DNA of 64,000 nt from an uncultured Mediterraneibacter sp. (GTDB lineage: Bacteria > Bacillota > Clostridia > Lachnospirales > Lachnospiraceae). Shown one piece after another: positions 1-64,000 of this stretch. The notes beneath the pieces were generated by a model that was not told the origin of the DNA, did no database searches, and worked only from the letters and a program-made list of their open reading frames with translations. A program made the position numbers and the translations under genes. How positions within the stretch are numbered: the first letter of the stretch is position 1; each line of letters opens with the position of its first letter. The DNA lies in assembly GCF_944377805.1 (NCBI RefSeq), contig NZ_CALWFZ010000009.1, positions 1 through 64,000 of the forward strand. Direction: 5' to 3'.

Positions 1-219
1 AAGCAATGGAAAGATGAAAATCCGACTGTTAAAGGGAATATGCGGGACGCAGCAACATTGAATCAGTTACTGGTACTTGCAAATTTAGAAAGCTATAATG
101 CCGTTTTAATAAATCAGGGTAAGAATCAGAAAGAGAGAATGGAATTGCTTCGAAAGTTAGCGGTACAACAGTTACAGACATTGGAAACGGTAAGGTTCAA
201 TAATTTGCCTAAATTGTGA
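1..219 (+). CDS. KilA-N domain protein, C-terminal part (truncated by window edge)
   Basis: An open frame enters from the left edge and stops at TGA 217-219, giving 72 residues with no start inside the window. The text (KQWKDENP, then KGNMRDAATLNQLLVLANLE, then a lysine-rich helix ending in a QLQTLETVR segment) resembles the conserved C-terminal region of bacterial KilA-N domain proteins, which are common in phages and integrative elements. The DNA-binding KilA-N fold itself would lie upstream, outside the window. The stretch is AT-rich compared with the rest of the window, in line with an acquired segment. Family assignment rests on recognising the tail only. Confidence 0.6.
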   Translation, partial: KQWKDENPTVKGNMRDAATLNQLLVLANLESYNAVLINQGKNQKERMELLRKLAVQQLQTLETVRFNNLPKL

Positions 220-296
220 AATAAAAATTGTTAAAAGCAAAATGACAAAGTAATAGTAGTTGAAAGTTCAATAAAATGATTATGAGAGGATATAAT

Positions 297-920
297 ATGG
301 ATTATGCATGTATATTAGGCGTAATGGTTAATTCGGCAAGTGAAAAAGCGACTATGAGTGATGATTTGAAAGGTGCCATTATTACTGCTTTGGTAACAGG
401 AATAATTTCAATTATTGGGTTTGTTATTACGAATCATTCTATGAAGAAAAATTTTGAAAATGAACTAAAAAGACAAAGAGACAATATTGCACTAGAGAAA
501 ATGGCAACAATGCCGTATGAAGTGTTACAGTTAATGGATAAAATGATGGAGTTAGAAGATATTGACAATGACAACCAGAAACAAGTAACTTTAGATATGA
601 ATCTTAAGCGCTTTAAAGAGATAATGAACACGATATATTCTTATGGTTCCGAAAGGGCCATAGAAATAGTATCATTAATGCAAAAAGAGAACTATGCTGC
701 GAATGGAAATATGGCTGATTTAGATAATTATAGGATAATTTCAGAATATGTTTTATTAGCGACACAAATTAAATATGACGTGACTGAAATTTCAGTAAGT
801 CCTGAATTATGGCTGCAAATGCGCCTGAACGATTACTACGAGAATAAAGAAAAAATTAAAAATGCAAATAATAAACTTGTAGATGAACTGAAATTAAGGA
901 AAGAGTTTAAAATAAAATAG
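297..920 (+). CDS. Hypothetical membrane-anchored protein, 207 aa
   Basis: I do not recognise the family. The frame is open from 276, but ATG 297 is preferred because an AGAGGA ribosome site sits just upstream of it. The protein has one hydrophobic segment (about residues 24-44, GAIITALVTGIISIIGFVIT) followed by a charged helix and a mostly helical, probably cytoplasmic C-terminal domain rich in Lys, Glu and Asn. This shape (single N-terminal anchor, then coiled coil) is common among small accessory proteins of mobile elements. It follows the KilA-N protein by 77 bp on the same strand and shares its AT-rich composition. No function can be given. Confidence 0.6.
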   Translation: MDYACILGVMVNSASEKATMSDDLKGAIITALVTGIISIIGFVITNHSMKKNFENELKRQRDNIALEKMATMPYEVLQLMDKMMELEDIDNDNQKQVTLDMNLKRFKEIMNTIYSYGSERAIEIVSLMQKENYAANGNMADLDNYRIISEYVLLATQIKYDVTEISVSPELWLQMRLNDYYENKEKIKNANNKLVDELKLRKEFKIK

Positions 921-1142
921 TATATCAGTAAAAATGTGGGAAGCTGGTAATACCGTTGAGACGGTGGTAAGACTACAAAGGAAACATACCTAGAAATCCT
1001 TGAATTTACGCACTTTGTTGACTTTTTCAGTTTCAACAGATTAGGGGAAAACCACAAGGAAAAGGTGCTTGTTATTGATAAAAGATAGGGATGCTTGCAG
1101 CAAAGTGTCTCTATTTTTATATACAATATTTACTCATTTCTA
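921..1142. other. Intergenic stretch with a start-less open frame
   Basis: No convincing gene. On the + strand, codons 960-1088 form an uninterrupted 42-codon frame with protein-like text (ETYLEILEFTHFVDFF, then EKVLVIDKR and a TAG stop), but it is preceded at once by a stop codon and has no start codon or ribosome site. It could be the decayed tail of a gene lost during insertion or deletion at this accessory edge. It could equally be chance, since the region is short. Confidence 0.25.
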
Positions 1143-1173
1143 TTGACCCTTACGTTACGTCATAGTGTATGCT
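1143..1173 (+). promoter_or_regulatory. MerR-type promoter/operator with 19-bp spacer
   Basis: TTGACC (1143-1148) and TATGCT (1168-1173) are separated by 19 bp, longer than the usual 17, which is the hallmark of promoters activated by MerR-family proteins through DNA twisting. The spacer holds an imperfect inverted repeat around CTTACGTTACGTCA, very like classical MerR/TipA operators. It lies 30 bp before the DUF2268 gene, whose co-transcribed partner encodes a MerR regulator, so autoregulation is the natural reading. Confidence 0.75.
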
Positions 1174-1203
1174 GTAAAAAAGGTAAGAAAGGAATGAGAC
1201 AAA

Positions 1204-2115
1204 ATGAAGGTAAGTTATATCCGGTCAGATGAGATTTACAGAAAAATCATGGAGGCTTCTATAGAGAGAAAAAATGATATTTACCGGTATGAGCTGATGA
1301 TGCCATTTAAAGGTAAATGGGATTGTTACAGAGTTCCGATGAAGGCGGCTTCACCGAACGGATATGATGTTATTATGGCAAGTGGTATGCTTGGCCATAT
1401 TGTTCCAACCAAAGTAGATTATTCTCAAAAGATAAATATTGAGGGCATTTCCTCGGACTTGCTTTGGCGCTCCTGCGAACAGTCTGTCAGGAAATCGTTA
1501 GAGTGTTTTATAAATAATGGAATTCAATTACCGGTTCAAGAGTATCTATTTACGATTTTACTGGCAAATGCCGAAAGTCCGTATATTTCTTTGAACGAGG
1601 GATATTGTGGGGACGGCGGCATTCCGGGATACATTTTTGTATGGCTTACTCCTAATCAATACACTTTAGAACATCTTCCTGCTGCACTGGCCCACGAAAC
1701 AAATCACAATGTGCGGTTCCAGTTTATCCGCTGGAAAAACGATATTACTCTAGGCGAAATGATAGTAAGTGAAGGGCTTGCTGAGAACTTTGCAGTCTGT
1801 TTGTACGGAGAAGATAAAGCCGGTCCGTGGGTCACTAAAACGGATATGAAAATATTAAATGAGCATATCAAGCCTGTTATTTACGATGGCTTAAATGTGC
1901 AGGGCCTTGAAAATCTCAATGCTTATTTGTATGGGGATGAAATGGCGGCTTTGCAAAATTATCCATGTGTTGGTCTGCCCTATTGCGCCGGATACGCCTG
2001 CGGGTATCATTTGGTAAAACACTATCTGAAAAAGACAGGGAAAAGTATTGTTGAAGCAACGCTGCTGCCAGCAAGTGAAATTTTAGAAGCCGCGGAGGAC
2101 TTTTGGTATGAATAA
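1204..2115 (+). CDS. DUF2268-type putative zinc protease, 303 aa
   Basis: The sequence shows a zinc-metallopeptidase signature: HETNH at residues 164-168 (HExxH), followed about 22 residues later by SEGLAENFA (Glu190 or Glu194 as possible third ligand). This matches the DUF2268 family of predicted Zn-dependent proteases. There is no signal peptide or membrane segment, so it should be cytoplasmic. A ribosome site (AAGGAATGAGAC region) precedes ATG 1204. Its last 8 bases overlap the MerR gene, so the two are translationally coupled and driven from the MerR-type promoter just upstream. Substrate unknown. The pairing with a TipAS regulator suggests a role in response to a small molecule or peptide drug, which is inference. 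Confidence 0.75.
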   Translation: MKVSYIRSDEIYRKIMEASIERKNDIYRYELMMPFKGKWDCYRVPMKAASPNGYDVIMASGMLGHIVPTKVDYSQKINIEGISSDLLWRSCEQSVRKSLECFINNGIQLPVQEYLFTILLANAESPYISLNEGYCGDGGIPGYIFVWLTPNQYTLEHLPAALAHETNHNVRFQFIRWKNDITLGEMIVSEGLAENFAVCLYGEDKAGPWVTKTDMKILNEHIKPVIYDGLNVQGLENLNAYLYGDEMAALQNYPCVGLPYCAGYACGYHLVKHYLKKTGKSIVEATLLPASEILEAAEDFWYE

Positions 2116-2893
2116 TAAGACTATGACAGTACATGAAGTTGCCGAGTTGGCGGGCATAACAATACGGACTCTTCATTATTATGATAAAATCGGACTCTTA
2201 AAGCCTGCCATAGTGACGGAAAGCAAGTATCGCTTATATACAGATGAAGATTTAAGACGATTGCAGGAAATTCTCTTTTTCAGAGAAGTGGGATTTGCCT
2301 TAAAAGAAATCAAAAAGCTGGTTCGTTCTCCGAACTATGATCGCACAGAAGCATTGAAAAGACATCTTGATATTTTGCAAGCACAAAAAGAACGTATAGA
2401 GGATTTGATTTCTTTCATAAATTCAGAAATTGATGGAGTACATAAAGTCTCATTTGTCCCGTTTTCCAATTCTAAAGTGTCAGAATTGCAAGAAAATTAC
2501 CGGGAAGAAGTTTTAGAGCGTTGGGGGAGCACAGAAAGTTTTAAGGAATATGATACTATCTTTTCACTCAAGGCGCGAAGATTACAAAATGAGAAATTAG
2601 AGGGATTTTTTTTGACAGCGCAAATCACCTTTGAAAAATTGGCGCTGTATGAAAATAAATCCCCCAGTTGCCGGGAAGTTCAGCATATTGTGAAAGAATG
2701 GAAAGAATATATTTCCAATCATTTTTATAAATGCGACGAACAGATGCTGTCCCATTTGGGGCAGCTTTATATTACAGACGAGCGGTTTTCCAGTTATATA
2801 AACAGATTTGGCAACGGAAACCTGGCATCCTTCTTTAATAAAGCAATCCAAATATTTTGTTCAAGGCAAAAAGAACAACGAAGTGAACTCTGA
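2108..2893 (+). CDS. MerR-family regulator with TipAS ligand domain, 261 aa
   Basis: Residues 1-75 form a MerR winged helix (VHEVAELAGITIRTLHYYDKIGLL, then the RLYTDEDLRRLQ segment), followed by a dimerising coiled coil (about 76-120). Residues about 125-255 resemble the TipAS antibiotic-recognition domain (EEVLERWGSTESFKEY, LGQLYITDERFSSYI). TipAS proteins bind thiopeptides and related compounds in other bacteria and then activate a 19-bp-spacer promoter, exactly the type found at 1143-1173. The start overlaps the end of the DUF2268 gene. The inferred circuit is a ligand-activated, autoregulated two-gene operon. Confidence 0.85.
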   Translation: MNNKTMTVHEVAELAGITIRTLHYYDKIGLLKPAIVTESKYRLYTDEDLRRLQEILFFREVGFALKEIKKLVRSPNYDRTEALKRHLDILQAQKERIEDLISFINSEIDGVHKVSFVPFSNSKVSELQENYREEVLERWGSTESFKEYDTIFSLKARRLQNEKLEGFFLTAQITFEKLALYENKSPSCREVQHIVKEWKEYISNHFYKCDEQMLSHLGQLYITDERFSSYINRFGNGNLASFFNKAIQIFCSRQKEQRSEL

Positions 2894-2956
2894 ATGGACG
2901 TTATGGCCTGCGCACGGGAATTAGCCATGTAATGGCGAAATGTGAGCAAATGGTTG

Positions 2957-4090
2957 TTATATGGACATAATAAATTTCTCCACAAAAAACAATGCGGCCC
3001 CAATCGCCGGGGTATACTGTCCATGAGTTCCCACAATGATGTGTTCTCTGTTCAATTTAAACGGAGCGGATGAATTAATGCGTTCTAAGAGATATTCAAT
3101 ATCTTCTTCCGTAAAATATGGCGCAAGGTACCCGCTTATAATGACCGGGGCGTCAATAACCATATTCAAATTTTTTATAGCAAATGCCAGATGATTCAGA
3201 TAATCTTCCCATATCTGCAGAAGATAGGGGGGATTTTTTTCCCTTAACAGAGGAAAAAATTCTTTTACAGATAACTGCGCGGAATGTTCCAGAGAGTTGG
3301 CAGAGCAGTAGGTTTCCAGGCAGCCGCGGTTTCCGCAATAGCATAAAGGCCCGTCAGGATTAATACATATATGTTCGATCGTGCCGCTGTGCATCGATAT
3401 GCCATGATGGATAGCATGGTTGGTTATAATGGCGCCGCCCAGATTTCTGTTTAACAAAAAAACAACCGCGCTGTCTAAGTCGCTATGATTCCACAGCTCC
3501 AGATAAGCCGCTGCTTTGGAGTCGTGCTCCAGATGGCATGGATAAGGGAGACGACGGGAAAAATCCTCAAGTTTCATGCCGGTATTCTCCATAATGTTTC
3601 CATAAGTTACGGTTGTATTGTCAGGGGAGATGATTCCCTGGGTAGCAATCGAAATTCCTAAAATTCTCTCAGAGTCATACTGATTTTTCAGAAGAAAGTC
3701 TTTAATATTACCAGCAACCTTATCATAGTAATCCCCAGTATTGGAATAAGGAATTGATACCGTGTCAGTGCAGATGGAATTTCCATATAAATCTACGGCG
3801 GTTATGTGAAACATATTTTTCAAAATTCCAATTCCGATGGAGATCCTGAAGTCTGGAACGATTTGAATCGCCTGAGCCTTCCGCCCGCCGGTGGAGTCGA
3901 AATAGCCGTTTCTTTGGATCAGTCCCTCTTTTTCTAACAGATTCAGATTCTGGCTGACAGTGGATAAGCCCATCTGCAAATCCTGTACGATTTGCAGTTT
4001 GGAGGTCTGCTTTTTCGTATAAACATACTGATACACTTTAGATCTGTTTATTTTTTTTAACGTAATTGTAGTAAATCCCTTTTCATTCAT
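2957..4090 (-). CDS. ROK-family transcriptional repressor (XylR/NagC type), 377 aa
   Basis: An N-terminal winged helix-turn-helix (residues about 12-75, QIVQDLQMGLSTVSQNLNLL then EKEGLIQ) precedes a ROK sugar-kinase-like domain. The ROK zinc site is visible as CYCGNRGCLE, preceded by the ExGHI-like segment GTIEHICINP. Such proteins repress sugar operons and release DNA on binding a sugar or sugar phosphate. It is divergent from the dehydrogenase/GntP/PfkB operon starting at 4324, and a palindrome suited to a dimeric repressor overlaps that operon's promoter. The gene ends 63 bp from the convergent MerR gene. Confidence 0.88.
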   Translation of the reverse strand: MNEKGFTTITLKKINRSKVYQYVYTKKQTSKLQIVQDLQMGLSTVSQNLNLLEKEGLIQRNGYFDSTGGRKAQAIQIVPDFRISIGIGILKNMFHITAVDLYGNSICTDTVSIPYSNTGDYYDKVAGNIKDFLLKNQYDSERILGISIATQGIISPDNTTVTYGNIMENTGMKLEDFSRRLPYPCHLEHDSKAAAYLELWNHSDLDSAVVFLLNRNLGGAIITNHAIHHGISMHSGTIEHICINPDGPLCYCGNRGCLETYCSANSLEHSAQLSVKEFFPLLREKNPPYLLQIWEDYLNHLAFAIKNLNMVIDAPVIISGYLAPYFTEEDIEYLLERINSSAPFKLNREHIIVGTHGQYTPAIGAALFFVEKFIMSI

Positions 4091-4269
4091 AAAAACTTAC
4101 CTCTGGTAAAGTTACATGTTTCTCATAATATTAAGAATCAAATCTATTGTAATATACAATTATAGAAAATGCAATCATCGCAAAACCCATAGTGAAAATA
4201 ACCAAAAATAATTAGATAAAATTGTGTTTTTTGTCAATAGACATACAGTACAAGAAGTTATACACTACA

Positions 4270-4300
4270 CTTACAGTTAAGACATAAGCGTAAGTATAAT
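4270..4300 (+). promoter_or_regulatory. Promoter of the GntP/PfkB operon with candidate ROK operator
   Basis: TATAAT lies at 4295-4300 with a weak TTACAG -35 at 4271-4276 (18-bp spacer). A 25-bp interrupted palindrome centred on 4282 (CTTAC..TTA.....TAA..GTAAG, 4270-4294) fills the space between the two boxes. A repressor bound here would block RNA polymerase. The divergent ROK gene is the obvious candidate. An AGGAGG ribosome site follows before ATG 4324. Confidence 0.65.
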
Positions 4301-4323
4301 AAGAAAAACCAGGAGGTAGCAAC

Positions 4324-5946
4324 ATGAAATTAACAATCAATGGAATTAAAAACTGTGAGGCGTGGGAAAAGGCGGAGATTGTGCTTCCGGGATATGATGT
4401 GGAGAAGGTTTCTGAAAAAGCCAAAAAGAAACCTCAATGGGTACATTTTGGTATCGGTAATATTTTCCGTATATTTATCGGTGGGATTGCAGACGGTCTC
4501 CTTGAAGACGGAGCGATGGATCGGGGTATTACCTGTGTAGAGACATTTGACTATGATGTTGTTGACAAGATTTACGAGCCCTATGACAATCTGGGGCTGA
4601 GCGTGATCCTTCATGGGGATGGAACCAGAGAATACAAAGTATTGGGGTCTCTGGCTGAGGCAATAAAAGCACAGTCATCTGATCCGGCGCAATGGGATCG
4701 GCTGAAAGAGATTTTTGCCAGCTCTTCTTTACAGTTAGTATCTTTTACGATCACAGAAAAGGGATACGCATTACAGAAAGCAGACGGAACATGGTTTCCT
4801 TTTGTGGAGGCTGATATTGAGAATGGCCCGGACAAAGCGGCCGGAGCGATGGCAGTGCTGACAGCCATGCTCTATGAGCGGTACAAAGCGGGCCGTTATC
4901 CTCTGGCGCTGGTGTCTATGGATAACTGTTCACAGAACGGCTCAAAGCTTCGTGAGTCTGTGCTGACTATGACAGAAGAGTGGAAGAAAAGAGGCTTTGT
5001 GGATGCCGGTTTTGCAGACTATGTAAGCGATGAAAAGACGGTTGCTTTCCCGTGGACGATGATCGACAAGATCACGCCGCGTCCCAGTGAACAGATTGCG
5101 GATGATCTTGAAAAGCTGGGTGTGGAGGATATGCAGCCGGTCATCACAGGTAAGAAGACTTATATCGCTCCGTTTGTCAATGCCGAAAAGCCTCAGTACC
5201 TCGTGATCGAAGACAGTTTCCCCAATGGCCGTCCGGCGCTGGAAAAAGGGTTTGGCGTATATATGGCTGACAGGGAGACAGTAAATCTGTCGGAACGTAT
5301 GAAGGTGACGGTATGTTTGAATCCGGTGCATTCTGCGACAGGTCCTCTTGGAGTGGTTCTGGGATATGATCTGTTTGCCCACATGTTAAATACAGATCCG
5401 GACATGATGAAAATGGCCCGCATGGTAGCCTATGACGAAGGCCTTCCGGTAGTGCCGGATCCGGGAATCCTCTCCCCGCAGGAATTTGTAGACGAACTTT
5501 TTAACGACCGATTCCCCAATGAGTATCTGGGAGACACAAACCTTCGTCTTGCTGTCGATGTATCTCAGATGGTTGGCATCCGCTTTGGCGAGACGATCAA
5601 AGCGTATGTGGAAAAATATGGTGACGCCTCACGTCTTACGGCTATTCCGCTCGGGATTGCCGGATGGCTCAGATATATGCTGGCAGTGGATGACGAAGGA
5701 AAGAGATATGAACTTGCCCCGGACCCGATGAATGAGGAACTCCAGGAACAACTAAAAGATGTCGTAGTGGGAAAACCGGAGACTTTTACGGATCAGTTAA
5801 AGCCAATTCTTTCTAATGAGAGGATATTCTTTACCGACATTTATCAGACCGGTCTGGGAGAAAAGATTGAAACTATGTTCCGTGAAATGATCGCCGAACC
5901 TGGCGCGGTAAAAGCGACCGTACATAAATATGTAGGAGGAAGATAA
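4324..5946 (+). CDS. Mannitol dehydrogenase-family oxidoreductase (fructuronate-reductase-like), 540 aa
   Basis: NAD(P)-dependent long-chain polyol/hexonate dehydrogenase of the mannitol dehydrogenase family. The N-terminal Rossmann region is visible at residues about 37-60 (VHFGIGNIFRIF). The C-terminal catalytic domain has the KVTVCLNPVHS segment (about residue 325), matching the family's K-x-x-x-N-x-x-H catalytic set. Length fits UxuB-like members. It is the first gene of an operon with a GntP permease (ATG 2 bp downstream) and a PfkB kinase, under a ROK repressor. The context indicates catabolism of an imported sugar acid or polyol; the exact substrate cannot be read. No dehydratase or aldolase gene accompanies it. 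Confidence 0.82.
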   Translation: MKLTINGIKNCEAWEKAEIVLPGYDVEKVSEKAKKKPQWVHFGIGNIFRIFIGGIADGLLEDGAMDRGITCVETFDYDVVDKIYEPYDNLGLSVILHGDGTREYKVLGSLAEAIKAQSSDPAQWDRLKEIFASSSLQLVSFTITEKGYALQKADGTWFPFVEADIENGPDKAAGAMAVLTAMLYERYKAGRYPLALVSMDNCSQNGSKLRESVLTMTEEWKKRGFVDAGFADYVSDEKTVAFPWTMIDKITPRPSEQIADDLEKLGVEDMQPVITGKKTYIAPFVNAEKPQYLVIEDSFPNGRPALEKGFGVYMADRETVNLSERMKVTVCLNPVHSATGPLGVVLGYDLFAHMLNTDPDMMKMARMVAYDEGLPVVPDPGILSPQEFVDELFNDRFPNEYLGDTNLRLAVDVSQMVGIRFGETIKAYVEKYGDASRLTAIPLGIAGWLRYMLAVDDEGKRYELAPDPMNEELQEQLKDVVVGKPETFTDQLKPILSNERIFFTDIYQTGLGEKIETMFREMIAEPGAVKATVHKYVGGR

Positions 5947-5947
5947 A

Positions 5948-7306
5948 ATGACAGAACCGGTATTTGCGGCAGAACCTTCAAGGCTGCTGATCGCGGCGGT
6001 GGCAGGAATCCTGTTATTACTGCTGCTTATCATAAAATTTAAGATACATCCAGTATTATCGCTGCTGATTTCCGCTCTGTTTATTGGGCTGGGGGCCGGG
6101 ATGCCGGTTCCGACCCTGGTTTCCACTGTGGAAAAGGGAGCCGGAGAGACTTTGCAGGGTATTGTATTGCTGATAGGTCTTGGATCTCTGTTCGGAGGAA
6201 TTCTGGAAGTTTCGGGAGGAGCACAATGCGTCGCTCAGACTCTGGTCAACAGGTTTGGAGAAAAAAAGGCAGGGGTTGCCCTGGGAATTACGGGCCTGGT
6301 AGTTGGCACAACCGTATTTTTTGAAGCCGGAGTTGTGATATTGATTCCTCTGGCATTTGGCCTTGCCAAGAGAACAAAGAAATCTACCTTATATTATGTG
6401 ATTCCGCTCTTGGCAGGACTTGCTACAGGTTTCGCGTTTATCCCTCCGTCTGCCGGTTCAGTACTTGTTGCAAACATGCTTAATGTAGATCTGGGAATCA
6501 TGATCGCGGTGGGGGTTCCGGTGGGGATTTTATCACTGATCTTTGCGGGAATACTCTGGTCAAAATTTATCGGAAACCGAATCAATACCGGGCTGCCGTC
6601 TAATATTCAGGAAGTACGGGAAGCGGAAGAAGGGAATCTGCCTGAATTTTCTACGGTTTTGGTTATTATTTTGGTTCCCCTTGTTCTGATTTTATGCAGT
6701 ACTGTCTCGGCATATATTCCAAATATAGAATTTGTGCGCCCAGCGTTAGAATTTCTGGGAACACCGTTTGTCGCTTTGATTATAGCAGTGCTGCTGGCTA
6801 TGTATTTTCTGGGAAAGAGACAGGGCTATAACGGGGAACAGTTAAAGAAAATACTGGATCGTTCGTTACGCCCTACAGGTCAGATCCTTCTGGTGATCAC
6901 CGGGGGAGGGATCATCCGCTGGGTGCTGCAGGACTGTGGAATGGGAGATATCATCGGTCCGGTGTTGGAGAAGAGTGGTCTTCCGTTAGTTCTTGTGGCC
7001 TTCCTCATTGCGGCACTGATTCGCGCGTCCGTAGGGGCGGCGGTAGTGGCAATGACAATGGCGGCGGGAATTATGGCATCCATGCCGGGTGTTGCGGAAT
7101 TATCCCCGGTTTATCTTGCGGCAATGGTCTGCGCGATCAACGGAGGAGCGACTGCTTTTAGCCATGTGAATGATTCCGGTTTCTGGCTGGTTAACTCTCT
7201 TTTGGAGATTGATGAAAAGACCACACTGAAATCATGGACGATCATGGAAACTATCGTAGGTGTTACAGGTTTAGTCTGTGCGATCCTTATCAGTCTGTTT
7301 GCATAG
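5948..7306 (+). CDS. GntP-family gluconate/sugar-acid permease, 452 aa
   Basis: Polytopic membrane protein with about 12 hydrophobic segments. Typical GntP text includes ETLQGIVLLIGLGSLFGGIL, FFEAGVVILIPLAFGLAK and GGATAFSHVNDSGFWL near the C-terminus. The family imports gluconate, related hexonates or other organic acids with protons. It starts directly after the dehydrogenase stop and ends just before the kinase ribosome site, so the three form one transcript. In this operon it is the only transporter and should bring in the substrate that the dehydrogenase and kinase process. Confidence 0.9.
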   Translation: MTEPVFAAEPSRLLIAAVAGILLLLLLIIKFKIHPVLSLLISALFIGLGAGMPVPTLVSTVEKGAGETLQGIVLLIGLGSLFGGILEVSGGAQCVAQTLVNRFGEKKAGVALGITGLVVGTTVFFEAGVVILIPLAFGLAKRTKKSTLYYVIPLLAGLATGFAFIPPSAGSVLVANMLNVDLGIMIAVGVPVGILSLIFAGILWSKFIGNRINTGLPSNIQEVREAEEGNLPEFSTVLVIILVPLVLILCSTVSAYIPNIEFVRPALEFLGTPFVALIIAVLLAMYFLGKRQGYNGEQLKKILDRSLRPTGQILLVITGGGIIRWVLQDCGMGDIIGPVLEKSGLPLVLVAFLIAALIRASVGAAVVAMTMAAGIMASMPGVAELSPVYLAAMVCAINGGATAFSHVNDSGFWLVNSLLEIDEKTTLKSWTIMETIVGVTGLVCAILISLFA

Positions 7307-7319
7307 GAGGACGGGAGAG

Positions 7320-8537
7320 ATGATTGCAAAAGTAATTTTGGGAACGATGCAGAACGCAAGGAAACTGGTAAGCATTGTTGAACACATTCCATATGATGCG
7401 GAACTGTGCAACGGGCGTTATGTAGTGAATGCAAAATCCATGCTCGGCGTATTGAGCATGCCGGAATTTAAAGAAGGAGAACTGCACGTCCATACAGATA
7501 ATGAAGAGGAATGTGAAGAAATTCTGCAAAAGCTGCTGGAACAGGATCTTCTGGCGGATACCAATGATTCTGTGAGCCGTTCAATTTATGATATTACATC
7601 ATTTGGAGAGATGCTGATAGACTTTACCATCCAGGGAAAAAATGAAGACGGGCAGGTGCTGTTTGCCCGAAATCCGGGAGGAGCGCCGGCAAATGTCGCT
7701 GTTGCCGCGAGCAGACTTGGAGCGCATACTGCGTTTCTTGGTAAAGTAGGAAAAGATATGCATGGAGAATTTCTCCGCGCAGTACTGGAGCGGGAACAGG
7801 TGGATACCAGGGGGCTCATCCTGGACGAAAAGTATTTTACAACGCTGGCGTTTGTAGATATAAACGAAGCCGGGGAGCGGACTTTTTCTTTTGCGCGGAA
7901 ACCGGGAGCAGATACTGAGATTCAAAAGGAAGAGCTGGATATAGATATACTGGACCGCACGAATATTTTTCATGCAGGCTCGCCGTCCCTTACCAGCCAG
8001 CCGGCCAGGGATACAACATTTTATGCGGTAAAAAGGGCGAAGAATAAAGGAAGTATTATTTCCTATGATCCTAATTACAGGGCTTCTTTGTGGGAAAGCG
8101 AAAAAACGGCAAAGCGGCATATGAGAAGCCTGCTTCCGTATGTGGATATGATAAAAATCTCTGATGAGGAAACGAAGCTCTTGACAGATTTTCAAGGTGC
8201 GGAGGAAGCTGCCAGGGAATTGTACCGTCAGGGAATAAAAGTTGTCGCGGTTACTCTTGGGAGCGAAGGGGCCTACGTTTACTGCAAAGAAGGAGGCCGC
8301 AAGGTATCCGGCTTTAAAAGTCATGTTGTGGACACAAATGGTGCGGGTGACTCTTTCTGGGGAGGCTTCTTGTACAGGATCAGCAAATCGGCAAAATGTC
8401 TGGATGAACTGGGCCTGAATGAACTGGAAGAAGCCGCAAGGTTCGGAAATGCGGTCGCTGGTCTTTGTGTGGAGAAAAGAGGAGCGATTCCGGCAATGCC
8501 GGACTTACAGCAGGTGGAGGAAAGACTGGTGCAATAA
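7320..8537 (+). CDS. HPr/Crh-like domain fused to PfkB sugar kinase, 405 aa
   Basis: ATG 7320 is chosen because AGGAGG (7305-7310) lies 9 bp upstream. Residues about 1-80 resemble the HPr phosphocarrier fold: MQNARKLV aligns with the HPr active-site loop but Asn12 replaces the phosphorylatable His15, while the regulatory serine region is kept (VNAKSMLGVLSM, Ser40 corresponding to HPr Ser46), followed by GELHVHTDNEEE as in HPr. Residues about 88-405 are a PfkB/ribokinase-family kinase: NPGGAPANVAVAASRLG substrate loop, and DTNGAGDSFWGGF with the catalytic Asp and anion hole. The kinase half is closest in feel to fructokinases or KDG kinases. Cytoplasmic. The HPr part could let HPr kinase/phosphorylase or CcpA sense or control the enzyme; that is inference. 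Confidence 0.85.
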   Translation: MIAKVILGTMQNARKLVSIVEHIPYDAELCNGRYVVNAKSMLGVLSMPEFKEGELHVHTDNEEECEEILQKLLEQDLLADTNDSVSRSIYDITSFGEMLIDFTIQGKNEDGQVLFARNPGGAPANVAVAASRLGAHTAFLGKVGKDMHGEFLRAVLEREQVDTRGLILDEKYFTTLAFVDINEAGERTFSFARKPGADTEIQKEELDIDILDRTNIFHAGSPSLTSQPARDTTFYAVKRAKNKGSIISYDPNYRASLWESEKTAKRHMRSLLPYVDMIKISDEETKLLTDFQGAEEAARELYRQGIKVVAVTLGSEGAYVYCKEGGRKVSGFKSHVVDTNGAGDSFWGGFLYRISKSAKCLDELGLNELEEAARFGNAVAGLCVEKRGAIPAMPDLQQVEERLVQ

Positions 8538-8637
8538 ACATGATTTCTGACACTTTTTTGGATAGTAAAAGCTGCGGTATCGTGATAATATAATGGGAGA
8601 CAGCTGTCATTTCCAGTGACAGGAAGGAGAATCCAGC

Positions 8638-9549
8638 ATGACTTTACAACAGCTTAGATATATTATAGCCATTGTCGAGAGCGGCTCTATAACCTCGGCT
8701 GCACAAAAGCTCCTTGTATCCCAGCCGAGCCTTTCAAAGGCGGTCTCTGAGCTTGAGAAGGAAATGGGAATTACGATTTTCTACCGGAACAACAGGGGCG
8801 TATTTCTGTCGGATGACGGTTCTAAATTTCTCTCTTACGCAAGGCAGGTAGTAGAGCAGTCCGACCTGCTGGAACAGCAATATAAACAGAAAGAAACGGT
8901 TCGCCGAGTATTCTCCATATCGGCGCAGCATTATGCTTTTGCCGTAAATGCTTTTGTCGCTCTTGTTAAAGAGTACGGTGAAAACAAATATGAATTTACA
9001 CTGCGTGAGTCGAGAACTCATGATATTATCGAGGATGTACGGACTTCGAGAAGTGAACTTGGCGTTTTATTTTTAAGCAGGTTCAACAGGGAAGTTATTC
9101 TGAGAATCATCCATAATGCGGACTTGACGTTTGTCCCGCTCTTCACTGCAGCGCCGCATGTGTTTGTGAGCAGTGAGAATCCTCTCGCAAAGAAAGAGTC
9201 TGTTACACTTGAGGATCTGAAAGCCTATCCAAGACTTACATACGAGCAGGGCATCAACAATTCTTTCTATTATGCGGAGGAACTGCACAGTACTGAGGAG
9301 AGTCCTAAAAGTATTATCGTCACTGACAGGGCAACGCTGTTTAATCTGCTGATAGGCCTTGACGGATACACGATTTCATCGGGGATCTTAAGCAGTGACC
9401 TGAATGGCACAAACATTGTCTCAATTCCTCTTGAAAGCGCCGAGATCATGGAGATCGGATATATCGCTCCGACAGACAGGCCATTGAGTGCGGTCAGCGA
9501 GCGGTATCTTGAACATCTGAAAAGTTATGTCGCCTCTCACCAGACATAA
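8638..9549 (+). CDS. LysR-family transcriptional regulator, 303 aa
   Basis: N-terminal LysR helix-turn-helix at residues 1-60 (TLQQLRYIIAIVESGSITSA, then SQPSLSKAVSELE), then a periplasmic-binding-fold effector domain. It stands alone with an AAGGAG site before ATG 8638, and is followed 95 bp later by a MetE-C-like gene and then an AroE-like gene on the same strand. LysR regulators usually control adjacent genes with a small-molecule coinducer, so these two are likely targets. The coinducer cannot be read from the sequence. Confidence 0.9.
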   Translation: MTLQQLRYIIAIVESGSITSAAQKLLVSQPSLSKAVSELEKEMGITIFYRNNRGVFLSDDGSKFLSYARQVVEQSDLLEQQYKQKETVRRVFSISAQHYAFAVNAFVALVKEYGENKYEFTLRESRTHDIIEDVRTSRSELGVLFLSRFNREVILRIIHNADLTFVPLFTAAPHVFVSSENPLAKKESVTLEDLKAYPRLTYEQGINNSFYYAEELHSTEESPKSIIVTDRATLFNLLIGLDGYTISSGILSSDLNGTNIVSIPLESAEIMEIGYIAPTDRPLSAVSERYLEHLKSYVASHQT

Positions 9550-9582
9550 CTTGAAACTATGACAGATTATAAAAAACAAGTA

Positions 9583-9610
9583 TTAACACATAACAGCCTT
9601 CTTGTACTAT
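9583..9610 (+). promoter_or_regulatory. Candidate promoter of the MetE-C-like gene
   Basis: TTAACA (9583-9588) and TACTAT (9605-9610) are spaced by 16 bp, 34 bp upstream of the ATG at 9645. The region is AT-rich. A LysR operator is expected nearby but I could not single one out. Moderate match only. Confidence 0.4.
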
Positions 9611-9644
9611 ATTATAAACAGCAAAAACAAGGAGGCTTATTTAA

Positions 9645-10760
9645 ATGGGAAAAAACAATTCACCTTTCAGATATGATTACATAGGAAGTTTTCTCCGCCC
9701 TGATTCTATTAAAAAGGCAAGGGCGGACTTTGAGGCCGGGAGCATTACGGCAAAACAGCTGCGTGAGATCGAAAATGAAGCAATTTCTGATCTGGCCGCA
9801 AAGCAGAAAGCGGCGGGATATCCTGTCATCACAGACGGGGAGTTCCGCAGAAGCTACTGGCATCTGGACTTTATGTGGGGACTGAACGGAATTGAGAGAA
9901 TCGAACTGGATCACGGTTATTTCTTCCACGGAGAGGAAACGACACACGGCTCAGTAGCTGTAACAGGAAAAATCAGCGGCGAAAATCATCCTTTTGTCGA
10001 AGATTACAAATTTGTCAGACAGTTTGAGGATGAAAATACGATCGCAAGGCAGACAATACCTGCTCCTGCCCAGCTTTTTGCGGAACTGTTCCGCGAGGAA
10101 AATGGAAAAAATACGGTCAGATTCTATCCCGATACAGAAGCGCTGATTCAGGATATCGCGAAGGCGTATCGCACGGTGATTGCGGAACTTTACGCGGCAG
10201 GCTGTCGGAACATTCAGCTGGATGACTGCACATGGGGCATGCTATGCGACAAAGGCTATAGGGAAGCGCTGAAAAACAGCGATATTTCTGCCGATGAAGT
10301 GGCTGAGCAGTATCTTCGTCTCAATAATCTGGCACTTGAGGGCAAGCCGGAGGATCTGGTGCTGACCACGCATGTATGCCGCGGCAACTATCATTCTACA
10401 TGGGCGTCCTCCGGAGGATATGAGCCGATCGCGGAATATCTTTTCTCAGGAGAAAACGTAAGTGCATTCTACCTTGAATTTGATGATGAGCGCTCCGGCG
10501 GGTTTGGGCCACTCCGTTTTGTTGCTGATGATAAAAAAGTTGTACTTGGATTAATTACATCCAAATCGCCTGTTCTTGAAGATAAAGAACAGATTATTGC
10601 CCGCATTCATGAAGCGGCGAAGTATGTTCCCCTTGACAGACTGTATCTTAGCCCGCAGTGTGGCTTTGCGTCCTGTGAGATCGGAAATAAACTGACAGAA
10701 GAAGAGCAGTGGGCCAAACTGGCGCTCGTTAAAGAGATCGCTGAAGAAGTCTGGAGCTGA
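9645..10760 (+). CDS. MetE C-terminal-domain-like (UROD/MetE) methyltransferase family protein, 371 aa
   Basis: A stand-alone protein corresponding to the C-terminal catalytic half of cobalamin-independent methionine synthase, like the YxjG/YxjH group. Seen: SFLRPDSIKKAR start, VITDGEFRRSYWHLDF, QLDDCTW, THVCRGNY (zinc-ligand region with His-x-Cys), and LSPQCGFASCE near the C-terminus (the second Cys ligand). These fit a zinc-bound thiol methyl-transfer site. Without the N-terminal half it probably does not use methyl-tetrahydrofolate in the MetE manner, and related proteins are thought to act on other methyl donors or thiol substrates. Its neighbours are a LysR regulator and an AroE-like gene, not methionine genes. 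Confidence 0.82.
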   Translation: MGKNNSPFRYDYIGSFLRPDSIKKARADFEAGSITAKQLREIENEAISDLAAKQKAAGYPVITDGEFRRSYWHLDFMWGLNGIERIELDHGYFFHGEETTHGSVAVTGKISGENHPFVEDYKFVRQFEDENTIARQTIPAPAQLFAELFREENGKNTVRFYPDTEALIQDIAKAYRTVIAELYAAGCRNIQLDDCTWGMLCDKGYREALKNSDISADEVAEQYLRLNNLALEGKPEDLVLTTHVCRGNYHSTWASSGGYEPIAEYLFSGENVSAFYLEFDDERSGGFGPLRFVADDKKVVLGLITSKSPVLEDKEQIIARIHEAAKYVPLDRLYLSPQCGFASCEIGNKLTEEEQWAKLALVKEIAEEVWS

Positions 10761-10930
10761 GACGCTACACACCGTTTAGTCAGCCTCGCGCCTGTGTGGA
10801 ATATGGAATAAAATTAGCAGAAACAGCGGATAGACGAGAGATGATCAGCTGTGTTATACTAATCTTATCATCGATTTCCGACAGGTATAACGCAATCATT
10901 ACGATATAAAGGTTTGGAGGCATTTGAATT

Positions 10931-11809
10931 ATGGAAGCAAGAATTAACGGACACACGAAACTTTACGCGCTGATCGGCTCACCGGTGGGACATTCCGGCT
11001 CCCCGGCGATGCAGAATTACAGCTTTCAGAAGCTGGGCATTGACGCGGCGTATCTTGCCTTTGATGTGCCGGTGGAGAAGACGAAGGAGGCACTGGATGC
11101 GCTCCGCACGCTTCACGCAGGCGGATGCAATGTTACGATGCCGTGTAAGACAGCGGCAGCTCAGCTTGTGGACAGGCTCTCCCCGGCAGCAGAGCTGGTA
11201 GGAGCGTGCAATACGGTTGTCATAGAGGAAGACGGAACGATGACCGGACACATTACAGACGGCGTGGGATTTGTCCGCAATCTGAAAGAACATGGAATAG
11301 AAATAAAAGGTCAGAAGCTTGTTCTTCTTGGTACCGGCGGAGCGGCTACGGCAATAGCGGTTCAGGCAGCGTTGGACGGTGTAGACGAGATCGCTATTTT
11401 CAACCTCAAAGACGAGTTTTACGCCAACGGGGAGAAAACGGTGGAAAAGATAAAGAATGCTGTTCCGGGTATCGGAAATGTGTATATTGCTGACCTGGCG
11501 GATAAAGTACTGCTAAAAGAAGTGATTGGCAAGAGCGACATACTTGTCAATGCCACGCGGGCGGGGATGAGCCCTCTGGATAATGTGCTCCCTGTTCCGG
11601 AGGAATATCTTCATAAAGACCTTGCGGTTGCGGACGTTGTTTACAATCCGAGAGAGACACTGCTGATTAAAAAGGCAAAAGAAGCAGGATGCCGCGCGGC
11701 GGTAGGAGGAATCGGAATGCTCCTCTGGCAGGGGGCGGAAGCATTCAAACTCTTTACAGGTCAGGAAATGCCTGCGGACGAAGTGATGGAGAAGTTTTTT
11801 AAAGAATAA
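10931..11809 (+). CDS. Shikimate dehydrogenase-family protein (AroE-like), 292 aa
   Basis: The substrate loop GHSGSPAMQN corresponds to the AroE SxS motif. The catalytic lysine is in NVTMPCK, the catalytic aspartate in ITDGVGF, and the NADP-binding GTGGAATA glycine loop and the C-terminal GIGMLLWQGAEAF helix are present. All residues for shikimate or quinate oxidoreduction are therefore in place. AroE normally makes shikimate in aromatic amino acid synthesis. Here no other aro gene is adjacent, and it follows a LysR-MetE-C pair, so it may be a specialised paralogue (quinate/shikimate use or a related hydroxy acid). A GGAGG site precedes ATG 10931. Confidence 0.85.
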   Translation: MEARINGHTKLYALIGSPVGHSGSPAMQNYSFQKLGIDAAYLAFDVPVEKTKEALDALRTLHAGGCNVTMPCKTAAAQLVDRLSPAAELVGACNTVVIEEDGTMTGHITDGVGFVRNLKEHGIEIKGQKLVLLGTGGAATAIAVQAALDGVDEIAIFNLKDEFYANGEKTVEKIKNAVPGIGNVYIADLADKVLLKEVIGKSDILVNATRAGMSPLDNVLPVPEEYLHKDLAVADVVYNPRETLLIKKAKEAGCRAAVGGIGMLLWQGAEAFKLFTGQEMPADEVMEKFFKE

Positions 11810-11812
11810 CAG

Positions 11813-11864
11813 AGGCGCCGGTGTACAGGAAGAGTACTGCTTCTCGTAACCCCGGCGCCTTTTA
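11813..11864. terminator. Bidirectional terminator between aroE-like gene and murF
   Basis: AGGCGCCGG (11813-11821) pairs with CCGGCGCCT (11852-11860) and is followed by TTTT. The convergent murF gene ends at 11877, so the hairpin can serve both strands. Confidence 0.7.
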
Positions 11865-11876
11865 CCGTGAGAAGAT

Positions 11877-13265
11877 CTATTTTTTCAATTGCTCTACGAT
11901 CTCGGCAAATTCCATTCCATGAGATGCTTTGACAAGAACCGTATCTTTTTCCTGAAGCACATCTGACATTTCACTGAAAAACCCTGCTTTTGAATCATAG
12001 TGCCGGATCTCCATTTCTTTTGGTACCGGGGAGCATGTATCGATTGTTTCCCGTGCGCCCCGTGCGATCTCACTGCTCAATGCCCCGATGCATATAAGGA
12101 CATTGATTCCGGCTTTGGCCGCGTGTACTCCCACTTCATAGTGCATTTCTTTCTCACGGCTCCCAAGTTCAAACATATCTCCTAAGATAGCTGCCGTGCG
12201 TGTGTCCGCGCAGGTGAGGACATCGAGAGAGGATTTCATTGAGGCGGGATTGGCATTGTAACAGTCATCGATGATGGTGTAGTGTTCCCCCTCAATCAGG
12301 TGATTACGTCCGGCTATAGGAGCGTTTTTCTCGATACCTCGTGAGATCTCTTTATCTGTCATTCCAAGAGCGTATCCCACGGCTATCCCGGCAAGGGCGT
12401 TATACACCATATGGCCGCCTGGGATGGAGATATGTGCGCAAAAAGAGGAGCGGGGGGTGAGAAACTGCGCGTCAGTTCCTTTAAGTCCCCTGTTTCTGAT
12501 CTGTTCTGCGTGATATGGGCAGGCGGAATCCAGTCCGAAATACACCGGGGCGATCCCGTTTTCCGGCGTGAAGTTTCTCAGTTTATCGTCATCGCCATTT
12601 AAGATGATCACGCCTTCCGGGTTCATATAGCGAAACATTTCTGTTTTTGCTTTCAAAATGCCGTCTCTTGAGCCCAGAGTCTCCATGTGGGCCACTCCGA
12701 TATTGGTGATTACGCATATGTCCGGGCGGGCGATTTTCGCCAGACGAGTCATCTCCCCAAAATCGCTGATTCCCATTTCCAGTACTGCGACTTCGTGTTC
12801 TTCCCGTATATTGAATACTGTGAGAGGAAGCCCGATCTCGTTGTTAAAGTTGCCTTCTGTCTTAAGCACAGAATAATGCTGAGAAAGTACGGAAGAGATC
12901 ATTTCTTTTGTACTGGTTTTTCCCACGCTTCCCGAGATTCCGACTACCTTAATATCCAGAGAACGGCGGTAGTGCTCCGCAATATCTTTTAAAGCCTGCT
13001 CGCAGGAATCCACTCTGATATAGGGGGAGTCCGTCCGGCCCAGATCCTGCTCCGAGACGGCGCAGAGCGCGCCGTTTTTCATAACCTGAGGGATAAAGGA
13101 GTGACCGTCCACTCTGGATCCTCTGATGGCGATGAACAGGCTGTCTTTTATGACCTTCCGACTGTCGATGACAACGTTTGAGACTTCCCTGGCTGCCAGC
13201 GAGGCCTCACCCCGGTAAGTTCCGCCGCATGCGGAGGCGATCTCCTGTAATGACATATGTTTCAT
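11877..13265 (-). CDS. murF: UDP-N-acetylmuramoyl-tripeptide--D-alanyl-D-alanine ligase, 462 aa
   Basis: Final cytoplasmic Mur ligase, adding D-Ala-D-Ala to the UDP-MurNAc-tripeptide using ATP. Domain order: N-terminal substrate domain (about 1-85, VVIDSRKV), central ATPase with GISGSVGKTSTKEM P-loop (about residue 105), NFNNEIGLPLT, and a C-terminal ligase domain with DDCYNANPASM. The frame extends upstream, but an AAAGGA site 9 bp before the codon at 13265 marks the start used here. It follows ddl by 35 bp, so the dipeptide-making enzyme and the enzyme that uses the dipeptide are co-transcribed. Confidence 0.95.
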   Translation of the reverse strand: MKHMSLQEIASACGGTYRGEASLAAREVSNVVIDSRKVIKDSLFIAIRGSRVDGHSFIPQVMKNGALCAVSEQDLGRTDSPYIRVDSCEQALKDIAEHYRRSLDIKVVGISGSVGKTSTKEMISSVLSQHYSVLKTEGNFNNEIGLPLTVFNIREEHEVAVLEMGISDFGEMTRLAKIARPDICVITNIGVAHMETLGSRDGILKAKTEMFRYMNPEGVIILNGDDDKLRNFTPENGIAPVYFGLDSACPYHAEQIRNRGLKGTDAQFLTPRSSFCAHISIPGGHMVYNALAGIAVGYALGMTDKEISRGIEKNAPIAGRNHLIEGEHYTIIDDCYNANPASMKSSLDVLTCADTRTAAILGDMFELGSREKEMHYEVGVHAAKAGINVLICIGALSSEIARGARETIDTCSPVPKEMEIRHYDSKAGFFSEMSDVLQEKDTVLVKASHGMEFAEIVEQLKK

Positions 13266-13300
13266 AAAATACATTCCTTTCTGCTGCTGACCGATTAGAT

Positions 13301-14359
13301 TCAGCCGGCATATCTGGCTTCTATGGATTTTTGAATAATCAGTTCGCACAGATCCCCGTACTCGATTCCTGCTACGCTGGCCTCTTTGGGGAGGAGGCTT
13401 GCGGCTGTCATGCCGGGAAGAGTGTTGAGTTCAAGGCAGTACAGACGCCCGCAGTCATCCAGCAGGAAATCTGCCCGGCTGTAGACATTGAGTTTCAGAG
13501 CGCGGTAGGACTTGACTGTGAGTTCCATCATGCGCTCTTCAATCTCTTTTGGAATATCGGCAGGGCAGACCTCATCTGTAGCGCCCTCCTGATACTTATT
13601 CGCATAGTCGAAAAAACCGGTTTTCGGGATAATTTCGATGGGCGGAAGGGCTTTCCCGTCGATGATTCCGCAGGCAAACTCACGGCCTTTGATGTAGGCT
13701 TCCACCAGGACTTCATCTTCATAGCGAAAGGACTTTTCCAGCGCCAGGAGATATTCTTCTTCTGTATTTACGATATAGACTCCGATACTGGAGCCGCCGG
13801 AACAGGGCTTTACTACGACCGGAAAACTAAGACCGGCGGAGGAAAGGGAATAGTCGTCAGCATCTTTGTGCAGACAGATTCCCGGCGGCGTGTCGATTCC
13901 GGACTGAAGGAAGATCTGTTTTGTGAAACCTTTATCCATAGCCACTGCACAGCCAAGAGAATCCGGTCCTGTATAGCGGATACCAAGAAGGTCAAATGTA
14001 GCCTGCAGTTTGCCGTTTTCCCCTTCGCCTCCGTGGAGTCCGAGAAAGGTAATGTCAGCCATGCGGCACAACTCGATGACATTAGGGCCCAGGAAGCTGT
14101 CCGACTGATCCGGACGGGACGCCTTTACTGCGGCAAGATCCGGCTCCTCCTCGCTGATATTTCCGGCGATCTCAAGGCCATGTCCGGGCAGCATAAAGAC
14201 ATCTTCCAGATTTTCCGGCGCGTTCTCCAGTCCGAGAAACACATCCAGAAGAAAGGCGTCGTGCCCTTTTTCAAGTAATGTTTTACAGATTCCGGCAGCG
14301 GATGCGAGGGAAACGTCTCTTTCTGTGCTTAATCCCCCGGCCAGTACGATGATTTTCAT
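13301..14359 (-). CDS. ddl: D-alanine--D-alanine ligase, 352 aa
   Basis: ATP-grasp ligase making the D-Ala-D-Ala terminus of peptidoglycan precursors. Seen: N-terminal LAGGLSTERDVSLASA loop, GLHGGEGENGKLQA, ATP-grasp KPCSGGSSIGV, and the C-terminal LELNTLPGMTAASLLP metal-binding segment. The omega-loop region reads FDYANKYQEGATDEVCPADI, of Ddl type, with no sign of a vancomycin-resistance D-Lac ligase. The gene lies between pncB and murF on the minus strand. Confidence 0.93.
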   Translation of the reverse strand: MKIIVLAGGLSTERDVSLASAAGICKTLLEKGHDAFLLDVFLGLENAPENLEDVFMLPGHGLEIAGNISEEEPDLAAVKASRPDQSDSFLGPNVIELCRMADITFLGLHGGEGENGKLQATFDLLGIRYTGPDSLGCAVAMDKGFTKQIFLQSGIDTPPGICLHKDADDYSLSSAGLSFPVVVKPCSGGSSIGVYIVNTEEEYLLALEKSFRYEDEVLVEAYIKGREFACGIIDGKALPPIEIIPKTGFFDYANKYQEGATDEVCPADIPKEIEERMMELTVKSYRALKLNVYSRADFLLDDCGRLYCLELNTLPGMTAASLLPKEASVAGIEYGDLCELIIQKSIEARYAG

Positions 14360-14385
14360 GATGATTATTACTCCTTTATCGCAAA

Positions 14386-15834
14386 TTAGATATTAACGTT
14401 ATTGAGAAGCTCGGACTTCGTATCGTAGAGCTTTTTGGAGAGATCCACATACACTTTATGAGGATTGAAGAGCCGTTTTGTCTCATCCCAGAGCGTGTCC
14501 TTTTCCTGCCGGCAGTGTTCGGCGATCTCTTTGACAGTGGGAGAAGTGTACTTGCACTCGCCTCGGATAAAGATCGGCTTGAGAAGCTCTTTCATCGTGT
14601 AGGATCCCCCTTCCAGCCGGGTCTTCTTCCATGTTGCGTTCGGGTCAAAGAGGAGCAGATCTTCGGAAGGATCAAACACTTCATCCACGAAACAGATCAG
14701 ATCCGCGCGAATCTTCCCGGTCTCTTTGTCGTAGATGCGGTAGATCGTCTTGTTGCCCGGATTGGTAATTTTCTCTACATTCTCCGATATTTTGATCTTT
14801 GGTACGAACTCGCCCCGGTCATTCTGGATGGCGGCCAGCTTATACACCCCGCCGAAAGACGGACAGTCCTTTGAGGTAATCAGGTTTGTTCCCACACCCC
14901 AGGAAGTAATTGCCGCGCCCTGAATTTTCAGATCGTTGATCAGAAGCTCGTCCAGGTCATTGGAAGCGGCGATGACAGCATCGGTAAATCCTGCTTCGTC
15001 CAGCATCCTGCGCGCCTTTTTTGACAGATATGCAAGATCTCCCGAATCCAGACGTATGCCGTAGCTCTTAGGATGGATGCCTGCCTCGCGCATCTCTTTG
15101 AATACGCGGATGGCATTGGGAACGCCTGACTTTAGTGTGTCGTAAGTATCCACAAGAAGAGTGCAGGCATTTGGGTAGAGGCGCGCATATTCTTTGAAGG
15201 CGGTATATTCGTCTTTGAAACTCATGATCCAGCTGTGGGCATGGGTTCCAAGCACCGGTACATCAAATACCTCACCGGCGAGAACATTGGATGTGCCTAC
15301 GCATCCGCCGATGATTGCGGCCCGGGCGCCGTAGAGTCCGGCGTCAGGCCCCTGCGCGCGGCGAAGTCCAAACTCCATGACCCCATCGCCTTTGGCAGCG
15401 TGTACGACACGGGAAGCCTTTGTGGCGATCAGGCACTGATGGTTGATGATCGTCAGGATGGCAGTCTCCACAAGCTGAGCCTCCATAATAGGAGCGATAA
15501 CTTTGATCAGAGGTTCCCGCGGAAAGATTACGCTCCCCTCGGGAATAGCGTAGATATCGCCGCTGAAGTGGAAGCCGCTTAAATAGTGAAGAAAATCCTC
15601 GCTGAAGATGCCGAGACTTCTTAAGTAATCTACATCTTCATAGGAGAAATTCAGATTTTTAATATAATCGATGACCTGCTCCAGACCCGCCATGATAGAG
15701 TATCCGCCTTTATTCGGATTTTCGCGGAAGAACATGTCAAAAATAACAGTTTCATTTTCCTGGGTCTCAAAATATCCCTGCATCATGGTAAGTTCATATA
15801 AGTCTGTGAGCAGGGTGAGATTGTGTACACTCAT
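14386..15834 (-). CDS. pncB: Nicotinate phosphoribosyltransferase, 482 aa
   Basis: Converts nicotinate and PRPP to nicotinate mononucleotide in NAD salvage. Typical text: N-terminal LLTDLYELTMMQGYFE, FGLRRAQGPDAGLYGARAA, the histidine segment GTHAHSWIMSF, and the PRPP-site GIRLDSGDLAYLSKKAR. Length fits the long Gram-positive form. It is first in a minus-strand operon with ddl and murF (26-bp gap to ddl). The combination of NAD salvage with wall precursor synthesis has no obvious biochemical link. Confidence 0.94.
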   Translation of the reverse strand: MSVHNLTLLTDLYELTMMQGYFETQENETVIFDMFFRENPNKGGYSIMAGLEQVIDYIKNLNFSYEDVDYLRSLGIFSEDFLHYLSGFHFSGDIYAIPEGSVIFPREPLIKVIAPIMEAQLVETAILTIINHQCLIATKASRVVHAAKGDGVMEFGLRRAQGPDAGLYGARAAIIGGCVGTSNVLAGEVFDVPVLGTHAHSWIMSFKDEYTAFKEYARLYPNACTLLVDTYDTLKSGVPNAIRVFKEMREAGIHPKSYGIRLDSGDLAYLSKKARRMLDEAGFTDAVIAASNDLDELLINDLKIQGAAITSWGVGTNLITSKDCPSFGGVYKLAAIQNDRGEFVPKIKISENVEKITNPGNKTIYRIYDKETGKIRADLICFVDEVFDPSEDLLLFDPNATWKKTRLEGGSYTMKELLKPIFIRGECKYTSPTVKEIAEHCRQEKDTLWDETKRLFNPHKVYVDLSKKLYDTKSELLNNVNI

Positions 15835-15900
15835 AGTTTTTCCCTCTTTTCATCTGACCGGGGCGCCGCATTGCAGCGTCTTGTTACGATTTTCTTTACG

Positions 15901-15909
15901 ATTATAGCA
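15901..15909 (-). promoter_or_regulatory. pncB: Candidate extended -10 promoter of pncB-ddl-murF
   Basis: On the minus strand TGCTATAAT (an extended -10 element) is read at 15909-15901, about 70 bp upstream of the pncB start. No good -35 is seen, as expected for extended -10 promoters. Confidence 0.45.
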
Positions 15910-16065
15910 CAAGACGGGGGAAGATGATAGGAAAACCGTCAGATTTTAATTTCTGAATCTTTTTCTTTTAAGTTGAGAATCTTTCAACTGTTTCCGGCAT
16001 ATATTTTAAGGGGGACAAAGTTCCCTGCGTAGCTGATAAGAAAGTAAAGGAGGGGATGACAGAAT

Positions 16066-18921
16066 ATGAATCAGAAGAAAAAGTTCGTTTTGCACAAGGC
16101 ACTGTCGATACTGCTGGCGCTGGCGCTGTTCGCAAGCCTGATTCAGCAATATCCCGTGTCGGCGCAGGAGGATACAGGGCAGATAACAGAGGAGCAGGAA
16201 GGGCGGCCCGATTCTGAGGAGCAGGAGGACAAGCCTGACTCTGAGGAGCAGGAAAACAGTATTGAAACTGCTCCTCAGAGCACGGTTGAAAAACCACAGG
16301 AAAGGATTTCTTTCCAGGCGGTAAGGAACAGTCTGGAAGGTGTGGAAGTTACGCTGGAGGTTGACGGACAAGACAGAGGAACTGTTAATTACCCTGCCGG
16401 ACTGGTATCAGATCATGTGAGCAGCCTGGCGCCTTACCTGGATGGCAAAGAAGCGTTTCAGAAATCACTTCTGAGAAGAACGGAAGCGGATGGAAGCGTT
16501 ACAGAGACGGAAGTTTTCCGAATCGGCACTTATGAGGGCGCGGTATACTATTCTCTGAGCGAGCAGCAGGATACCGGCATTCTGCTAAATGCCGGCGAAA
16601 GTATCGTCCTTGTGTGCGCCAGTCAGTATGAGGTCACATATAACAGCGGGGAAAACGGTTCGGTTACAGGCCCGGAACTGATCTGGAACGGAAATGGGCT
16701 GGAAGCTGTGGTGACAGCTGATAAATATTATCATATTGAAACTGTCAGCTGGAGTGACGGGAGCGATACATATCCGTTGGAAGTAACCGGGGAACACAGT
16801 ATGCAGGTGTCAGTTCCGGCAGAGAGCATCCATAATGATATTACGGTTACAGCAGTATTTGAAAAGGATGCGCCCTATATGATAACGGCCGGGCAGATAC
16901 AGCAGGGAGGAATATGTCTGAATCAGGGACAGGAAGGAGACGACTATTATGCCAACGGCGAAGATCAGCCGATTCCGGCAGTCACTCCCGGGGAGGATCA
17001 GACTTTTATGGTGTTCTCTCAGTCCTGGACCGGAATAGGCAATTCAGGATACTATCTGAATCTTATGCGTATTAACGGGGAAAACGTCATTGTTCCATTC
17101 AGCTATGAAGTGGGAGCCTCAGCAGAGACTGTATTAAGCAACGGATCAACAGTCACCGTGACATTAGTACAGAAAAATGTGGGCCTGTACTGGAAAGAAG
17201 GAGACCCCTATTATGGGATTCGGGGAACTTTCCTGGGATGGAACAAGCTGCGCTGCCTCTATAGTGTCACTGTCACAGACGTACAGGAAAACATGGCCAT
17301 AGACCTGAACTTTAAAGAGGGCAACAGCCGGGAAATGATCATGACCGGACTGGAAGGCATTAATTCATTCGGAGCATCCTCTGAGACGATCGACTGGGAA
17401 ATACACTGGGATCCGTCCCTGATCGGCAATCATTATTATTATGATGTTCAGGAAAATGACGGGGATACCGTATACCGTGCCTACTATAACAGCGGCGAGA
17501 CGCTGGCAACAGCTTATAATATCTATCTTTATACGGTGAAACCAGGATATAACCCGAACACTGTGAATTTTGAAGTTCTTTATGACGGTGTACGGATGAA
17601 CAGTGAGGACGCGATTATGCCTGCAAGAGACGGCAGCAACGAACCGGCATGGATGCTCACGGTAGATGAGATGGCGGCGGCGCTGGATACGAACTTCAGA
17701 CATTTTGACGCTTTCCTGGAATCCGCAAAAGCAGCCGGATACACGCACTGTTTTGCGCTGAACCAGAACAACGCGTACAATCAGGTGCTGCGTCTGAAGG
17801 CAAATCCTTATGAGTATCACCTTGTTTTTGATCCCGATGGCGGAACCTTTGATGGAACCGGACTGGATTCGGATAAATATACGATTCATCAGGATGGAAC
17901 GGTGACGGAAAGGAATGCCGGCGGGGAGCTGCAGGTCTACACACTGGCAGACGGCAGCGTATCCGTCAACATGCCTCTTGTGGAACCGGAAAAAGAGGGA
18001 TGTGTCTTCAAAGGGTGGAAGTTATACAAAGATAACGGGCCCGTAGATGAGACGCTGTATTCAGTAAATCAGAGTTTTGTAATCGATGAAAATACGATCG
18101 CACATGCCGGAGGTGATGATGAGTCAGATGAGAACCATACCTTTACCTTTGTGGCACAGTGGGAAGATGTAGCCGGAAGCCCGGATACAGCGGCGTATTT
18201 TATCGGTTACTATGTACAGGATCCGAACGGGACGGTAGAAGCCGGCGGGAAAACATATACCCAGTACTATTCTACTACGGAGTACGGAACAGTAGGATCT
18301 TCCATTGTGGCGTTAAATGACAGACATCCCGGACAGGCATACACACTGAACGAGCGGCTGTCACATGTGAAGATTGACAGGCTGCTGGATGAGAGTGCGG
18401 AAGGATATGCGGATAACAACAGGATCCTATTTTATTATGATCAGGCAGTCTATGACCTTACGATAGAAAAAGACGCGCGGGGAGACAGTGACCTCACAAA
18501 AGAATGGACAGTAGAGGTGACACTGAAAGATGCCGGCGGAAAGACGCTTACAGGTGGAATTGCATATGGAGAAGTTACTTTCACCAACGGAACAGGAAGC
18601 TTTACGTTAAAAGACGGTGAAAGCATCACAATGACTGACATACCTTCAGGATATCAGTACTCCGTATCAGAGAAAGAAGTGCCGGATGACTATAAAAAGG
18701 TGCAGTATCAGATCAATAACGGCGAAGCGTCAACAAATGCTCCGGCCGATGTCGTGCTCACAGCAGACACCACAGTGACGGTTATAAATGACCGTGATCT
18801 GAAGCCGTCAGACACAGGGATTGATCTTGGGAATATCGGGGCGTTTGCAGGAGCAGGAGCCGCGGGGGTTGCGCTTCTGGCCCTGAGCGGATTATATCTG
18901 AGGAAAAGATATGTCCGATAA
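16066..18921 (+). CDS. Pilus-locus surface adhesin with C-terminal wall-sorting signal, 951 aa
   Basis: Signal peptide at residues 1-33 (KKKFVLHKALSILLALALFA), then an acidic linker with tandem PDSEEQE units (about 47-63). The large central part has no family I can name. An InlB-like beta-repeat region (about 585-700, FDPDGGTFDGTG, EGCVFKGWKLYKD, TFVAQWED) follows. A last prealbumin-fold domain (about 800-905, LTIEKDARG, YSVSEKEV, VINDRD) has the Lys/Glu/Asn set expected for an internal isopeptide bond. The end is PSDTG (914-918), a hydrophobic helix and RKRYVR, i.e. a non-canonical sorting signal. First gene of the pilus operon, in the place of Cpa in streptococcal FCT-3. No thioester-domain motif was seen. 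Exported, probably wall- or pilus-attached tip adhesin. Confidence 0.8.
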   Translation: MNQKKKFVLHKALSILLALALFASLIQQYPVSAQEDTGQITEEQEGRPDSEEQEDKPDSEEQENSIETAPQSTVEKPQERISFQAVRNSLEGVEVTLEVDGQDRGTVNYPAGLVSDHVSSLAPYLDGKEAFQKSLLRRTEADGSVTETEVFRIGTYEGAVYYSLSEQQDTGILLNAGESIVLVCASQYEVTYNSGENGSVTGPELIWNGNGLEAVVTADKYYHIETVSWSDGSDTYPLEVTGEHSMQVSVPAESIHNDITVTAVFEKDAPYMITAGQIQQGGICLNQGQEGDDYYANGEDQPIPAVTPGEDQTFMVFSQSWTGIGNSGYYLNLMRINGENVIVPFSYEVGASAETVLSNGSTVTVTLVQKNVGLYWKEGDPYYGIRGTFLGWNKLRCLYSVTVTDVQENMAIDLNFKEGNSREMIMTGLEGINSFGASSETIDWEIHWDPSLIGNHYYYDVQENDGDTVYRAYYNSGETLATAYNIYLYTVKPGYNPNTVNFEVLYDGVRMNSEDAIMPARDGSNEPAWMLTVDEMAAALDTNFRHFDAFLESAKAAGYTHCFALNQNNAYNQVLRLKANPYEYHLVFDPDGGTFDGTGLDSDKYTIHQDGTVTERNAGGELQVYTLADGSVSVNMPLVEPEKEGCVFKGWKLYKDNGPVDETLYSVNQSFVIDENTIAHAGGDDESDENHTFTFVAQWEDVAGSPDTAAYFIGYYVQDPNGTVEAGGKTYTQYYSTTEYGTVGSSIVALNDRHPGQAYTLNERLSHVKIDRLLDESAEGYADNNRILFYYDQAVYDLTIEKDARGDSDLTKEWTVEVTLKDAGGKTLTGGIAYGEVTFTNGTGSFTLKDGESITMTDIPSGYQYSVSEKEVPDDYKKVQYQINNGEASTNAPADVVLTADTTVTVINDRDLKPSDTGIDLGNIGAFAGAGAAGVALLALSGLYLRKRYVR

Positions 18922-19429
18922 GACGGGGGGCAGCAGACCTTCGCTTCTGCAGGATATTCTGTTCCTGCTTTTAAAGACAGGCATTATCTGCCTCATACTG
19001 ATTGTTCTGTTTACCTTTATATACGGGATATTCCGATGTGAAGAGAACGGCATGTTTCCGTCTGTGAAAGATGGTGATCTGATTGTGTACTACCGTCTGG
19101 ATAAGGAGTACAAAGTTTCGGATGTCGCGATAGTGGAGTACAAAGGGGAGCTCTCTCCCCGGCGTGTGGCGGCAACACAGGGAGATACGGTAGATATTAC
19201 AGAAGAAGGACTGACGATAAACGGAGCGCTCCAGCAGGAAAGCGAAATATATGAAGAGGCGCTTCTTTACGAAGACGGAATTGACTTTCCGGTGACATTG
19301 CAAGAAGGGGAAGTTTTTCTGCTGGGTGACGCCCGGGAACATGCGGAAGACAGCCGGTTGTACGGCCCTGTCAGGGCAGAAGAGACATACGGAAAGGCGA
19401 TGCTCGTCATCCGGCGCAGAGGGATATAA
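18911..19429 (+). CDS. Signal-peptidase-I-like protein lacking catalytic residues (SipA/LepA-like pilus factor), 172 aa
   Basis: One N-terminal membrane segment (about residues 20-40) and an S26 signal-peptidase fold: ENGMFPSVKDGDLIVYYR corresponds to the SM-x-P box, SPRRVAATQGDTVDI to the K-R box, and GDAREHAEDSRLYGPV to the final GDN-x-x-SxDSR box. The catalytic Ser is replaced by Gly47 and the catalytic Lys by Arg84, so peptidase activity is not expected. SipA of the streptococcal FCT-3 pilus locus, in the same position, also lacks the Ser-Lys pair and acts as an assembly factor. The gene overlaps the adhesin stop by 11 bp and precedes the pilin. Confidence 0.85.
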   Translation: MSDKTGGSRPSLLQDILFLLLKTGIICLILIVLFTFIYGIFRCEENGMFPSVKDGDLIVYYRLDKEYKVSDVAIVEYKGELSPRRVAATQGDTVDITEEGLTINGALQQESEIYEEALLYEDGIDFPVTLQEGEVFLLGDAREHAEDSRLYGPVRAEETYGKAMLVIRRRGI

Positions 19430-19489
19430 ATTCTGAGGAATCAGAGTTTACCCGGAGTTATTTTTCAAGGATTTTAAGGAGGAAGAAAC

Positions 19490-20632
19490 ATGAAATTGAG
19501 AAGCAGACTGATTGGTATTCTTTTGGCGGGAACGATGGTCATGGGAATGGGAGTGACTGTAGCGGCATCTCCGTCAGAGGGCACAGAGAAAGATCCGGCA
19601 GGAGTGGAAATTGTAAAAGATCTTGAACTGGCATATGGAGTCACAACTCCAAATGAGACTTTTACATTTGATTTCGCGAAAGTGACATCCGACGCGCCGG
19701 ATATTCAGGACGCTAAAATCGCTTACACCGATAAAGACACAGACGAAGACGCACAGCCGGGAGAACTGGCGACGATCCGGAAATCTACGGCGAATATTCT
19801 GGAAGGGGTACAGTTTCCACATGCGGGAGTCTTTACATACACTGTCACTGAGAATGGAACGGATGCTGAAGGATATGGAATGAATTATTCAGAAGCGAAG
19901 TATACCATGAATGTATATGTCAAGAATGGAACGGGCGGGAAACTGTTTGTGTCCGCAGTGGAAATATTGAAAGACACTAATGACGATGGAACTTCCGCAG
20001 ACGGCTCTAAAACAGATGATCCGACTCTGGGTCAGGGAGAGGGAGCGGGCATGCTCTTCACCAATGAATATACCCAAAAGGGCGGAAGCGGTGAAGGAGG
20101 AGATGCTGACGCGCTTTCGATCAGCAAGACTGTAAGCGGCGAATATGGCGATCAGACAAAGGATTTTACATTTTCTGTAACATTATACAAATCTCCGACG
20201 GTACATGATGACAAAGAAGTGACATACCAGGGCAGGATCGGCTCTGAGGCTCCGATTGATTTTACTACGAACTCACCAGTAACAGTTCAGCTCCATCACG
20301 GAGAGAGCCTTTTGTTTGATGACCTTCCGGCTGGTACGACATATACAGTAACTGAGCAGGGAACAGAGGGATACAGACCATATGCGGTCGTCACAGTGGA
20401 TGGAACTGCGGAATCTGAAATAAATGCCGCAGAAGGACAGAATCTTTCAACAGGAACCAAAGTGGTAGGTACAGACACGAACAGCGCGGCGTTCAGAAAC
20501 GTGTATGATGAAGGCGGAAGTATCACACCGACCGGCATCATTATCGATAACCTTCCGTTCATCCTCCTTGTTGTTGTGGCAGCGTCAGGTCTTTCCTTCT
20601 ATGTAGTCAGCAGAAGAAGATTCAGCCGCTAA
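19490..20632 (+). CDS. Major pilin with two FctA/isopeptide domains, 380 aa
   Basis: Signal peptide at residues 1-26. Domain 1 (about 38-195) is a Spy0128/FctA pilin domain with candidate isopeptide triad Lys43 (EIVKDL), Glu121 (YTVTEN) and Asn192 (FTNEY). Domain 2 (about 207-340) repeats the pattern with Lys213 (ISKTV), Glu289 (YTVTEQ) and Asn337 (FRNVYD). The C-terminus has TPTGI (346-350), a hydrophobic helix and SRRRFSR. TPTG resembles the QVPTG motif of GAS T3 pilin, which a class B pilus sortase uses. AAGGAGG precedes ATG 19490. It should be the shaft subunit, covalently polymerised by the sortase encoded next. Confidence 0.87.
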   Translation: MKLRSRLIGILLAGTMVMGMGVTVAASPSEGTEKDPAGVEIVKDLELAYGVTTPNETFTFDFAKVTSDAPDIQDAKIAYTDKDTDEDAQPGELATIRKSTANILEGVQFPHAGVFTYTVTENGTDAEGYGMNYSEAKYTMNVYVKNGTGGKLFVSAVEILKDTNDDGTSADGSKTDDPTLGQGEGAGMLFTNEYTQKGGSGEGGDADALSISKTVSGEYGDQTKDFTFSVTLYKSPTVHDDKEVTYQGRIGSEAPIDFTTNSPVTVQLHHGESLLFDDLPAGTTYTVTEQGTEGYRPYAVVTVDGTAESEINAAEGQNLSTGTKVVGTDTNSAAFRNVYDEGGSITPTGIIIDNLPFILLVVVAASGLSFYVVSRRRFSR

Positions 20633-20645
20633 GAAGCCGATACAG

Positions 20646-21560
20646 ATGAATTCTGTCAGAAAGGGCCCGTCCGGCAGACGGACGGGCCGCATGATTCTCA
20701 GAGCGATCAACAGTGCGGCGGATACTGTAATGCTGCTCATTTTTCTCCTGCTGCTTGCGTTTGGGATATATGCTGTGTGGGATGCCCGCATTGTGCAGCA
20801 GGAAGCGGCGGGAGAACAATTCAGGCAGTACAGGCCCGCAGCTGAGGACGCCGGAACTTTTGAGGAGTTCCGGCAGATCAATCCGGAGGTATTCGGATGG
20901 CTGACTGTATATGGAACGAACATTGATTACCCTCTTGTGCAGGCGGAAGATAACGAGAAATATCTGAATACTTCTGCGGACGGAGAATACTCTTTATCCG
21001 GAAGTCTTTTCCTTGATTTTCGTAATCGGAATGATCTGTCGGATTTTAACAGTATTATTTACGGGCATCATATGGCGGGAAATGTCATGTTTGGAGATAT
21101 TGGGTCGTTTAAAGACCGGGAATATTTTGAAAGCCGCATGTATGGAGAACTGTACTGCGACGGGCAGTATTACGGCCTGGAGTTTTTTGCGTTTCTCGAA
21201 GTGGACGCCTATAATGACGCGGTCTACCATCCGGCAGTAACCGGGGAGGCACAGCAGAGGGACTATCTGAATATGCTCAGAGAACAGGCGCTTTACTATC
21301 GCGAGATCGGAGTGGATTATGAGGATCGGGTCGTTCTGCTGAGTACATGTACATCCGATATAACCAATGGAAGGCACATTCTGGCAGGACGCCTGACCGA
21401 TACGGTGAAAGAAGACCCGTTCCAGGAGGAGGCAGCCCGCGGGGAGGGTCTTCTGGCAGAAATATCACTGACATCGCTGCTGCCGGTTATCTGCGCGGTA
21501 GGCGTAACAGTGTTTCTGGCGCTGGTGATCATATTTCTGAACAGGAGAAGGGGTAAATAG
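20646..21560 (+). CDS. Class B pilus sortase (SrtC2-like), 304 aa
   Basis: N-terminal membrane anchor (about residues 24-45), extracytoplasmic class B sortase domain and a second hydrophobic segment near the C-terminus (about 275-297). Catalytic set: His141 (IIYGHHM), Cys235 (LLSTC) and Arg243 (NGRHILAGR). The substrate-neighbouring text NPEVFGWLTVYGTNIDYPLVQ is typical of class B. The gene follows the pilin by 13 bp. In streptococcal FCT-3, the pilus is built by a class B sortase in this same position. It would join pilin TPTG termini to lysines of the next subunit. Confidence 0.9.
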   Translation: MNSVRKGPSGRRTGRMILRAINSAADTVMLLIFLLLLAFGIYAVWDARIVQQEAAGEQFRQYRPAAEDAGTFEEFRQINPEVFGWLTVYGTNIDYPLVQAEDNEKYLNTSADGEYSLSGSLFLDFRNRNDLSDFNSIIYGHHMAGNVMFGDIGSFKDREYFESRMYGELYCDGQYYGLEFFAFLEVDAYNDAVYHPAVTGEAQQRDYLNMLREQALYYREIGVDYEDRVVLLSTCTSDITNGRHILAGRLTDTVKEDPFQEEAARGEGLLAEISLTSLLPVICAVGVTVFLALVIIFLNRRRGK

Positions 21561-21575
21561 GAGGATTTGGTATTT

Positions 21576-22232
21576 ATGAAACAGAACTTGGGAAAGAGAA
21601 TAGCGGGGATTATGATGTCCGCGGCCGTGCTGTTTGCTGCCGCAGTACCCGTACAGGCGGCAGGAAATTCTGCCGTCACAGTACAGATACCTGTCACACA
21701 GGAGTTTACAGTATCCGGAACTGAGGAGACAGATGGAGAATTTTCCTATCTGCTTACCGGGATAGGCGGCGATGCTCCTATGCCGGCGGGAAGCGTTGAA
21801 AATGTCTGGCGGTTCTCTGTCGCAGACAGCGGCAATGTCAGGATTCCGATTGAGTTTACTCATGCCGGGGTCTTCACATACGAGCTCCGGCTGGATGGGA
21901 ACAAGGCGAAAAACGGATACACATATGACGGGCGGATTTATACATTATCCATATATGTATCAAACGTGGAAAGCGGACTGGCGGCAGACCTGATTGTACA
22001 GAACGAAAACGGGGACAAAGCTTCGGAAATTGTATTCAAAAACAGCTATACTGCTCAGGATGCCGGCGGACAGATTACATCCGGCAAAGGAAATCCGCAG
22101 CACGGATCAGGCGGGAACGTAAAGACAGGGGATACCCGGAACATGATCCCGGTATTCAGTACAGCTCTTGTGCTCTCGGCATGGATCATAGCGGCAGTAC
22201 TGAAAAAACGAGCCGAATACGAGTGTGAGTGA
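21576..22232 (+). CDS. Minor (basal) pilin with one FctA-like domain, 218 aa
   Basis: ATG 21576 is preferred over the in-frame TTG at 21567 because AGGAGG (21559-21564) gives workable spacing only to the ATG. Signal peptide about residues 1-29, one FctA/Spy0128-like domain (about 32-160, HAGVFTYELRLDGNK, IYTLSIYVSN, VFKNSYT) and a VKTGD sorting signal (182-186) with hydrophobic helix. The Lys and Glu expected for an isopeptide bond are not seen at the usual strands, though the Asn segment (FKNSY) is. It ends the operon at the place of FctB, the streptococcal wall-anchoring basal pilin. Confidence 0.8.
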   Translation: MKQNLGKRIAGIMMSAAVLFAAAVPVQAAGNSAVTVQIPVTQEFTVSGTEETDGEFSYLLTGIGGDAPMPAGSVENVWRFSVADSGNVRIPIEFTHAGVFTYELRLDGNKAKNGYTYDGRIYTLSIYVSNVESGLAADLIVQNENGDKASEIVFKNSYTAQDAGGQITSGKGNPQHGSGGNVKTGDTRNMIPVFSTALVLSAWIIAAVLKKRAEYECE

Positions 22233-22281
22233 GAATGACAGTGCAGACGGTATCGGAATAGCATATGGACGGATAGTGAAA

Positions 22282-22320
22282 GGGAGCTTTCGACAACTTA
22301 TTATCGAAAGCTCCCTGATT
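22282..22320. terminator. Bidirectional terminator between pilus operon and plsC
   Basis: A perfect 12-bp stem: GGGAGCTTTCGA (22282-22293) with TCGAAAGCTCCC (22304-22315), 10-base loop, followed by TGATTTT. It lies between convergent genes. Confidence 0.8.
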
Positions 22321-22333
22321 TTCTGCTGGTAGT

Positions 22334-23068
22334 TTAAACCAGCTCTGCATTTTTGTGTATTGTCTCCCGGATTATGTTTTCCACATAATCTCCGATATGT
22401 TTCTTCGTGTCCTTATCCAGTTCATCCGGATAGATCGGATTCCCGTATTCAATGACGACATGCGTCCGTTTTATTTTAGGGAAATGATTCTCAAAAATCT
22501 CTGCGGTATTGTTCATGGATACCGGAACGATGGCGCATCCGGTCTTGGTGGCGATTTTCAAAGCGCCGTCGCGAAACGGCAGCATGCTCAGTTCCTCGCC
22601 GGGATTACGGGTTCCCTCCGGAAATACACAGATCGAGATGCCGTTTTTGATATTGTCAATCGCCTGGAGAATTGTCTTGAGACCTTCCTTTGGGTTTTTG
22701 CGATCCAGGAACAGGCAGTGTACCCGTTTCATCCAGGAGGTCAGTGTGAGATAGCGCTCCATCTCCTTTTTTGCAATATAGCCAGTCAGTCGTCGGCACC
22801 TGCTGTAAGTCAGCAGGATGTCAAAATAGCTTCTGTGATTGCCGATAAAGAGCACCGGCTCATCAGGTATGTTCTCTTCCCCGATCACAGTTGTCTTTGT
22901 GCCGGCTATTTTCAGGATCACTTTAAATCCCCACTGTACAATACGCAGAGAACTGATGTCACATGCATAAGGATTGAACTTTTGCAGGATCCATTCCACA
23001 ACCAGAACCGGGATGGTCAGGATCAGGAACAGGATCAGAAAGATTACAATACATATAAATCTAATCAT
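22334..23068 (-). CDS. plsC: 1-acyl-sn-glycerol-3-phosphate acyltransferase, 244 aa
   Basis: Phosphatidic acid synthesis at the membrane. The N-terminal hydrophobic helix (residues 3-27) is followed by the acyltransferase motifs NHRSYFD (HX4D catalytic pair) and FPEGTRNPGEEL. Size fits PlsC. Transcribed alone on the minus strand. Its upstream region (23069-23334) carries one copy of the structured repeat found twice more in this window. Confidence 0.92.
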   Translation of the reverse strand: MIRFICIVIFLILFLILTIPVLVVEWILQKFNPYACDISSLRIVQWGFKVILKIAGTKTTVIGEENIPDEPVLFIGNHRSYFDILLTYSRCRRLTGYIAKKEMERYLTLTSWMKRVHCLFLDRKNPKEGLKTILQAIDNIKNGISICVFPEGTRNPGEELSMLPFRDGALKIATKTGCAIVPVSMNNTAEIFENHFPKIKRTHVVIEYGNPIYPDELDKDTKKHIGDYVENIIRETIHKNAELV

Positions 23069-23099
23069 ATGACAGTCCTCTTTTTCTCTTATTTAGTCG

Positions 23100-23192
23100 A
23101 ATCACCGGAAGTGCCAAATGGCATATTCCGGGGGTGTAAGCGGTTGCCAAGGTCTCGGACAGGTCCGGATTTTGGCTCGTCGCTATCACAAA
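23100..23192 (-). repeat. Structured interspersed repeat, copy 1
   Basis: Read on the minus strand this matches copies 2 and 3 nearly throughout, from a T-run/GTGA start through GAGCCAAAATCCGGACC to GGCACTTCCGGTGATT. It folds as hairpin 1 (GCCAA/TTGGC outer stem, CGGA-cctg-TCCG inner stem) and hairpin 2 (CCGG..TGCC-attt-GGCA..CCGG). The T-run is preceded, on the same strand, by a short AGCGT/ACGCT stem. It sits upstream of plsC and of the divergent PrcB-like gene; apart from it the 23069-23334 gap shows nothing I can name. Confidence 0.8.
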
Positions 23193-23334
23193 AAATCAGC
23201 GTCGTTTACACCACGCTATTAGTAATTATACAGCGGAGATATGGAAAAAACAAGCAGAAACAAAGCGGCAATCCGCTCATATCTTTTCCGGGCCAGACAT
23301 ATGATTATAAGGAAAAATACTGTGGAGACAGAAA

Positions 23335-23733
23335 ATGAGACGTATAGCGGTTCTTCTGGCACTGCCGTTTTTGCTGGCCGGGTGCGCGGTAAGGCATGAC
23401 AACATGCAGAAATTAAGAGATCTGGAGTTCACGGTTCTTGAGCGGGATGAGGAGCCGGAGGAACTAAAGGAAATGATCAGTGAGAGCAGGGAAGAACCGT
23501 TCCAGATATTCTATGCGGATCAGGGAGTCCTCTACATAGCGGAAGGATACGGACGCCAGCCCACGACAGGATACAGCGTGGAGGTCAGAGAACTGTATGA
23601 GACAGAGGACGCCGTCCGTATCCGTACAAATCTTCTCGGCCCGGAGAAGGGAGAGAAGATCAAAGAGATCGCCACATATCCTTATGTGGTTGTGCAGCTT
23701 GATTATATTGAGAAAGATGTCTTGTTTGATTGA
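23335..23733 (+). CDS. PrcB-domain lipoprotein, 132 aa
   Basis: Lipoprotein signal with lipobox LLAGC (Cys17). The rest shows the PrcB C-terminal pattern: FQIFYADQGVLYIAEGYGRQ, PTTGYSVEVREL and TYPYVVVQ. PrcB was described as a partner of the treponemal PrtP protease; in Clostridia this domain occurs in small lipoproteins of unknown role. The stop is 11 bp before the sipL start, so the two are probably co-transcribed, hinting at a link to sporulation or the envelope. Confidence 0.75.
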   Translation: MRRIAVLLALPFLLAGCAVRHDNMQKLRDLEFTVLERDEEPEELKEMISESREEPFQIFYADQGVLYIAEGYGRQPTTGYSVEVRELYETEDAVRIRTNLLGPEKGEKIKEIATYPYVVVQLDYIEKDVLFD

Positions 23734-23744
23734 GGAGGAGAGAT

Positions 23745-25304
23745 ATGGAACTGATCAGAAAACCGATCCATTATACGCAGGAGGGAAAGAGTATCTTCGA
23801 CCAGTTTTACCTGGATGAGGATTATAATGTACCGGATCAGAGAGAGGACGTTCAGAGGATTATCAGTGGGAACGCCTGGCTTCGGGCGGAAGACATACGG
23901 CCGGTGGAAAACTATGTAAAAGTCACGGGCAAGGTGCATTTCAAAATTCTATATATGACCGCGTCGGGAGATCCCCGTCCGGCGGCGCTTGAGGGGCAGG
24001 TTCCTTTTGAGGAGATGGTGTATGCCCAGAGCGATGGTAATGAAGCCTTCTTTATGCGTAACAGTAGAATAGAATTCACTCCTTCCGTTGTGCATTCCCG
24101 TAAGCTGGGACTCAAATTCATGGCCGAGATTGAGATCGGGAGGGAGTGCATCAGAGACGAAGAACTCACAGAAGATGTTCAGAGCGATGTGCCGGTTTAC
24201 CTTAAGACAAGTAAGATGAATTTGCTCAAACTAAGTGTTTCCAAGAAGGATACATACCGGATCAAGGAGGAGATTACGCTTCCGGGAACGAAAGAGAGCA
24301 TCGGGCAGATGGTGCTGGCCGACGTCAGTGTCAGGAAACTGGATATACGGATGGGCCAGGATGAAATACTGCTGCGAGGCGAACTGCTTCTCTTCTGTAT
24401 GTATCTGTCGGCAGGGGAGAAAGCGGACTGGTTGGAACAGAGCGTGCCTTTTGAAGGGCGCATTCTCTGTGACGGAGCGGCGGAACATATGTACTATCAT
24501 ATTCAGCATTCCCTTGAGGATACACTGACGGACCTGCGCCTTGACGAAGACGGTGAGATGCGTATAATCGGGATCGAGGCCACGCTCTCCCTTCGGATGA
24601 ATCTCTTTGAAGAAGAGGAGACTATGATACTAACAGATCTTTACTCTCTGGAACAGAAGTGCACTTTTGAGACAAGAGAAACATCTCTGGAAGAACTGCT
24701 GATGCAGAATCAGTCCAAATGCAAGGTGTCAGAGCGTATATCCCTGCCGGAACTAAAAGAGGATGTACTTCAGATCCTTCACAGCCGGGGGTGCATTCAG
24801 GTGGAGAGTGAAGAACATCAGCCGGAGGGAATCAGAATCGAAGGAATTCTCCATTTGTCGTTTCTGTATCTCAGGGGGGACGACTCGGAGCCGTACGGAA
24901 GCTGGCAGGGAATGATACCTTTTTCTTATCTGATTGAATACCCGGATATGCCGGAAGACGTGATCAGCAGCCTGGCCTACCATGTGGAGCAGCTGGCCGT
25001 TACGCTGGCAGGAAGCGAGACGGTGGAAGTAAAGGCGGTGCTTTCATTTGATGTGTTCTTAAGGAAGCTGATCCCTGTCCAGATAATCACCAATGTGAAC
25101 ACAGAGCCTCTGGATATGGAAGCGATTGCGGAACAGCCGGGGATTGTGGGACATATCGTGCAGGAAGGGGAAGATTTGTGGCAATTGGCCAAAAAATATA
25201 TGACAACAGTGCAGGGAATCATGGAAATAAATGGGCTTAATGACGAAAATATTTCACAGGGGGATAAATTGTTGATTTTTAAGGAAAATATGAGTATACT
25301 ATAA
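23745..25304 (+). CDS. sipL: SipL-like spore morphogenesis protein (SPOCS domains plus LysM), 519 aa
   Basis: Several SPOCS (DUF3794) domains span residues about 30-440 (VKVTGKVHFKILYMT, MVLADVSVRKLD, the later IEGILHLSFLYL unit). The C-terminal LysM is at about 465-515 (GHIVQEGEDLWQLAKKY, MEINGLNDENISQGDKLLIF). In Clostridioides difficile, SipL binds SpoIVA through its LysM and is needed to attach the coat to the forespore. ATG 23745 follows a GAGGAGGAG site. Indicates a spore-forming host. Acts in the mother cell. Confidence 0.85.
   Translation: MELIRKPIHYTQEGKSIFDQFYLDEDYNVPDQREDVQRIISGNAWLRAEDIRPVENYVKVTGKVHFKILYMTASGDPRPAALEGQVPFEEMVYAQSDGNEAFFMRNSRIEFTPSVVHSRKLGLKFMAEIEIGRECIRDEELTEDVQSDVPVYLKTSKMNLLKLSVSKKDTYRIKEEITLPGTKESIGQMVLADVSVRKLDIRMGQDEILLRGELLLFCMYLSAGEKADWLEQSVPFEGRILCDGAAEHMYYHIQHSLEDTLTDLRLDEDGEMRIIGIEATLSLRMNLFEEEETMILTDLYSLEQKCTFETRETSLEELLMQNQSKCKVSERISLPELKEDVLQILHSRGCIQVESEEHQPEGIRIEGILHLSFLYLRGDDSEPYGSWQGMIPFSYLIEYPDMPEDVISSLAYHVEQLAVTLAGSETVEVKAVLSFDVFLRKLIPVQIITNVNTEPLDMEAIAEQPGIVGHIVQEGEDLWQLAKKYMTTVQGIMEINGLNDENISQGDKLLIFKENMSIL
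25272..25300 (+). promoter_or_regulatory. ispE: Vegetative-type promoter before ispE
   Basis: TTGATT (25272-25277), 17-bp spacer, TATACT (25295-25300), overlapping the end of sipL and 77 bp before ATG 25378. It would let ispE be expressed independently of the sporulation gene upstream. Confidence 0.6.
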
Positions 25305-25377
25305 GCACACTGTATACAAGATACAACACTCAATATAGATTGCTCTTAAAATGAGATAAAGATATGGAGGACACAGG

Positions 25378-26271
25378 ATGAATCAGATTGAACTAAAGGC
25401 GCTGGCAAAGATCAATCTGGGACTGGATGTACTGGGGAAAAGAGACAATGGTTACCATGATGTGCGCATGATTATGCAGTCAATTTACCTGTACGATACG
25501 GTCAGGATTGAGAAAACGGAACAGCCGGGAATCAGCGTGACATCTAATCTTAAGTTTCTGCCCACAGGGGAAGACAATATCGCGTATAAAGCGGCGAAGC
25601 TTATTAGAGATGAGTTTGGTATCAGCGGGGGAATCCGGATCACGCTGAATAAACATATCCCCGTAGCGGCGGGGCTGGCAGGGGGAAGCTCCAACGCGGC
25701 GGCAGTGCTCTTTGGCATGAACCGGCTGCTGGGGCTCGGCCTCTCCGAAAAGGGGCTGATGGAAAGGGGCGTTCAGCTGGGAGCAGATGTTCCCTACTGC
25801 ATTTTGAGAGGAACTGTTCTGGCGGAAGGGATCGGTGAAGAACTAAAACCGCTGCCTCCAATGCCGAAATGTACGGTACTGATTGCCAGGCCGCCGGTCA
25901 GCGTTTCTACAAAGACGGTATATGAAGCACTGGATTCCCGGGAGATTACCGAACATCCGGATATTGACGGCATTATTGAGGGACTTGAGAACAGAGATCT
26001 CAGGAAGATCGCTGAGAGCATGGGGAATGTGCTAGAAACTGTGACGATCCCCATGCATCCGGTCATTGAGGACATTAAACAGGAAATGCTTCGCTCTGGA
26101 GCTATAGGAGCGATGATGAGCGGCAGCGGTCCTACGGTGTTCGGGCTGTTCGAGAACCGCTCCGCGGCCAGAGAAGCCCAGAGACGTATCAGAGAAAAGG
26201 CATTGACCAGACAGGTCTATGTGACGAATATACACAGTGTGAGGAGGAATCAGGATGTCTATGGATTTTGA
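25378..26271 (+). CDS. ispE: 4-diphosphocytidyl-2-C-methyl-D-erythritol kinase, 297 aa
   Basis: GHMP kinase of the methylerythritol phosphate isoprenoid pathway. Seen: N-terminal ALAKINLGLDVLGKRDNGYHDV, ATP loop PVAAGLAGGSSNAAA (about residue 95), GADVPYC, and C-terminal MMSGSGPTVFGLF. Length fits. GGAGG precedes ATG 25378. The end overlaps the GntR gene by 17 bp, implying translational coupling. Confidence 0.95.
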   Translation: MNQIELKALAKINLGLDVLGKRDNGYHDVRMIMQSIYLYDTVRIEKTEQPGISVTSNLKFLPTGEDNIAYKAAKLIRDEFGISGGIRITLNKHIPVAAGLAGGSSNAAAVLFGMNRLLGLGLSEKGLMERGVQLGADVPYCILRGTVLAEGIGEELKPLPPMPKCTVLIARPPVSVSTKTVYEALDSREITEHPDIDGIIEGLENRDLRKIAESMGNVLETVTIPMHPVIEDIKQEMLRSGAIGAMMSGSGPTVFGLFENRSAAREAQRRIREKALTRQVYVTNIHSVRRNQDVYGF

Positions 26272-26926
26272 AGTTACAATGAATGAATATCTTCCCCTGA
26301 GGGATGTTGTATTTAATACGCTCCGCCGGGCGATCCTCCGGGGAGAGTTAAAGCCCGGTGAGCGCCTGATGGAGATTCAGCTTGCCAACAAACTGGGAGT
26401 GAGCCGCACTCCGATCCGCGAGGCGATCCGCAAACTGGAACTGGAAGGGCTGGTGCTCATGATCCCGAGAAAAGGGGCTGAGGTAGCCGAGATTACGGAA
26501 AAGAATCTGCGGGATGTGCTGGAAGTGCGGTGCGCTCTGGAGGAACTGGCAGTTCAGCTTGCGTGCGACAGAATTGATCGGGACAGACTGCGGGAACTCC
26601 ACGCGGCTGCGGCTCATTTCCGGGATGTGCTGGGAAATGCCGACATCACAGAACTGGGAGAGGCTGACGAGGCATTTCATGACGTGATCTTTCAGGCTAC
26701 GGGAAATAACAGGCTGATCCAGCTTCTGAACAACCTGAGAGAGCAGATGTACCGATACCGGATTGAATATCTGAAGAAAAAGGAGTGCTATCCTCAGCTT
26801 TTAGAAGAACATGCGCAGATTATGCGGGCGATCGAGGAGCAGGACAAGGAGAAGGCGACAAAGATAACGATGCAGCATATCAATAATCAGGTGGACACTG
26901 TGGTGGATACGCTGCGGCACAGATAA
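26255..26926 (+). CDS. GntR-family regulator with FCD effector domain, 223 aa
   Basis: Winged helix at residues about 12-75 (LRDVVFNTLRRAILRGELKP, LGVSRTPIREAIRKLELEGL) and a helical FCD domain (about 85-220, EVRCALEELAVQLAC, ADEAFHDVIFQATGN). FCD domains bind small carboxylates, often with a metal. The GAGGAGG site sits inside the end of ispE. Targets are not evident; it may autoregulate or act elsewhere. Confidence 0.9.
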   Translation: MSMDFEVTMNEYLPLRDVVFNTLRRAILRGELKPGERLMEIQLANKLGVSRTPIREAIRKLELEGLVLMIPRKGAEVAEITEKNLRDVLEVRCALEELAVQLACDRIDRDRLRELHAAAAHFRDVLGNADITELGEADEAFHDVIFQATGNNRLIQLLNNLREQMYRYRIEYLKKKECYPQLLEEHAQIMRAIEEQDKEKATKITMQHINNQVDTVVDTLRHR

Positions 26927-26998
26927 AGACCAGGTGAATATTTTCTGCGGAGATGTCCATACTCTCAGTATCAGTTAAGATACATGGAGGGATTACAT

Positions 26999-27643
26999 AT
27001 GGAGATTACAGACAGAATTTATTCTAAAATAAGAAGACATGCAGTAAAGATCAGTTTCGTGCTCTCACTTATGCTGGCGGCGCTGATTACCCTGGGGGCG
27101 TGCCGCAGGGCTGACGAAGCTTCGCGCATGGAACTTCAGGCTCATCTGGCACAGGAGGTACTGCGCTTCCATGTGCTGGCAAACAGTGACAGTGATGCTG
27201 ACCAGGATCTGAAGCTAAAGGTGCGGGATGCGGCTCTTGCATACATGGAGGCGAATATGCCAAAGAGCTCCGGCGCGGATGAAACGAAGTCCTGGGTACG
27301 CGCTCATATCGATGAGATTGAGGCAGTCAGTCAGGATACAGTGGCGGATGCAGGGAAAAATTATCCGGTGAGCGCTGCGGTGACCACCTGCTGGTTTCCG
27401 GACAAAAGCTATGGCGACGTAACATTTCCGGCAGGAAACTATGAGGCGCTCCGCATCGAGATCGGTGAGGCAAAGGGGCATAACTGGTGGTGTGTACTCT
27501 ATCCGTCGTTGTGCTTTATGGATACAACAAACGCAGTGGTGCCGGAAGAGGGTAAGGAAAAGTTAAAAAATGTTTTGACAGAAGAGGAGTATTCCGGAAT
27601 CACGGCTGAGACAGAGTTTAAGATCAGTTGGTTTTTCTGGTAG
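26999..27643 (+). CDS. spoIIR: Stage II sporulation protein R, 214 aa
   Basis: Signalling protein made in the forespore and secreted into the intermembrane space, where it triggers SpoIIGA to process pro-sigma-E. N-terminal membrane/signal segment at about residues 15-35, then the typical LRFHVLANSDSDADQDLKLKVRDA, GKNYPVSAA, and YGDVTFPAGNYEALRIEIGE followed by GHNWWCVLYPSLCF. ATG 26999 is chosen over 26984 because GGAGGG, embedded in the first codons of the longer frame, sits 7 bp before it. No clear sigma-F promoter was found. Confidence 0.92.
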   Translation: MEITDRIYSKIRRHAVKISFVLSLMLAALITLGACRRADEASRMELQAHLAQEVLRFHVLANSDSDADQDLKLKVRDAALAYMEANMPKSSGADETKSWVRAHIDEIEAVSQDTVADAGKNYPVSAAVTTCWFPDKSYGDVTFPAGNYEALRIEIGEAKGHNWWCVLYPSLCFMDTTNAVVPEEGKEKLKNVLTEEEYSGITAETEFKISWFFW

Positions 27644-27653
27644 GTATTAAGAA

Positions 27654-28838
27654 ATGACAGAATTTTTAATACGGCATTTTATTAAAGATTATCAGGATGT
27701 GGAGAAGATACCCGTGCGTACTGCATATGGAGTGCTTGCAAGTACCGTGGGTATCTTCTGCAATATTTTTCTATTCACAGTAAAATTCATTGTCGGACTT
27801 GTGCTTCACAGCGTATCTGTCACGGCGGACGCGTTTAACAATCTGTCTGACGCCGGATCGTCCATTATCAGTTTTGTGGGGGTAAAGATGGCCGAGAAGC
27901 CTGCGGATAAAGACCATCCGTTCGGACATGGCAGGATCGAGTACATAGCGGCCCTGGTCGTGTCTTTTCTTGTGCTGGAAGTCGGATTTACGTTTCTGAA
28001 AGACTCGATCGGCAAGATTATGGCGCCGGAGACGATGAATTTCCGACTGGCGTCCGTTCTGATACTTCTTGTGACAGTCGCGGTAAAGCTGTGGCTTGGC
28101 CTGTTCAACCGGAAGCTGGGAGAGAAGATTCATTCTAAAGTAATGATGGCGGTATTTACCGACTCTATGGGTGATGTGATCACAACCGGAGCTACCATAT
28201 TCTCTCTTGTCTTTTTCAAAATGACGGGAATCAATATCGACGGATTTGTCGGAGTAGGCGTGGCTCTTGTGGTGATGTGGGCAGGTGTGGGGATTGCGAA
28301 AGATACGCTGGAGCCGCTGATCGGCGGGGCCATAGATCCTGAAGTATACCGGGAGATTAAAGACTTTGTGGAGAGTTATGAGGGGATAACGGGAACCCAT
28401 GATCTGCTTGTACACAATTACGGACCGGGCAGGAGCATGGCGTCGATCCATGCGGAAGTACCCAATGACACGGACATTGAGAAATCCCATGAGATCATTG
28501 ACAGGATCGAGAGAGAAGCTGCCAAAAAGCTGGGAATATTCCTTGTTATTCACATGGACCCCGTAGAGATGAAAGACGAGAGAGTGCTCGGTATCCGTGA
28601 AAAAGCGGCAGAGGTTCTCCGTGAACTGGATCCCGAATGTACGCTCCACGATTTCCGGGTAGTGTACGGGGAGCATCAGATTAATCTGATCTTTGATATG
28701 GTAGTCCCCATCGAATATGATGAAGAGACGCGTCAGAGAATTCCGGCTCAGTTTGAAGAGCGCCTAAGAGAAATAGATCCGAGATATGAGTGTGTGATAA
28801 CGGTGGATTATGACTATGTGGCAAAAGAAGAGGAGTGA
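27654..28838 (+). CDS. Cation diffusion facilitator (CDF) metal transporter, 394 aa
   Basis: Six membrane segments lie in the N-terminal 220 residues. The metal site is formed by SVTADAFNNLSDAGSS (segment 2, D-x-x-x-N/D pattern) and VFTDSMGDVITTGA (segment 5). DHPFGHGRIEYIAA is the conserved loop after segment 2. The C-terminal dimerisation domain runs from about 225, with an additional extension to 394. The family exports zinc, iron or manganese against protons. Starts 10 bp after spoIIR; overlaps nothing. Confidence 0.9.
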   Translation: MTEFLIRHFIKDYQDVEKIPVRTAYGVLASTVGIFCNIFLFTVKFIVGLVLHSVSVTADAFNNLSDAGSSIISFVGVKMAEKPADKDHPFGHGRIEYIAALVVSFLVLEVGFTFLKDSIGKIMAPETMNFRLASVLILLVTVAVKLWLGLFNRKLGEKIHSKVMMAVFTDSMGDVITTGATIFSLVFFKMTGINIDGFVGVGVALVVMWAGVGIAKDTLEPLIGGAIDPEVYREIKDFVESYEGITGTHDLLVHNYGPGRSMASIHAEVPNDTDIEKSHEIIDRIEREAAKKLGIFLVIHMDPVEMKDERVLGIREKAAEVLRELDPECTLHDFRVVYGEHQINLIFDMVVPIEYDEETRQRIPAQFEERLREIDPRYECVITVDYDYVAKEEE

Positions 28839-28845
28839 TAAAGAG

Positions 28846-29571
28846 ATGGAGGAATACAGCGGACACGGAAAATATGAATTTTCCGGCAGAGTGCGTTACA
28901 GTGAAATTGATCACAGGGGAACCATGACTTTACCGGCTTTGATTAACTATTTTCAGGACTGCAGCATTTTCCAGTCAGAGGCCATCGGGCTGGGAACCGG
29001 CAGGCTCAGACAGGACCGAAAAGCCTGGGTGCTGTCCTACTGGCAGGTGATCGTAGACCGCTACCCCGGACTGGGGGAAAAGGTCACGACAGGTACCTTT
29101 GCGACTGAGTTCAAAGGACTGTATGGATACCGCAACTTTTATATGAAAGATGAGACGGGGGAGCAGATCGCGCGCGCGAATTCTATCTGGGTATTTATGG
29201 ATCTTGAAAAGGGGAGACCGGTGCGCCCTACAGCGGAACACATCGAACCGTACGGTACATGTGAGCCGCTTGAAATGCCATATGAGGACAGAAAGATTGT
29301 CCTGCCGGAGACGGGCGTGGAAGAAGAGCCGTTCCCGGTGCGAAAGTATCATATTGACACGAACGAGCATGTGAACAACTGTCAGTATGTGCAGATGGCG
29401 CTGGAAATGGTGTCCGGCGACATAAGAGTACGACAGCTGAGGGCAGATTATAAAAAATCGGCTCTTCTGGGAGATATGATCTATCCGAAGCTGTCAGTGG
29501 AGGCAGAGCGTACGGTAGCAGAACTGTGTGATAAGGACGGGAAACTCTACGCGATTGTGGAGATGAAGTGA
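28846..29571 (+). CDS. Acyl-ACP thioesterase (FatA/B-like), 241 aa
   Basis: Two hot-dog domains: residues about 6-135 (RVRYSEIDHRGTMTLPALIN, FQDCSIFQSEAIGLG, SIWVFMDLEKGRPVR) and about 155-240, starting with YHIDTNEHVNNCQYVQMAL, where Asn and His of the D-x-N-x-H-V-N-N segment are the known catalytic residues. Releases fatty acids from acyl carrier protein. ATG 28846 is chosen over the upstream frame since a GAGGAG site falls 10 bp before it, within the end of the CDF gene. Confidence 0.9.
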   Translation: MEEYSGHGKYEFSGRVRYSEIDHRGTMTLPALINYFQDCSIFQSEAIGLGTGRLRQDRKAWVLSYWQVIVDRYPGLGEKVTTGTFATEFKGLYGYRNFYMKDETGEQIARANSIWVFMDLEKGRPVRPTAEHIEPYGTCEPLEMPYEDRKIVLPETGVEEEPFPVRKYHIDTNEHVNNCQYVQMALEMVSGDIRVRQLRADYKKSALLGDMIYPKLSVEAERTVAELCDKDGKLYAIVEMK

Positions 29572-29581
29572 TCAGATTCCG

Positions 29582-30370
29582 TCAATCAATTCCTGCCAGT
29601 ACGTCTTTTAACACCTCCTCGACCGAGTCTGTGACATAGGCGGCGTGCCCTGCGATGCCGGGAGCGGCGTTTGACATGGCATAACCCTGTCCTACAAGTT
29701 CCAGCATCTCCACATCATTGTACTGATCCCCAAAGGCCATGCACTCTTCCGGTTTTACATGGAAAAGATCCATAAATTTCTTCAGGGCAGTTCCTTTGTT
29801 GTAGCCCGGCACGATAAAATCGATCCAGATATTACCTGAAGTCACGACTTTAAGAGCGGGAGAATACTTCTCCTGCAGGCGGAGCAGATAGTTATTGATG
29901 TCATGGGAGGACATATTGGCCACCGCAATTTTGAGAAACGGTCCTTTTACCTTTGTAATATCGTCTACAATCTCGGTAGTATTTTTCATTACGTTTACGA
30001 TATGATTGACGAACTCGGGATTCTTGTTTTCGATCAGACAGGTATCCTCTCGGGATACCACGATCTCGTAGTCCGACTGTTTCTTAATATCGTGCATAAT
30101 GCGGTACGCCAGATCGTCTTCGATAATGCCCCGGGAGATCACTTCTCCCTTATGGACGCACATGGAGCCGTTTTCCGCGATATAGGAGATCTCATCTCTG
30201 ATCGGGGCAAAGAGACGGCGCTCGTTGTCATACTGGCGCCCGCTTGCCGCGATAAAATGGATGCCTTTCTCCGTGAGCTTACGGACAAGTTCGATTGTTT
30301 CAGGTGAGAGTTCCTGCGCATCGCCGTGGAGAAGCGTTCCGTCCAGGTCACTTGCGATTAATTTGATCAT
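29582..30370 (-). CDS. Cof-type HAD-family phosphatase, 262 aa
   Basis: HAD motif 1 at the N-terminus (IKLIASDLDGTLL), motif 2 around FIAASGRQYDNE, and the final metal-binding GDQYNDVEMLELVG at about residue 210, with a Cof-type IIB cap between. Such enzymes dephosphorylate sugar phosphates or cofactors in the cytoplasm. The frame is open to 30655, but GGAGG sits 8 bp before the codon at 30370 and motif 1 begins right there. It ends close to the convergent thioesterase gene. Confidence 0.88.
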   Translation of the reverse strand: MIKLIASDLDGTLLHGDAQELSPETIELVRKLTEKGIHFIAASGRQYDNERRLFAPIRDEISYIAENGSMCVHKGEVISRGIIEDDLAYRIMHDIKKQSDYEIVVSREDTCLIENKNPEFVNHIVNVMKNTTEIVDDITKVKGPFLKIAVANMSSHDINNYLLRLQEKYSPALKVVTSGNIWIDFIVPGYNKGTALKKFMDLFHVKPEECMAFGDQYNDVEMLELVGQGYAMSNAAPGIAGHAAYVTDSVEEVLKDVLAGID

Positions 30371-30474
30371 ATATAAATCCTCCGTCAGAATAAATATCAT
30401 TTCTGTACAAGAATCAGTATAACTGAAAATGAGGCTTCCGTAAAGAGATTCCCAGTGTAACAAAAAAGAAATAC

Positions 30475-30503
30475 TTGTAACTCTTTTGTAATAGTAATAT
30501 AAT
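30475..30503 (+). promoter_or_regulatory. glmM: Promoter of glmM
   Basis: TTGTAA (30475-30480), 17-bp spacer, TATAAT (30498-30503), giving a leader of about 70 bases before ATG 30582. No glmS-type ribozyme or other structured leader was recognised. Confidence 0.7.
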
Positions 30504-30581
30504 AGTGACATGGTGGAAAAAGGAGAGAAATTCTTTATTTCCGGCATAAATATTATTAAGAAAAACAAGAGGAAAACAGTT

Positions 30582-31925
30582 ATGGGAAAATATTTCGGAA
30601 CTGATGGTTTCCGCGGAGAGGCAAATGTAGCACTTACAGTGGAGCATGCGTTCAAAGTGGGACGCTATCTTGGCTGGTATTTCGGCCGGGAACACAAGGC
30701 GAAAGTCGTGATTGGAAAGGACACCAGGAGAAGCAGCTACATGTTTGAGTATGCTCTGGCAGCGGGAATCACGGCATCGGGCGCCGACGCGTATCTGCTC
30801 CATGTTACGACGACTCCGAGTGTATCTTATGTCGTGAGAACAGAAGACTTTGACTGCGGCATCATGATCTCTGCCAGTCATAATCCATTCTATGACAATG
30901 GAATCAAAGTCATTAACAGCGCGGGACATAAGATGGAAGCGGAAGTTGAAGAGAAGATCGAGGCGTACATTGACGGTGAGACAGAGGAGCTTCCTCTTGC
31001 CACGAAAGAAATGATCGGACGCACCGTTGACTATTCTGCCGGAAGAAACCGTTACGTCGGAAGTCTGATCTCTGTTGCGACAAGATCTTTCAAAGATATG
31101 CGCATCGGTCTGGACTGCGCGAACGGAAGTTCCTTTGCCATTGCAAAGAGTGTCTTTGATGCTCTGGGAGCGAAGACGTATGTGATCAATAATGAGCCTG
31201 ACGGAACGAATATTAATACAAACTGCGGTTCCACTCACATTAATATACTTCAGGATTTTGTAAAAGAGAAAAAGCTGGATGTGGGTTTTGCTTATGACGG
31301 AGACGCTGACAGATGTATCGCTGTAGATGAGAACGGTAATGTAATAGACGGCGACCTGATTCTCTATGTGTGCGGCAAATACCTTATGGAGCAGGGGCGT
31401 CTGGAGGGAAATACGATCGTCACTACAGTAATGTCCAATTTAGGGCTTTATAAGGCATGCGAGAAAATCGGCATGAAATATGAGCAGACAGCGGTCGGTG
31501 ATAAATATGTATATGAAAATATGATGAAAAACGGGTATGTTCTGGGAGGAGAGCAGTCCGGCCATATTATTTTCAGTAAACATGCGAGAACCGGAGACGG
31601 TATTCTTACGTCTCTTATGATTATGGAAGTGATTCTCGAGAAGAAAATGTCGCTTGGAAAACTGGCAGGGGAAGTGAAGATATACCCGCAGCTTCTGAAG
31701 AATGTCCGTGTGACAGACAAGAAGACCGCGAGAGAAAACCCGGCAGTAATGGCGGCAGTTCAGAAAGCCGCTGATGAACTGGGAAGCGACGGCCGCATTC
31801 TTGTGCGTGAGAGCGGTACGGAGCCGGTAATTCGCGTTATGGTGGAGGCGACGACAGATGAGATCTGTGAGAAATATGTGAATAGTGTTGTGGATGTCAT
31901 CAAGGCAGAGGGCCTGACGGTATAA
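30582..31925 (+). CDS. glmM: Phosphoglucosamine mutase, 447 aa
   Basis: Interconverts glucosamine-6-phosphate and glucosamine-1-phosphate for UDP-GlcNAc synthesis. Seen: KYFGTDGFRGEAN start, phosphoserine loop MISASHNPFYDNGIK (Ser99), metal loop DGDADRCIAVDE, sugar loop GGEQSGHIIF, and phosphate-binding RESGTEPVIRVM. The frame is open upstream to 30510, but the conserved N-terminus and the AGAGG site support ATG 30582. Length fits bacterial GlmM. Monocistronic, with its own promoter and terminator. Confidence 0.96.
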   Translation: MGKYFGTDGFRGEANVALTVEHAFKVGRYLGWYFGREHKAKVVIGKDTRRSSYMFEYALAAGITASGADAYLLHVTTTPSVSYVVRTEDFDCGIMISASHNPFYDNGIKVINSAGHKMEAEVEEKIEAYIDGETEELPLATKEMIGRTVDYSAGRNRYVGSLISVATRSFKDMRIGLDCANGSSFAIAKSVFDALGAKTYVINNEPDGTNINTNCGSTHINILQDFVKEKKLDVGFAYDGDADRCIAVDENGNVIDGDLILYVCGKYLMEQGRLEGNTIVTTVMSNLGLYKACEKIGMKYEQTAVGDKYVYENMMKNGYVLGGEQSGHIIFSKHARTGDGILTSLMIMEVILEKKMSLGKLAGEVKIYPQLLKNVRVTDKKTARENPAVMAAVQKAADELGSDGRILVRESGTEPVIRVMVEATTDEICEKYVNSVVDVIKAEGLTV

Positions 31926-31941
31926 ACCGGACTTTAGAAAG

Positions 31942-31999
31942 CAATCCGCAGGAACAGATGGCGGCGCAGCCGGCGTCTGTTCCTGCGGATTGTGTTTTT
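31942..31999. terminator. Strong terminator after glmM
   Basis: A 17-bp stem, CAATCCGCAGGAACAGA (31942-31958) with its complement at 31976-31992, then TGTTTTT. It lies between convergent glmM and the amidase gene and may serve both. Confidence 0.85.
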
Positions 32000-32032
32000 C
32001 TGAGATTTTCAATGAAAGTATTTCAAGCCCGC

Positions 32033-32809
32033 CTATCCGCTCACTATCACTGTCTGGTATCCGGCCCGTTTGAGCCGTCTCTCCATGTTCGCGGCCTCAT
32101 CCAGTGTGGGATAAGTGCCCACTGTGACTCTGTACAGTCCGTTATCCTGGCTGATCACAGCCGGGAAATCCTGTTCTAACAGTTCCTGCTGGAGGCGGTC
32201 AGCGTAGGTGCCGTTGCGAAAAGCGCCTGTCTGTACAGTATAAGAGCCCGGCGGAGAGGGAACTTCGCCGCTCATCTGCAGAGTGTCGAGGATGCCCTCT
32301 GCGATGGCGAGCGCGATGTCATCGAAGTTATTATCGAAAAGCAGATTGTCAGTCTCTGAGTTGATGAAACCGACTTCCACGAGCACGGAAGGCATATCCG
32401 TGCGCCTAAGCACTACAAGGCCGGGGCGCTCTTTAACTCCGAGATTTACAAAACCTGTGCTCTCCAACTGTTCATTTATATTTTCGGCCATCTCAAGCTT
32501 GATGCCGGAACGATCGAAGACCAGAGACTCAACACCTGTATAGGTGTCGGCTTCAGGGCTGGAGTTGCGGTGAATCGAGACGAAAAAATCGGCTCCGGCC
32601 GCGTTGGCTTCCATTGCTTTTTGGTATGGAGATTCGTAGACGTCTGTAGTGCGGGTATACAGGACATCGACACCCCGGTCCTGAAGCAATTCGCCGACAG
32701 CCAGAGTGAGGGCGAGAGCATCGTCCTTTTCCTGTCTCCCGTTATATACAGCTCCCGGATCACGACCTCCGTGGCCCGGGTCCAGCATAATAGAATAAGG
32801 CATAGTCAT
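32033..32809 (-). CDS. N-acetylmuramoyl-L-alanine amidase with SPOR domain, 258 aa
   Basis: Amidase_3 zinc domain at residues about 5-178: IMLDPGHGGRDPGA (first His ligand), FVSIHRNSS (third His ligand) and the catalytic Glu in VLVEVGFINSETD. A C-terminal SPOR domain follows (about 186-258, YTVQTGAFRNGTYADRLQQE), which in other proteins binds denuded glycan strands. No signal peptide is seen, as with CwlD-like or spore-lysis amidases that may leave the cell by other routes. Cuts the MurNAc-L-Ala bond; a role in spore cortex or mother-cell lysis is possible. Confidence 0.88.
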   Translation of the reverse strand: MTMPYSIMLDPGHGGRDPGAVYNGRQEKDDALALTLAVGELLQDRGVDVLYTRTTDVYESPYQKAMEANAAGADFFVSIHRNSSPEADTYTGVESLVFDRSGIKLEMAENINEQLESTGFVNLGVKERPGLVVLRRTDMPSVLVEVGFINSETDNLLFDNNFDDIALAIAEGILDTLQMSGEVPSPPGSYTVQTGAFRNGTYADRLQQELLEQDFPAVISQDNGLYRVTVGTYPTLDEAANMERRLKRAGYQTVIVSG

Positions 32810-32880
32810 AGTTCCTTTTTGGCTTTATTTATAATAAAGTATGCGGGCAAAATAAAAAGGTGACTGCCTCTGCTGCCTGT

Positions 32881-34251
32881 CTAATCTGCCGGGAACTTCT
32901 CCCGGGAAGGCTCCGGAGACTTCTCCTGCGTGCCGACAGAGGTATCGTCATCGTCTGCTCTGTCGCTGCCATCGAAATCTGTAACCGTATCTGTCTTTTC
33001 CGGAAGATACACATGTACACTCTCTACCCGGTTCTTATCAATCTTTTCCACTACCAGGCGGATGCCGTCTTCGGTAGTTACTTCATCGTTTAGTTCAGGC
33101 AGCCTGTCCAGATACTCAATGATAAGTCCGCCAAGGGAATCATAATCATCCGAGGCAAACGCAGTGTGAAGGCGGTCATTGACATCATCCAGGTTTACGG
33201 CGCCGTCGATGATATATTCCAGATCCGAGATCTTAATAACCGTGTCCTCTTCCTGCTCATCGTACTCGTCGTGGATCTCTCCCACGAGTTCTTCAAGAAT
33301 ATCTTCCAGAGTGATCAGCCCTGCCATCTCTCCGTATTCATCGAGCACAATGGCAATGTTAAATGTGGACTCCCGCATCTCTACCAGCAGATCCGAGATA
33401 CTCTTATACTCATAAGTAAAATGCGGCTTACGCATAATGTCACGGATGTTGAACGACTCGTTTCGATCATAGAGGAGGAGATCCTTCATATTGATGATAC
33501 CGATGATATTATCCTGAGTTTCCTCATACACCGGGAGACGGGTAAACTTGTCCTCGCGGAAGATCTCGATCAGTTCTTCATAGGTGTTTTCCACATCCGC
33601 GAAGGTGACATGTACCCGTGGAACCATGATATCTTTGGCATGAGCGTCCCCCAGGTCAAATACGTTGTAGATCAGTTCTTTCTCACCGCTTTCGATCACC
33701 CCGCGTTCATGGCTGACGTCAACGATTGTACGCAGCTCCTCCTCTGTCAGATTCTTCTGTCCGGCAGCAGGTTCTACTCTGAAAAGAAACAGGATCGCCC
33801 GGGCAGGGAGGCTGATCAGGAAGATGAGCGGCATCAGGGCGGCGGTAAATACTCTGAGAACATAAACGTACCGAAGCAGGACCTTTTCGGATTTGATAGC
33901 AGCATAGTTTTTCGGAGCGATTTCCCCGAAAATCAAAATAACGGCAGCCGCCGCAGCTGCGGTGAGTCCCGCGGTCATATATCCGCCCATACGATATGCA
34001 AATGTAACAGTGATAGCGGTAATGGAAATGTTTGCGATGTTATTACCTATTATAATAGCGCTCAGCACTTTAGAGCTCTGGGCATCGATCAGGGAAACGG
34101 CAAGTGTGGCCCGCTCGTTCCCTTCCTCAGAAAGAGAGCGGAGACGACTTTTGCTGACGCTTGTCAGGGCGGTTCCGCATGCTGAGAAAAACGCCGAGAG
34201 TGCGAGAAGAATGACTAATATGATTAATTGAAGGGAGTCACCAGAGTCCAC
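32881..34251 (-). CDS. CNNM/CorC-family (HlyC-like) membrane protein with CBS pair, 456 aa
   Basis: N-terminal CNNM (DUF21) transmembrane domain (about residues 5-190), starting LIILVILLALSAFFSACGTALTS in outline and with the FGEIAPKNYA segment. Then a CBS pair (about 205-330, MVPRVHVTFADVE, RLPVYEETQDNIIGIINMKDLL, IVLDEYGEMAGLITLEDILEE) and a C-terminal CorC_HlyC domain (about 345-425). The family is linked to magnesium export and resistance; old annotations call it hemolysin. The acidic tail after residue 430 is poorly conserved. Divergent from murB. Confidence 0.9.
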   Translation of the reverse strand: MDSGDSLQLIILVILLALSAFFSACGTALTSVSKSRLRSLSEEGNERATLAVSLIDAQSSKVLSAIIIGNNIANISITAITVTFAYRMGGYMTAGLTAAAAAAVILIFGEIAPKNYAAIKSEKVLLRYVYVLRVFTAALMPLIFLISLPARAILFLFRVEPAAGQKNLTEEELRTIVDVSHERGVIESGEKELIYNVFDLGDAHAKDIMVPRVHVTFADVENTYEELIEIFREDKFTRLPVYEETQDNIIGIINMKDLLLYDRNESFNIRDIMRKPHFTYEYKSISDLLVEMRESTFNIAIVLDEYGEMAGLITLEDILEELVGEIHDEYDEQEEDTVIKISDLEYIIDGAVNLDDVNDRLHTAFASDDYDSLGGLIIEYLDRLPELNDEVTTEDGIRLVVEKIDKNRVESVHVYLPEKTDTVTDFDGSDRADDDDTSVGTQEKSPEPSREKFPAD

Positions 34252-34442
34252 TGTATTTCTTTCACTCCTTTATGATTACAGTACGTCTGATCTGACGTTA
34301 AAAAATATAAAGATACCGCATTATTATACACTGGAACTGCGGATTTTGCAAGATACCCGGCCGGGTTCTGCTTTACATCCCCGAAAGGTTGGATTATAAT
34401 AATGTGGCAAATAAGCATAGGATTTAGAAACGGAGAATATCT

Positions 34443-35348
34443 ATGGACCTGTATAAAGAACTTTGTTCCATTACCGGAGAGAAACATGTATTAAAGAACG
34501 AACCGATGTCGAGACACACTACGTTCCGTATCGGAGGAGCAGCAGATTATTTTGTCATGCCGTCGGATACGGAAGAGATCAGGCAGATCGTTGGACTGTG
34601 TAAAAGAAACGGCGTGCCGTATTACGTTATCGGCAACGGCAGTAATCTCCTGGTTGGAGATAAGGGATACCGGGGAGTCATTGTACAGGTATTTAAGAAT
34701 ATGAACGAGATCAGAGTGGAGGGCGAGACTCTTCATGTACAGGCAGGAGCGCTTCTTTCAAAAGCAGCGGCTGCTGCCTGCGAGGCCGGACTTACAGGGC
34801 TGGAGTTCGCCTCCGGAATACCCGGAACGCTGGGAGGCGCCGTCAGAATGAATGCAGGAGCGTACGGCGGAGAAATGAAGCAGGTACTTAACAGTGCTGT
34901 CGTGCTTACTCCGGAAGGAGAGGTGCTCACGCTTTCTGTAGATGAGATGAAGATGGGATACCGGACCAGCATCGTTTCTAAAAAGGACTATATTGTGCTG
35001 GAGGCGGCGCTCGGCCTTGCCCCCGGAGATCAGGTGCAGATCCGCGCCCGGATGGAGGAACTTAAGGAAAAGAGAGTGACCAGGCAGCCGCTGGAATACG
35101 GGAGTGCGGGAAGTACGTTCAAACGGCCTGAAGGGTATTTCGCCGGTAAGCTGATTGAAGACGCGGGGCTTCGCGGATTCAGACTTGGCAATGCTCAGGT
35201 ATCCGAGAAACACTGCGGCTTTGTGATCAATCTGGGAGGAGCGACGGCCAGGGAAGTAATGGATCTGATGGACGAAGTGGTTCGCCGGGTGGAAGAGACG
35301 TCGGGAGTACGCCTGGAGCCAGAAGTGAAGAGAATAGGAGAGTTTTAG
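34443..35348 (+). CDS. murB: UDP-N-acetylenolpyruvoylglucosamine reductase, 301 aa
   Basis: FAD enzyme reducing UDP-GlcNAc-enolpyruvate to UDP-MurNAc. Seen: MSRHTTFRIGGAADYFVMP, FAD loop YVIGNGSNLLVGDKGYRG, FASGIPGTLGGAVRMNAGAYG, the catalytic serine in SAGSTFKRPEG, and the C-terminal glutamate in LEPEVKRIGEF. This is the type II form. First gene of murB-rapZ-whiA-crh, with rapZ starting 3 bp after its stop. Confidence 0.95.
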   Translation: MDLYKELCSITGEKHVLKNEPMSRHTTFRIGGAADYFVMPSDTEEIRQIVGLCKRNGVPYYVIGNGSNLLVGDKGYRGVIVQVFKNMNEIRVEGETLHVQAGALLSKAAAAACEAGLTGLEFASGIPGTLGGAVRMNAGAYGGEMKQVLNSAVVLTPEGEVLTLSVDEMKMGYRTSIVSKKDYIVLEAALGLAPGDQVQIRARMEELKEKRVTRQPLEYGSAGSTFKRPEGYFAGKLIEDAGLRGFRLGNAQVSEKHCGFVINLGGATAREVMDLMDEVVRRVEETSGVRLEPEVKRIGEF

Positions 35349-35351
35349 CAG

Positions 35352-36233
35352 ATGAGGTTAGTAATTGTGACGGGAATGTCCGGCGCCGGCAAGTCAACGG
35401 CCCTGAAGATGCTTGAGGATATGGGATATTTCTGTGTGGATAACCTTCCGATTCCCCTGCTCACCCGCTTTGTGGAGATGTTCAGCGAACCGGGAGAGGA
35501 GATCAGGAAGATAGCCCTTGGAATTGATGTCAGGGGCGGACAGGATTTCATCGGGCTGAAAGATGTGCTCGATGAGATGGACAGGAAGAAAACCGAGTAT
35601 GAGATTCTGTTTCTGGACGCGCATGACGATGTGCTGATCAAGAGGTATAAGGAAACGAGGAGACAGCATCCCTTAAGCGGTTCCGGGCGAGTGGATACTG
35701 GGATTGCCAAAGAACGTGAGAAGATCATGTTCCTGAAAATGCGCGCCACCTATATTCTTGATACGAGCAAGATGCTCACAAGGGAACTCAAGCTGGAACT
35801 GGAGAAGATTTTTGTGAAAGGAGAGAACTTCTGTAATCTGTATATTACGGTGATGTCCTTCGGATTCAAATATGGCATTCCCCAGGATTCGGATCTGGTT
35901 TTTGACGTGCGTTTTCTGCCAAATCCTTACTATATTGATGAACTGAAGGAAAAGACGGGAAATGATCCGGAAGTACAGGATTATGTCATGGAAAATGAAA
36001 AGTCCAGGATATTCCTTGAGAAGCTGACAGAGATGGTTGATTTTCTGATCCCTAACTATATTCTGGAGGGAAAGAATCAGCTCGTAATATCCATCGGGTG
36101 TACAGGGGGCAAGCACCGTTCGGTGACACTTGCGAACGCGCTTTATCAGAAACTGGAACAGCAGGAGAACTACGGCGTACGCATCGAACACCGGGATATC
36201 GGAAAGGACGCAATTACAAAAAGGAAAGAGTGA
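35352..36233 (+). CDS. rapZ: RapZ-family nucleotide-binding protein, 293 aa
   Basis: Walker A VTGMSGAGKSTALKML at the N-terminus, Walker B-like DVRGGQDF, and the C-terminal IGCTGGKHRSVTLAN of the RapZ/YvcJ family. In E. coli RapZ senses glucosamine-6-phosphate and guides RNase E on a small RNA controlling glmS. In Firmicutes YvcJ is a GTP/ATP-binding protein with a less clear role. Next to murB, whiA and crh, and near glmM. In B. subtilis yvcK separates the rapZ and whiA homologues; here it is absent. Confidence 0.94.
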   Translation: MRLVIVTGMSGAGKSTALKMLEDMGYFCVDNLPIPLLTRFVEMFSEPGEEIRKIALGIDVRGGQDFIGLKDVLDEMDRKKTEYEILFLDAHDDVLIKRYKETRRQHPLSGSGRVDTGIAKEREKIMFLKMRATYILDTSKMLTRELKLELEKIFVKGENFCNLYITVMSFGFKYGIPQDSDLVFDVRFLPNPYYIDELKEKTGNDPEVQDYVMENEKSRIFLEKLTEMVDFLIPNYILEGKNQLVISIGCTGGKHRSVTLANALYQKLEQQENYGVRIEHRDIGKDAITKRKE

Positions 36234-36237
36234 GATC

Positions 36238-37197
36238 ATGTCTTTTTCTGGAAAAGTAAGAGAAGAGCTTGCAGGAAATGTCTCTCCGGCAAGACACTGC
36301 CAGATAGCGGAACTGGCCGCTTTTATAGGAATGTGCGGTACGATTGTGATCAATCGCTTTGATCGTTACAGTATCAAAATACATTCGGAAAATTTTCTTG
36401 TTGCAAGAAAAGTCTTTACATTGATAGAAAAAACATTTAATATTAGAACTGATATTTCTATCCGGAGAAATATCAGAAAGCAGAGTGTGTCATATGCTGT
36501 AATTATCAGACGGCATGATGACGCGCTGCGGGTACTTCAGGCAACAAAGATGATCGGGGAGAGCTCGTCTGATGTCGGCGATATTCGTCCGTTTAGTCAG
36601 ATGGTGATTCAGCAGACATGCTGCAGACGCGCGTTTCTGCGCGGGGTATACCAGGCGGCGGGTTCTATGAGCGATCCGAGGAAGTCATATCACTTTGAGA
36701 TCGTCTGCGCGTCATCAGAGGCGGCAGAGCAGATCCGTGACGTGATATGCGGTTTTGGCCTGGACGCGAAGATCGTCCGGCGCAAGAAATCCTTTGTTGT
36801 ATATCTGAAGGAAGGCTCTCAGATCGTGGATATTCTGAACGTGATGGAAGCGCACATATCTCTGATGGAGCTTGAGAATGTCAGAATACTTAAAGAGATG
36901 CGCAATTCCGTCAACAGGAAGGTAAACTGCGAGACTGCGAATATCAATAAGACTGTGTCGGCAGCAGTAAAACAGGTTGAGGACATTACATATTTAAAGG
37001 ACACAGTGGGGTTCGGGCATTTGCCGGATAATCTGGTAGAAGCGGCGCTTGCGCGCCTTGAAAATCCTGACGCCACTCTGAAAGAACTGGGAGCGGCGCT
37101 TGATCCTCCTGTAGGCAAGTCCGGCATCAACCACAGACTGCGAAGGCTCAGCGAGATGGCAGAGAAGCTAAGGCAGGAACAAGGAGGATTATTATGA
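36238..37197 (+). CDS. whiA: DNA-binding protein WhiA, 319 aa
   Basis: N-terminal LAGLIDADG-like homing-endonuclease fold without nuclease use (FSGKVREELAGN, then ELAAFIGMCGT and the AFLRGVYQAAGSMSDP segment), and a C-terminal helix-turn-helix (about residues 240-310, LPDNLVEAALARLENPDATL, then LGAALDPPVGKSGINHRLRRL). WhiA influences cell division and, in B. subtilis, chromosome segregation. ATG 36238 fits the family N-terminus; it starts 4 bp after the rapZ stop and overlaps the crh start by 4 bp. Confidence 0.95.
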   Translation: MSFSGKVREELAGNVSPARHCQIAELAAFIGMCGTIVINRFDRYSIKIHSENFLVARKVFTLIEKTFNIRTDISIRRNIRKQSVSYAVIIRRHDDALRVLQATKMIGESSSDVGDIRPFSQMVIQQTCCRRAFLRGVYQAAGSMSDPRKSYHFEIVCASSEAAEQIRDVICGFGLDAKIVRRKKSFVVYLKEGSQIVDILNVMEAHISLMELENVRILKEMRNSVNRKVNCETANINKTVSAAVKQVEDITYLKDTVGFGHLPDNLVEAALARLENPDATLKELGAALDPPVGKSGINHRLRRLSEMAEKLRQEQGGLL

Positions 37198-37454
37198 TTA
37201 AAACACCTGTTGTAGTTAAGACGGACGTGGGATTTGACGAAAGACCGATTGCATTGCTTGTGCAGGAAGCAAGCCAGTATGCAAGCAAAGTGTATATCCA
37301 GATTGGCGAGAAGAATATTAACGCGAAGAGCATTATGGGAATGATGAGTCTGAGCCTTGTAGATGGTGAGCGTATTACCGTTGTTACAGAAGGTGAAGAT
37401 GAGAAAAAAGCTGCTGAGGGCATCAGCACGTTTTTGACTCATGGTGTGAAATAG
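37194..37454 (+). CDS. crh: Crh-like HPr paralogue lacking His15, 86 aa
   Basis: HPr fold of normal length. The active-site loop reads VGFDERPIA, so Asp15 stands exactly where HPr has the phosphorylatable His15; the regulatory Ser46 is kept in NINAKSIMGMMSL. It therefore cannot relay PTS phosphate but can be phosphorylated by HPr kinase and act as a CcpA cofactor, like Crh of B. subtilis, which also lies directly after the whiA homologue. ATG overlaps the whiA stop (ATGA). An acidic residue at position 15 could mimic a phosphorylated histidine, which is inference. Confidence 0.9.
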   Translation: MIKTPVVVKTDVGFDERPIALLVQEASQYASKVYIQIGEKNINAKSIMGMMSLSLVDGERITVVTEGEDEKKAAEGISTFLTHGVK

Positions 37455-37597
37455 ATATACTGAGAGAAACATCAGTATTGAGACAGAATAGATAAAAGGC
37501 GACATGGAAGAGGAGGGCTGTGCTTTGTAGAAGGTGCAGCCCTTCACTGGTCAAAGTTTGCATGTAAAAATATGACAGGCAGGGGAGGGTGCGGCCT

Positions 37598-38545
37598 ATG
37601 AAGAAAATGTTGTTCATCTACAATTCCAACGCGGGAACAGGGCTTCTGAAACCGAAACTGGCGGATGTGATTGACATCTTTGTCAAAGGCGGTTATGAAG
37701 TTACTGTTTATCCTACTCAAAAATACCACGACGGCCTGGAAAAGATGACTACATGCCCGGAAGGGTATGATCTGATTGTATGCAGCGGAGGAGACGGAAC
37801 GCTTGACGAAGTTATGACGGGCATGAGAATGCGGAACTATGAGGCGCCGCTCGGGTATATACCGGCCGGAACAACGAACGATTTCGCTGCCAGCCTGGGC
37901 ATTCCAAAAGACATCCTTGAGGCGGCTTCCAGTGCGATAAACGGAGAGGCATTTCCATGCGATGTAGGAATATTTAACGATGATTATTTTGTCTATATCG
38001 CTGCGTTCGGTCTTTTTACCGATGTCTCTTATGAAACAAAGCAGAGCATGAAAAATATTCTGGGGCATCTCGCCTATCTGCTGGAAGGAGCAAAGAGGAT
38101 TTTTAACATTCCTTCCTATAAGATACGCGTGATTCACGACGGCGAGGAGATCGAAGATGAATTCATATACGGGATGGTGACGAATTCCCGTTCCGTTGGC
38201 GGCTTCAGCGGAATTGTCGGCACGGATGTTGTGTTTGACGACGGATTGTTTGAGGTGACTCTGATCAAGACTCCGAGAAATCCGCTTGAACTCAATGAAC
38301 TGCTGGGAGCGATTCTGATGAGACAGATCAACCCGGATCGCATGTATTCCTTTAAATCGGGGTGTGTACGATTTGAATCGATGGAGGAGATACCGTGGAC
38401 GCTGGACGGTGAATTCGGAGGTGCCCACGAGGAAGTAGTTGTCAGAAATGACAAGCAGGCGCTTCGGATTATGGTGAAACCAGAAATTGCGGCGGGGCTC
38501 TCTGCGTCAGACAGGGAAGAAACCGCTTCCCCTCCGGAGAACTGA
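37598..38545 (+). CDS. Diacylglycerol/lipid kinase family protein (YegS/DgkB-like), 315 aa
   Basis: N-terminal nucleotide domain with FIYNSNAGTGLLKPKL and the catalytic loop VCSGGDGTLDEVMTGM, then PAGTTNDFAASLGIP, typical of DAGK catalytic proteins. The C-terminal beta-sandwich carries DGLFEVTLIKTP and WTLDGEFGG. Phosphorylates a lipid head group at the membrane, probably diacylglycerol in phospholipid turnover. ATG 37598 is chosen because GGGGAGGG sits 8-9 bp before it; an in-frame GTG at 37589 lies too close to that site. Confidence 0.9.
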   Translation: MKKMLFIYNSNAGTGLLKPKLADVIDIFVKGGYEVTVYPTQKYHDGLEKMTTCPEGYDLIVCSGGDGTLDEVMTGMRMRNYEAPLGYIPAGTTNDFAASLGIPKDILEAASSAINGEAFPCDVGIFNDDYFVYIAAFGLFTDVSYETKQSMKNILGHLAYLLEGAKRIFNIPSYKIRVIHDGEEIEDEFIYGMVTNSRSVGGFSGIVGTDVVFDDGLFEVTLIKTPRNPLELNELLGAILMRQINPDRMYSFKSGCVRFESMEEIPWTLDGEFGGAHEEVVVRNDKQALRIMVKPEIAAGLSASDREETASPPEN

Positions 38546-38568
38546 CTTTTCCGGGAAAGCGGGATAAC

Positions 38569-38600
38569 AAAAAAGCATCCTCAAAAAGGATGCTTTTTTA
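38569..38600. terminator. Bidirectional terminator between lipid kinase gene and tRNA-Glu
   Basis: AAAAAAGCATCC (38569-38580), 7-base loop, GGATGCTTTTTT (38588-38599). A-run and T-run on either side suit both strands, and the tRNA on the minus strand ends right beside it. Confidence 0.9.
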
Positions 38601-38601
38601 A

Positions 38602-38673
38602 TGACTCCGAGGGGAATCGAACCCCTGATTCCAGCGTGAGAGGCTAGCGTCTTGACCGCTTGACCACGGAGCC
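38602..38673 (-). tRNA. tRNA-Glu (anticodon CTC)
   Basis: On the minus strand the 72 bases fold as a tRNA: acceptor GGCTCCG/CGGAGTC (one G-T pair) with discriminator A, D-arm GGTCAAGCGGTCAAGAC, anticodon stem CTAGC/GCTGG with loop CTCTCAC (anticodon CTC, reads GAG), and T-arm GGGGTTCGAATCCCC. The body matches bacterial tRNA-Glu. CCA is not encoded and must be added. The rest of 38546-38915 holds the terminator and the fba promoter. Confidence 0.93.
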
Positions 38674-38799
38674 ATAATCATATTTTCTGAAGGATCTGTT
38701 CCTTACAGCGAATATAACTATATCATATACTCTAATAAGATGCAAGTATTTTTTTCATTTTTTTATAAGCGGGTAGGAGTTGTCTTTATGAAAATTAGA

Positions 38800-38828
38800 T
38801 TGTCTTTTTTTCTCTTATAAGCTATAAT
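38800..38828 (+). promoter_or_regulatory. Promoter of the fructose-bisphosphate aldolase gene
   Basis: TTGTCT (38800-38805), 17-bp spacer rich in T, TATAAT (38823-38828). The leader to ATG 38916 is about 80 bases. Strong match, as expected for a glycolytic gene. Confidence 0.75.
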
Positions 38829-38915
38829 AAGAAAGGATTTATAAAACCAGACAAATCCCGTCTGCCGCCATATTCTTCCGGCAGCAGAGGGAGTTAGAAT
38901 TGGAGGAGAAGAAAA

Positions 38916-39779
38916 ATGTTAGTATCAGCAACAGAAATGCTTCAGAAAGCAAAAGCAGGCCATTACGCAGTAGGCCAGTTCAACATTAACAACCTTGAGT
39001 GGACAAAGGCGATCCTTTTGACAGCGCAGGAGTGCAACTCACCGGTTATCCTTGGCGTATCTGAGGGCGCAGGAAAATACATGGCAGGTTATAAGACCGT
39101 TGTGGGCATGGTAAATGGTATGCTCGAAGAACTGAACATCACTGTTCCGGTTGCGCTTCACCTGGATCATGGCAGCTACGACGGATGTATGAAATGCGTA
39201 GAGGCAGGTTTCTCCTCTATTATGTTTGACGGTTCTCACTATCCGATTGACGAGAACGTTGCCAAGACGAAAGAGCTTGTTAAGATCGCTCATGAGCACG
39301 GCATGTCTCTCGAGGCAGAGGTAGGTTCTATCGGCGGAGAGGAAGACGGCGTAATCGGAAAAGGCGAGTGTGCTGATCCGGACGAGTGTAAGAGAATCGC
39401 TGACCTTGGCATTGATTTCCTGGCAGCTGGCATCGGAAACATTCATGGTGTATATCCGGACAACTGGGAGGGCTTAAGCTTCGAGACTCTTGACGCGATC
39501 CAGCAGAAGACCGGAGATATGCCGCTTGTACTTCACGGAGGCACAGGTATTCCGGATGATATGATCCAGAAAGCGATCAGTCTGGGTGTTGCGAAGATCA
39601 ATGTAAATACAGAATGCCAGATCGTATTCGCAGAGGCGACACGCGAGTATATCGAGGCAGGAAAAGACAGACAGGGTAAGGGCTTCGATCCTCGTAAGCT
39701 TCTGAAACCGGGCGCAGAGGCAATCATGGCTAAAGTGAAAGAGAAGATGGAGTTATTCGGCTCTGTGGGAAAAGCCTGA
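38916..39779 (+). CDS. fba: Class II fructose-1,6-bisphosphate aldolase, 287 aa
   Basis: Zinc-dependent aldolase of glycolysis. Seen: NINNLEWTKAILLTAQE, the Asp-His pair in ALHLDHGSYDGCM (catalytic Asp and zinc His), FSSIMFDGSHYPIDEN, EAEVGSIGGEEDGV, and the phosphate-binding LHGGTGIPDDMIQKAI and KINVNTECQ. Length fits the Gram-positive form. GGAGAAG site before ATG 38916. Single gene with its own promoter and terminator. Confidence 0.95.
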   Translation: MLVSATEMLQKAKAGHYAVGQFNINNLEWTKAILLTAQECNSPVILGVSEGAGKYMAGYKTVVGMVNGMLEELNITVPVALHLDHGSYDGCMKCVEAGFSSIMFDGSHYPIDENVAKTKELVKIAHEHGMSLEAEVGSIGGEEDGVIGKGECADPDECKRIADLGIDFLAAGIGNIHGVYPDNWEGLSFETLDAIQQKTGDMPLVLHGGTGIPDDMIQKAISLGVAKINVNTECQIVFAEATREYIEAGKDRQGKGFDPRKLLKPGAEAIMAKVKEKMELFGSVGKA

Positions 39780-39847
39780 AAAATTTTTTGAAATTTCACT
39801 TGCCTTTTTGGAGTGATTGAGTTATACTGACAGACGTAGACATGAAC

Positions 39848-39883
39848 AAGGGCGTTCCAAGATAGCTTGGAGTGCCCTTTTTT
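39848..39883 (+). terminator. Terminator after fba
   Basis: AAGGGCGTTCCAAG (39848-39861), loop ATAG, CTTGGAGTGCCC then TTTTTT. The stem is complete with two wobble pairs. Confidence 0.85.
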
Positions 39884-39925
39884 CATAGGAATCTATAAAA
39901 GAACATGAGAAGGAAGGAAATTCAA

Positions 39926-42040
39926 ATGAGCACAGAACTGATCAATGTAGCCGAGATCTTTGGTGAAAACGTCTTCAATGACACTGTAATGCAGGAGCGT
40001 CTGCCGAAAAAGGTATACAAGAACCTGAAGAAGACGATCGAGGAAGGCAAAGAACTGGATCTTGAGACGGCGGACGTCATTGCCCATGAGATGAAAGAAT
40101 GGGCGATTGAGAAAGGCGCGACACACTATACTCACTGGTTTCTGCCACTGACAGGTGTGACGGCGGAGAAACACGACTCTTTTATTTCTGCGCCCCAGCC
40201 AAGCGGAAAGGTGCTGATGAGCTTTTCCGGTAAAGAGCTGATTAAGGGAGAGCCGGACGCATCCTCGTTCCCGTCAGGCGGATTAAGGGCCACATTCGAG
40301 GCAAGAGGCTACACGGCATGGGATTGTACATCACCGGCGTTCGTAAGACAGGATGCGGCGGGAGCCACCCTGTGTATTCCGACAGCGTTCTGCTCCTATA
40401 CAGGAGAGGCGCTGGATCAGAAGACCCCGCTTCTTCGTTCTATGGAAGCGATCAATAAACAGGCGCTGCGCCTCTTAAGGCTGTTTGGCAATACGACATC
40501 AAAGAAAGTGACTCCGTCCGTGGGACCGGAGCAGGAATACTTCCTTGTAGACGCGGAGAAGTTTGAGCAGAGAAAAGATTTGATCTATGCGGGCCGCACA
40601 CTGTTCGGCGCCATGCCGCCTAAGGGACAGGAACTTGACGATCACTATTTCGGTACGATCCGTCAGAGAATTGCAGCATTTATGAAAGACGTCAATGAAG
40701 AGCTGTGGAAGGTCGGAGTCACGGCGAAGACACAGCATAACGAGGTCGCTCCCGCGCAGCACGAGCTGGCTCCGATCTACGCGGAGGCAAACATCGCGGT
40801 AGACCATAACCAGATTGTAATGCAGACACTAAAGAGGGTTGCGTGCCAGCATGGACTTAAATGCCTGCTTCACGAGAAACCGTTCGCGGGAGTGAATGGC
40901 TCCGGTAAGCATAACAACTGGTCCATCACGACAGACGATGGAATCAACATGCTTGATCCCGGCAGAACACCTCATGAAAATACACAGTTCCTTCTCGTTC
41001 TGACCTGTATTTTAAAGGCAGTTAACATGCATGCGGATCTCTTAAGAGAATCTGCGGCAGATCCGGGAAATGATCACAGACTCGGAGCAAACGAAGCTCC
41101 GCCGGCGATCATCTCTGTCTTCCTCGGTGAGCAGCTTGAGGATGTTCTGGAGCAGCTGATCAGCACAGGCGAGGCTACGCACAGCCTGAAAGGCGGCAAA
41201 CTGGAGACAGGAGTCCGCACTCTTCCGGAACTGTCAAAAGACGCGACAGACAGAAACCGTACCTCACCATTTGCGTTTACCGGAAATAAATTTGAATTCC
41301 GTATGGTAGGATCCCGAGACTCAGTGGCATCTCCGAACATTGTCCTGAACACGATTGTGGCGGAGGCGTTTGCGGATGCGTGCGACGTACTGGAGAAGGC
41401 GGATGACTTTGATCTCGCGGTACATGATCTGATCAAAAAATATGCGACAGAAAACCAGAAAATCGTATTTAACGGTGACGGCTACTCGGAGGCATGGGTA
41501 AAAGAGGCGGAGAGAAGAGGACTTCCGAACATCCGCTCTATGGTAGAGGCAATCCCTGCGATGATTACAGACACAGCGGTCAACCTGTTTGAACGGTTTG
41601 GCGTGTTCACGAAAGCGGAGCTTGAGTCACGCGCTGAGATCCAGTACGAGACTTACGCGAAAGCCATCAATATTGAGGCCCGTACTATGATCGATATGGC
41701 CAGCAAGCAGTTCATGCCGGCGTTCATCAAATACACAAAGACGCTTGCGGATACAGTAAACGCAGTGACGGCGGCGGGAGCGGACGCATCCGTTCAGAAA
41801 GAGTCGCTTGATAAAGTAACGGCTCTCATGGGAGAGACAAAGAAAGCGCTTGACACCCTTATCAGAGTGACAGATGAGGCGGCCGGAAAAGAGGAGGGAG
41901 CGGTACAGGCGAACTTCTATCATTCGGATGTATTCCCGGCAATGGAAGCCCTGCGCGCTCCGGTTGATAAACTGGAGATGATCGTGGACAAAGAGGCATG
42001 GCCGATGCCCTCCTACGGTGATCTGATTTTTGAGGTCTGA
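39926..42040 (+). CDS. glnN: Type III glutamine synthetase (GlnN), 704 aa
   Basis: Large GSIII form found in Bacteroides and Clostridia. Seen: [18 protein letters not shown] near residue 70, [20 protein letters not shown] in outline, [10 protein letters not shown] (metal-binding glutamates), [25 protein letters not shown] and [17 protein letters not shown]. Makes glutamine from glutamate, ammonia and ATP. ATG 39926 follows GAAGGA and matches the family N-terminus; an earlier in-frame ATG at 39905 has no site. Followed by its own terminator and a copy of the structured repeat. Confidence 0.95.
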
Positions 42041-42089
42041 GCAGCTTAACATAATGCGAGAAAACAGAACATAATAAAGATACCTGGCT

Positions 42090-42138
42090 CCCGGCGGGGG
42101 AAGACACACCTCTCTCTCTTTCCCTGCCGGGATTTTTT
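42090..42138 (+). terminator. Terminator after glnN
   Basis: CCCGGCGGGG (42090-42099) pairs with CCCTGCCGGG (42122-42131), followed by ATTTTTTG. The T-run runs directly into repeat copy 2. Confidence 0.8.
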
Positions 42139-42228
42139 GTGACGGCAACGAGCCAAAGTCCGGGAGTGCCCGAGACCTTGGCGGCCACTTACACCCCCGG
42201 GATGTGCCTTCTGGCACTTCCGGGGATT
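42134..42228 (+). repeat. Structured interspersed repeat, copy 2
   Basis: Best-paired copy. Hairpin 1 (42152-42182): outer GCCAA/TTGGC, inner CGGG-agtg-CCCG. A CTTACAC linker, then hairpin 2 (42195-42225): CCCCGG, GTGCC-ttct-GGCAC, CCGGGG. The element begins in the T-run of the glnN terminator and ends in GGGGATT. The same plan is seen at 23100-23192 and 47206-47300. Confidence 0.85.
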
Positions 42229-42322
42229 ATATGGTGATTGACGGAAAGCAGGATTTACAATATCATAATAGGGTGGCGAGGCAAGGAGACTTGTTTTTAT
42301 ATTGTGTCAGGAGGAGCGACTG

Positions 42323-43267
42323 TTGAAAAGAAAGAAAAAACAGATTGCGGAATACCGGTATTACAGGATGCCTGAAGGAAGAAAGGTCTTTGCTCTGCTT
42401 GGCGAAAAGTGGATTCAGAATTATGGAAGAGATATTGATTTTCTCCATTTTCATAATTATATGGAGATTGGCTGCTGCTATGACGGGCACGGAGTGCTGA
42501 CGCTGGGGGAGAAGGACTACCGATTTGAAGGAGGGGAGTTTTCGGTTATACCCCGGAACTATCCCCATACAACGAACAGTGACGGGGACTCCATCAGCCG
42601 GTGGGAGTACCTTTTTGTGGATGCGGAAGCGATTCTGAGGGCGGTTTTCAGCGGAACAGGACCGATGCGAACGGAGAAAATTATCCAACGTCTGAATTCA
42701 AGAGCGTGGATGCTGAAGATGGAGGACTATCCGGAGCTCGGGGGAATGGTGCGCAGAATTCTGGATACTATGCGGAATAAGGAAGATTTCTATCATGAGG
42801 AGGCCACCGGTATGCTTGCCGCTTTTTTCGCGGGGATCGCCCGGCTTACTCCCGATAATGACGAAAAGGAAGAGACCGGGATGGAGGAAAGCAAATTTTC
42901 GGGGATGATTTCCCAGGTTTTGGAATATGTAAGCACGCACTACAGCGAGCCTGTCAGAGTGAAAGAACTTGCCGGTATGTGTCATATCAGCGAGACGCAT
43001 TTCAGGAGAATCTTTTCATCATATATGAATATGAGTCCGATGGAATATGTAAATCAGGTAAGAATCCGTATGGCCTGCGGGCACTTGAAGCGGACGAATG
43101 AATCTGTCGCGGACATTGCGGTGAAATGCGGCTTTTCAACCAACTCCACGTTCAATCGCAATTTTAAACAGTTTGTGGGAGTGTCGCCTATGGAATTCAG
43201 AAAGCGTCCGGAACACTATGAAAGACAGCTCCTGCAATATGAAATACATACCGAGGAAGGGTGGTAA
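42323..43267 (+). CDS. AraC-family regulator with N-terminal cupin, 314 aa
   Basis: N-terminal cupin-like sensing domain (residues about 20-150, FLHFHNYMEIGCCYDGHGVL, RFEGGEFSVIPRNYPH) and C-terminal double helix-turn-helix (about 205-300, ISQVLEYVSTHYSEPVRVKE, MCHISETHFRRIF, VADIAVKCGFSTNSTFNRNF). Start: TTG 42323 has AGGAGG 6-7 bp upstream, while the first codon of the open frame lies before that site. Probable regulator of the ABC importer 0.7 kb downstream, where direct repeats of AraC type sit at the promoter. Confidence 0.87.
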   Translation: MKRKKKQIAEYRYYRMPEGRKVFALLGEKWIQNYGRDIDFLHFHNYMEIGCCYDGHGVLTLGEKDYRFEGGEFSVIPRNYPHTTNSDGDSISRWEYLFVDAEAILRAVFSGTGPMRTEKIIQRLNSRAWMLKMEDYPELGGMVRRILDTMRNKEDFYHEEATGMLAAFFAGIARLTPDNDEKEETGMEESKFSGMISQVLEYVSTHYSEPVRVKELAGMCHISETHFRRIFSSYMNMSPMEYVNQVRIRMACGHLKRTNESVADIAVKCGFSTNSTFNRNFKQFVGVSPMEFRKRPEHYERQLLQYEIHTEEGW

Positions 43268-43271
43268 CGAA

Positions 43272-43787
43272 ATGTATGCTGATTACAGAATGGTAGTACA
43301 GGTTAAGAGAAAGAAGAAAAAAATGAGCAGAGTGCTCCGGGTTACAATGATTGTATTTGCTGTGCTGTTTGTGCTTATGGGAATCGTCTTCTCCAGGGGG
43401 TTTATGCTTCCGGGCTTTCTGATGGCGGCCCTGTACTTTGCATATGACATCTTTAGTCAGAAAGATTATGAATATGCGCTGGAAAACAATCGCCTTTCTG
43501 TCGACAAAATCTATGGAAGAAAATACCGCAGACAGAAACATGAACTGAATTTGGAAGAAATGGAAGTGCTTGCGCCCAACTGGCATGATGCTGTGGCGAA
43601 ATACCGCATAAAAGGCGGCAGCGTGAGGCTGCCAAAATATGATTATACGTCTTATGACGATGCTGTCCCTTATTACACTCTGATCATTACGGAGAACGGG
43701 AAAAAGATCAAGCTGCTGCTTGATCTGAGTGATGAGATGATGCATAAAATCAAGCATATGTATCCGAACAGGGTGTTTTTGTCCTGA
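43272..43787 (+). CDS. DUF6106-like membrane protein, 171 aa
   Basis: Small protein with two adjacent hydrophobic segments (about residues 23-60, VTMIVFAVLFVLMGIVF and GFMLPGFLMAALYFAYDIF) and a soluble C-terminal half with beta-rich text. It resembles conserved Clostridia membrane proteins of unknown role (DUF6106). ATG 43272 follows AGGAAGGGTGG at the end of the AraC gene, 4 bp after that stop, so it is co-transcribed with the regulator. No function is known to me. Confidence 0.65.
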   Translation: MYADYRMVVQVKRKKKKMSRVLRVTMIVFAVLFVLMGIVFSRGFMLPGFLMAALYFAYDIFSQKDYEYALENNRLSVDKIYGRKYRRQKHELNLEEMEVLAPNWHDAVAKYRIKGGSVRLPKYDYTSYDDAVPYYTLIITENGKKIKLLLDLSDEMMHKIKHMYPNRVFLS

Positions 43788-43879
43788 AAAAGGGGCGAGA
43801 ATGAAAAACAGATAATGCAAAATGAATAAAAAAGAATTTCGACAAAGTATGAAATAGTGCAAAATCCATAATGAAAGTT

Positions 43880-43938
43880 GAAAATGCACATTTTTTGAAC
43901 GAAAATGCAAACTATTTAAGGCTATGCCCTGCTATAAT
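43880..43938 (+). promoter_or_regulatory. Importer promoter with AraC-type direct repeats
   Basis: Two GAAAATGCA repeats start at 43880 and 43901, exactly 21 bp (two helical turns) apart, the second ending right before a poor -35 (AACTAT, 43910-43915). TATAAT follows at 43933-43938 with 17-bp spacing. This is the araI1-I2 type of layout for an AraC activator that recruits polymerase to a weak promoter. Further TGCAAAAT boxes at 43816 and 43858 lie 42 bp apart. Confidence 0.6.
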
Positions 43939-44012
43939 AATATGCAGAAGCAATTCGAACGGCAGAAAAGCGAAAAAGTGAATTGTTTTATAAAAAAAGG
44001 AGGACTTGCATT

Positions 44013-45326
44013 ATGAAAAGAAGAGTATTGGCAGCACTGCTGTCAGGAGTAATGGTTCTGTCACTTGCCGCATGTGGAGGCGGAGGCAATGACTCATCAT
44101 CTGACGGAGGAGACTCCGCATCATCAGGGGACGAGCACACATTGACTCTTTACGCCTGGGATCCGGCATTTAACATCCCGGCTATGGAAGCGGCGGGAGC
44201 TGACTACAAAGAGAACGTTGATCCTGACTTTAATCTTGAGATTGTTGAGCAGGGTTCATCCGAGGACGTTGAGACAGCGATTACAACGGCAGGATCAGCC
44301 GGCGATTACAGCACACTGCCGGATATTGTTCTGTTCCAGGATCACTACATTCAGCAGTATGTAGCTGATTATCCGGATGCATGGGTGCCGCTTGATGACG
44401 TAGATGTTAACTGGGATGATTTCTCAGCTGAGAAACTCGACTATTCCACAATCGACGGCGTACACTACGGCATGCCGGTAGACAACGGTACTGTTGTCTG
44501 CGCTTACCGTGTAGATCTTCTGGAGCAGGCAGGACATACAATCGATGAACTGACAGGATGCACATGGGATGAATTTGAGCAGATCGCGCTTGACGTGAAA
44601 GAAGCGACAGGCAAATACATGATGTGTATGAACAGCGATGGTAACGATCTTGTCTATATGATGCTGCAGGCTGAGGGCGTATCACAGTTCCAGGACGGAA
44701 AACCGTATATCACAGACAATGAGACACTTGTACAGGTTGTTGAAACAATCGTAAGATTCGTTAATGAGGGTATCTGCCTTCTTCCGAACAGCTGGGAGGA
44801 TTACACCAACACAGCTATCCAGGGGGATCAGGTTGCAGGTGTTATGAACGGTAACTGGATCATTCCGACAATCGAAAAGGTTGAGGCAAACAGCGGTCAG
44901 TGGGAGATCACAACAATGCCGACATTCTCCGGTGAAGAGGGATATGCAAGTAACGGCGGTTCTTCCCTGTACATTACATCCAACTGCCAGAATGTAGATC
45001 TTGCAAAAGATTTCCTTGAGTACACATTCGGCGGAAGCACAGTTACATACGACAATGCTCTCAGAGACGGCGGAGTGATTTCTACATATGCTCCGGCAGG
45101 CGAGACGGAAGTGTACAACGAAGGCGTTGCATACTTCAACGATCAGCCGATCTACTCTGACATCGTTGAGATGGGTACTCATGTAGGCATCGTTGAGCAG
45201 AGCCCGTATCACTACTCAGCACGTAACTATATCGGATCTGCCATTGTCAACATTATCAACGGCGCGGATACGATGGATGCCCTTCAGGAAGCTGAAGATC
45301 AGCTGAACTTTGAAATGGGCAACTAG
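44013..45326 (+). CDS. Sugar ABC transporter substrate-binding lipoprotein, 437 aa
   Basis: Lipoprotein signal (KRRVLAALLSGVMVLSLAACG, Cys about 22), Gly/Ser/Asp-rich linker, then a family 1 solute-binding fold: TLTLYAWDPAFNIPAME, VETAITTAGSAGDYSTLPDI, GNWIIPTIEKVEANSG, SSLYITSNCQNVDLAKDFLEY. It captures an oligosaccharide outside the membrane for the two permeases that follow. GGAGG precedes ATG 44013. With two beta-galactosidases downstream, a galactoside or galacto-oligosaccharide is the likely cargo. Confidence 0.9.
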   Translation: MKRRVLAALLSGVMVLSLAACGGGGNDSSSDGGDSASSGDEHTLTLYAWDPAFNIPAMEAAGADYKENVDPDFNLEIVEQGSSEDVETAITTAGSAGDYSTLPDIVLFQDHYIQQYVADYPDAWVPLDDVDVNWDDFSAEKLDYSTIDGVHYGMPVDNGTVVCAYRVDLLEQAGHTIDELTGCTWDEFEQIALDVKEATGKYMMCMNSDGNDLVYMMLQAEGVSQFQDGKPYITDNETLVQVVETIVRFVNEGICLLPNSWEDYTNTAIQGDQVAGVMNGNWIIPTIEKVEANSGQWEITTMPTFSGEEGYASNGGSSLYITSNCQNVDLAKDFLEYTFGGSTVTYDNALRDGGVISTYAPAGETEVYNEGVAYFNDQPIYSDIVEMGTHVGIVEQSPYHYSARNYIGSAIVNIINGADTMDALQEAEDQLNFEMGN

Positions 45327-45371
45327 TCAGTCGATAAATAAAAAAGAAACGCCAACAGAGGCAGTGAGACG

Positions 45372-45409
45372 CAGGCAGGGGGCGGAATTGTCCGCGACCC
45401 TGCCTGTTT
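45372..45409 (+). terminator. Intercistronic hairpin after the binding-protein gene
   Basis: CAGGCAGGGGGCGGA (45372-45386) folds on TCCGCGACCCTGCCTG (45391-45406) with one bulge, then TTTA. Placed between the binding protein and the first permease, it probably allows partial termination or protects the upstream mRNA so that the binding protein is made in excess. Confidence 0.6.
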
Positions 45410-45430
45410 AGCAAAAGGAGGGGCTCTTAC

Positions 45431-46330
45431 GTGAACAAGAAAAGAAAGATGACGCTGCTTCAAAAGCAGTCGGCAGCAGGCTGGGTTTTCCTTCTTCCTG
45501 CAACCATACTGATCGCGGTTATGGCATTTTGGCCTATCATCCAGGCTTTTATTATGTCACTGCAGACTGGTTCCAGCGCTAATATGGCATGGTCTGAACC
45601 GCTTTTTAACAACTATACGAGAATGTTCCAGGATAAGCTGTTTCTTCGCTCAGTAGGAAACACATTCCTTTATCTTATAATTCAGGTGCCAATCATGCTG
45701 ATTCTTGCGATTCTGCTGGCACAGCTTCTGAATAACAGAGATCTGAAACTGAAAGGATTCTTCCGTACATGCGTATTTCTTCCGTGTGCGACATCTCTGG
45801 TTTCCTATTCACTGATCTTCAAATCTCTGTTTGCGACAGAGGGGCTGATCAACTCGATCCTGGTGGGCCTGGGAATCTTTCAGGAAAATTACAATTTCCT
45901 GGGAAATGCTGCCAGCGCTAAAGCTGTTATTATCATTGCCCTGATCTGGAGATGGACAGGTTATAACATGGTATTCTATCTGGCAGGGCTGCAGAACATT
46001 GAATATTCTGTATATGAGGCGGCAAAAATAGACGGAGCGAACGGATGGAAGACATTCTGGGGCATTACAGTACCGCTGCTCAAACCGACGATCATCATGA
46101 CTTTCATCATGTCAATCAACGGTACGCTGCAGTTGTACGATGAGTCAGTAAACCTGACCAATGGTGGTCCCGCAAACGCTACGATTACCATGTCCCATTA
46201 CATTTACAACAGTTCATTTGGACAGGGTGTTGCGAACTTCGGATACGCAACGGCGATGTCATTCTTTATATTTGTAATTGTGGCAGTATTGGCGATAATC
46301 AATATGAAAGTAGGTGATACACGTGACTGA
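45431..46330 (+). CDS. Sugar ABC transporter permease (MalF/UgpA type), 299 aa
   Basis: Six membrane segments and the inner-membrane EAA loop (YEAAKIDGANGWKTFWGITVPLLKP) that docks the ATPase. GTG start at 45431, with AAGGAGGGG 7-10 bp upstream; the N-terminus (KKRKMTLLQKQSAAGWVFLLPA) is typical. It overlaps the second permease gene. No ATPase gene lies in the operon. Confidence 0.9.
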   Translation: MNKKRKMTLLQKQSAAGWVFLLPATILIAVMAFWPIIQAFIMSLQTGSSANMAWSEPLFNNYTRMFQDKLFLRSVGNTFLYLIIQVPIMLILAILLAQLLNNRDLKLKGFFRTCVFLPCATSLVSYSLIFKSLFATEGLINSILVGLGIFQENYNFLGNAASAKAVIIIALIWRWTGYNMVFYLAGLQNIEYSVYEAAKIDGANGWKTFWGITVPLLKPTIIMTFIMSINGTLQLYDESVNLTNGGPANATITMSHYIYNSSFGQGVANFGYATAMSFFIFVIVAVLAIINMKVGDTRD

Positions 46331-47153
46331 GAAAAAGAACAGAAGTGCAATCCAGCGTCGGTTAATTCCGACATATATTTTCCTGATTATCGTATCCTTT
46401 ATATCGGTGTTCCCGTTTTACTGGATGATCTCAGCGGCAACAAACACATCCTTCGATGTGGCGAACGGAAAAATTATTCCGGGTACGCATGCACTGGAGA
46501 ATTTCCAGAACCTGGTGCAGAACACAGAACTTTGGGGAGCAATGGGGAATTCATTCCTTTACGCTCTGGTACAGACGCTTCTGGCGCTCCTTATCTGTTC
46601 TCTTGCCGGATTCGGATTCGAGCTGTATCATGACAAGAAAAAGGATCTGGTATTTACCATCCTTCTTCTTGCGATGATGATTCCGCAGGTTGCAACGATA
46701 ATTCCGCTGTTCAGAATGCTTTCGACATTAAACCTGTTGAACTCTGTGTGGGGCTTTATCCTGCCATCCTTGTCCACGCCGTTCCTGATCATGATGTTCC
46801 GGCAAAATTCAAGGAACTTCCCGATCGATGTAATGGAGGCGGCGCGTATTGATGGTCTGAATGAGTTCCAGATTTTCTACCGCATGTATTTGCCGATGAT
46901 GAAAGCTACATATGCAGCAGCGGCGGTTATCACATTTATGAACGCGTGGAATGCGTACCTGTGGCCCAGAGTTATCATGACTCAGCCAGACGCGCAGACG
47001 ATGCCGCTGTTGATCGCAAACCTGTCATCCGGGTATGCGACTGATTACGGACTGTTGATGATGGGCGTCCTCTTCTGTTCAGTGCCTACGATGATTGTAT
47101 TCTTCGTATTACAGAAACAATTCGCAGAAGGTATCACAGGAGCCGTCAAATAA
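46314..47153 (+). CDS. Sugar ABC transporter permease (MalG/UgpE type), 279 aa
   Basis: Six membrane segments with the EAA loop MEAARIDGLNEFQIFYRMYLPMMK and typical N-terminal FISVFPFYWMISAATNT. Start is GTG 46314 or GTG 46323, neither with a clear ribosome site; both overlap the end of the upstream permease, so coupled translation is likely. Pairs with the preceding permease to form the import channel. Ends the importer operon. Confidence 0.9.
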   Translation: MIHVTEKKNRSAIQRRLIPTYIFLIIVSFISVFPFYWMISAATNTSFDVANGKIIPGTHALENFQNLVQNTELWGAMGNSFLYALVQTLLALLICSLAGFGFELYHDKKKDLVFTILLLAMMIPQVATIIPLFRMLSTLNLLNSVWGFILPSLSTPFLIMMFRQNSRNFPIDVMEAARIDGLNEFQIFYRMYLPMMKATYAAAAVITFMNAWNAYLWPRVIMTQPDAQTMPLLIANLSSGYATDYGLLMMGVLFCSVPTMIVFFVLQKQFAEGITGAVK

Positions 47154-47177
47154 TACAGGTGAAAATTTGATGAATAG

Positions 47178-47212
47178 AAAAGAGCTGCCGCTGATGCGGC
47201 GGCTCTTTTTGC
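47178..47212 (+). terminator. Terminator after the importer operon
   Basis: AAAGAGCTGCCGC (47179-47191), loop TGAT, GCGGCGGCTCTTTTT (47196-47210). Fully paired with one wobble. Repeat copy 3 begins in its T-run. Confidence 0.88.
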
Positions 47213-47300
47213 GGTGGTGATGGGCCAAAGTCCGGGACTATCCGAGACCCTGGCGATCGCTTACAATCCCGGTATGTGCCTTTTGGCACTTCCGGCGATT
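47206..47300 (+). repeat. Structured interspersed repeat, copy 3
   Basis: Hairpin 1: outer GCCA/TGGC, inner CGGG-acta-TCCG with a terminal G-T pair. Hairpin 2: CCGG, GTGCC-tttt-GGCAC, CCGG. The linker CTTACAATCCCGG matches the other copies. It fills nearly all the space between the importer terminator and the end of the convergent AraC gene. Confidence 0.85.
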
Positions 47301-47310
47301 GACGGGAGGA

Positions 47311-48117
47311 TCAATTCAGTTTGCGGAACTCGAGGGGAGTGACCCCGACTGTCTTTTTGAAAATCGCGATAAAATGACTTGCGTCGGAAAAGCCGACTCG
47401 GTGGCAAATATCCTGTATTTCAAGAGAAGGACTTGTAATCAGAAGCTCTTTTGCCTTTGCGATACGGTATGAAGTCAGGTATTCATAAGCGGAACAGTTG
47501 AGATAACGGCGGAACAGACGCGACAGATACTGCGGTGTGACAAACACTTTTCTGCTCATTGCCTCTACACTCAGCGGGAGGTTGTAATTAAGTTCGATTT
47601 CTTTTATCACAGGGGAAACATAATTTTGATACAACGGTTCATCGGTGAGCTGTTTTGTATATATCCCGTCCGTGAATGTTAAAAGTATTGTGTAGCAGAG
47701 TACAGAGAGCTGCTTTTCATCAGGTGGATGCACATCATACAGTGATACGCATTTTTGGATTAGTCGGGATACCTGCTCACCCTGTCCGCTGTCGATCCGG
47801 ATGATCTGACGGTTTCCGACGATTTGCGGGATACAGCTTGCGGCTGTTCCGGTGAAGGTAGCAAACTTCGTATACCACTCATCATCTGTACTGCTGTAGG
47901 AATGACGGATGAACGGCGCGATCAGAATGCCCTCATTTTCCCGGAGGAGAAAAGAGCCTGAAGCTGTCTCTATTCTGCCGGCTCCTTTTTCGGTCTGGAG
48001 ATAATGGTAAAACGGATATCCGCCCGGGCGGGTAACGGGATCCTGTTTCCAGTCCTGACCAATGGATTCAAAAGTGAGCGGCTCGCTTACGGGCGTGCTC
48101 CGAAATAGAATAGTCAT
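47311..48117 (-). CDS. AraC-family regulator, divergent from lacZ, 268 aa
   Basis: N-terminal cupin-like domain (FYHYLQTEKGAGRIETASGS, ILIAPFIRHSYSS) and C-terminal AraC double helix-turn-helix (about residues 170-265, LPLSVEAMSRKVFVTPQYLSRLF, IQDICHRVGFSDASHFIAIF, VGVTPLEFRKLN). Shares a 113-bp intergenic region with the divergent beta-galactosidase gene and is probably its regulator. The C-terminal end lies 10 bp from repeat copy 3. Confidence 0.9.
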   Translation of the reverse strand: MTILFRSTPVSEPLTFESIGQDWKQDPVTRPGGYPFYHYLQTEKGAGRIETASGSFLLRENEGILIAPFIRHSYSSTDDEWYTKFATFTGTAASCIPQIVGNRQIIRIDSGQGEQVSRLIQKCVSLYDVHPPDEKQLSVLCYTILLTFTDGIYTKQLTDEPLYQNYVSPVIKEIELNYNLPLSVEAMSRKVFVTPQYLSRLFRRYLNCSAYEYLTSYRIAKAKELLITSPSLEIQDICHRVGFSDASHFIAIFKKTVGVTPLEFRKLN

Positions 48118-48189
48118 AGTGGTATCTCCTGTTTCAAAATGTTATATTATTTAGTTTAACATGTCATACACTGATCTGTCTATCTGATG

Positions 48190-48195
48190 TATAAT
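48190..48195 (+). promoter_or_regulatory. lacZ: Candidate -10 box of lacZ
   Basis: TATAAT at 48190-48195, 36 bp before ATG 48231, with only a poor TACACT at the -35 position, as expected for an activator-dependent promoter in the AraC-lacZ divergent region. Confidence 0.5.
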
Positions 48196-48227
48196 GAATT
48201 TACCATACATAAAAGAGGAGGACGTAA

Positions 48228-51275
<3,048 letters not shown>

Positions 51276-51294
51276 ATGAGCATAGGAGGCGAAA

Positions 51295-53310
51295 ATGTTA
51301 GGAGGAAGGCTGCTGCACGGAGGAGACTATAATCCGGATCAATGGCTGGCATATCCGGAAGTGTTTGAGGAAGATCTGCGGCTGATGAAAGAGGCCAATG
51401 TAAACAGCGTGAGTCTCGGAATCTTTGCCTGGGCATCTCTTGAGCCGGAGGAAGGAAGATATGAGCTGGACTGGCTGGATCATATAATTACACGTCTGGG
51501 AGGGGAGGATATCCAGGTTGTGCTGGCGACCCCTTCCGGCGCTATGCCGCACTGGCTGACCCAGAAATATCCTGAGGTCATGCAGGTGCAGGCAGACGGG
51601 AAAAAGAACCTGCCCGGCAAAAGGCATAATTTCTGCTATACGTCTCCTGTGATGCGGGAGAAGACTGCGGCGATTGACAGGGAACTGTCCAGACGGTTTG
51701 GAAAGAGAAAGAATGCAATCCTGTGGCATATTTCCAATGAGCTTGGCGGCAACTTCGGGGACTCTACCTGCCACTGTGAGCTGTGCCAGAAAGCATTCCG
51801 GGAGTGGCTTAAAGAAAAGTACGGAACATTGGATAATCTTAATCGCGCATGGTGGAATCATTTCTGGAGTCATACTTATACGGACTGGGAGCAGATCCAC
51901 AGTCCAGGGCCCCTTGGCGAGATGACGAGTACGGCTCTTGTTGTCGACTGGAGGCGGTTTTCGACTAATCAGATCAGTGATTTCTGTGAAATGGAAATCC
52001 GTGCGGTCAGGGAAGAATCAGACTTGCCGGCCACTACGAACTTTATGGATTTCTTCAAGGGGCTGGACTACAACAGATTGAAAAAAGGGCTTGACGTCAT
52101 CTCCTGGGACAGCTATCCGTTCTGGCATGAACAAAGAGATGAGGTGCCTGTGGCGGTGCGCACGGCGGCGAACCACAGTGTTATGCGTGCTCTGAAGAAG
52201 GCTCCGTTTCTTCTTATGGAAAGTACTCCGTCATCCATAAGCTGGAGAAATAATAATCCCCTGAAGCGTCCGGGTATGCATATGCTGTCATCCATGCAGG
52301 CGATTGCTCACGGATCTGACTCTGTACAGTACTTCCAGTGGAGAAAAGGGCGCGGCGGATACGAAAAATTCCACGGAGCTGTGCTGGACCATAAGAATGG
52401 GAGCAATACACGGACATTTCGTGAAGTGTCGGAAGTGGGAGCGAGACTGGAAGCGCTGAGCAAGAATGTGGAAGGAACCGTGAACCGGCCGAAAGCAGCA
52501 ATTATTTTTGACTGGGAAAACTGGTGGGCGCTGGAGGATACGCAGGGGCCAAGACTTGATCTGGATTATGTGGAGTGTGTTCTGTCTCATTACAGAGCAT
52601 TCTGGGAAAAGGGTATTGAAGCGGACCTGATCAATATGGACGCTGATCTGACAGGTTATCAGGTCGTGTCGGCTCCTCTCAACTATATGTACAAATCCGG
52701 ATATGAAGACCGGGTAAGAAAATTTGTATCAGACGGAGGCGTCTTTGTGACCACGTTTTTCAGCGGCATGGTAAATGAGACGGATCTGTGTTTTACCGAA
52801 CATCATCCGCTGGAGGATGTGTTTGGTATTGTGCCGGAGGAGATCGATGCCCCGACGGAAGATTTTGAAAATTATTTTGTCTATGAAGGAACGAGGTACC
52901 CGGCCCGGAAGATGTGTGAGATTGTTCATGCGAAGAAGGGAACAGAAGTGTTGTCTGTATACGAGCGGGATTTTTATGCCGGGGCTCCGGCGGTGATTCA
53001 AAACGCATATGGAGACGGGGCGGCTTACTATCTGGCAGCGGAGTCAGATGATTTGTTTCTGAGAACATTTTATGATACTGTGTTCAAGAAGGCAGATTTG
53101 AAGAATGCGTTGGGAACAGAACTCCCATATGGAGTGACAGTAACGGAGCGCACCGGGGTTGACGGAGACCGCGGTATCGTATTTGTGATGAATTTCAGAA
53201 ATGAACCGGTCTGCGTAGAAGGCACAGGAGAATGGACGGACACCGAGAGCGGAGAGGTTTATAAAGGGAAGTTGGAACTGGAGCCATTTGAGTGCCTGGT
53301 GCTGAAATGA
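51295..53310 (+). CDS. GH42 beta-galactosidase, 671 aa
   Basis: GH42 catalytic barrel (about residues 1-385): LHGGDYNPDQWL, acid/base Glu in LWHISNELGGNFG, nucleophile Glu in FLLMESTPSSISW, with a Cys cluster STCHCELCQKAF that can bind zinc in this family. A trimerisation/GATase-like domain (about 395-600) and a small C-terminal beta domain follow. Cytoplasmic. AGGAGG precedes ATG 51295 just after lacZ, so both are one operon; the pair may split different linkages of galacto-oligosaccharides. Confidence 0.94.
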   Translation: MLGGRLLHGGDYNPDQWLAYPEVFEEDLRLMKEANVNSVSLGIFAWASLEPEEGRYELDWLDHIITRLGGEDIQVVLATPSGAMPHWLTQKYPEVMQVQADGKKNLPGKRHNFCYTSPVMREKTAAIDRELSRRFGKRKNAILWHISNELGGNFGDSTCHCELCQKAFREWLKEKYGTLDNLNRAWWNHFWSHTYTDWEQIHSPGPLGEMTSTALVVDWRRFSTNQISDFCEMEIRAVREESDLPATTNFMDFFKGLDYNRLKKGLDVISWDSYPFWHEQRDEVPVAVRTAANHSVMRALKKAPFLLMESTPSSISWRNNNPLKRPGMHMLSSMQAIAHGSDSVQYFQWRKGRGGYEKFHGAVLDHKNGSNTRTFREVSEVGARLEALSKNVEGTVNRPKAAIIFDWENWWALEDTQGPRLDLDYVECVLSHYRAFWEKGIEADLINMDADLTGYQVVSAPLNYMYKSGYEDRVRKFVSDGGVFVTTFFSGMVNETDLCFTEHHPLEDVFGIVPEEIDAPTEDFENYFVYEGTRYPARKMCEIVHAKKGTEVLSVYERDFYAGAPAVIQNAYGDGAAYYLAAESDDLFLRTFYDTVFKKADLKNALGTELPYGVTVTERTGVDGDRGIVFVMNFRNEPVCVEGTGEWTDTESGEVYKGKLELEPFECLVLK

Positions 53311-53313
53311 AAG

Positions 53314-53350
53314 AAAAGCTGATTGTCTGATAAGGACAGTCAGCTTTTTT
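53314..53350 (+). terminator. Terminator after the GH42 gene
   Basis: AAAAGCTGATTGTC (53314-53327), 7-base loop, GACAGTCAGCTTTTTT (53335-53350). One wobble pair. Confidence 0.87.
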
Positions 53351-53446
53351 GTGTACCGCCAATGTTGACTTAGATGATAAAATATACTAAGATATGTTCC
53401 ACTATATACGGCATGATGCGCTAAAACCCGGAAAGGAGACATTAAC

Positions 53447-55150
53447 ATGCAGACATCTACAGAACTCAGAAATTTATTAAACCGGATAGACCACCGTGGT
53501 TATCCTGCCTACAAAGATACAAAAGGGAAATACCAGTTCCCCGGATATGTACTGTCCATCGATCATGTACAGGGCGATCCCTTTGCGTCACCGTCGAAAG
53601 TCAGTGTACATGTGACCGGGCGCACAGCAGGTTTTCCGAAAGAATTGTACGGAGGAGATCACCAGAGGGTTGCTCTTCAGGACGAGCTGACCCGCCAGTT
53701 CGGAAGACGGGCTGAGCGATTTGCTTTTAGAGCGAAAGGCTCGGGAAAGAGCGGTCTCATTTCTGTGAGTCGCTGCGGTCAGGAAGTGCTGGAGCGGACT
53801 GCGTGTCGACTCGATCCAAAAAGCGGAGATGTCGTGCTTCGGATGGAGATTGGTTTCCCTGCCAACGGTCGGACGATCAATGCCCGGGAGCTGGAGAAGA
53901 TTCTGTTTGAATTCGTTCCGGAGTGTGTCAAAGGCGCCCTGTTTTATAAAAATATAGATGCCCGGCGGCTGCGAAAAATCATTGATCTTGCGGAAGACCA
54001 GCATTGCATTCGGGAAACGCTCCCCAAACTGGGGCTCTGTGCATTTGTGGCAAACGGCAGTGTGCTGCCGAGAGAATCAGGAGTTTCACCGCGTCCGATG
54101 AAAGGGGGCGTGACGTTCCAGTCGCCAAAGGAACTGGAAGTGACGATGGAACTCCCCCATCGGGGAAAGATTTCCGGTATGGGAATCAAGAAAGGAATCA
54201 CCCTCATCGTAGGAGGTGGGTATCACGGCAAATCCACCCTGCTTAAAGCATTGGAACTGGGAGTATATGATCATATTGCGGGGGATGGCAGAGAATATGT
54301 CATCATGGATCGTACGGCGATGAAAATACGGGCGGAAGACGGACGCAGTATACAGAAGACAGATATTTCCATGTTTATTAACGACCTGCCCAACGGAAAA
54401 GATACTGTAGGTTTCTGTACAGAGGACGCCAGCGGAAGCACATCCCAGGCAGCAAATGTGGTGGAAAGCATCGAGGCGGGAACCTCGCTTCTGCTGATCG
54501 ATGAGGATACCAGCGCGACGAATTTTATGATCCGTGATGAGCTCATGCAGAGGGTTATTCACCGGGATATGGAGCCGATTACGCCTTTTATCGAGCGGAT
54601 CAGGGAGCTGTATGATGATTACGGCGTTTCGACAGTGATCGTCGCGGGAAGCTCGGGCGCTTATTTTCATATCGCGGACACGATCATACAGATGGACCGT
54701 TATGTGCCGAAAGATATTACCGTATATGCGAAGAAAGAAGCGGAGGCCTTTCCGGCAGTCAGCGGTCCGGAATCCCCGGCCGAAAAGCCGGATTTCAGAC
54801 GGTGTCCGGAACCTTCACGCTCATTTAAGGGAAATGACCGGATCAAGATGAAAACTATGGGCCGGGAAGCGGTCATGATCAACAAAGAGACGATAGATCT
54901 GAGATATGTAGAACAGATTACGGACAGTGAACAGGTGACGGCACTTGGGTACTGCATGAGATATGCCCAGAAACATATTCTGGATGGGAGAAAGGATCTC
55001 AGGGAGATCGTGGATGAACTGGAGCGGATGATAGAAGCCAGGACTTTATCGGCGCTCTGTGAGAGCGGTTCCAGTGTTGCAGGCATGGCTATGCCCCGAA
55101 GACAGGAAATATTCGCGTGCTTTAACCGGTACCGCGGTTTGAAGCTGTGA
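53447..55150 (+). CDS. ABC-class ATPase of unknown role (COG3044 type), 567 aa
   Basis: Soluble ATPase with an unusual N-terminal domain (about 1-240). The nucleotide core has Walker A VGGGYHGKSTLLKALELG, a signature-like ASGSTSQAANVVESIEAG and Walker B TSLLLIDEDTSATNFMI. The whole matches the conserved 'predicted ATPase of the ABC class' family, whose function is not established. No membrane segment. It lies 54 bp upstream of sbcD on the same strand, with an AAAGGAG site before ATG 53447. A link with DNA or RNA repair is only suggested by position. Confidence 0.85.
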   Translation: MQTSTELRNLLNRIDHRGYPAYKDTKGKYQFPGYVLSIDHVQGDPFASPSKVSVHVTGRTAGFPKELYGGDHQRVALQDELTRQFGRRAERFAFRAKGSGKSGLISVSRCGQEVLERTACRLDPKSGDVVLRMEIGFPANGRTINARELEKILFEFVPECVKGALFYKNIDARRLRKIIDLAEDQHCIRETLPKLGLCAFVANGSVLPRESGVSPRPMKGGVTFQSPKELEVTMELPHRGKISGMGIKKGITLIVGGGYHGKSTLLKALELGVYDHIAGDGREYVIMDRTAMKIRAEDGRSIQKTDISMFINDLPNGKDTVGFCTEDASGSTSQAANVVESIEAGTSLLLIDEDTSATNFMIRDELMQRVIHRDMEPITPFIERIRELYDDYGVSTVIVAGSSGAYFHIADTIIQMDRYVPKDITVYAKKEAEAFPAVSGPESPAEKPDFRRCPEPSRSFKGNDRIKMKTMGREAVMINKETIDLRYVEQITDSEQVTALGYCMRYAQKHILDGRKDLREIVDELERMIEARTLSALCESGSSVAGMAMPRRQEIFACFNRYRGLKL

Positions 55151-55204
55151 CTGCGGGCCGCATCAGAAAGATGAACGAAGGGGAGGAAGAAAGGCGGAGC
55201 TGAC

Positions 55205-56365
55205 ATGAGGTTTTTTCACTTATCAGATTTACATATAGGAAAACAACTGCATCACTATAATCTCCGGGAGGATCAGGAGCATATCCTTGGGGAGGTTATT
55301 TCCTATGCGGAAACGCTCCGACCCGATGCAGTAGTGATAGCGGGAGATGTTTATGACAAATCGGTTCCGTCCGGTGAGGCGGTTTCTCTGTTTGATGACT
55401 TTCTCACCAGAATGTCTGAAATAGAGCCGGCCATACCGGTTCTTATTATTGCCGGGAACCACGATTCGCCTCAGAGGCTCGACTATGCGAGCCGGCTCCT
55501 GGGGAGCCGTCGGATCTATATCGCCGGGAAAGCGCCGGAAACCGAGAGAGAACATCTGAAAAAGATTACCCTGACAGATAAGTTTGGCACAGTACATTTT
55601 TATCTCCTGCCATTTCTGAAGCCGGGATATGTGCGTTCGCTGACGGGAGGAGAACTGCCTCAGAGTTATACGGCTGCGGTTGAGGCAGTACTGAACAGGG
55701 AGAAGATTGATCTGCGGGAGCGCAATGTTCTCGTATCCCACCAGTTTTACACAGGAACAGGGGGGATGCCTGAGACATGCGATTCGGAACTCCTAAGCGT
55801 AGGCGGGATTGATAATGTAGATATCTCCGTCATAAAAAGCTTTGACTATGTCGCGCTCGGACATCTTCATGGAGCTCAGAAGGTGGGCGAAGAACACATT
55901 CGCTACTGCGGTACTCTTCTGAAATATTCTGTAAGTGAGGCGGGACAGGAGAAAACGCTCCACATGGTAGAAATTGGAGAAAAGGGCAGTCCTGTAAAGG
56001 TGGAAAAGCTTAAGCTTCATCCGCTGCGCGATGTGTGCAGGGTGAGAGGGAATCTGGCGGACATCATCAACAATGGAGAATCCGTCCGCAGGGAGGACTA
56101 TGTGAGCGTGACTCTTACTGACGAGACAGATCCATATAAGCCTAAGGAACAGCTGGAAAAGGTGTACAGCCGTATTCTTGAGGTGAGGATGGACAATACG
56201 CGCACTCGCAAAAAACTGGAATTTGCGGAAGAAGAAATCAGACTGGATAATCCTCTGCAGACTTTTGCTGATTTCTATTCTGAAATGCATGGCCGTCAGA
56301 TGTCAGGGGAGGAAGAGGAGATCCTAAAACACACTTATGATAAAGTAAAGGGGGATGCGCAATGA
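55205..56365 (+). CDS. sbcD: Exonuclease subunit SbcD, 386 aa
   Basis: Mre11-type calcineurin-like phosphoesterase with all metal-binding blocks: SDLHIGKQLHHYN, VIAGDVYDKSVPSG, IAGNHDSPQRLDY, VSHQF and ALGHLHGAQ. C-terminal capping domain follows from about residue 270. With SbcC it cuts DNA hairpins and double-strand ends. Overlaps the sbcC start by 4 bp. Confidence 0.95.
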   Translation: MRFFHLSDLHIGKQLHHYNLREDQEHILGEVISYAETLRPDAVVIAGDVYDKSVPSGEAVSLFDDFLTRMSEIEPAIPVLIIAGNHDSPQRLDYASRLLGSRRIYIAGKAPETEREHLKKITLTDKFGTVHFYLLPFLKPGYVRSLTGGELPQSYTAAVEAVLNREKIDLRERNVLVSHQFYTGTGGMPETCDSELLSVGGIDNVDISVIKSFDYVALGHLHGAQKVGEEHIRYCGTLLKYSVSEAGQEKTLHMVEIGEKGSPVKVEKLKLHPLRDVCRVRGNLADIINNGESVRREDYVSVTLTDETDPYKPKEQLEKVYSRILEVRMDNTRTRKKLEFAEEEIRLDNPLQTFADFYSEMHGRQMSGEEEEILKHTYDKVKGDAQ

Positions 56366-59028
56366 GACCGATAAAGCTTACGATGTCGGCGTTTGGCTCT
56401 TACTCCGGAACAGAGACCATTGATTTTACTCAGATACAGGGAGGTCTGTTCCTCATCACAGGCGACACCGGCGCGGGGAAGACAACTGTGTTTGACGCCA
56501 TTACTTATGCCCTTTATGACAGGACAAGCGGCGGAGTGCGTGACGGCAATATGATGCGCAGCCAGTATGCCTCGGAAGATACGGATACTTATGTGGAATA
56601 CACCTTTTCCTATCGTGGGGACGAGTACACGATCCGGAGGAATCCCGAATATATGCGTCTGGGAAAGCGGAAGAACGCGGACGGCACGATCCGGCTTGTA
56701 AAAGAGTCGTCCAAGGTGAGCCTGCTTCTGCCCGGTGGGAGGGAGTATCAGGGAAAGAAGCGGGAGATCGACCGGAAGATTGAGGAGATTGTCGGGTTGG
56801 ACGCCGGGCAGTTTACCCAGATAGCGATGATTGCCCAGGGAGATTTCCTGAAGCTTCTGCACGCCGAGTCAAAAGAGAGAAAAAAGATTTTCTCCAGAAT
56901 TTTTCAGACCCAGATCTACTGGAGAATGCAGGAGGAACTAAAAGAGCAGGGAAAAAGCATCCATATCAGACTAAGAGAAAATGAAGCGGATATCAAACGG
57001 GAGATGAAGCGAGTAAATGCCGGATATTCTGAATGGGAAGAAGCGAGTATAAAGGCGGGCATTTCATTGTCCGGGCAGAAGGCTGCCTGGGATGAACTTC
57101 TCAACCGTGACATGCCTCCGGCAGAAGAGGTTACAGAGACGCTCAGCCGGATTTTAAAAAGCGGGAAGAGCCTTTCGGCCAGTATTGCCGGGGAGGAGTC
57201 AGAACTGCAGAAAAAGTCTGACAGACTGCTTGCCCTGCTCGAAAAAAAGCAGGAGACAAACCGATTATTTGACCTTCTTGACAAGGCGATGGAAACGTAC
57301 CGGAGCCTGGAGGAGCGCCGAAAGGATTTTGAGGAACTGAACCGGCAGGCGGCTAAAGGAGAGCGTGCGGAACGGGCCGGAAGCCTGGAAGTGCAGGCTC
57401 TCCGTACAAAGCGTGATCTGGAACAGACAAAATCACAGATTCGCGCCCAGATTGCGTGGAAAGAAGCGCATGAAGAGGAGGAGAGAAGCCGAAAGGACGA
57501 GACGCGTCGCCTTGAGGAGGCTCTGGCGAAGTCAGAGCCCGGGATGCAGGAGGAGATCCTGCGTCTGAAAGAGATGGTTCCCAGGTACTTGGGCGTTCGC
57601 GAATTAAAAGAAAAATATGATAGGTATACCGCCGAGATGAATCACATTATGGATGCATGCCGGAAAGCCTCGGAGGACTATGAGAATCTTTACCGGAAAT
57701 TTTTCGCAGGCCAGGCAGGGCTTATGGCAACAGAACTGGAAGAAGGAGTGCCCTGCCCGGTATGCGGTTCTGTTCATCATCCGAAGAAAGCGAAACTCTC
57801 CGGCAGCGTTCCGGATCAGGAAGCGGTAGAGCGGGCGAAAAAGCGAAGAGATGACCTGGAGCAAAAGAGGGCGAAGATTCAGGAAGTGTACCAGGATACC
57901 CGTGCCCGCCTTGCGGCGCAGGAGGAGGTTCTCGGGAAAGACTGGCTCTCAGAGAAAGAGGCGAGAGCCCGTCTTGCGTCGTTGGAACAGCAGCTGAAGG
58001 AAAAAAGGGAAACGCTCAGAGACGCTCAGGAGGGCTATCGCAAGTGCGTGGAAGAGAGCAGAAAGAGAGACGGACAGCTCGACAGCCTCGCCGCGCAGAG
58101 GGATGAGTTAAAGAAGCGCTTTGAGGAGGAGTCAGAAGCGTTTCGGGAAGAGATTAAAAAACAGCAGTTTCAAGACCAGGCAGAGTACCGGGACGCAAAA
58201 CAGTGGATCTCGGACTGGCAGGAGAAAGACCGGCGGGTAAAGGAATACGAGAGAAATGTTCTTCAGTGCCGCGCTCAGATTGAAACACTGAAGAAGCAGA
58301 CGGAGGGCAGGTCGAGAGAGGATCTTGAAGCGGATCGGGCGCGCCAGCAGGAGATCGCGGCCAAACTCAGGGAAAAGCGGAAGCAGAGCATGGAACTGCA
58401 TGGCGTATACGTCACGAACAGAAACGCGTACGAGAATCTGAAAAAATATTTCGGTTCTCAGGAAGAACTGAGAAAACAACATGAGATAATCGGAAATCTG
58501 AGCCGCACTGCCAACGGAAACTTAAGCGGCAGCGTGAAACTGGATTTTGAGACCTTTGTCCAGCGGAAATATTTCCGTCAGATCATCCGCGCTGCGAACC
58601 GGAGGCTTGCCCGCATGACTTCCAATGAGTTTATTCTTCAGTGCCGGGGGATCGGCGCGCTGAGCAGTCAGGGCCAGGCGGGACTGGATCTGGATGTGTA
58701 TGATCTGGTCACAGACTCTGTGCGGGATGTGAAGTCTTTGTCTGGCGGGGAATCTTTTATGGCGGCGCTTTCTATGGCGCTTGGGCTGGCTGATATTGTG
58801 CAGAATACGGCAGGGGCGGTCAGCCTTGAGACAATGTTTGTGGATGAAGGGTTCGGCTCTCTGGATGATGTTTCCCGGGAACGGGCGATACAGATATTAA
58901 AAGAGCTGGCCGGAGAAAAGGGGCTGGTGGGTATAATCTCTCATGTCAATGAATTGAAAGAGCAGATCGACTGGAAACTTAATGTTACAAAAACAGAGCA
59001 TGGCAGCCGTGCATCGTGGGTATTATAA
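56362..59028 (+). CDS. sbcC: Exonuclease subunit SbcC, 888 aa
   Basis: Rad50-like SMC ATPase: N-terminal Walker A TGDTGAGKTTVFDAITYAL, Q-loop MIAQGDFLKLL, two long coiled coils (about 180-410 and 480-700) around a zinc hook CPVCGSVHHPKKA (about residue 470), C-terminal signature SLSGGESFMAALSMALGLAD and Walker B ETMFVDEGFGSLD. Shorter than E. coli SbcC but usual for Clostridia. Forms the nuclease complex with SbcD; ATGA overlap couples translation. Confidence 0.95.
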   Translation: MRPIKLTMSAFGSYSGTETIDFTQIQGGLFLITGDTGAGKTTVFDAITYALYDRTSGGVRDGNMMRSQYASEDTDTYVEYTFSYRGDEYTIRRNPEYMRLGKRKNADGTIRLVKESSKVSLLLPGGREYQGKKREIDRKIEEIVGLDAGQFTQIAMIAQGDFLKLLHAESKERKKIFSRIFQTQIYWRMQEELKEQGKSIHIRLRENEADIKREMKRVNAGYSEWEEASIKAGISLSGQKAAWDELLNRDMPPAEEVTETLSRILKSGKSLSASIAGEESELQKKSDRLLALLEKKQETNRLFDLLDKAMETYRSLEERRKDFEELNRQAAKGERAERAGSLEVQALRTKRDLEQTKSQIRAQIAWKEAHEEEERSRKDETRRLEEALAKSEPGMQEEILRLKEMVPRYLGVRELKEKYDRYTAEMNHIMDACRKASEDYENLYRKFFAGQAGLMATELEEGVPCPVCGSVHHPKKAKLSGSVPDQEAVERAKKRRDDLEQKRAKIQEVYQDTRARLAAQEEVLGKDWLSEKEARARLASLEQQLKEKRETLRDAQEGYRKCVEESRKRDGQLDSLAAQRDELKKRFEEESEAFREEIKKQQFQDQAEYRDAKQWISDWQEKDRRVKEYERNVLQCRAQIETLKKQTEGRSREDLEADRARQQEIAAKLREKRKQSMELHGVYVTNRNAYENLKKYFGSQEELRKQHEIIGNLSRTANGNLSGSVKLDFETFVQRKYFRQIIRAANRRLARMTSNEFILQCRGIGALSSQGQAGLDLDVYDLVTDSVRDVKSLSGGESFMAALSMALGLADIVQNTAGAVSLETMFVDEGFGSLDDVSRERAIQILKELAGEKGLVGIISHVNELKEQIDWKLNVTKTEHGSRASWVL

Positions 59029-59073
59029 GTGGTATAATAAAAGAAAAGAAAGCTCTGTAAAGGAAGTGATCGT

Positions 59074-59979
59074 ATGCTCAACAGATCGATACAGACGACG
59101 GTGGTACTTCTGATGACTGTCTTGCTGGCGGCGGCAGCGGTTACTGTGTATGTAGCTGTGCCTGCTGAGGAACCGACGGAAGATATGCAGACTGAAGAAA
59201 CCGCTGGTAATGACAGTATTATAGCGGCAGGACTGGAGGGGAAGCAGGAGGTTCTGGCCACGGTTCTCGGAGACAGTATAGCGAAAGGGTATTCCGGTGA
59301 TGAAGGCGTGACTATTGAGCCGTACAGCAGTCTTGTGATGAAGCGGATGTCTGAGGAGTATGGATTTCGGTATGAGATCTCGAACTATGCCAGAAACGGC
59401 CTTGATTCCAGGGGGATGAATACGAAAGTTCTCACAGATGAACAGGTCCGCGCCAGTCTGGGCCGGGCTGATATTATATTTATTACGATCGGGTCTAATG
59501 ACCTTCTTAATGAATGCAAAAGCGCTGTGCAGGATATTTTGAACACGGAAACCAGGTATAAAAGCGCGGGCGAAGCCCTGGAGGTGCTCAAAGAATCGGC
59601 AAAAGAAAACCCGTTTCTTATTTTCAGCATCATCGGCGCTCTTGAGCAGTGGAATTACCGTACATTTGAGAGTAACTGGCTGGAAATGATGGATACGGTG
59701 TGCTTATTAAAAAAAGATGACGCCCGGATTGTTGTGACTAATATTTACAACCCGGTCGCCAACTTGAATATTCCGCCCACTATGGATAACGGAGTGGAAA
59801 ATGTGATCGGAAATATGAATCAGATCATAGACAATCATACCCAGGAATACGGGTATCAGGTGGCCGATCTTTTCCGTTCGGAAGTCTGCGATCATGTCCA
59901 GTCGGACGGTCTGCACCCGGATCAGGACGGGCAGCAGCTTATCGCGGATCTGATCTGTGGAGAAAAGCTACATTTTTAA
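59074..59979 (+). CDS. SGNH/GDSL-family hydrolase, exported or membrane-anchored, 301 aa
   Basis: N-terminal hydrophobic segment (about residues 8-30) then an acidic linker and SGNH domain: block I TVLGDSIAKGYSG (Ser nucleophile), block III ITIGSNDLLNEC, block V SDGLHPDQDGQQL (Asp and His). Acts outside the membrane on an ester, perhaps an acyl or acetyl group of wall polymer or lipid. Its last 12 bases overlap the end of the convergent amylase gene, with no terminator between. Confidence 0.88.
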   Translation: MLNRSIQTTVVLLMTVLLAAAAVTVYVAVPAEEPTEDMQTEETAGNDSIIAAGLEGKQEVLATVLGDSIAKGYSGDEGVTIEPYSSLVMKRMSEEYGFRYEISNYARNGLDSRGMNTKVLTDEQVRASLGRADIIFITIGSNDLLNECKSAVQDILNTETRYKSAGEALEVLKESAKENPFLIFSIIGALEQWNYRTFESNWLEMMDTVCLLKKDDARIVVTNIYNPVANLNIPPTMDNGVENVIGNMNQIIDNHTQEYGYQVADLFRSEVCDHVQSDGLHPDQDGQQLIADLICGEKLHF

Positions 59980-61311
59980 TAGTTGGACACTGTAAGCGGG
60001 CAGAGTAATCTGTCCGTTTAGTGTTATAATATCCTCCGGTTTTCCGACGGACGTCTTATTTCCATCGGAATACATTATGCACCGGGTGAATGTTCCGTTT
60101 AGTTCATGGTTACCGGCAGTATACTCGGAATCAGACGCGTTGATTGCCACAAGAACCCGCTCGCCTTCTGTTTTGCGCTCAAAGATGAGCTGGTGATTGG
60201 TGATCACGACATTGCGATATGTTCCGTTACAGAGCGCGTCGCTCTCTTTGCGCAGGGCGATCAGCTCCCGGATAAATGAGGTCAGCTCATTGGGAGTTGG
60301 ATCGTCAAAGCAGGGGCGAAGCGCATAGTCGTTATCCGGGGTTTTTGCCCCTTCCTCGCCCCATTCGCTTCCATAATAGAGGCACGGAATACCGGGCATT
60401 CCAAAGAGAAGTCCGTATGCCAGAGGGATATGTTTCTTGTTTGTGAGAATTGTGGCAAGTCTTGATACATCATGATTGTCTACGAATGTCATAAGATGCT
60501 TACCCCTGTAGATACACCACTCTTCCGGGCCGTACTGACGGTTCAGCGAATGCGCGATCTCGAACATGTTCATACTGTTAAAGCTGGAATAGATTCCTTT
60601 GTAGCATTCATAGTTTGTACAGCTGTGCAGCATTTCGTCGTTGACGATCCGGTTGTAATCCCCGAAGAGAACCTCGCCGATCAGGGCAAAGCGCGGCTTG
60701 ACTTCCTCGCAGAAACGACGCAGCTGTCTCATGAAATTATGGTCCAGACTGTAGGCTACGTCAAGCCGCAGTCCGTCGATGCCGAATTCCCCGATCCACA
60801 TCTTTACGCAGTCAAGAAGATAGTCTGTCACCGCCGGATTCTGAAGGTTGAGTTTGACCAGCTCAAAGTGCCCTTCCCATCCTTCGTACCAGAATCCGTC
60901 GTTGTAGCCGCTATTCCCGTCAAAATTAATGAAGAACCAGTCTTTATAAGGGGAGTTCCACTTCTTTTCCAGTACATCTTTAAATGCCCAGAATCCTCTT
61001 CCTACATGATTAAATACTCCATCCAGCATGATCTTAACTCCGTGCGCATGGAGTTTTTGACAGACTTCCTTAAAGTCGTCATTTGTGCCGAGACGGCAGT
61101 CGATCCTGAGAAAATCACGTGTGTCATAGCCGTGATTGTCAGATTCAAAGACCGGATTGAGGATGATCGATCCGATGCCCAGTTCCTGCAAATATTCCGC
61201 CCACTTTCCGATTTTCAGTATGCGGTGTTCGGTCACCCCGTCGTTGTGAACAGGCGCGCCGCAGAATCCGATGGGATATATCTGATAAAAAGTTTCATTG
61301 TAAGCCCACAT
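59968..61311 (-). CDS. GH13 alpha-amylase family enzyme, cytoplasmic, 447 aa
   Basis: GH13 barrel with the usual blocks: LDGVFNHVG (region I), DGLRLDVAYSLD with the nucleophile Asp (II), LIGEVLFGDYN with the acid Glu (III) and FVDNHDVSRLAT (IV), and a short C-terminal beta domain. No signal peptide, so it should act on imported maltodextrins or glycogen-derived chains. Unlinked to an uptake system here. Confidence 0.9.
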   Translation of the reverse strand: MWAYNETFYQIYPIGFCGAPVHNDGVTEHRILKIGKWAEYLQELGIGSIILNPVFESDNHGYDTRDFLRIDCRLGTNDDFKEVCQKLHAHGVKIMLDGVFNHVGRGFWAFKDVLEKKWNSPYKDWFFINFDGNSGYNDGFWYEGWEGHFELVKLNLQNPAVTDYLLDCVKMWIGEFGIDGLRLDVAYSLDHNFMRQLRRFCEEVKPRFALIGEVLFGDYNRIVNDEMLHSCTNYECYKGIYSSFNSMNMFEIAHSLNRQYGPEEWCIYRGKHLMTFVDNHDVSRLATILTNKKHIPLAYGLLFGMPGIPCLYYGSEWGEEGAKTPDNDYALRPCFDDPTPNELTSFIRELIALRKESDALCNGTYRNVVITNHQLIFERKTEGERVLVAINASDSEYTAGNHELNGTFTRCIMYSDGNKTSVGKPEDIITLNGQITLPAYSVQLLKM

Positions 61312-61478
61312 GATTAAGTTCCTTCCTTATGTCCGTTTTGCGGATTGTGTGTAGTCCTGAGGGAGCGATGTCTCCTGCTTTGGACAGGTCTTTCACACAA
61401 TACGAGACTTATTATACCATATCCGAAGGTGAAATAGAAGAAAACAGGCGGAAATAATGGAAATGCTCGAAAAAAATC

Positions 61479-61507
61479 TTGACACAGAGATTCGGTAGTA
61501 CTATAAT
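61479..61507 (+). promoter_or_regulatory. rplM: Strong promoter of rplM-rpsI
   Basis: TTGACA (61479-61484), 17-bp spacer, TATAAT (61502-61507): consensus at both boxes. The leader to ATG 61621 is about 107 bases and could hold an autoregulatory structure for L13, but I could not fold one convincingly. The remainder of 61312-61620 shows no gene. Confidence 0.85.
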
Positions 61508-61620
61508 ATTACAGCATGACTACAGGAGAAACAGTATGCGCCATAGCCCCGGAGTATGCTGATTTCAAATATACAAGTAATACTGAAACGTTATCTGATG
61601 ATTTTATAGGAGGAATACCC

Positions 61621-62049
61621 ATGAAAACTTATATGGCTAACCCTGACAAGATTGAAAGAAAATGGTATGTGGTAGATGCCGAGGGATGCACGCTGGGACG
61701 TCTTGCTTCTGAGATTGCGAAAGTGCTCAGAGGAAAGAACAAACCGGAGTACACACCGCACATCGATACAGGCGATTATGTGATCGTTGTAAATGCAGAG
61801 AAAGTAAAAGTAACAGGTAAGAAACTTCAGCAGAAGATCTACTACAATCACTCCGAGTATGTAGGCGGTATGAGAGAGACTACACTTGCTGAGATGATGG
61901 CAAAGAAACCGGAGAGAGTGATCGAGCTGGCTGTTAAAGGAATGCTCCCGAAAGGACCTATGGGAAGAAGCATGATTAAGAAACTTCATGTTTACGCTGG
62001 CCCAGAGCATGCGCATCAGGCTCAGAAGCCGGAAGTTCTGACATTTTAG
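61621..62049 (+). CDS. rplM: 50S ribosomal protein L13, 142 aa
   Basis: Start at ATG 61621 behind AGGAGG, giving the usual length; the open frame extends upstream only by chance. Typical [56 protein letters not shown] and [11 protein letters not shown]. Co-transcribed with rpsI, as in most bacteria. Confidence 0.97.
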
Positions 62050-62075
62050 GTAGAGGTTGAAAGGAGGATATAACA

Positions 62076-62468
62076 GTGGCTAATGCAAAATACTACGGAA
62101 CAGGAAGAAGAAAAAAATCAGTAGCAAGAGTTTATCTTGTACCTGGAACAGGTAAGATCACAATCAATAAAAGAGACATCGACGAGTATCTCGGACTTGA
62201 GACGCTGAAAGTTGTTGTTCGCCAGCCGCTTGTGGCTACAGGCACAACAGACAAATTCGATGTGATCGTAAACGTGAACGGCGGTGGTTACACAGGACAG
62301 GCAGGCGCGATCCGTCACGGTATCGCAAGAGCGCTTCTGGAGGCTGACGCTGATTACAGACCGGTTCTTAAGAGCGCAGGATTCCTGACTCGTGACCCGA
62401 GAATGAAAGAGCGTAAGAAATACGGACTTAAAGCAGCTCGTAGAGCTCCGCAGTTCTCCAAACGTTAA
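62076..62468 (+). CDS. rpsI: 30S ribosomal protein S9, 130 aa
   Basis: GTG start at 62076 behind AAAGGAGG. Typical [36 protein letters not shown] and the basic C-terminal tail ending in Lys-Arg that reaches the ribosomal P site (APQFSKR). Length is as expected. Confidence 0.97.
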
Positions 62469-62511
62469 TCAAATACAGCTATATACGATTCAGAACGCCG
62501 CAAGGCGCTGT

Positions 62512-62548
62512 AAAGCCTCCCAGGACATTTGTTCCGGGAGGCTTTTTA
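62512..62548 (+). terminator. Terminator after rpsI
   Basis: AAAGCCTCCC (62512-62521) with GGGAGGCTTT (62536-62545) and a T-run. Lies just before the convergent mnmM gene. Confidence 0.85.
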
Positions 62549-62572
62549 TGATGGTAATCATGGAGAACGGTG

Positions 62573-63133
62573 CTACTTAAATACAAACACCGGCAGCGGC
62601 GGATGATTTCCCCTGTTATAATATTCATTCAGAATTACCGTGTATTTATCAGCGGGCAGTTCTTTTAAAAATTTCAGGATGAATTCCCGCTCTTCGAATC
62701 CTGTGTCTCCTCCGCTGTATATGCACAGGCTCATCATTCCGCCGGGTTTTAGAATGTCAAGGCCTTTCTGTACAGCTTTCAAACTGGTATCCCACCTGGT
62801 GGCGATGCTGTGATTGCCTCCGGGCAGATAGCCGAAGTTAAAGCATATGGCATCAGCAGTCTCAGAAGAGAGATAGCGGTCCATATTTTCATGCCCGTCG
62901 AGAATCAGAGTGGCTCTTTGGATGCAGTCGTTTTCTGACAACAGCGCTTTCGTGGTTTCCAGTGCCTGTGTCTGTATATCAAACGCCCACACATGCCCTT
63001 CTGTTCCGGCCAGTCTGCATAGAAAGAGAGTGTCCTTGCCGTTTCCCATTGTCGCGTCGACATAAATTCCTTCCGGTTTGATCTGGGAGCGCAAAATAGT
63101 GTGGCACCAGTATGTGATTTGTGACTGCTTCAT
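62573..63133 (-). CDS. mnmM: tRNA (mnm5s2U34) methyltransferase MnmM (YtqB), 186 aa
   Basis: Small class I methyltransferase: SAM loop YVDATMGNGKDTLFL, acidic FDIQTQAL, catalytic NFGYLPGGNHSIATR, and C-terminal YYNRGNHPPLPVFVF. This is the YtqB family recently assigned to the final methylation of the wobble uridine in Gram-positive bacteria. The start at 63133 is preceded by an AGGAGAA site. Confidence 0.87.
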   Translation of the reverse strand: MKQSQITYWCHTILRSQIKPEGIYVDATMGNGKDTLFLCRLAGTEGHVWAFDIQTQALETTKALLSENDCIQRATLILDGHENMDRYLSSETADAICFNFGYLPGGNHSIATRWDTSLKAVQKGLDILKPGGMMSLCIYSGGDTGFEEREFILKFLKELPADKYTVILNEYYNRGNHPPLPVFVFK

Positions 63134-63343
63134 TTTCTTCTCCTTTGGCGACCGCTTTTGCCTATTATATCAGAGTTTTTTCTTCTCTCAAATATCGAAA
63201 ATGCTTACTTCCGTGTTAAAATTGTGCTAAAATATGTAATAGTGAGACCATCTAAAGGCCGTTACAGCGTTGTACCGGTCTTTCTTTGGCTATACTTTAG
63301 GGAAGCGGGAAAGATAAAATATTATGAAAGAAGGAGGTATTTG

Positions 63344-63862
63344 ATGCTCAGCAGAGGAGACGCGGTTGTTTATAAGTGCAGAGGATTGTATAAGGTGGAA
63401 GATATTGGCCCCCTTGATTTTTCTTTTGTAGATAACAGGAAACAGTATTATACGCTTCAATCTGTGGAGGATGCGGGGGACAAGGCATATGTTCCCACGG
63501 AAGATGGAACGAATATACGCCGCCCGGTGAGCCGTGAGGAAGCGCTGGAGCTGATCGATCGTATTCCGGACATTGAGGCGCTGCAGGTGAAGAATGAAAA
63601 ACTCAGAGAGCAGGAATATAAAAACTGTATTGCCGGCTACTGCCCTGAAAATTGGGTGAAGGTACTAAAGACAACATACAGGCGGACAAAAACGAGAGGC
63701 AGTATCACAAGTCTTGACAGAAAATATCAGATGCTGCTCGAACACGCTCTTTACAGCGAGTTCTCTTTCGCGCTTGGAATACCGGCAGAAGATATAGAGA
63801 GTTTTATCGCGGAGCATATAGAGAGTTTTATCGCGGAGCATGTGGAAACAATGAAGGAGTAA
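63344..63862 (+). CDS. CarD-like (CarD/CdnL/TRCF RNA-polymerase-interacting) protein, 172 aa
   Basis: N-terminal RNA-polymerase-interacting domain (residues 1-60, LSRGDAVVYKCRGLYKVEDI, then QYYTLQSVED) and a helical C-terminal domain (about 70-165). Such proteins bind the RNA polymerase beta subunit and stabilise or destabilise open complexes. ATG 63344 is chosen because AAGGAGG lies 6 bp upstream, while the longer frame has no site and no family text. The C-terminal IESFIAEH block is present twice owing to a 24-bp direct duplication. Confidence 0.85.
   Translation: MLSRGDAVVYKCRGLYKVEDIGPLDFSFVDNRKQYYTLQSVEDAGDKAYVPTEDGTNIRRPVSREEALELIDRIPDIEALQVKNEKLREQEYKNCIAGYCPENWVKVLKTTYRRTKTRGSITSLDRKYQMLLEHALYSEFSFALGIPAEDIESFIAEHIESFIAEHVETMKE
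63794..63841 (+). repeat. 24-bp perfect tandem duplication in the CarD-like gene
   Basis: ATAGAGAGTTTTATCGCGGA plus GCAT occurs at 63794-63817 and again at 63818-63841 with no mismatch. It adds 8 residues (IESFIAEH) in frame near the C-terminus. Confidence 0.95.
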
Positions 63863-63868
63863 GGGCCG

Positions 63869-63905
63869 ATGAGGCCCGGTTAACGCGCGGCGGCCGGGGC
63901 CTCAT
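63869..63905. terminator. Hairpin after the CarD-like gene
   Basis: ATGAGGCCCGG (63869-63879) pairs with CCGGGGCCTCAT (63894-63905), one bulged G. A weak T-content follows, so termination on the + strand may be partial. Confidence 0.55.
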
Positions 63906-63981
63906 TTACCATCTACTTGCGCAAACAGCACACGCATGATATACTTCTCCTGATAATATTTTATTAGGAGGATTTATTTTT

Positions 63982-64000
63982 ATGGACGGGGACCCTGCGG
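63982..64000 (+). CDS. Start of a further gene, cut by window edge
   Basis: ATG 63982 lies 10 bp after AGGAGG (63966-63971). Only six codons (MDGDPA) are visible, so nothing can be said of the product. Confidence 0.5.

Follow-up and report, generated by a model that had tools for sequence, protein, structure and literature searches.

A 90-nt repeat of Mediterraneibacter is a probable non-autonomous mobile element targeting intrinsic transcription terminators

A 90-nt repeat that occurs three times in the 64,000-nt stretch of DNA analysed here (positions 1 to 64,000 of contig NZ_CALWFZ010000009.1 from an uncultured Mediterraneibacter sp., hereafter the window) is probably a non-autonomous mobile element that targets intrinsic transcription terminators. 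From sequence comparison, the terminator target is well supported and the mobility of the element is strongly suggested. The original prediction had described three copies of a structured repeat, and all three were located (23100-23194 on the minus strand, 42134-42228 and 47206-47300 on the plus strand). These stretches, as first delimited, include five T of a T-tract, and the element proper begins with the G that follows (Table 1). The two hairpins joined by a CTTACA linker are present in each copy as described, and only 1, 0 and 5 of 200 shuffled sequences fold as well as copies 1, 2 and 3, respectively (z = -3.9, -3.9 and -2.5). The terminator-like hairpins upstream of the copies had gone unmentioned in that prediction.

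Table 1. Copies of the element in the window, their parts and their neighbours
Feature	Position	Strand	Remark
Copy 1 of the element (90 nt, G...GATT)	23100..23189	-	
Weak hairpin and six T, directly 5' of copy 1	23190..23217	-	MFE -9.6
Acyltransferase gene	22334-23068	-	hairpin and T upstream of copy 1 lie in the divergent region ahead of the gene
Copy 2 of the element (90 nt)	42139..42228	+	
Type III glutamine synthetase gene	39905-42040		upstream of copy 2
Intrinsic terminator of the type III glutamine synthetase gene, hairpin and six T	42090..42138	+	MFE -24.5
Hairpin 1 of copy 2	42152..42182	+	
CTTACA linker of copy 2	42188..42193	+	
Hairpin 2 of copy 2	42194..42228	+	hairpin end is the element end
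Copy 3 of the element (90 nt)	47211..47300	+	
Intrinsic terminator of the ABC transporter permease gene, hairpin and T-tract directly 5' of copy 3	47181..47210	+	MFE -16.1
ABC transporter permease gene	46314-47153		upstream of copy 3

Three copies in 24 kb, as the repeat was first counted, understates the family considerably. Thirty copies were fetched as loci from the genome that holds the window (the home genome; 2.28 Mb, 45 contigs, 92.6% complete), and 27 of them went into a covariance model; L018, L026 and L030, being incomplete, were excluded. The proposed search with such a model did recover further copies. The home genome gave 55 matches at E<=0.1, of which 50 reach E<=0.001, whereas BLAST of copy 2 gave 40 matches at E<=1. 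Across the genus, 40 of 58 genomes, the home genome included, carry between 1 and 50 matches each, and the element was not found in the other 18 under the stricter filters of that search. In another genome set, 17 of 41 genomes (again including the home genome) carry the element, all carriers fall in one genus, and none of the 16 genomes of other families has it. Since stricter filters lose weak matches, low counts in both surveys may be underestimates. Named carriers among the matches listed are Mediterraneibacter species, Mordavella massiliensis, R. torques, R. turbiniformis and Faecalimonas umbilicata, together with one metagenome-assembled genome labelled Anaerobutyricum; R. torques ATCC 27756 alone holds 44 matches.

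The original prediction had not recognised the repeat as a named family, and no Rfam family fits it. No Rfam family reached its gathering cut-off at the element, the window scan gave only a tRNA elsewhere, and copy 2 with its flanks returned, up to E 10, two chance-level matches, neither of them to group II. Literature judged by title and the start of the abstract offered neither a small terminator-targeting repeat nor this family, which does not prove its absence in print. Viral contigs contained no exact match to the element pattern, and the element was not found in plasmids. Among phage records, five fecal clones match the pattern; one of them, L353, appears by eye to be a piece of chromosome on which a T-box-like leader precedes a tyrS-like gene. 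In the phage-record clone L354 (1330-1560), a diverged copy lies directly behind the end of a tRNA-like gene and has no clear terminator before it.

The position of the copies points to the terminator as target. In nearly all 30 copies fetched from the home genome, a different hairpin followed by a T-run lies just upstream in the same orientation, and the G of the element comes next. A profile of the 5' half gave 211 matches at E<=1 in 285 loci, of which 160 were kept as unique, 5'-anchored and with enough flanking sequence, and the other 51 were dropped. Among these 160 copies, the upstream 40 nt fold with an MFE <=-8 in 154, at least four of the six bases before the element are T in 156, and both signals are present in 150. 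Upstream of the element, 96% of stretches reach this folding threshold; downstream only 14% do, and when the upstream stretches are shuffled, 37% do. The ten copies without the full signature include some with a hairpin and a broken T-tract and some with a T-tract and no clear hairpin, as well as the copy in L122 and the older truncated copy in L213, both described below.

As a control, 714 T-tract ends were listed in 460 kb of the home genome (the window and stretches of contigs C1, C5 and C8), all of them outside genes as crudely called. Among the 170 ends with a hairpin (MFE <=-8), 21 have the element behind them, and among the 544 lacking one, none does (Fisher 3e-14), the 21 rows corresponding to 19 elements and a further 5 of the 24 elements in the 460 kb going uncounted for want of a strict T-tract. 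Stricter cut-offs gave 20 of 126 versus 1 of 588 (-10) and 19 of 91 versus 2 of 623 (-12). The 5' edge is fixed, with G following the T-tract in 92% of copies. This G stands at 17 of 21 occupied sites and at 27 of 106 unoccupied terminators (MFE <=-10), indicating that it is either part of the element or preferred. When the sequences behind 1882 terminator-like sites were clustered, two families recurred at unrelated terminators among the 25 largest clusters, namely this element (149 sequences, plus 10 short variants) and introns bearing a reverse transcriptase (RT; 4 sequences). Inspection of those clusters by eye, with up to six members each, gave no second terminator-inserted repeat except the introns. 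The orientation of 18 of 24 home-genome copies agrees with the majority coding strand, which does not point to a strict lagging-strand rule.

What is targeted is the terminator and not the gene end. An Rfam scan of 20 loci of the home genome and 18 others placed a T-box leader directly upstream of the element in L022, L112, L141 and L149, a SAM riboswitch directly upstream in L096, whose element is a short variant, and 6S RNA directly upstream in L010; a further SAM-type leader with an element was recognised by eye before a metK-like gene. In the T-box and SAM leaders, the element sits between the attenuator and the controlled gene, where copies could alter the leader transcripts.

Consistent with mobility, related terminators occur without the element. 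In 9 of 29 other glutamine synthetase loci (L218, L219, L220, L221, L224, L225, L226, L228 and L230), a terminator that by eye matches that of the home genome has no element behind it; in L231 the terminator is unrelated and the copy that follows it is truncated, and the remaining loci continue with other sequence. At the rpsR terminator, the element is found in the query genome and in two of 30 fetched genomes (G020, and the home genome with a deleted copy), and no element lies within ~240 nt in the other 28, though not all of these have a terminator that is recognisably orthologous. Congener terminators without the element occur at two further loci as well. The sequences have diverged too far to be reconstructed base by base. 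A stretch of ~74 bp with the 3' end of rpsR and its terminator appears twice in R. torques ATCC 27756, ~1.5 kb apart on the same strand (contig C10 of G072, 6746-6819 and 8293-8441; L323 and L286), and this repetition may mark a candidate element integrated at that terminator.

In 144 full copies, the GATT end is sharp and is followed by no strong base preference. Agreement between the flanks is at best 3.5% versus 0.4% by chance for 5 nt and 10.4% versus 4.5% for 4 nt, only slightly above chance, so there is no consistent target duplication. The ends, GTGAC and GTGATT, are by eye not inverted repeats. No larger version with the same ends far apart was found in the 285 loci, a small sample, and the three wide end-pairs listed there join separate full copies. 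Together, the copy number, patchy presence within the genus, element-free sites and sharp ends support the earlier suggestion of a small mobile or REP-like element. Two loci are nested cases. At L213 (4733-5033, reverse-strand count), a complete copy separates the T-tract from an older, truncated one. In the first 76 bases of the reverse strand of L122, a group II intron-like 3' end abuts the element near its usual 5' edge, and to judge from the sequence the same terminator seems to have served two unrelated elements.

The case for selection on structure, made originally from an A-U, G-C or G-U pair that changes among the three copies, proved weaker. The pair exists, but it is the most variable of the hairpin 1 inner stem and is broken in 6 of the 23 home-genome copies that have letters on both sides. 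Since a loose alignment yielded almost no consensus structure in RNAalifold, pairs of a hand-named structure were counted. In 27 home-genome copies, 88.5% of cells are paired versus 88.3% in shuffles, and double changes affect 8 pairs versus 5.3, a value reached by 57 of 500 shuffles. Across species, 17 pairs have double changes versus 6.9 in shuffles, with 0 of 500 as high, although the alignment behind this count (95 distinct rows, of which some are truncated) had been fitted to the structure, and shuffles can be exceeded through relatedness alone. In that qualified form, covariation exceeds shuffles across species and is absent within the home genome. A third stem closing hairpin 1 (P1) is poorly supported, with 77.6% of cells paired across species. 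In paired columns, home-genome copies depart from the consensus by 10.9%, and in unpaired columns by 13.6%. Together, the results within the home genome and across species suit a picture in which active source copies are constrained and inserted copies decay almost neutrally. Immediately behind the first G, the next four bases vary largely by lineage. The element starts with GTATA in 15 of the 28 rows from M. glycyrrhizinilyticus, with GTACT in 5 of the 9 from Mordavella, with GCAAC in 5 of the 7 from excrementigallinarum and with GTGAC in 10 of the 27 home-genome copies. The rest of the element differs by a mean of 2.3 to 9.2 bases between species, and distances within species are low; the 9 Mordavella copies, for instance, average 2.7 differences. 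Deletions and truncations are common, and several short copies without hairpin 1 look, from their sequence, like deletions between two GGCGAC repeats.

The original prediction had also entertained a 3' stability element or an RNA regulator, and both became less likely with the similar divergence of paired and unpaired columns and with the presence of the element behind 5'-leader attenuators. A regulatory or stabilising RNA that selection keeps in place, such as a second block to read-through downstream of the terminator, would account for the constant place and orientation and for the compensatory hairpin changes across species, and read-through transcription is plausible there. Such a role is nevertheless very improbable given that the home genome shows no excess of covariation, that deletions are frequent, that no element stands behind rpsR in most of the fetched congeners, and that copies also lie between attenuators and their genes. 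Group IIC introns are described in PMC4424553 as inserting at intrinsic terminators. The element likewise inserts directly after intrinsic terminators, and the RT-bearing introns of the genus, with class C inferred from the insertion site, begin right after the same kind of T-tract (L251, L252, L274). A passenger RNA of group IIC machinery, copied by the intron RT into the terminator site, would share this target, and the intron-like 3' end in L122 adds to that idea, which we still regard as quite unlikely. The genus introns are ~1.9 kb and encode a reverse transcriptase, whereas the element has 90 nt without coding capacity, and copy 2 with its flanks gave no match to a group II ribozyme core or domain V in Rfam up to E 10. 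Nor was a reverse transcriptase, whether its own or supplied in trans, found in every carrier. RVT_1 matches occur in 28 of the 58 genus genomes, and at least six carriers have none (G012, G045, G022, G041, G060 and G002, among others), four of which (G041, G022, G002 and G060) are at least 98% complete; introns are often lost from metagenome assemblies, so their absence there is weak evidence. Conversely, G001 has two RT-bearing introns and no element was found in it. G075 has one retron-like reverse transcriptase and G074, by eye, a short group II-like fragment.

Movement by a Y1 (HUH) transposase, as an IS200/IS605- or REP-type non-autonomous element served for example by the RAYT-like protein that many species of the genus carry, we also consider unlikely, if somewhat less so than the passenger RNA. 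Like IS200/IS605 derivatives, the element has hairpins towards both ends, a fixed left flank and no consistent target duplication, with an arbitrary right flank, and Y1_Tnp matches are present in 49 of the 58 genus genomes, many in frames of about 260-310 aa. However, seven carriers, the home genome included, have no such match (G000, G016, G048, G056, G060, G063 and G075), no parent element sharing the ends was found, and no element was found around RAYT-like genes in five genomes (L324-L328). The target is also a hairpin with a T-tract, and T-tracts without a hairpin go unused in the 460-kb control, whereas IS200/IS605 targets are short sequences. The REP GTAG and CGTC repeats are described in PMC3733652 as single palindromes of 20-40 nt. 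REPs and REPINs resemble the element as short, structured, extragenic repeats of many copies thought to be mobilised in trans, and the CGTC repeats, like the element, have no known transposase; the element differs in its 90 nt, two hairpins and terminator target. By eye, its conserved CGACGAG places a reverse-strand CGTC one base from the foot of hairpin 1 and not at the element end, and it has no GTAG foot. MITEs and the pneumococcal BOX, RUP and SPRITE repeats are also small, interspersed and non-coding. MITEs have terminal inverted repeats and usually target duplications, and in lacking both terminal inverted repeats and a consistent duplication the element differs from a MITE of a DDE transposon. 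SPRITE is described in PMC10969869 as terminator-like. By the tests made, the element is like group IIC introns in target choice and like IS200/IS605 derivatives in layout, and a member of neither.

The RVT_1 and Y1_Tnp surveys of the 58 genus genomes tied no enzyme to the element, and the carrier G060 (98% complete, 11 element matches) gave a match to neither domain. At E<=5, the covariance model gave no match in 23 loci around RT or Y1 genes, within a test set of 25 loci in which two G059 copies, included on purpose, were found. Ten Y1 loci contained no significant element match (best nhmmer E 0.33; none at E 5 with the model). Beside one RT-bearing intron, a partial match of 20 nt to the element's 3' half (L248, 662-681, minus strand; E 0.0017) had no support from the covariance model at E 5. 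The RAYT-like protein of L324 (1605-2414) has 269 aa and matches the REP-associated transposase model at 68 bits, below the cut-off of 80, next to a gene that is presumably glycyl-tRNA synthetase-like. In M. glycyrrhizinilyticus, L355 (1333-2532) encodes a retron St85-like reverse transcriptase (219 bits, cut-off 235) in the same open frame as a ferredoxin-like stretch (20 bits, cut-off 65).

For a mobile element of terminators, the mechanism we favour is that an enzyme supplied in trans would read the hairpin and T-tract of the target, with the two internal hairpins perhaps marking the element for it. Each lineage would amplify its own version of the element, and copies would then decay where they landed. 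Given mobility, our leading guess, held at slightly under an even chance, is that a hairpin-recognising enzyme inserts the element into the single-stranded DNA of the terminator; a path via RNA and reverse transcription ranks next, at roughly one chance in three. More speculatively, and with a probability a little lower again, the element could be a minimal bacterial counterpart of a SINE, a protein-less 90-nt unit homing to the hairpin-plus-U-tract 3' ends of transcripts generally, by a route distinct from those of group II introns and Y1 transposases. A landing preference behind terminators is otherwise known from one class of self-splicing introns, and, if the mobile reading is true, terminator homing is not confined to group II introns. 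The intrinsic terminator is a structural target present many times per genome, and insertion just behind it probably does little harm. Because it looks like a conserved RNA and behaves like a mobile repeat, the family confounds searches for structured RNAs. Cultured carriers, such as R. torques ATCC 27756 and M. glycyrrhizinilyticus, offer a way to find the enzyme. Elsewhere in the window, positions 16066-22232 hold what by eye, from translated open reading frames, is a sortase-assembled pilus-like locus with a signal peptidase, a sortase and pilin-like proteins.
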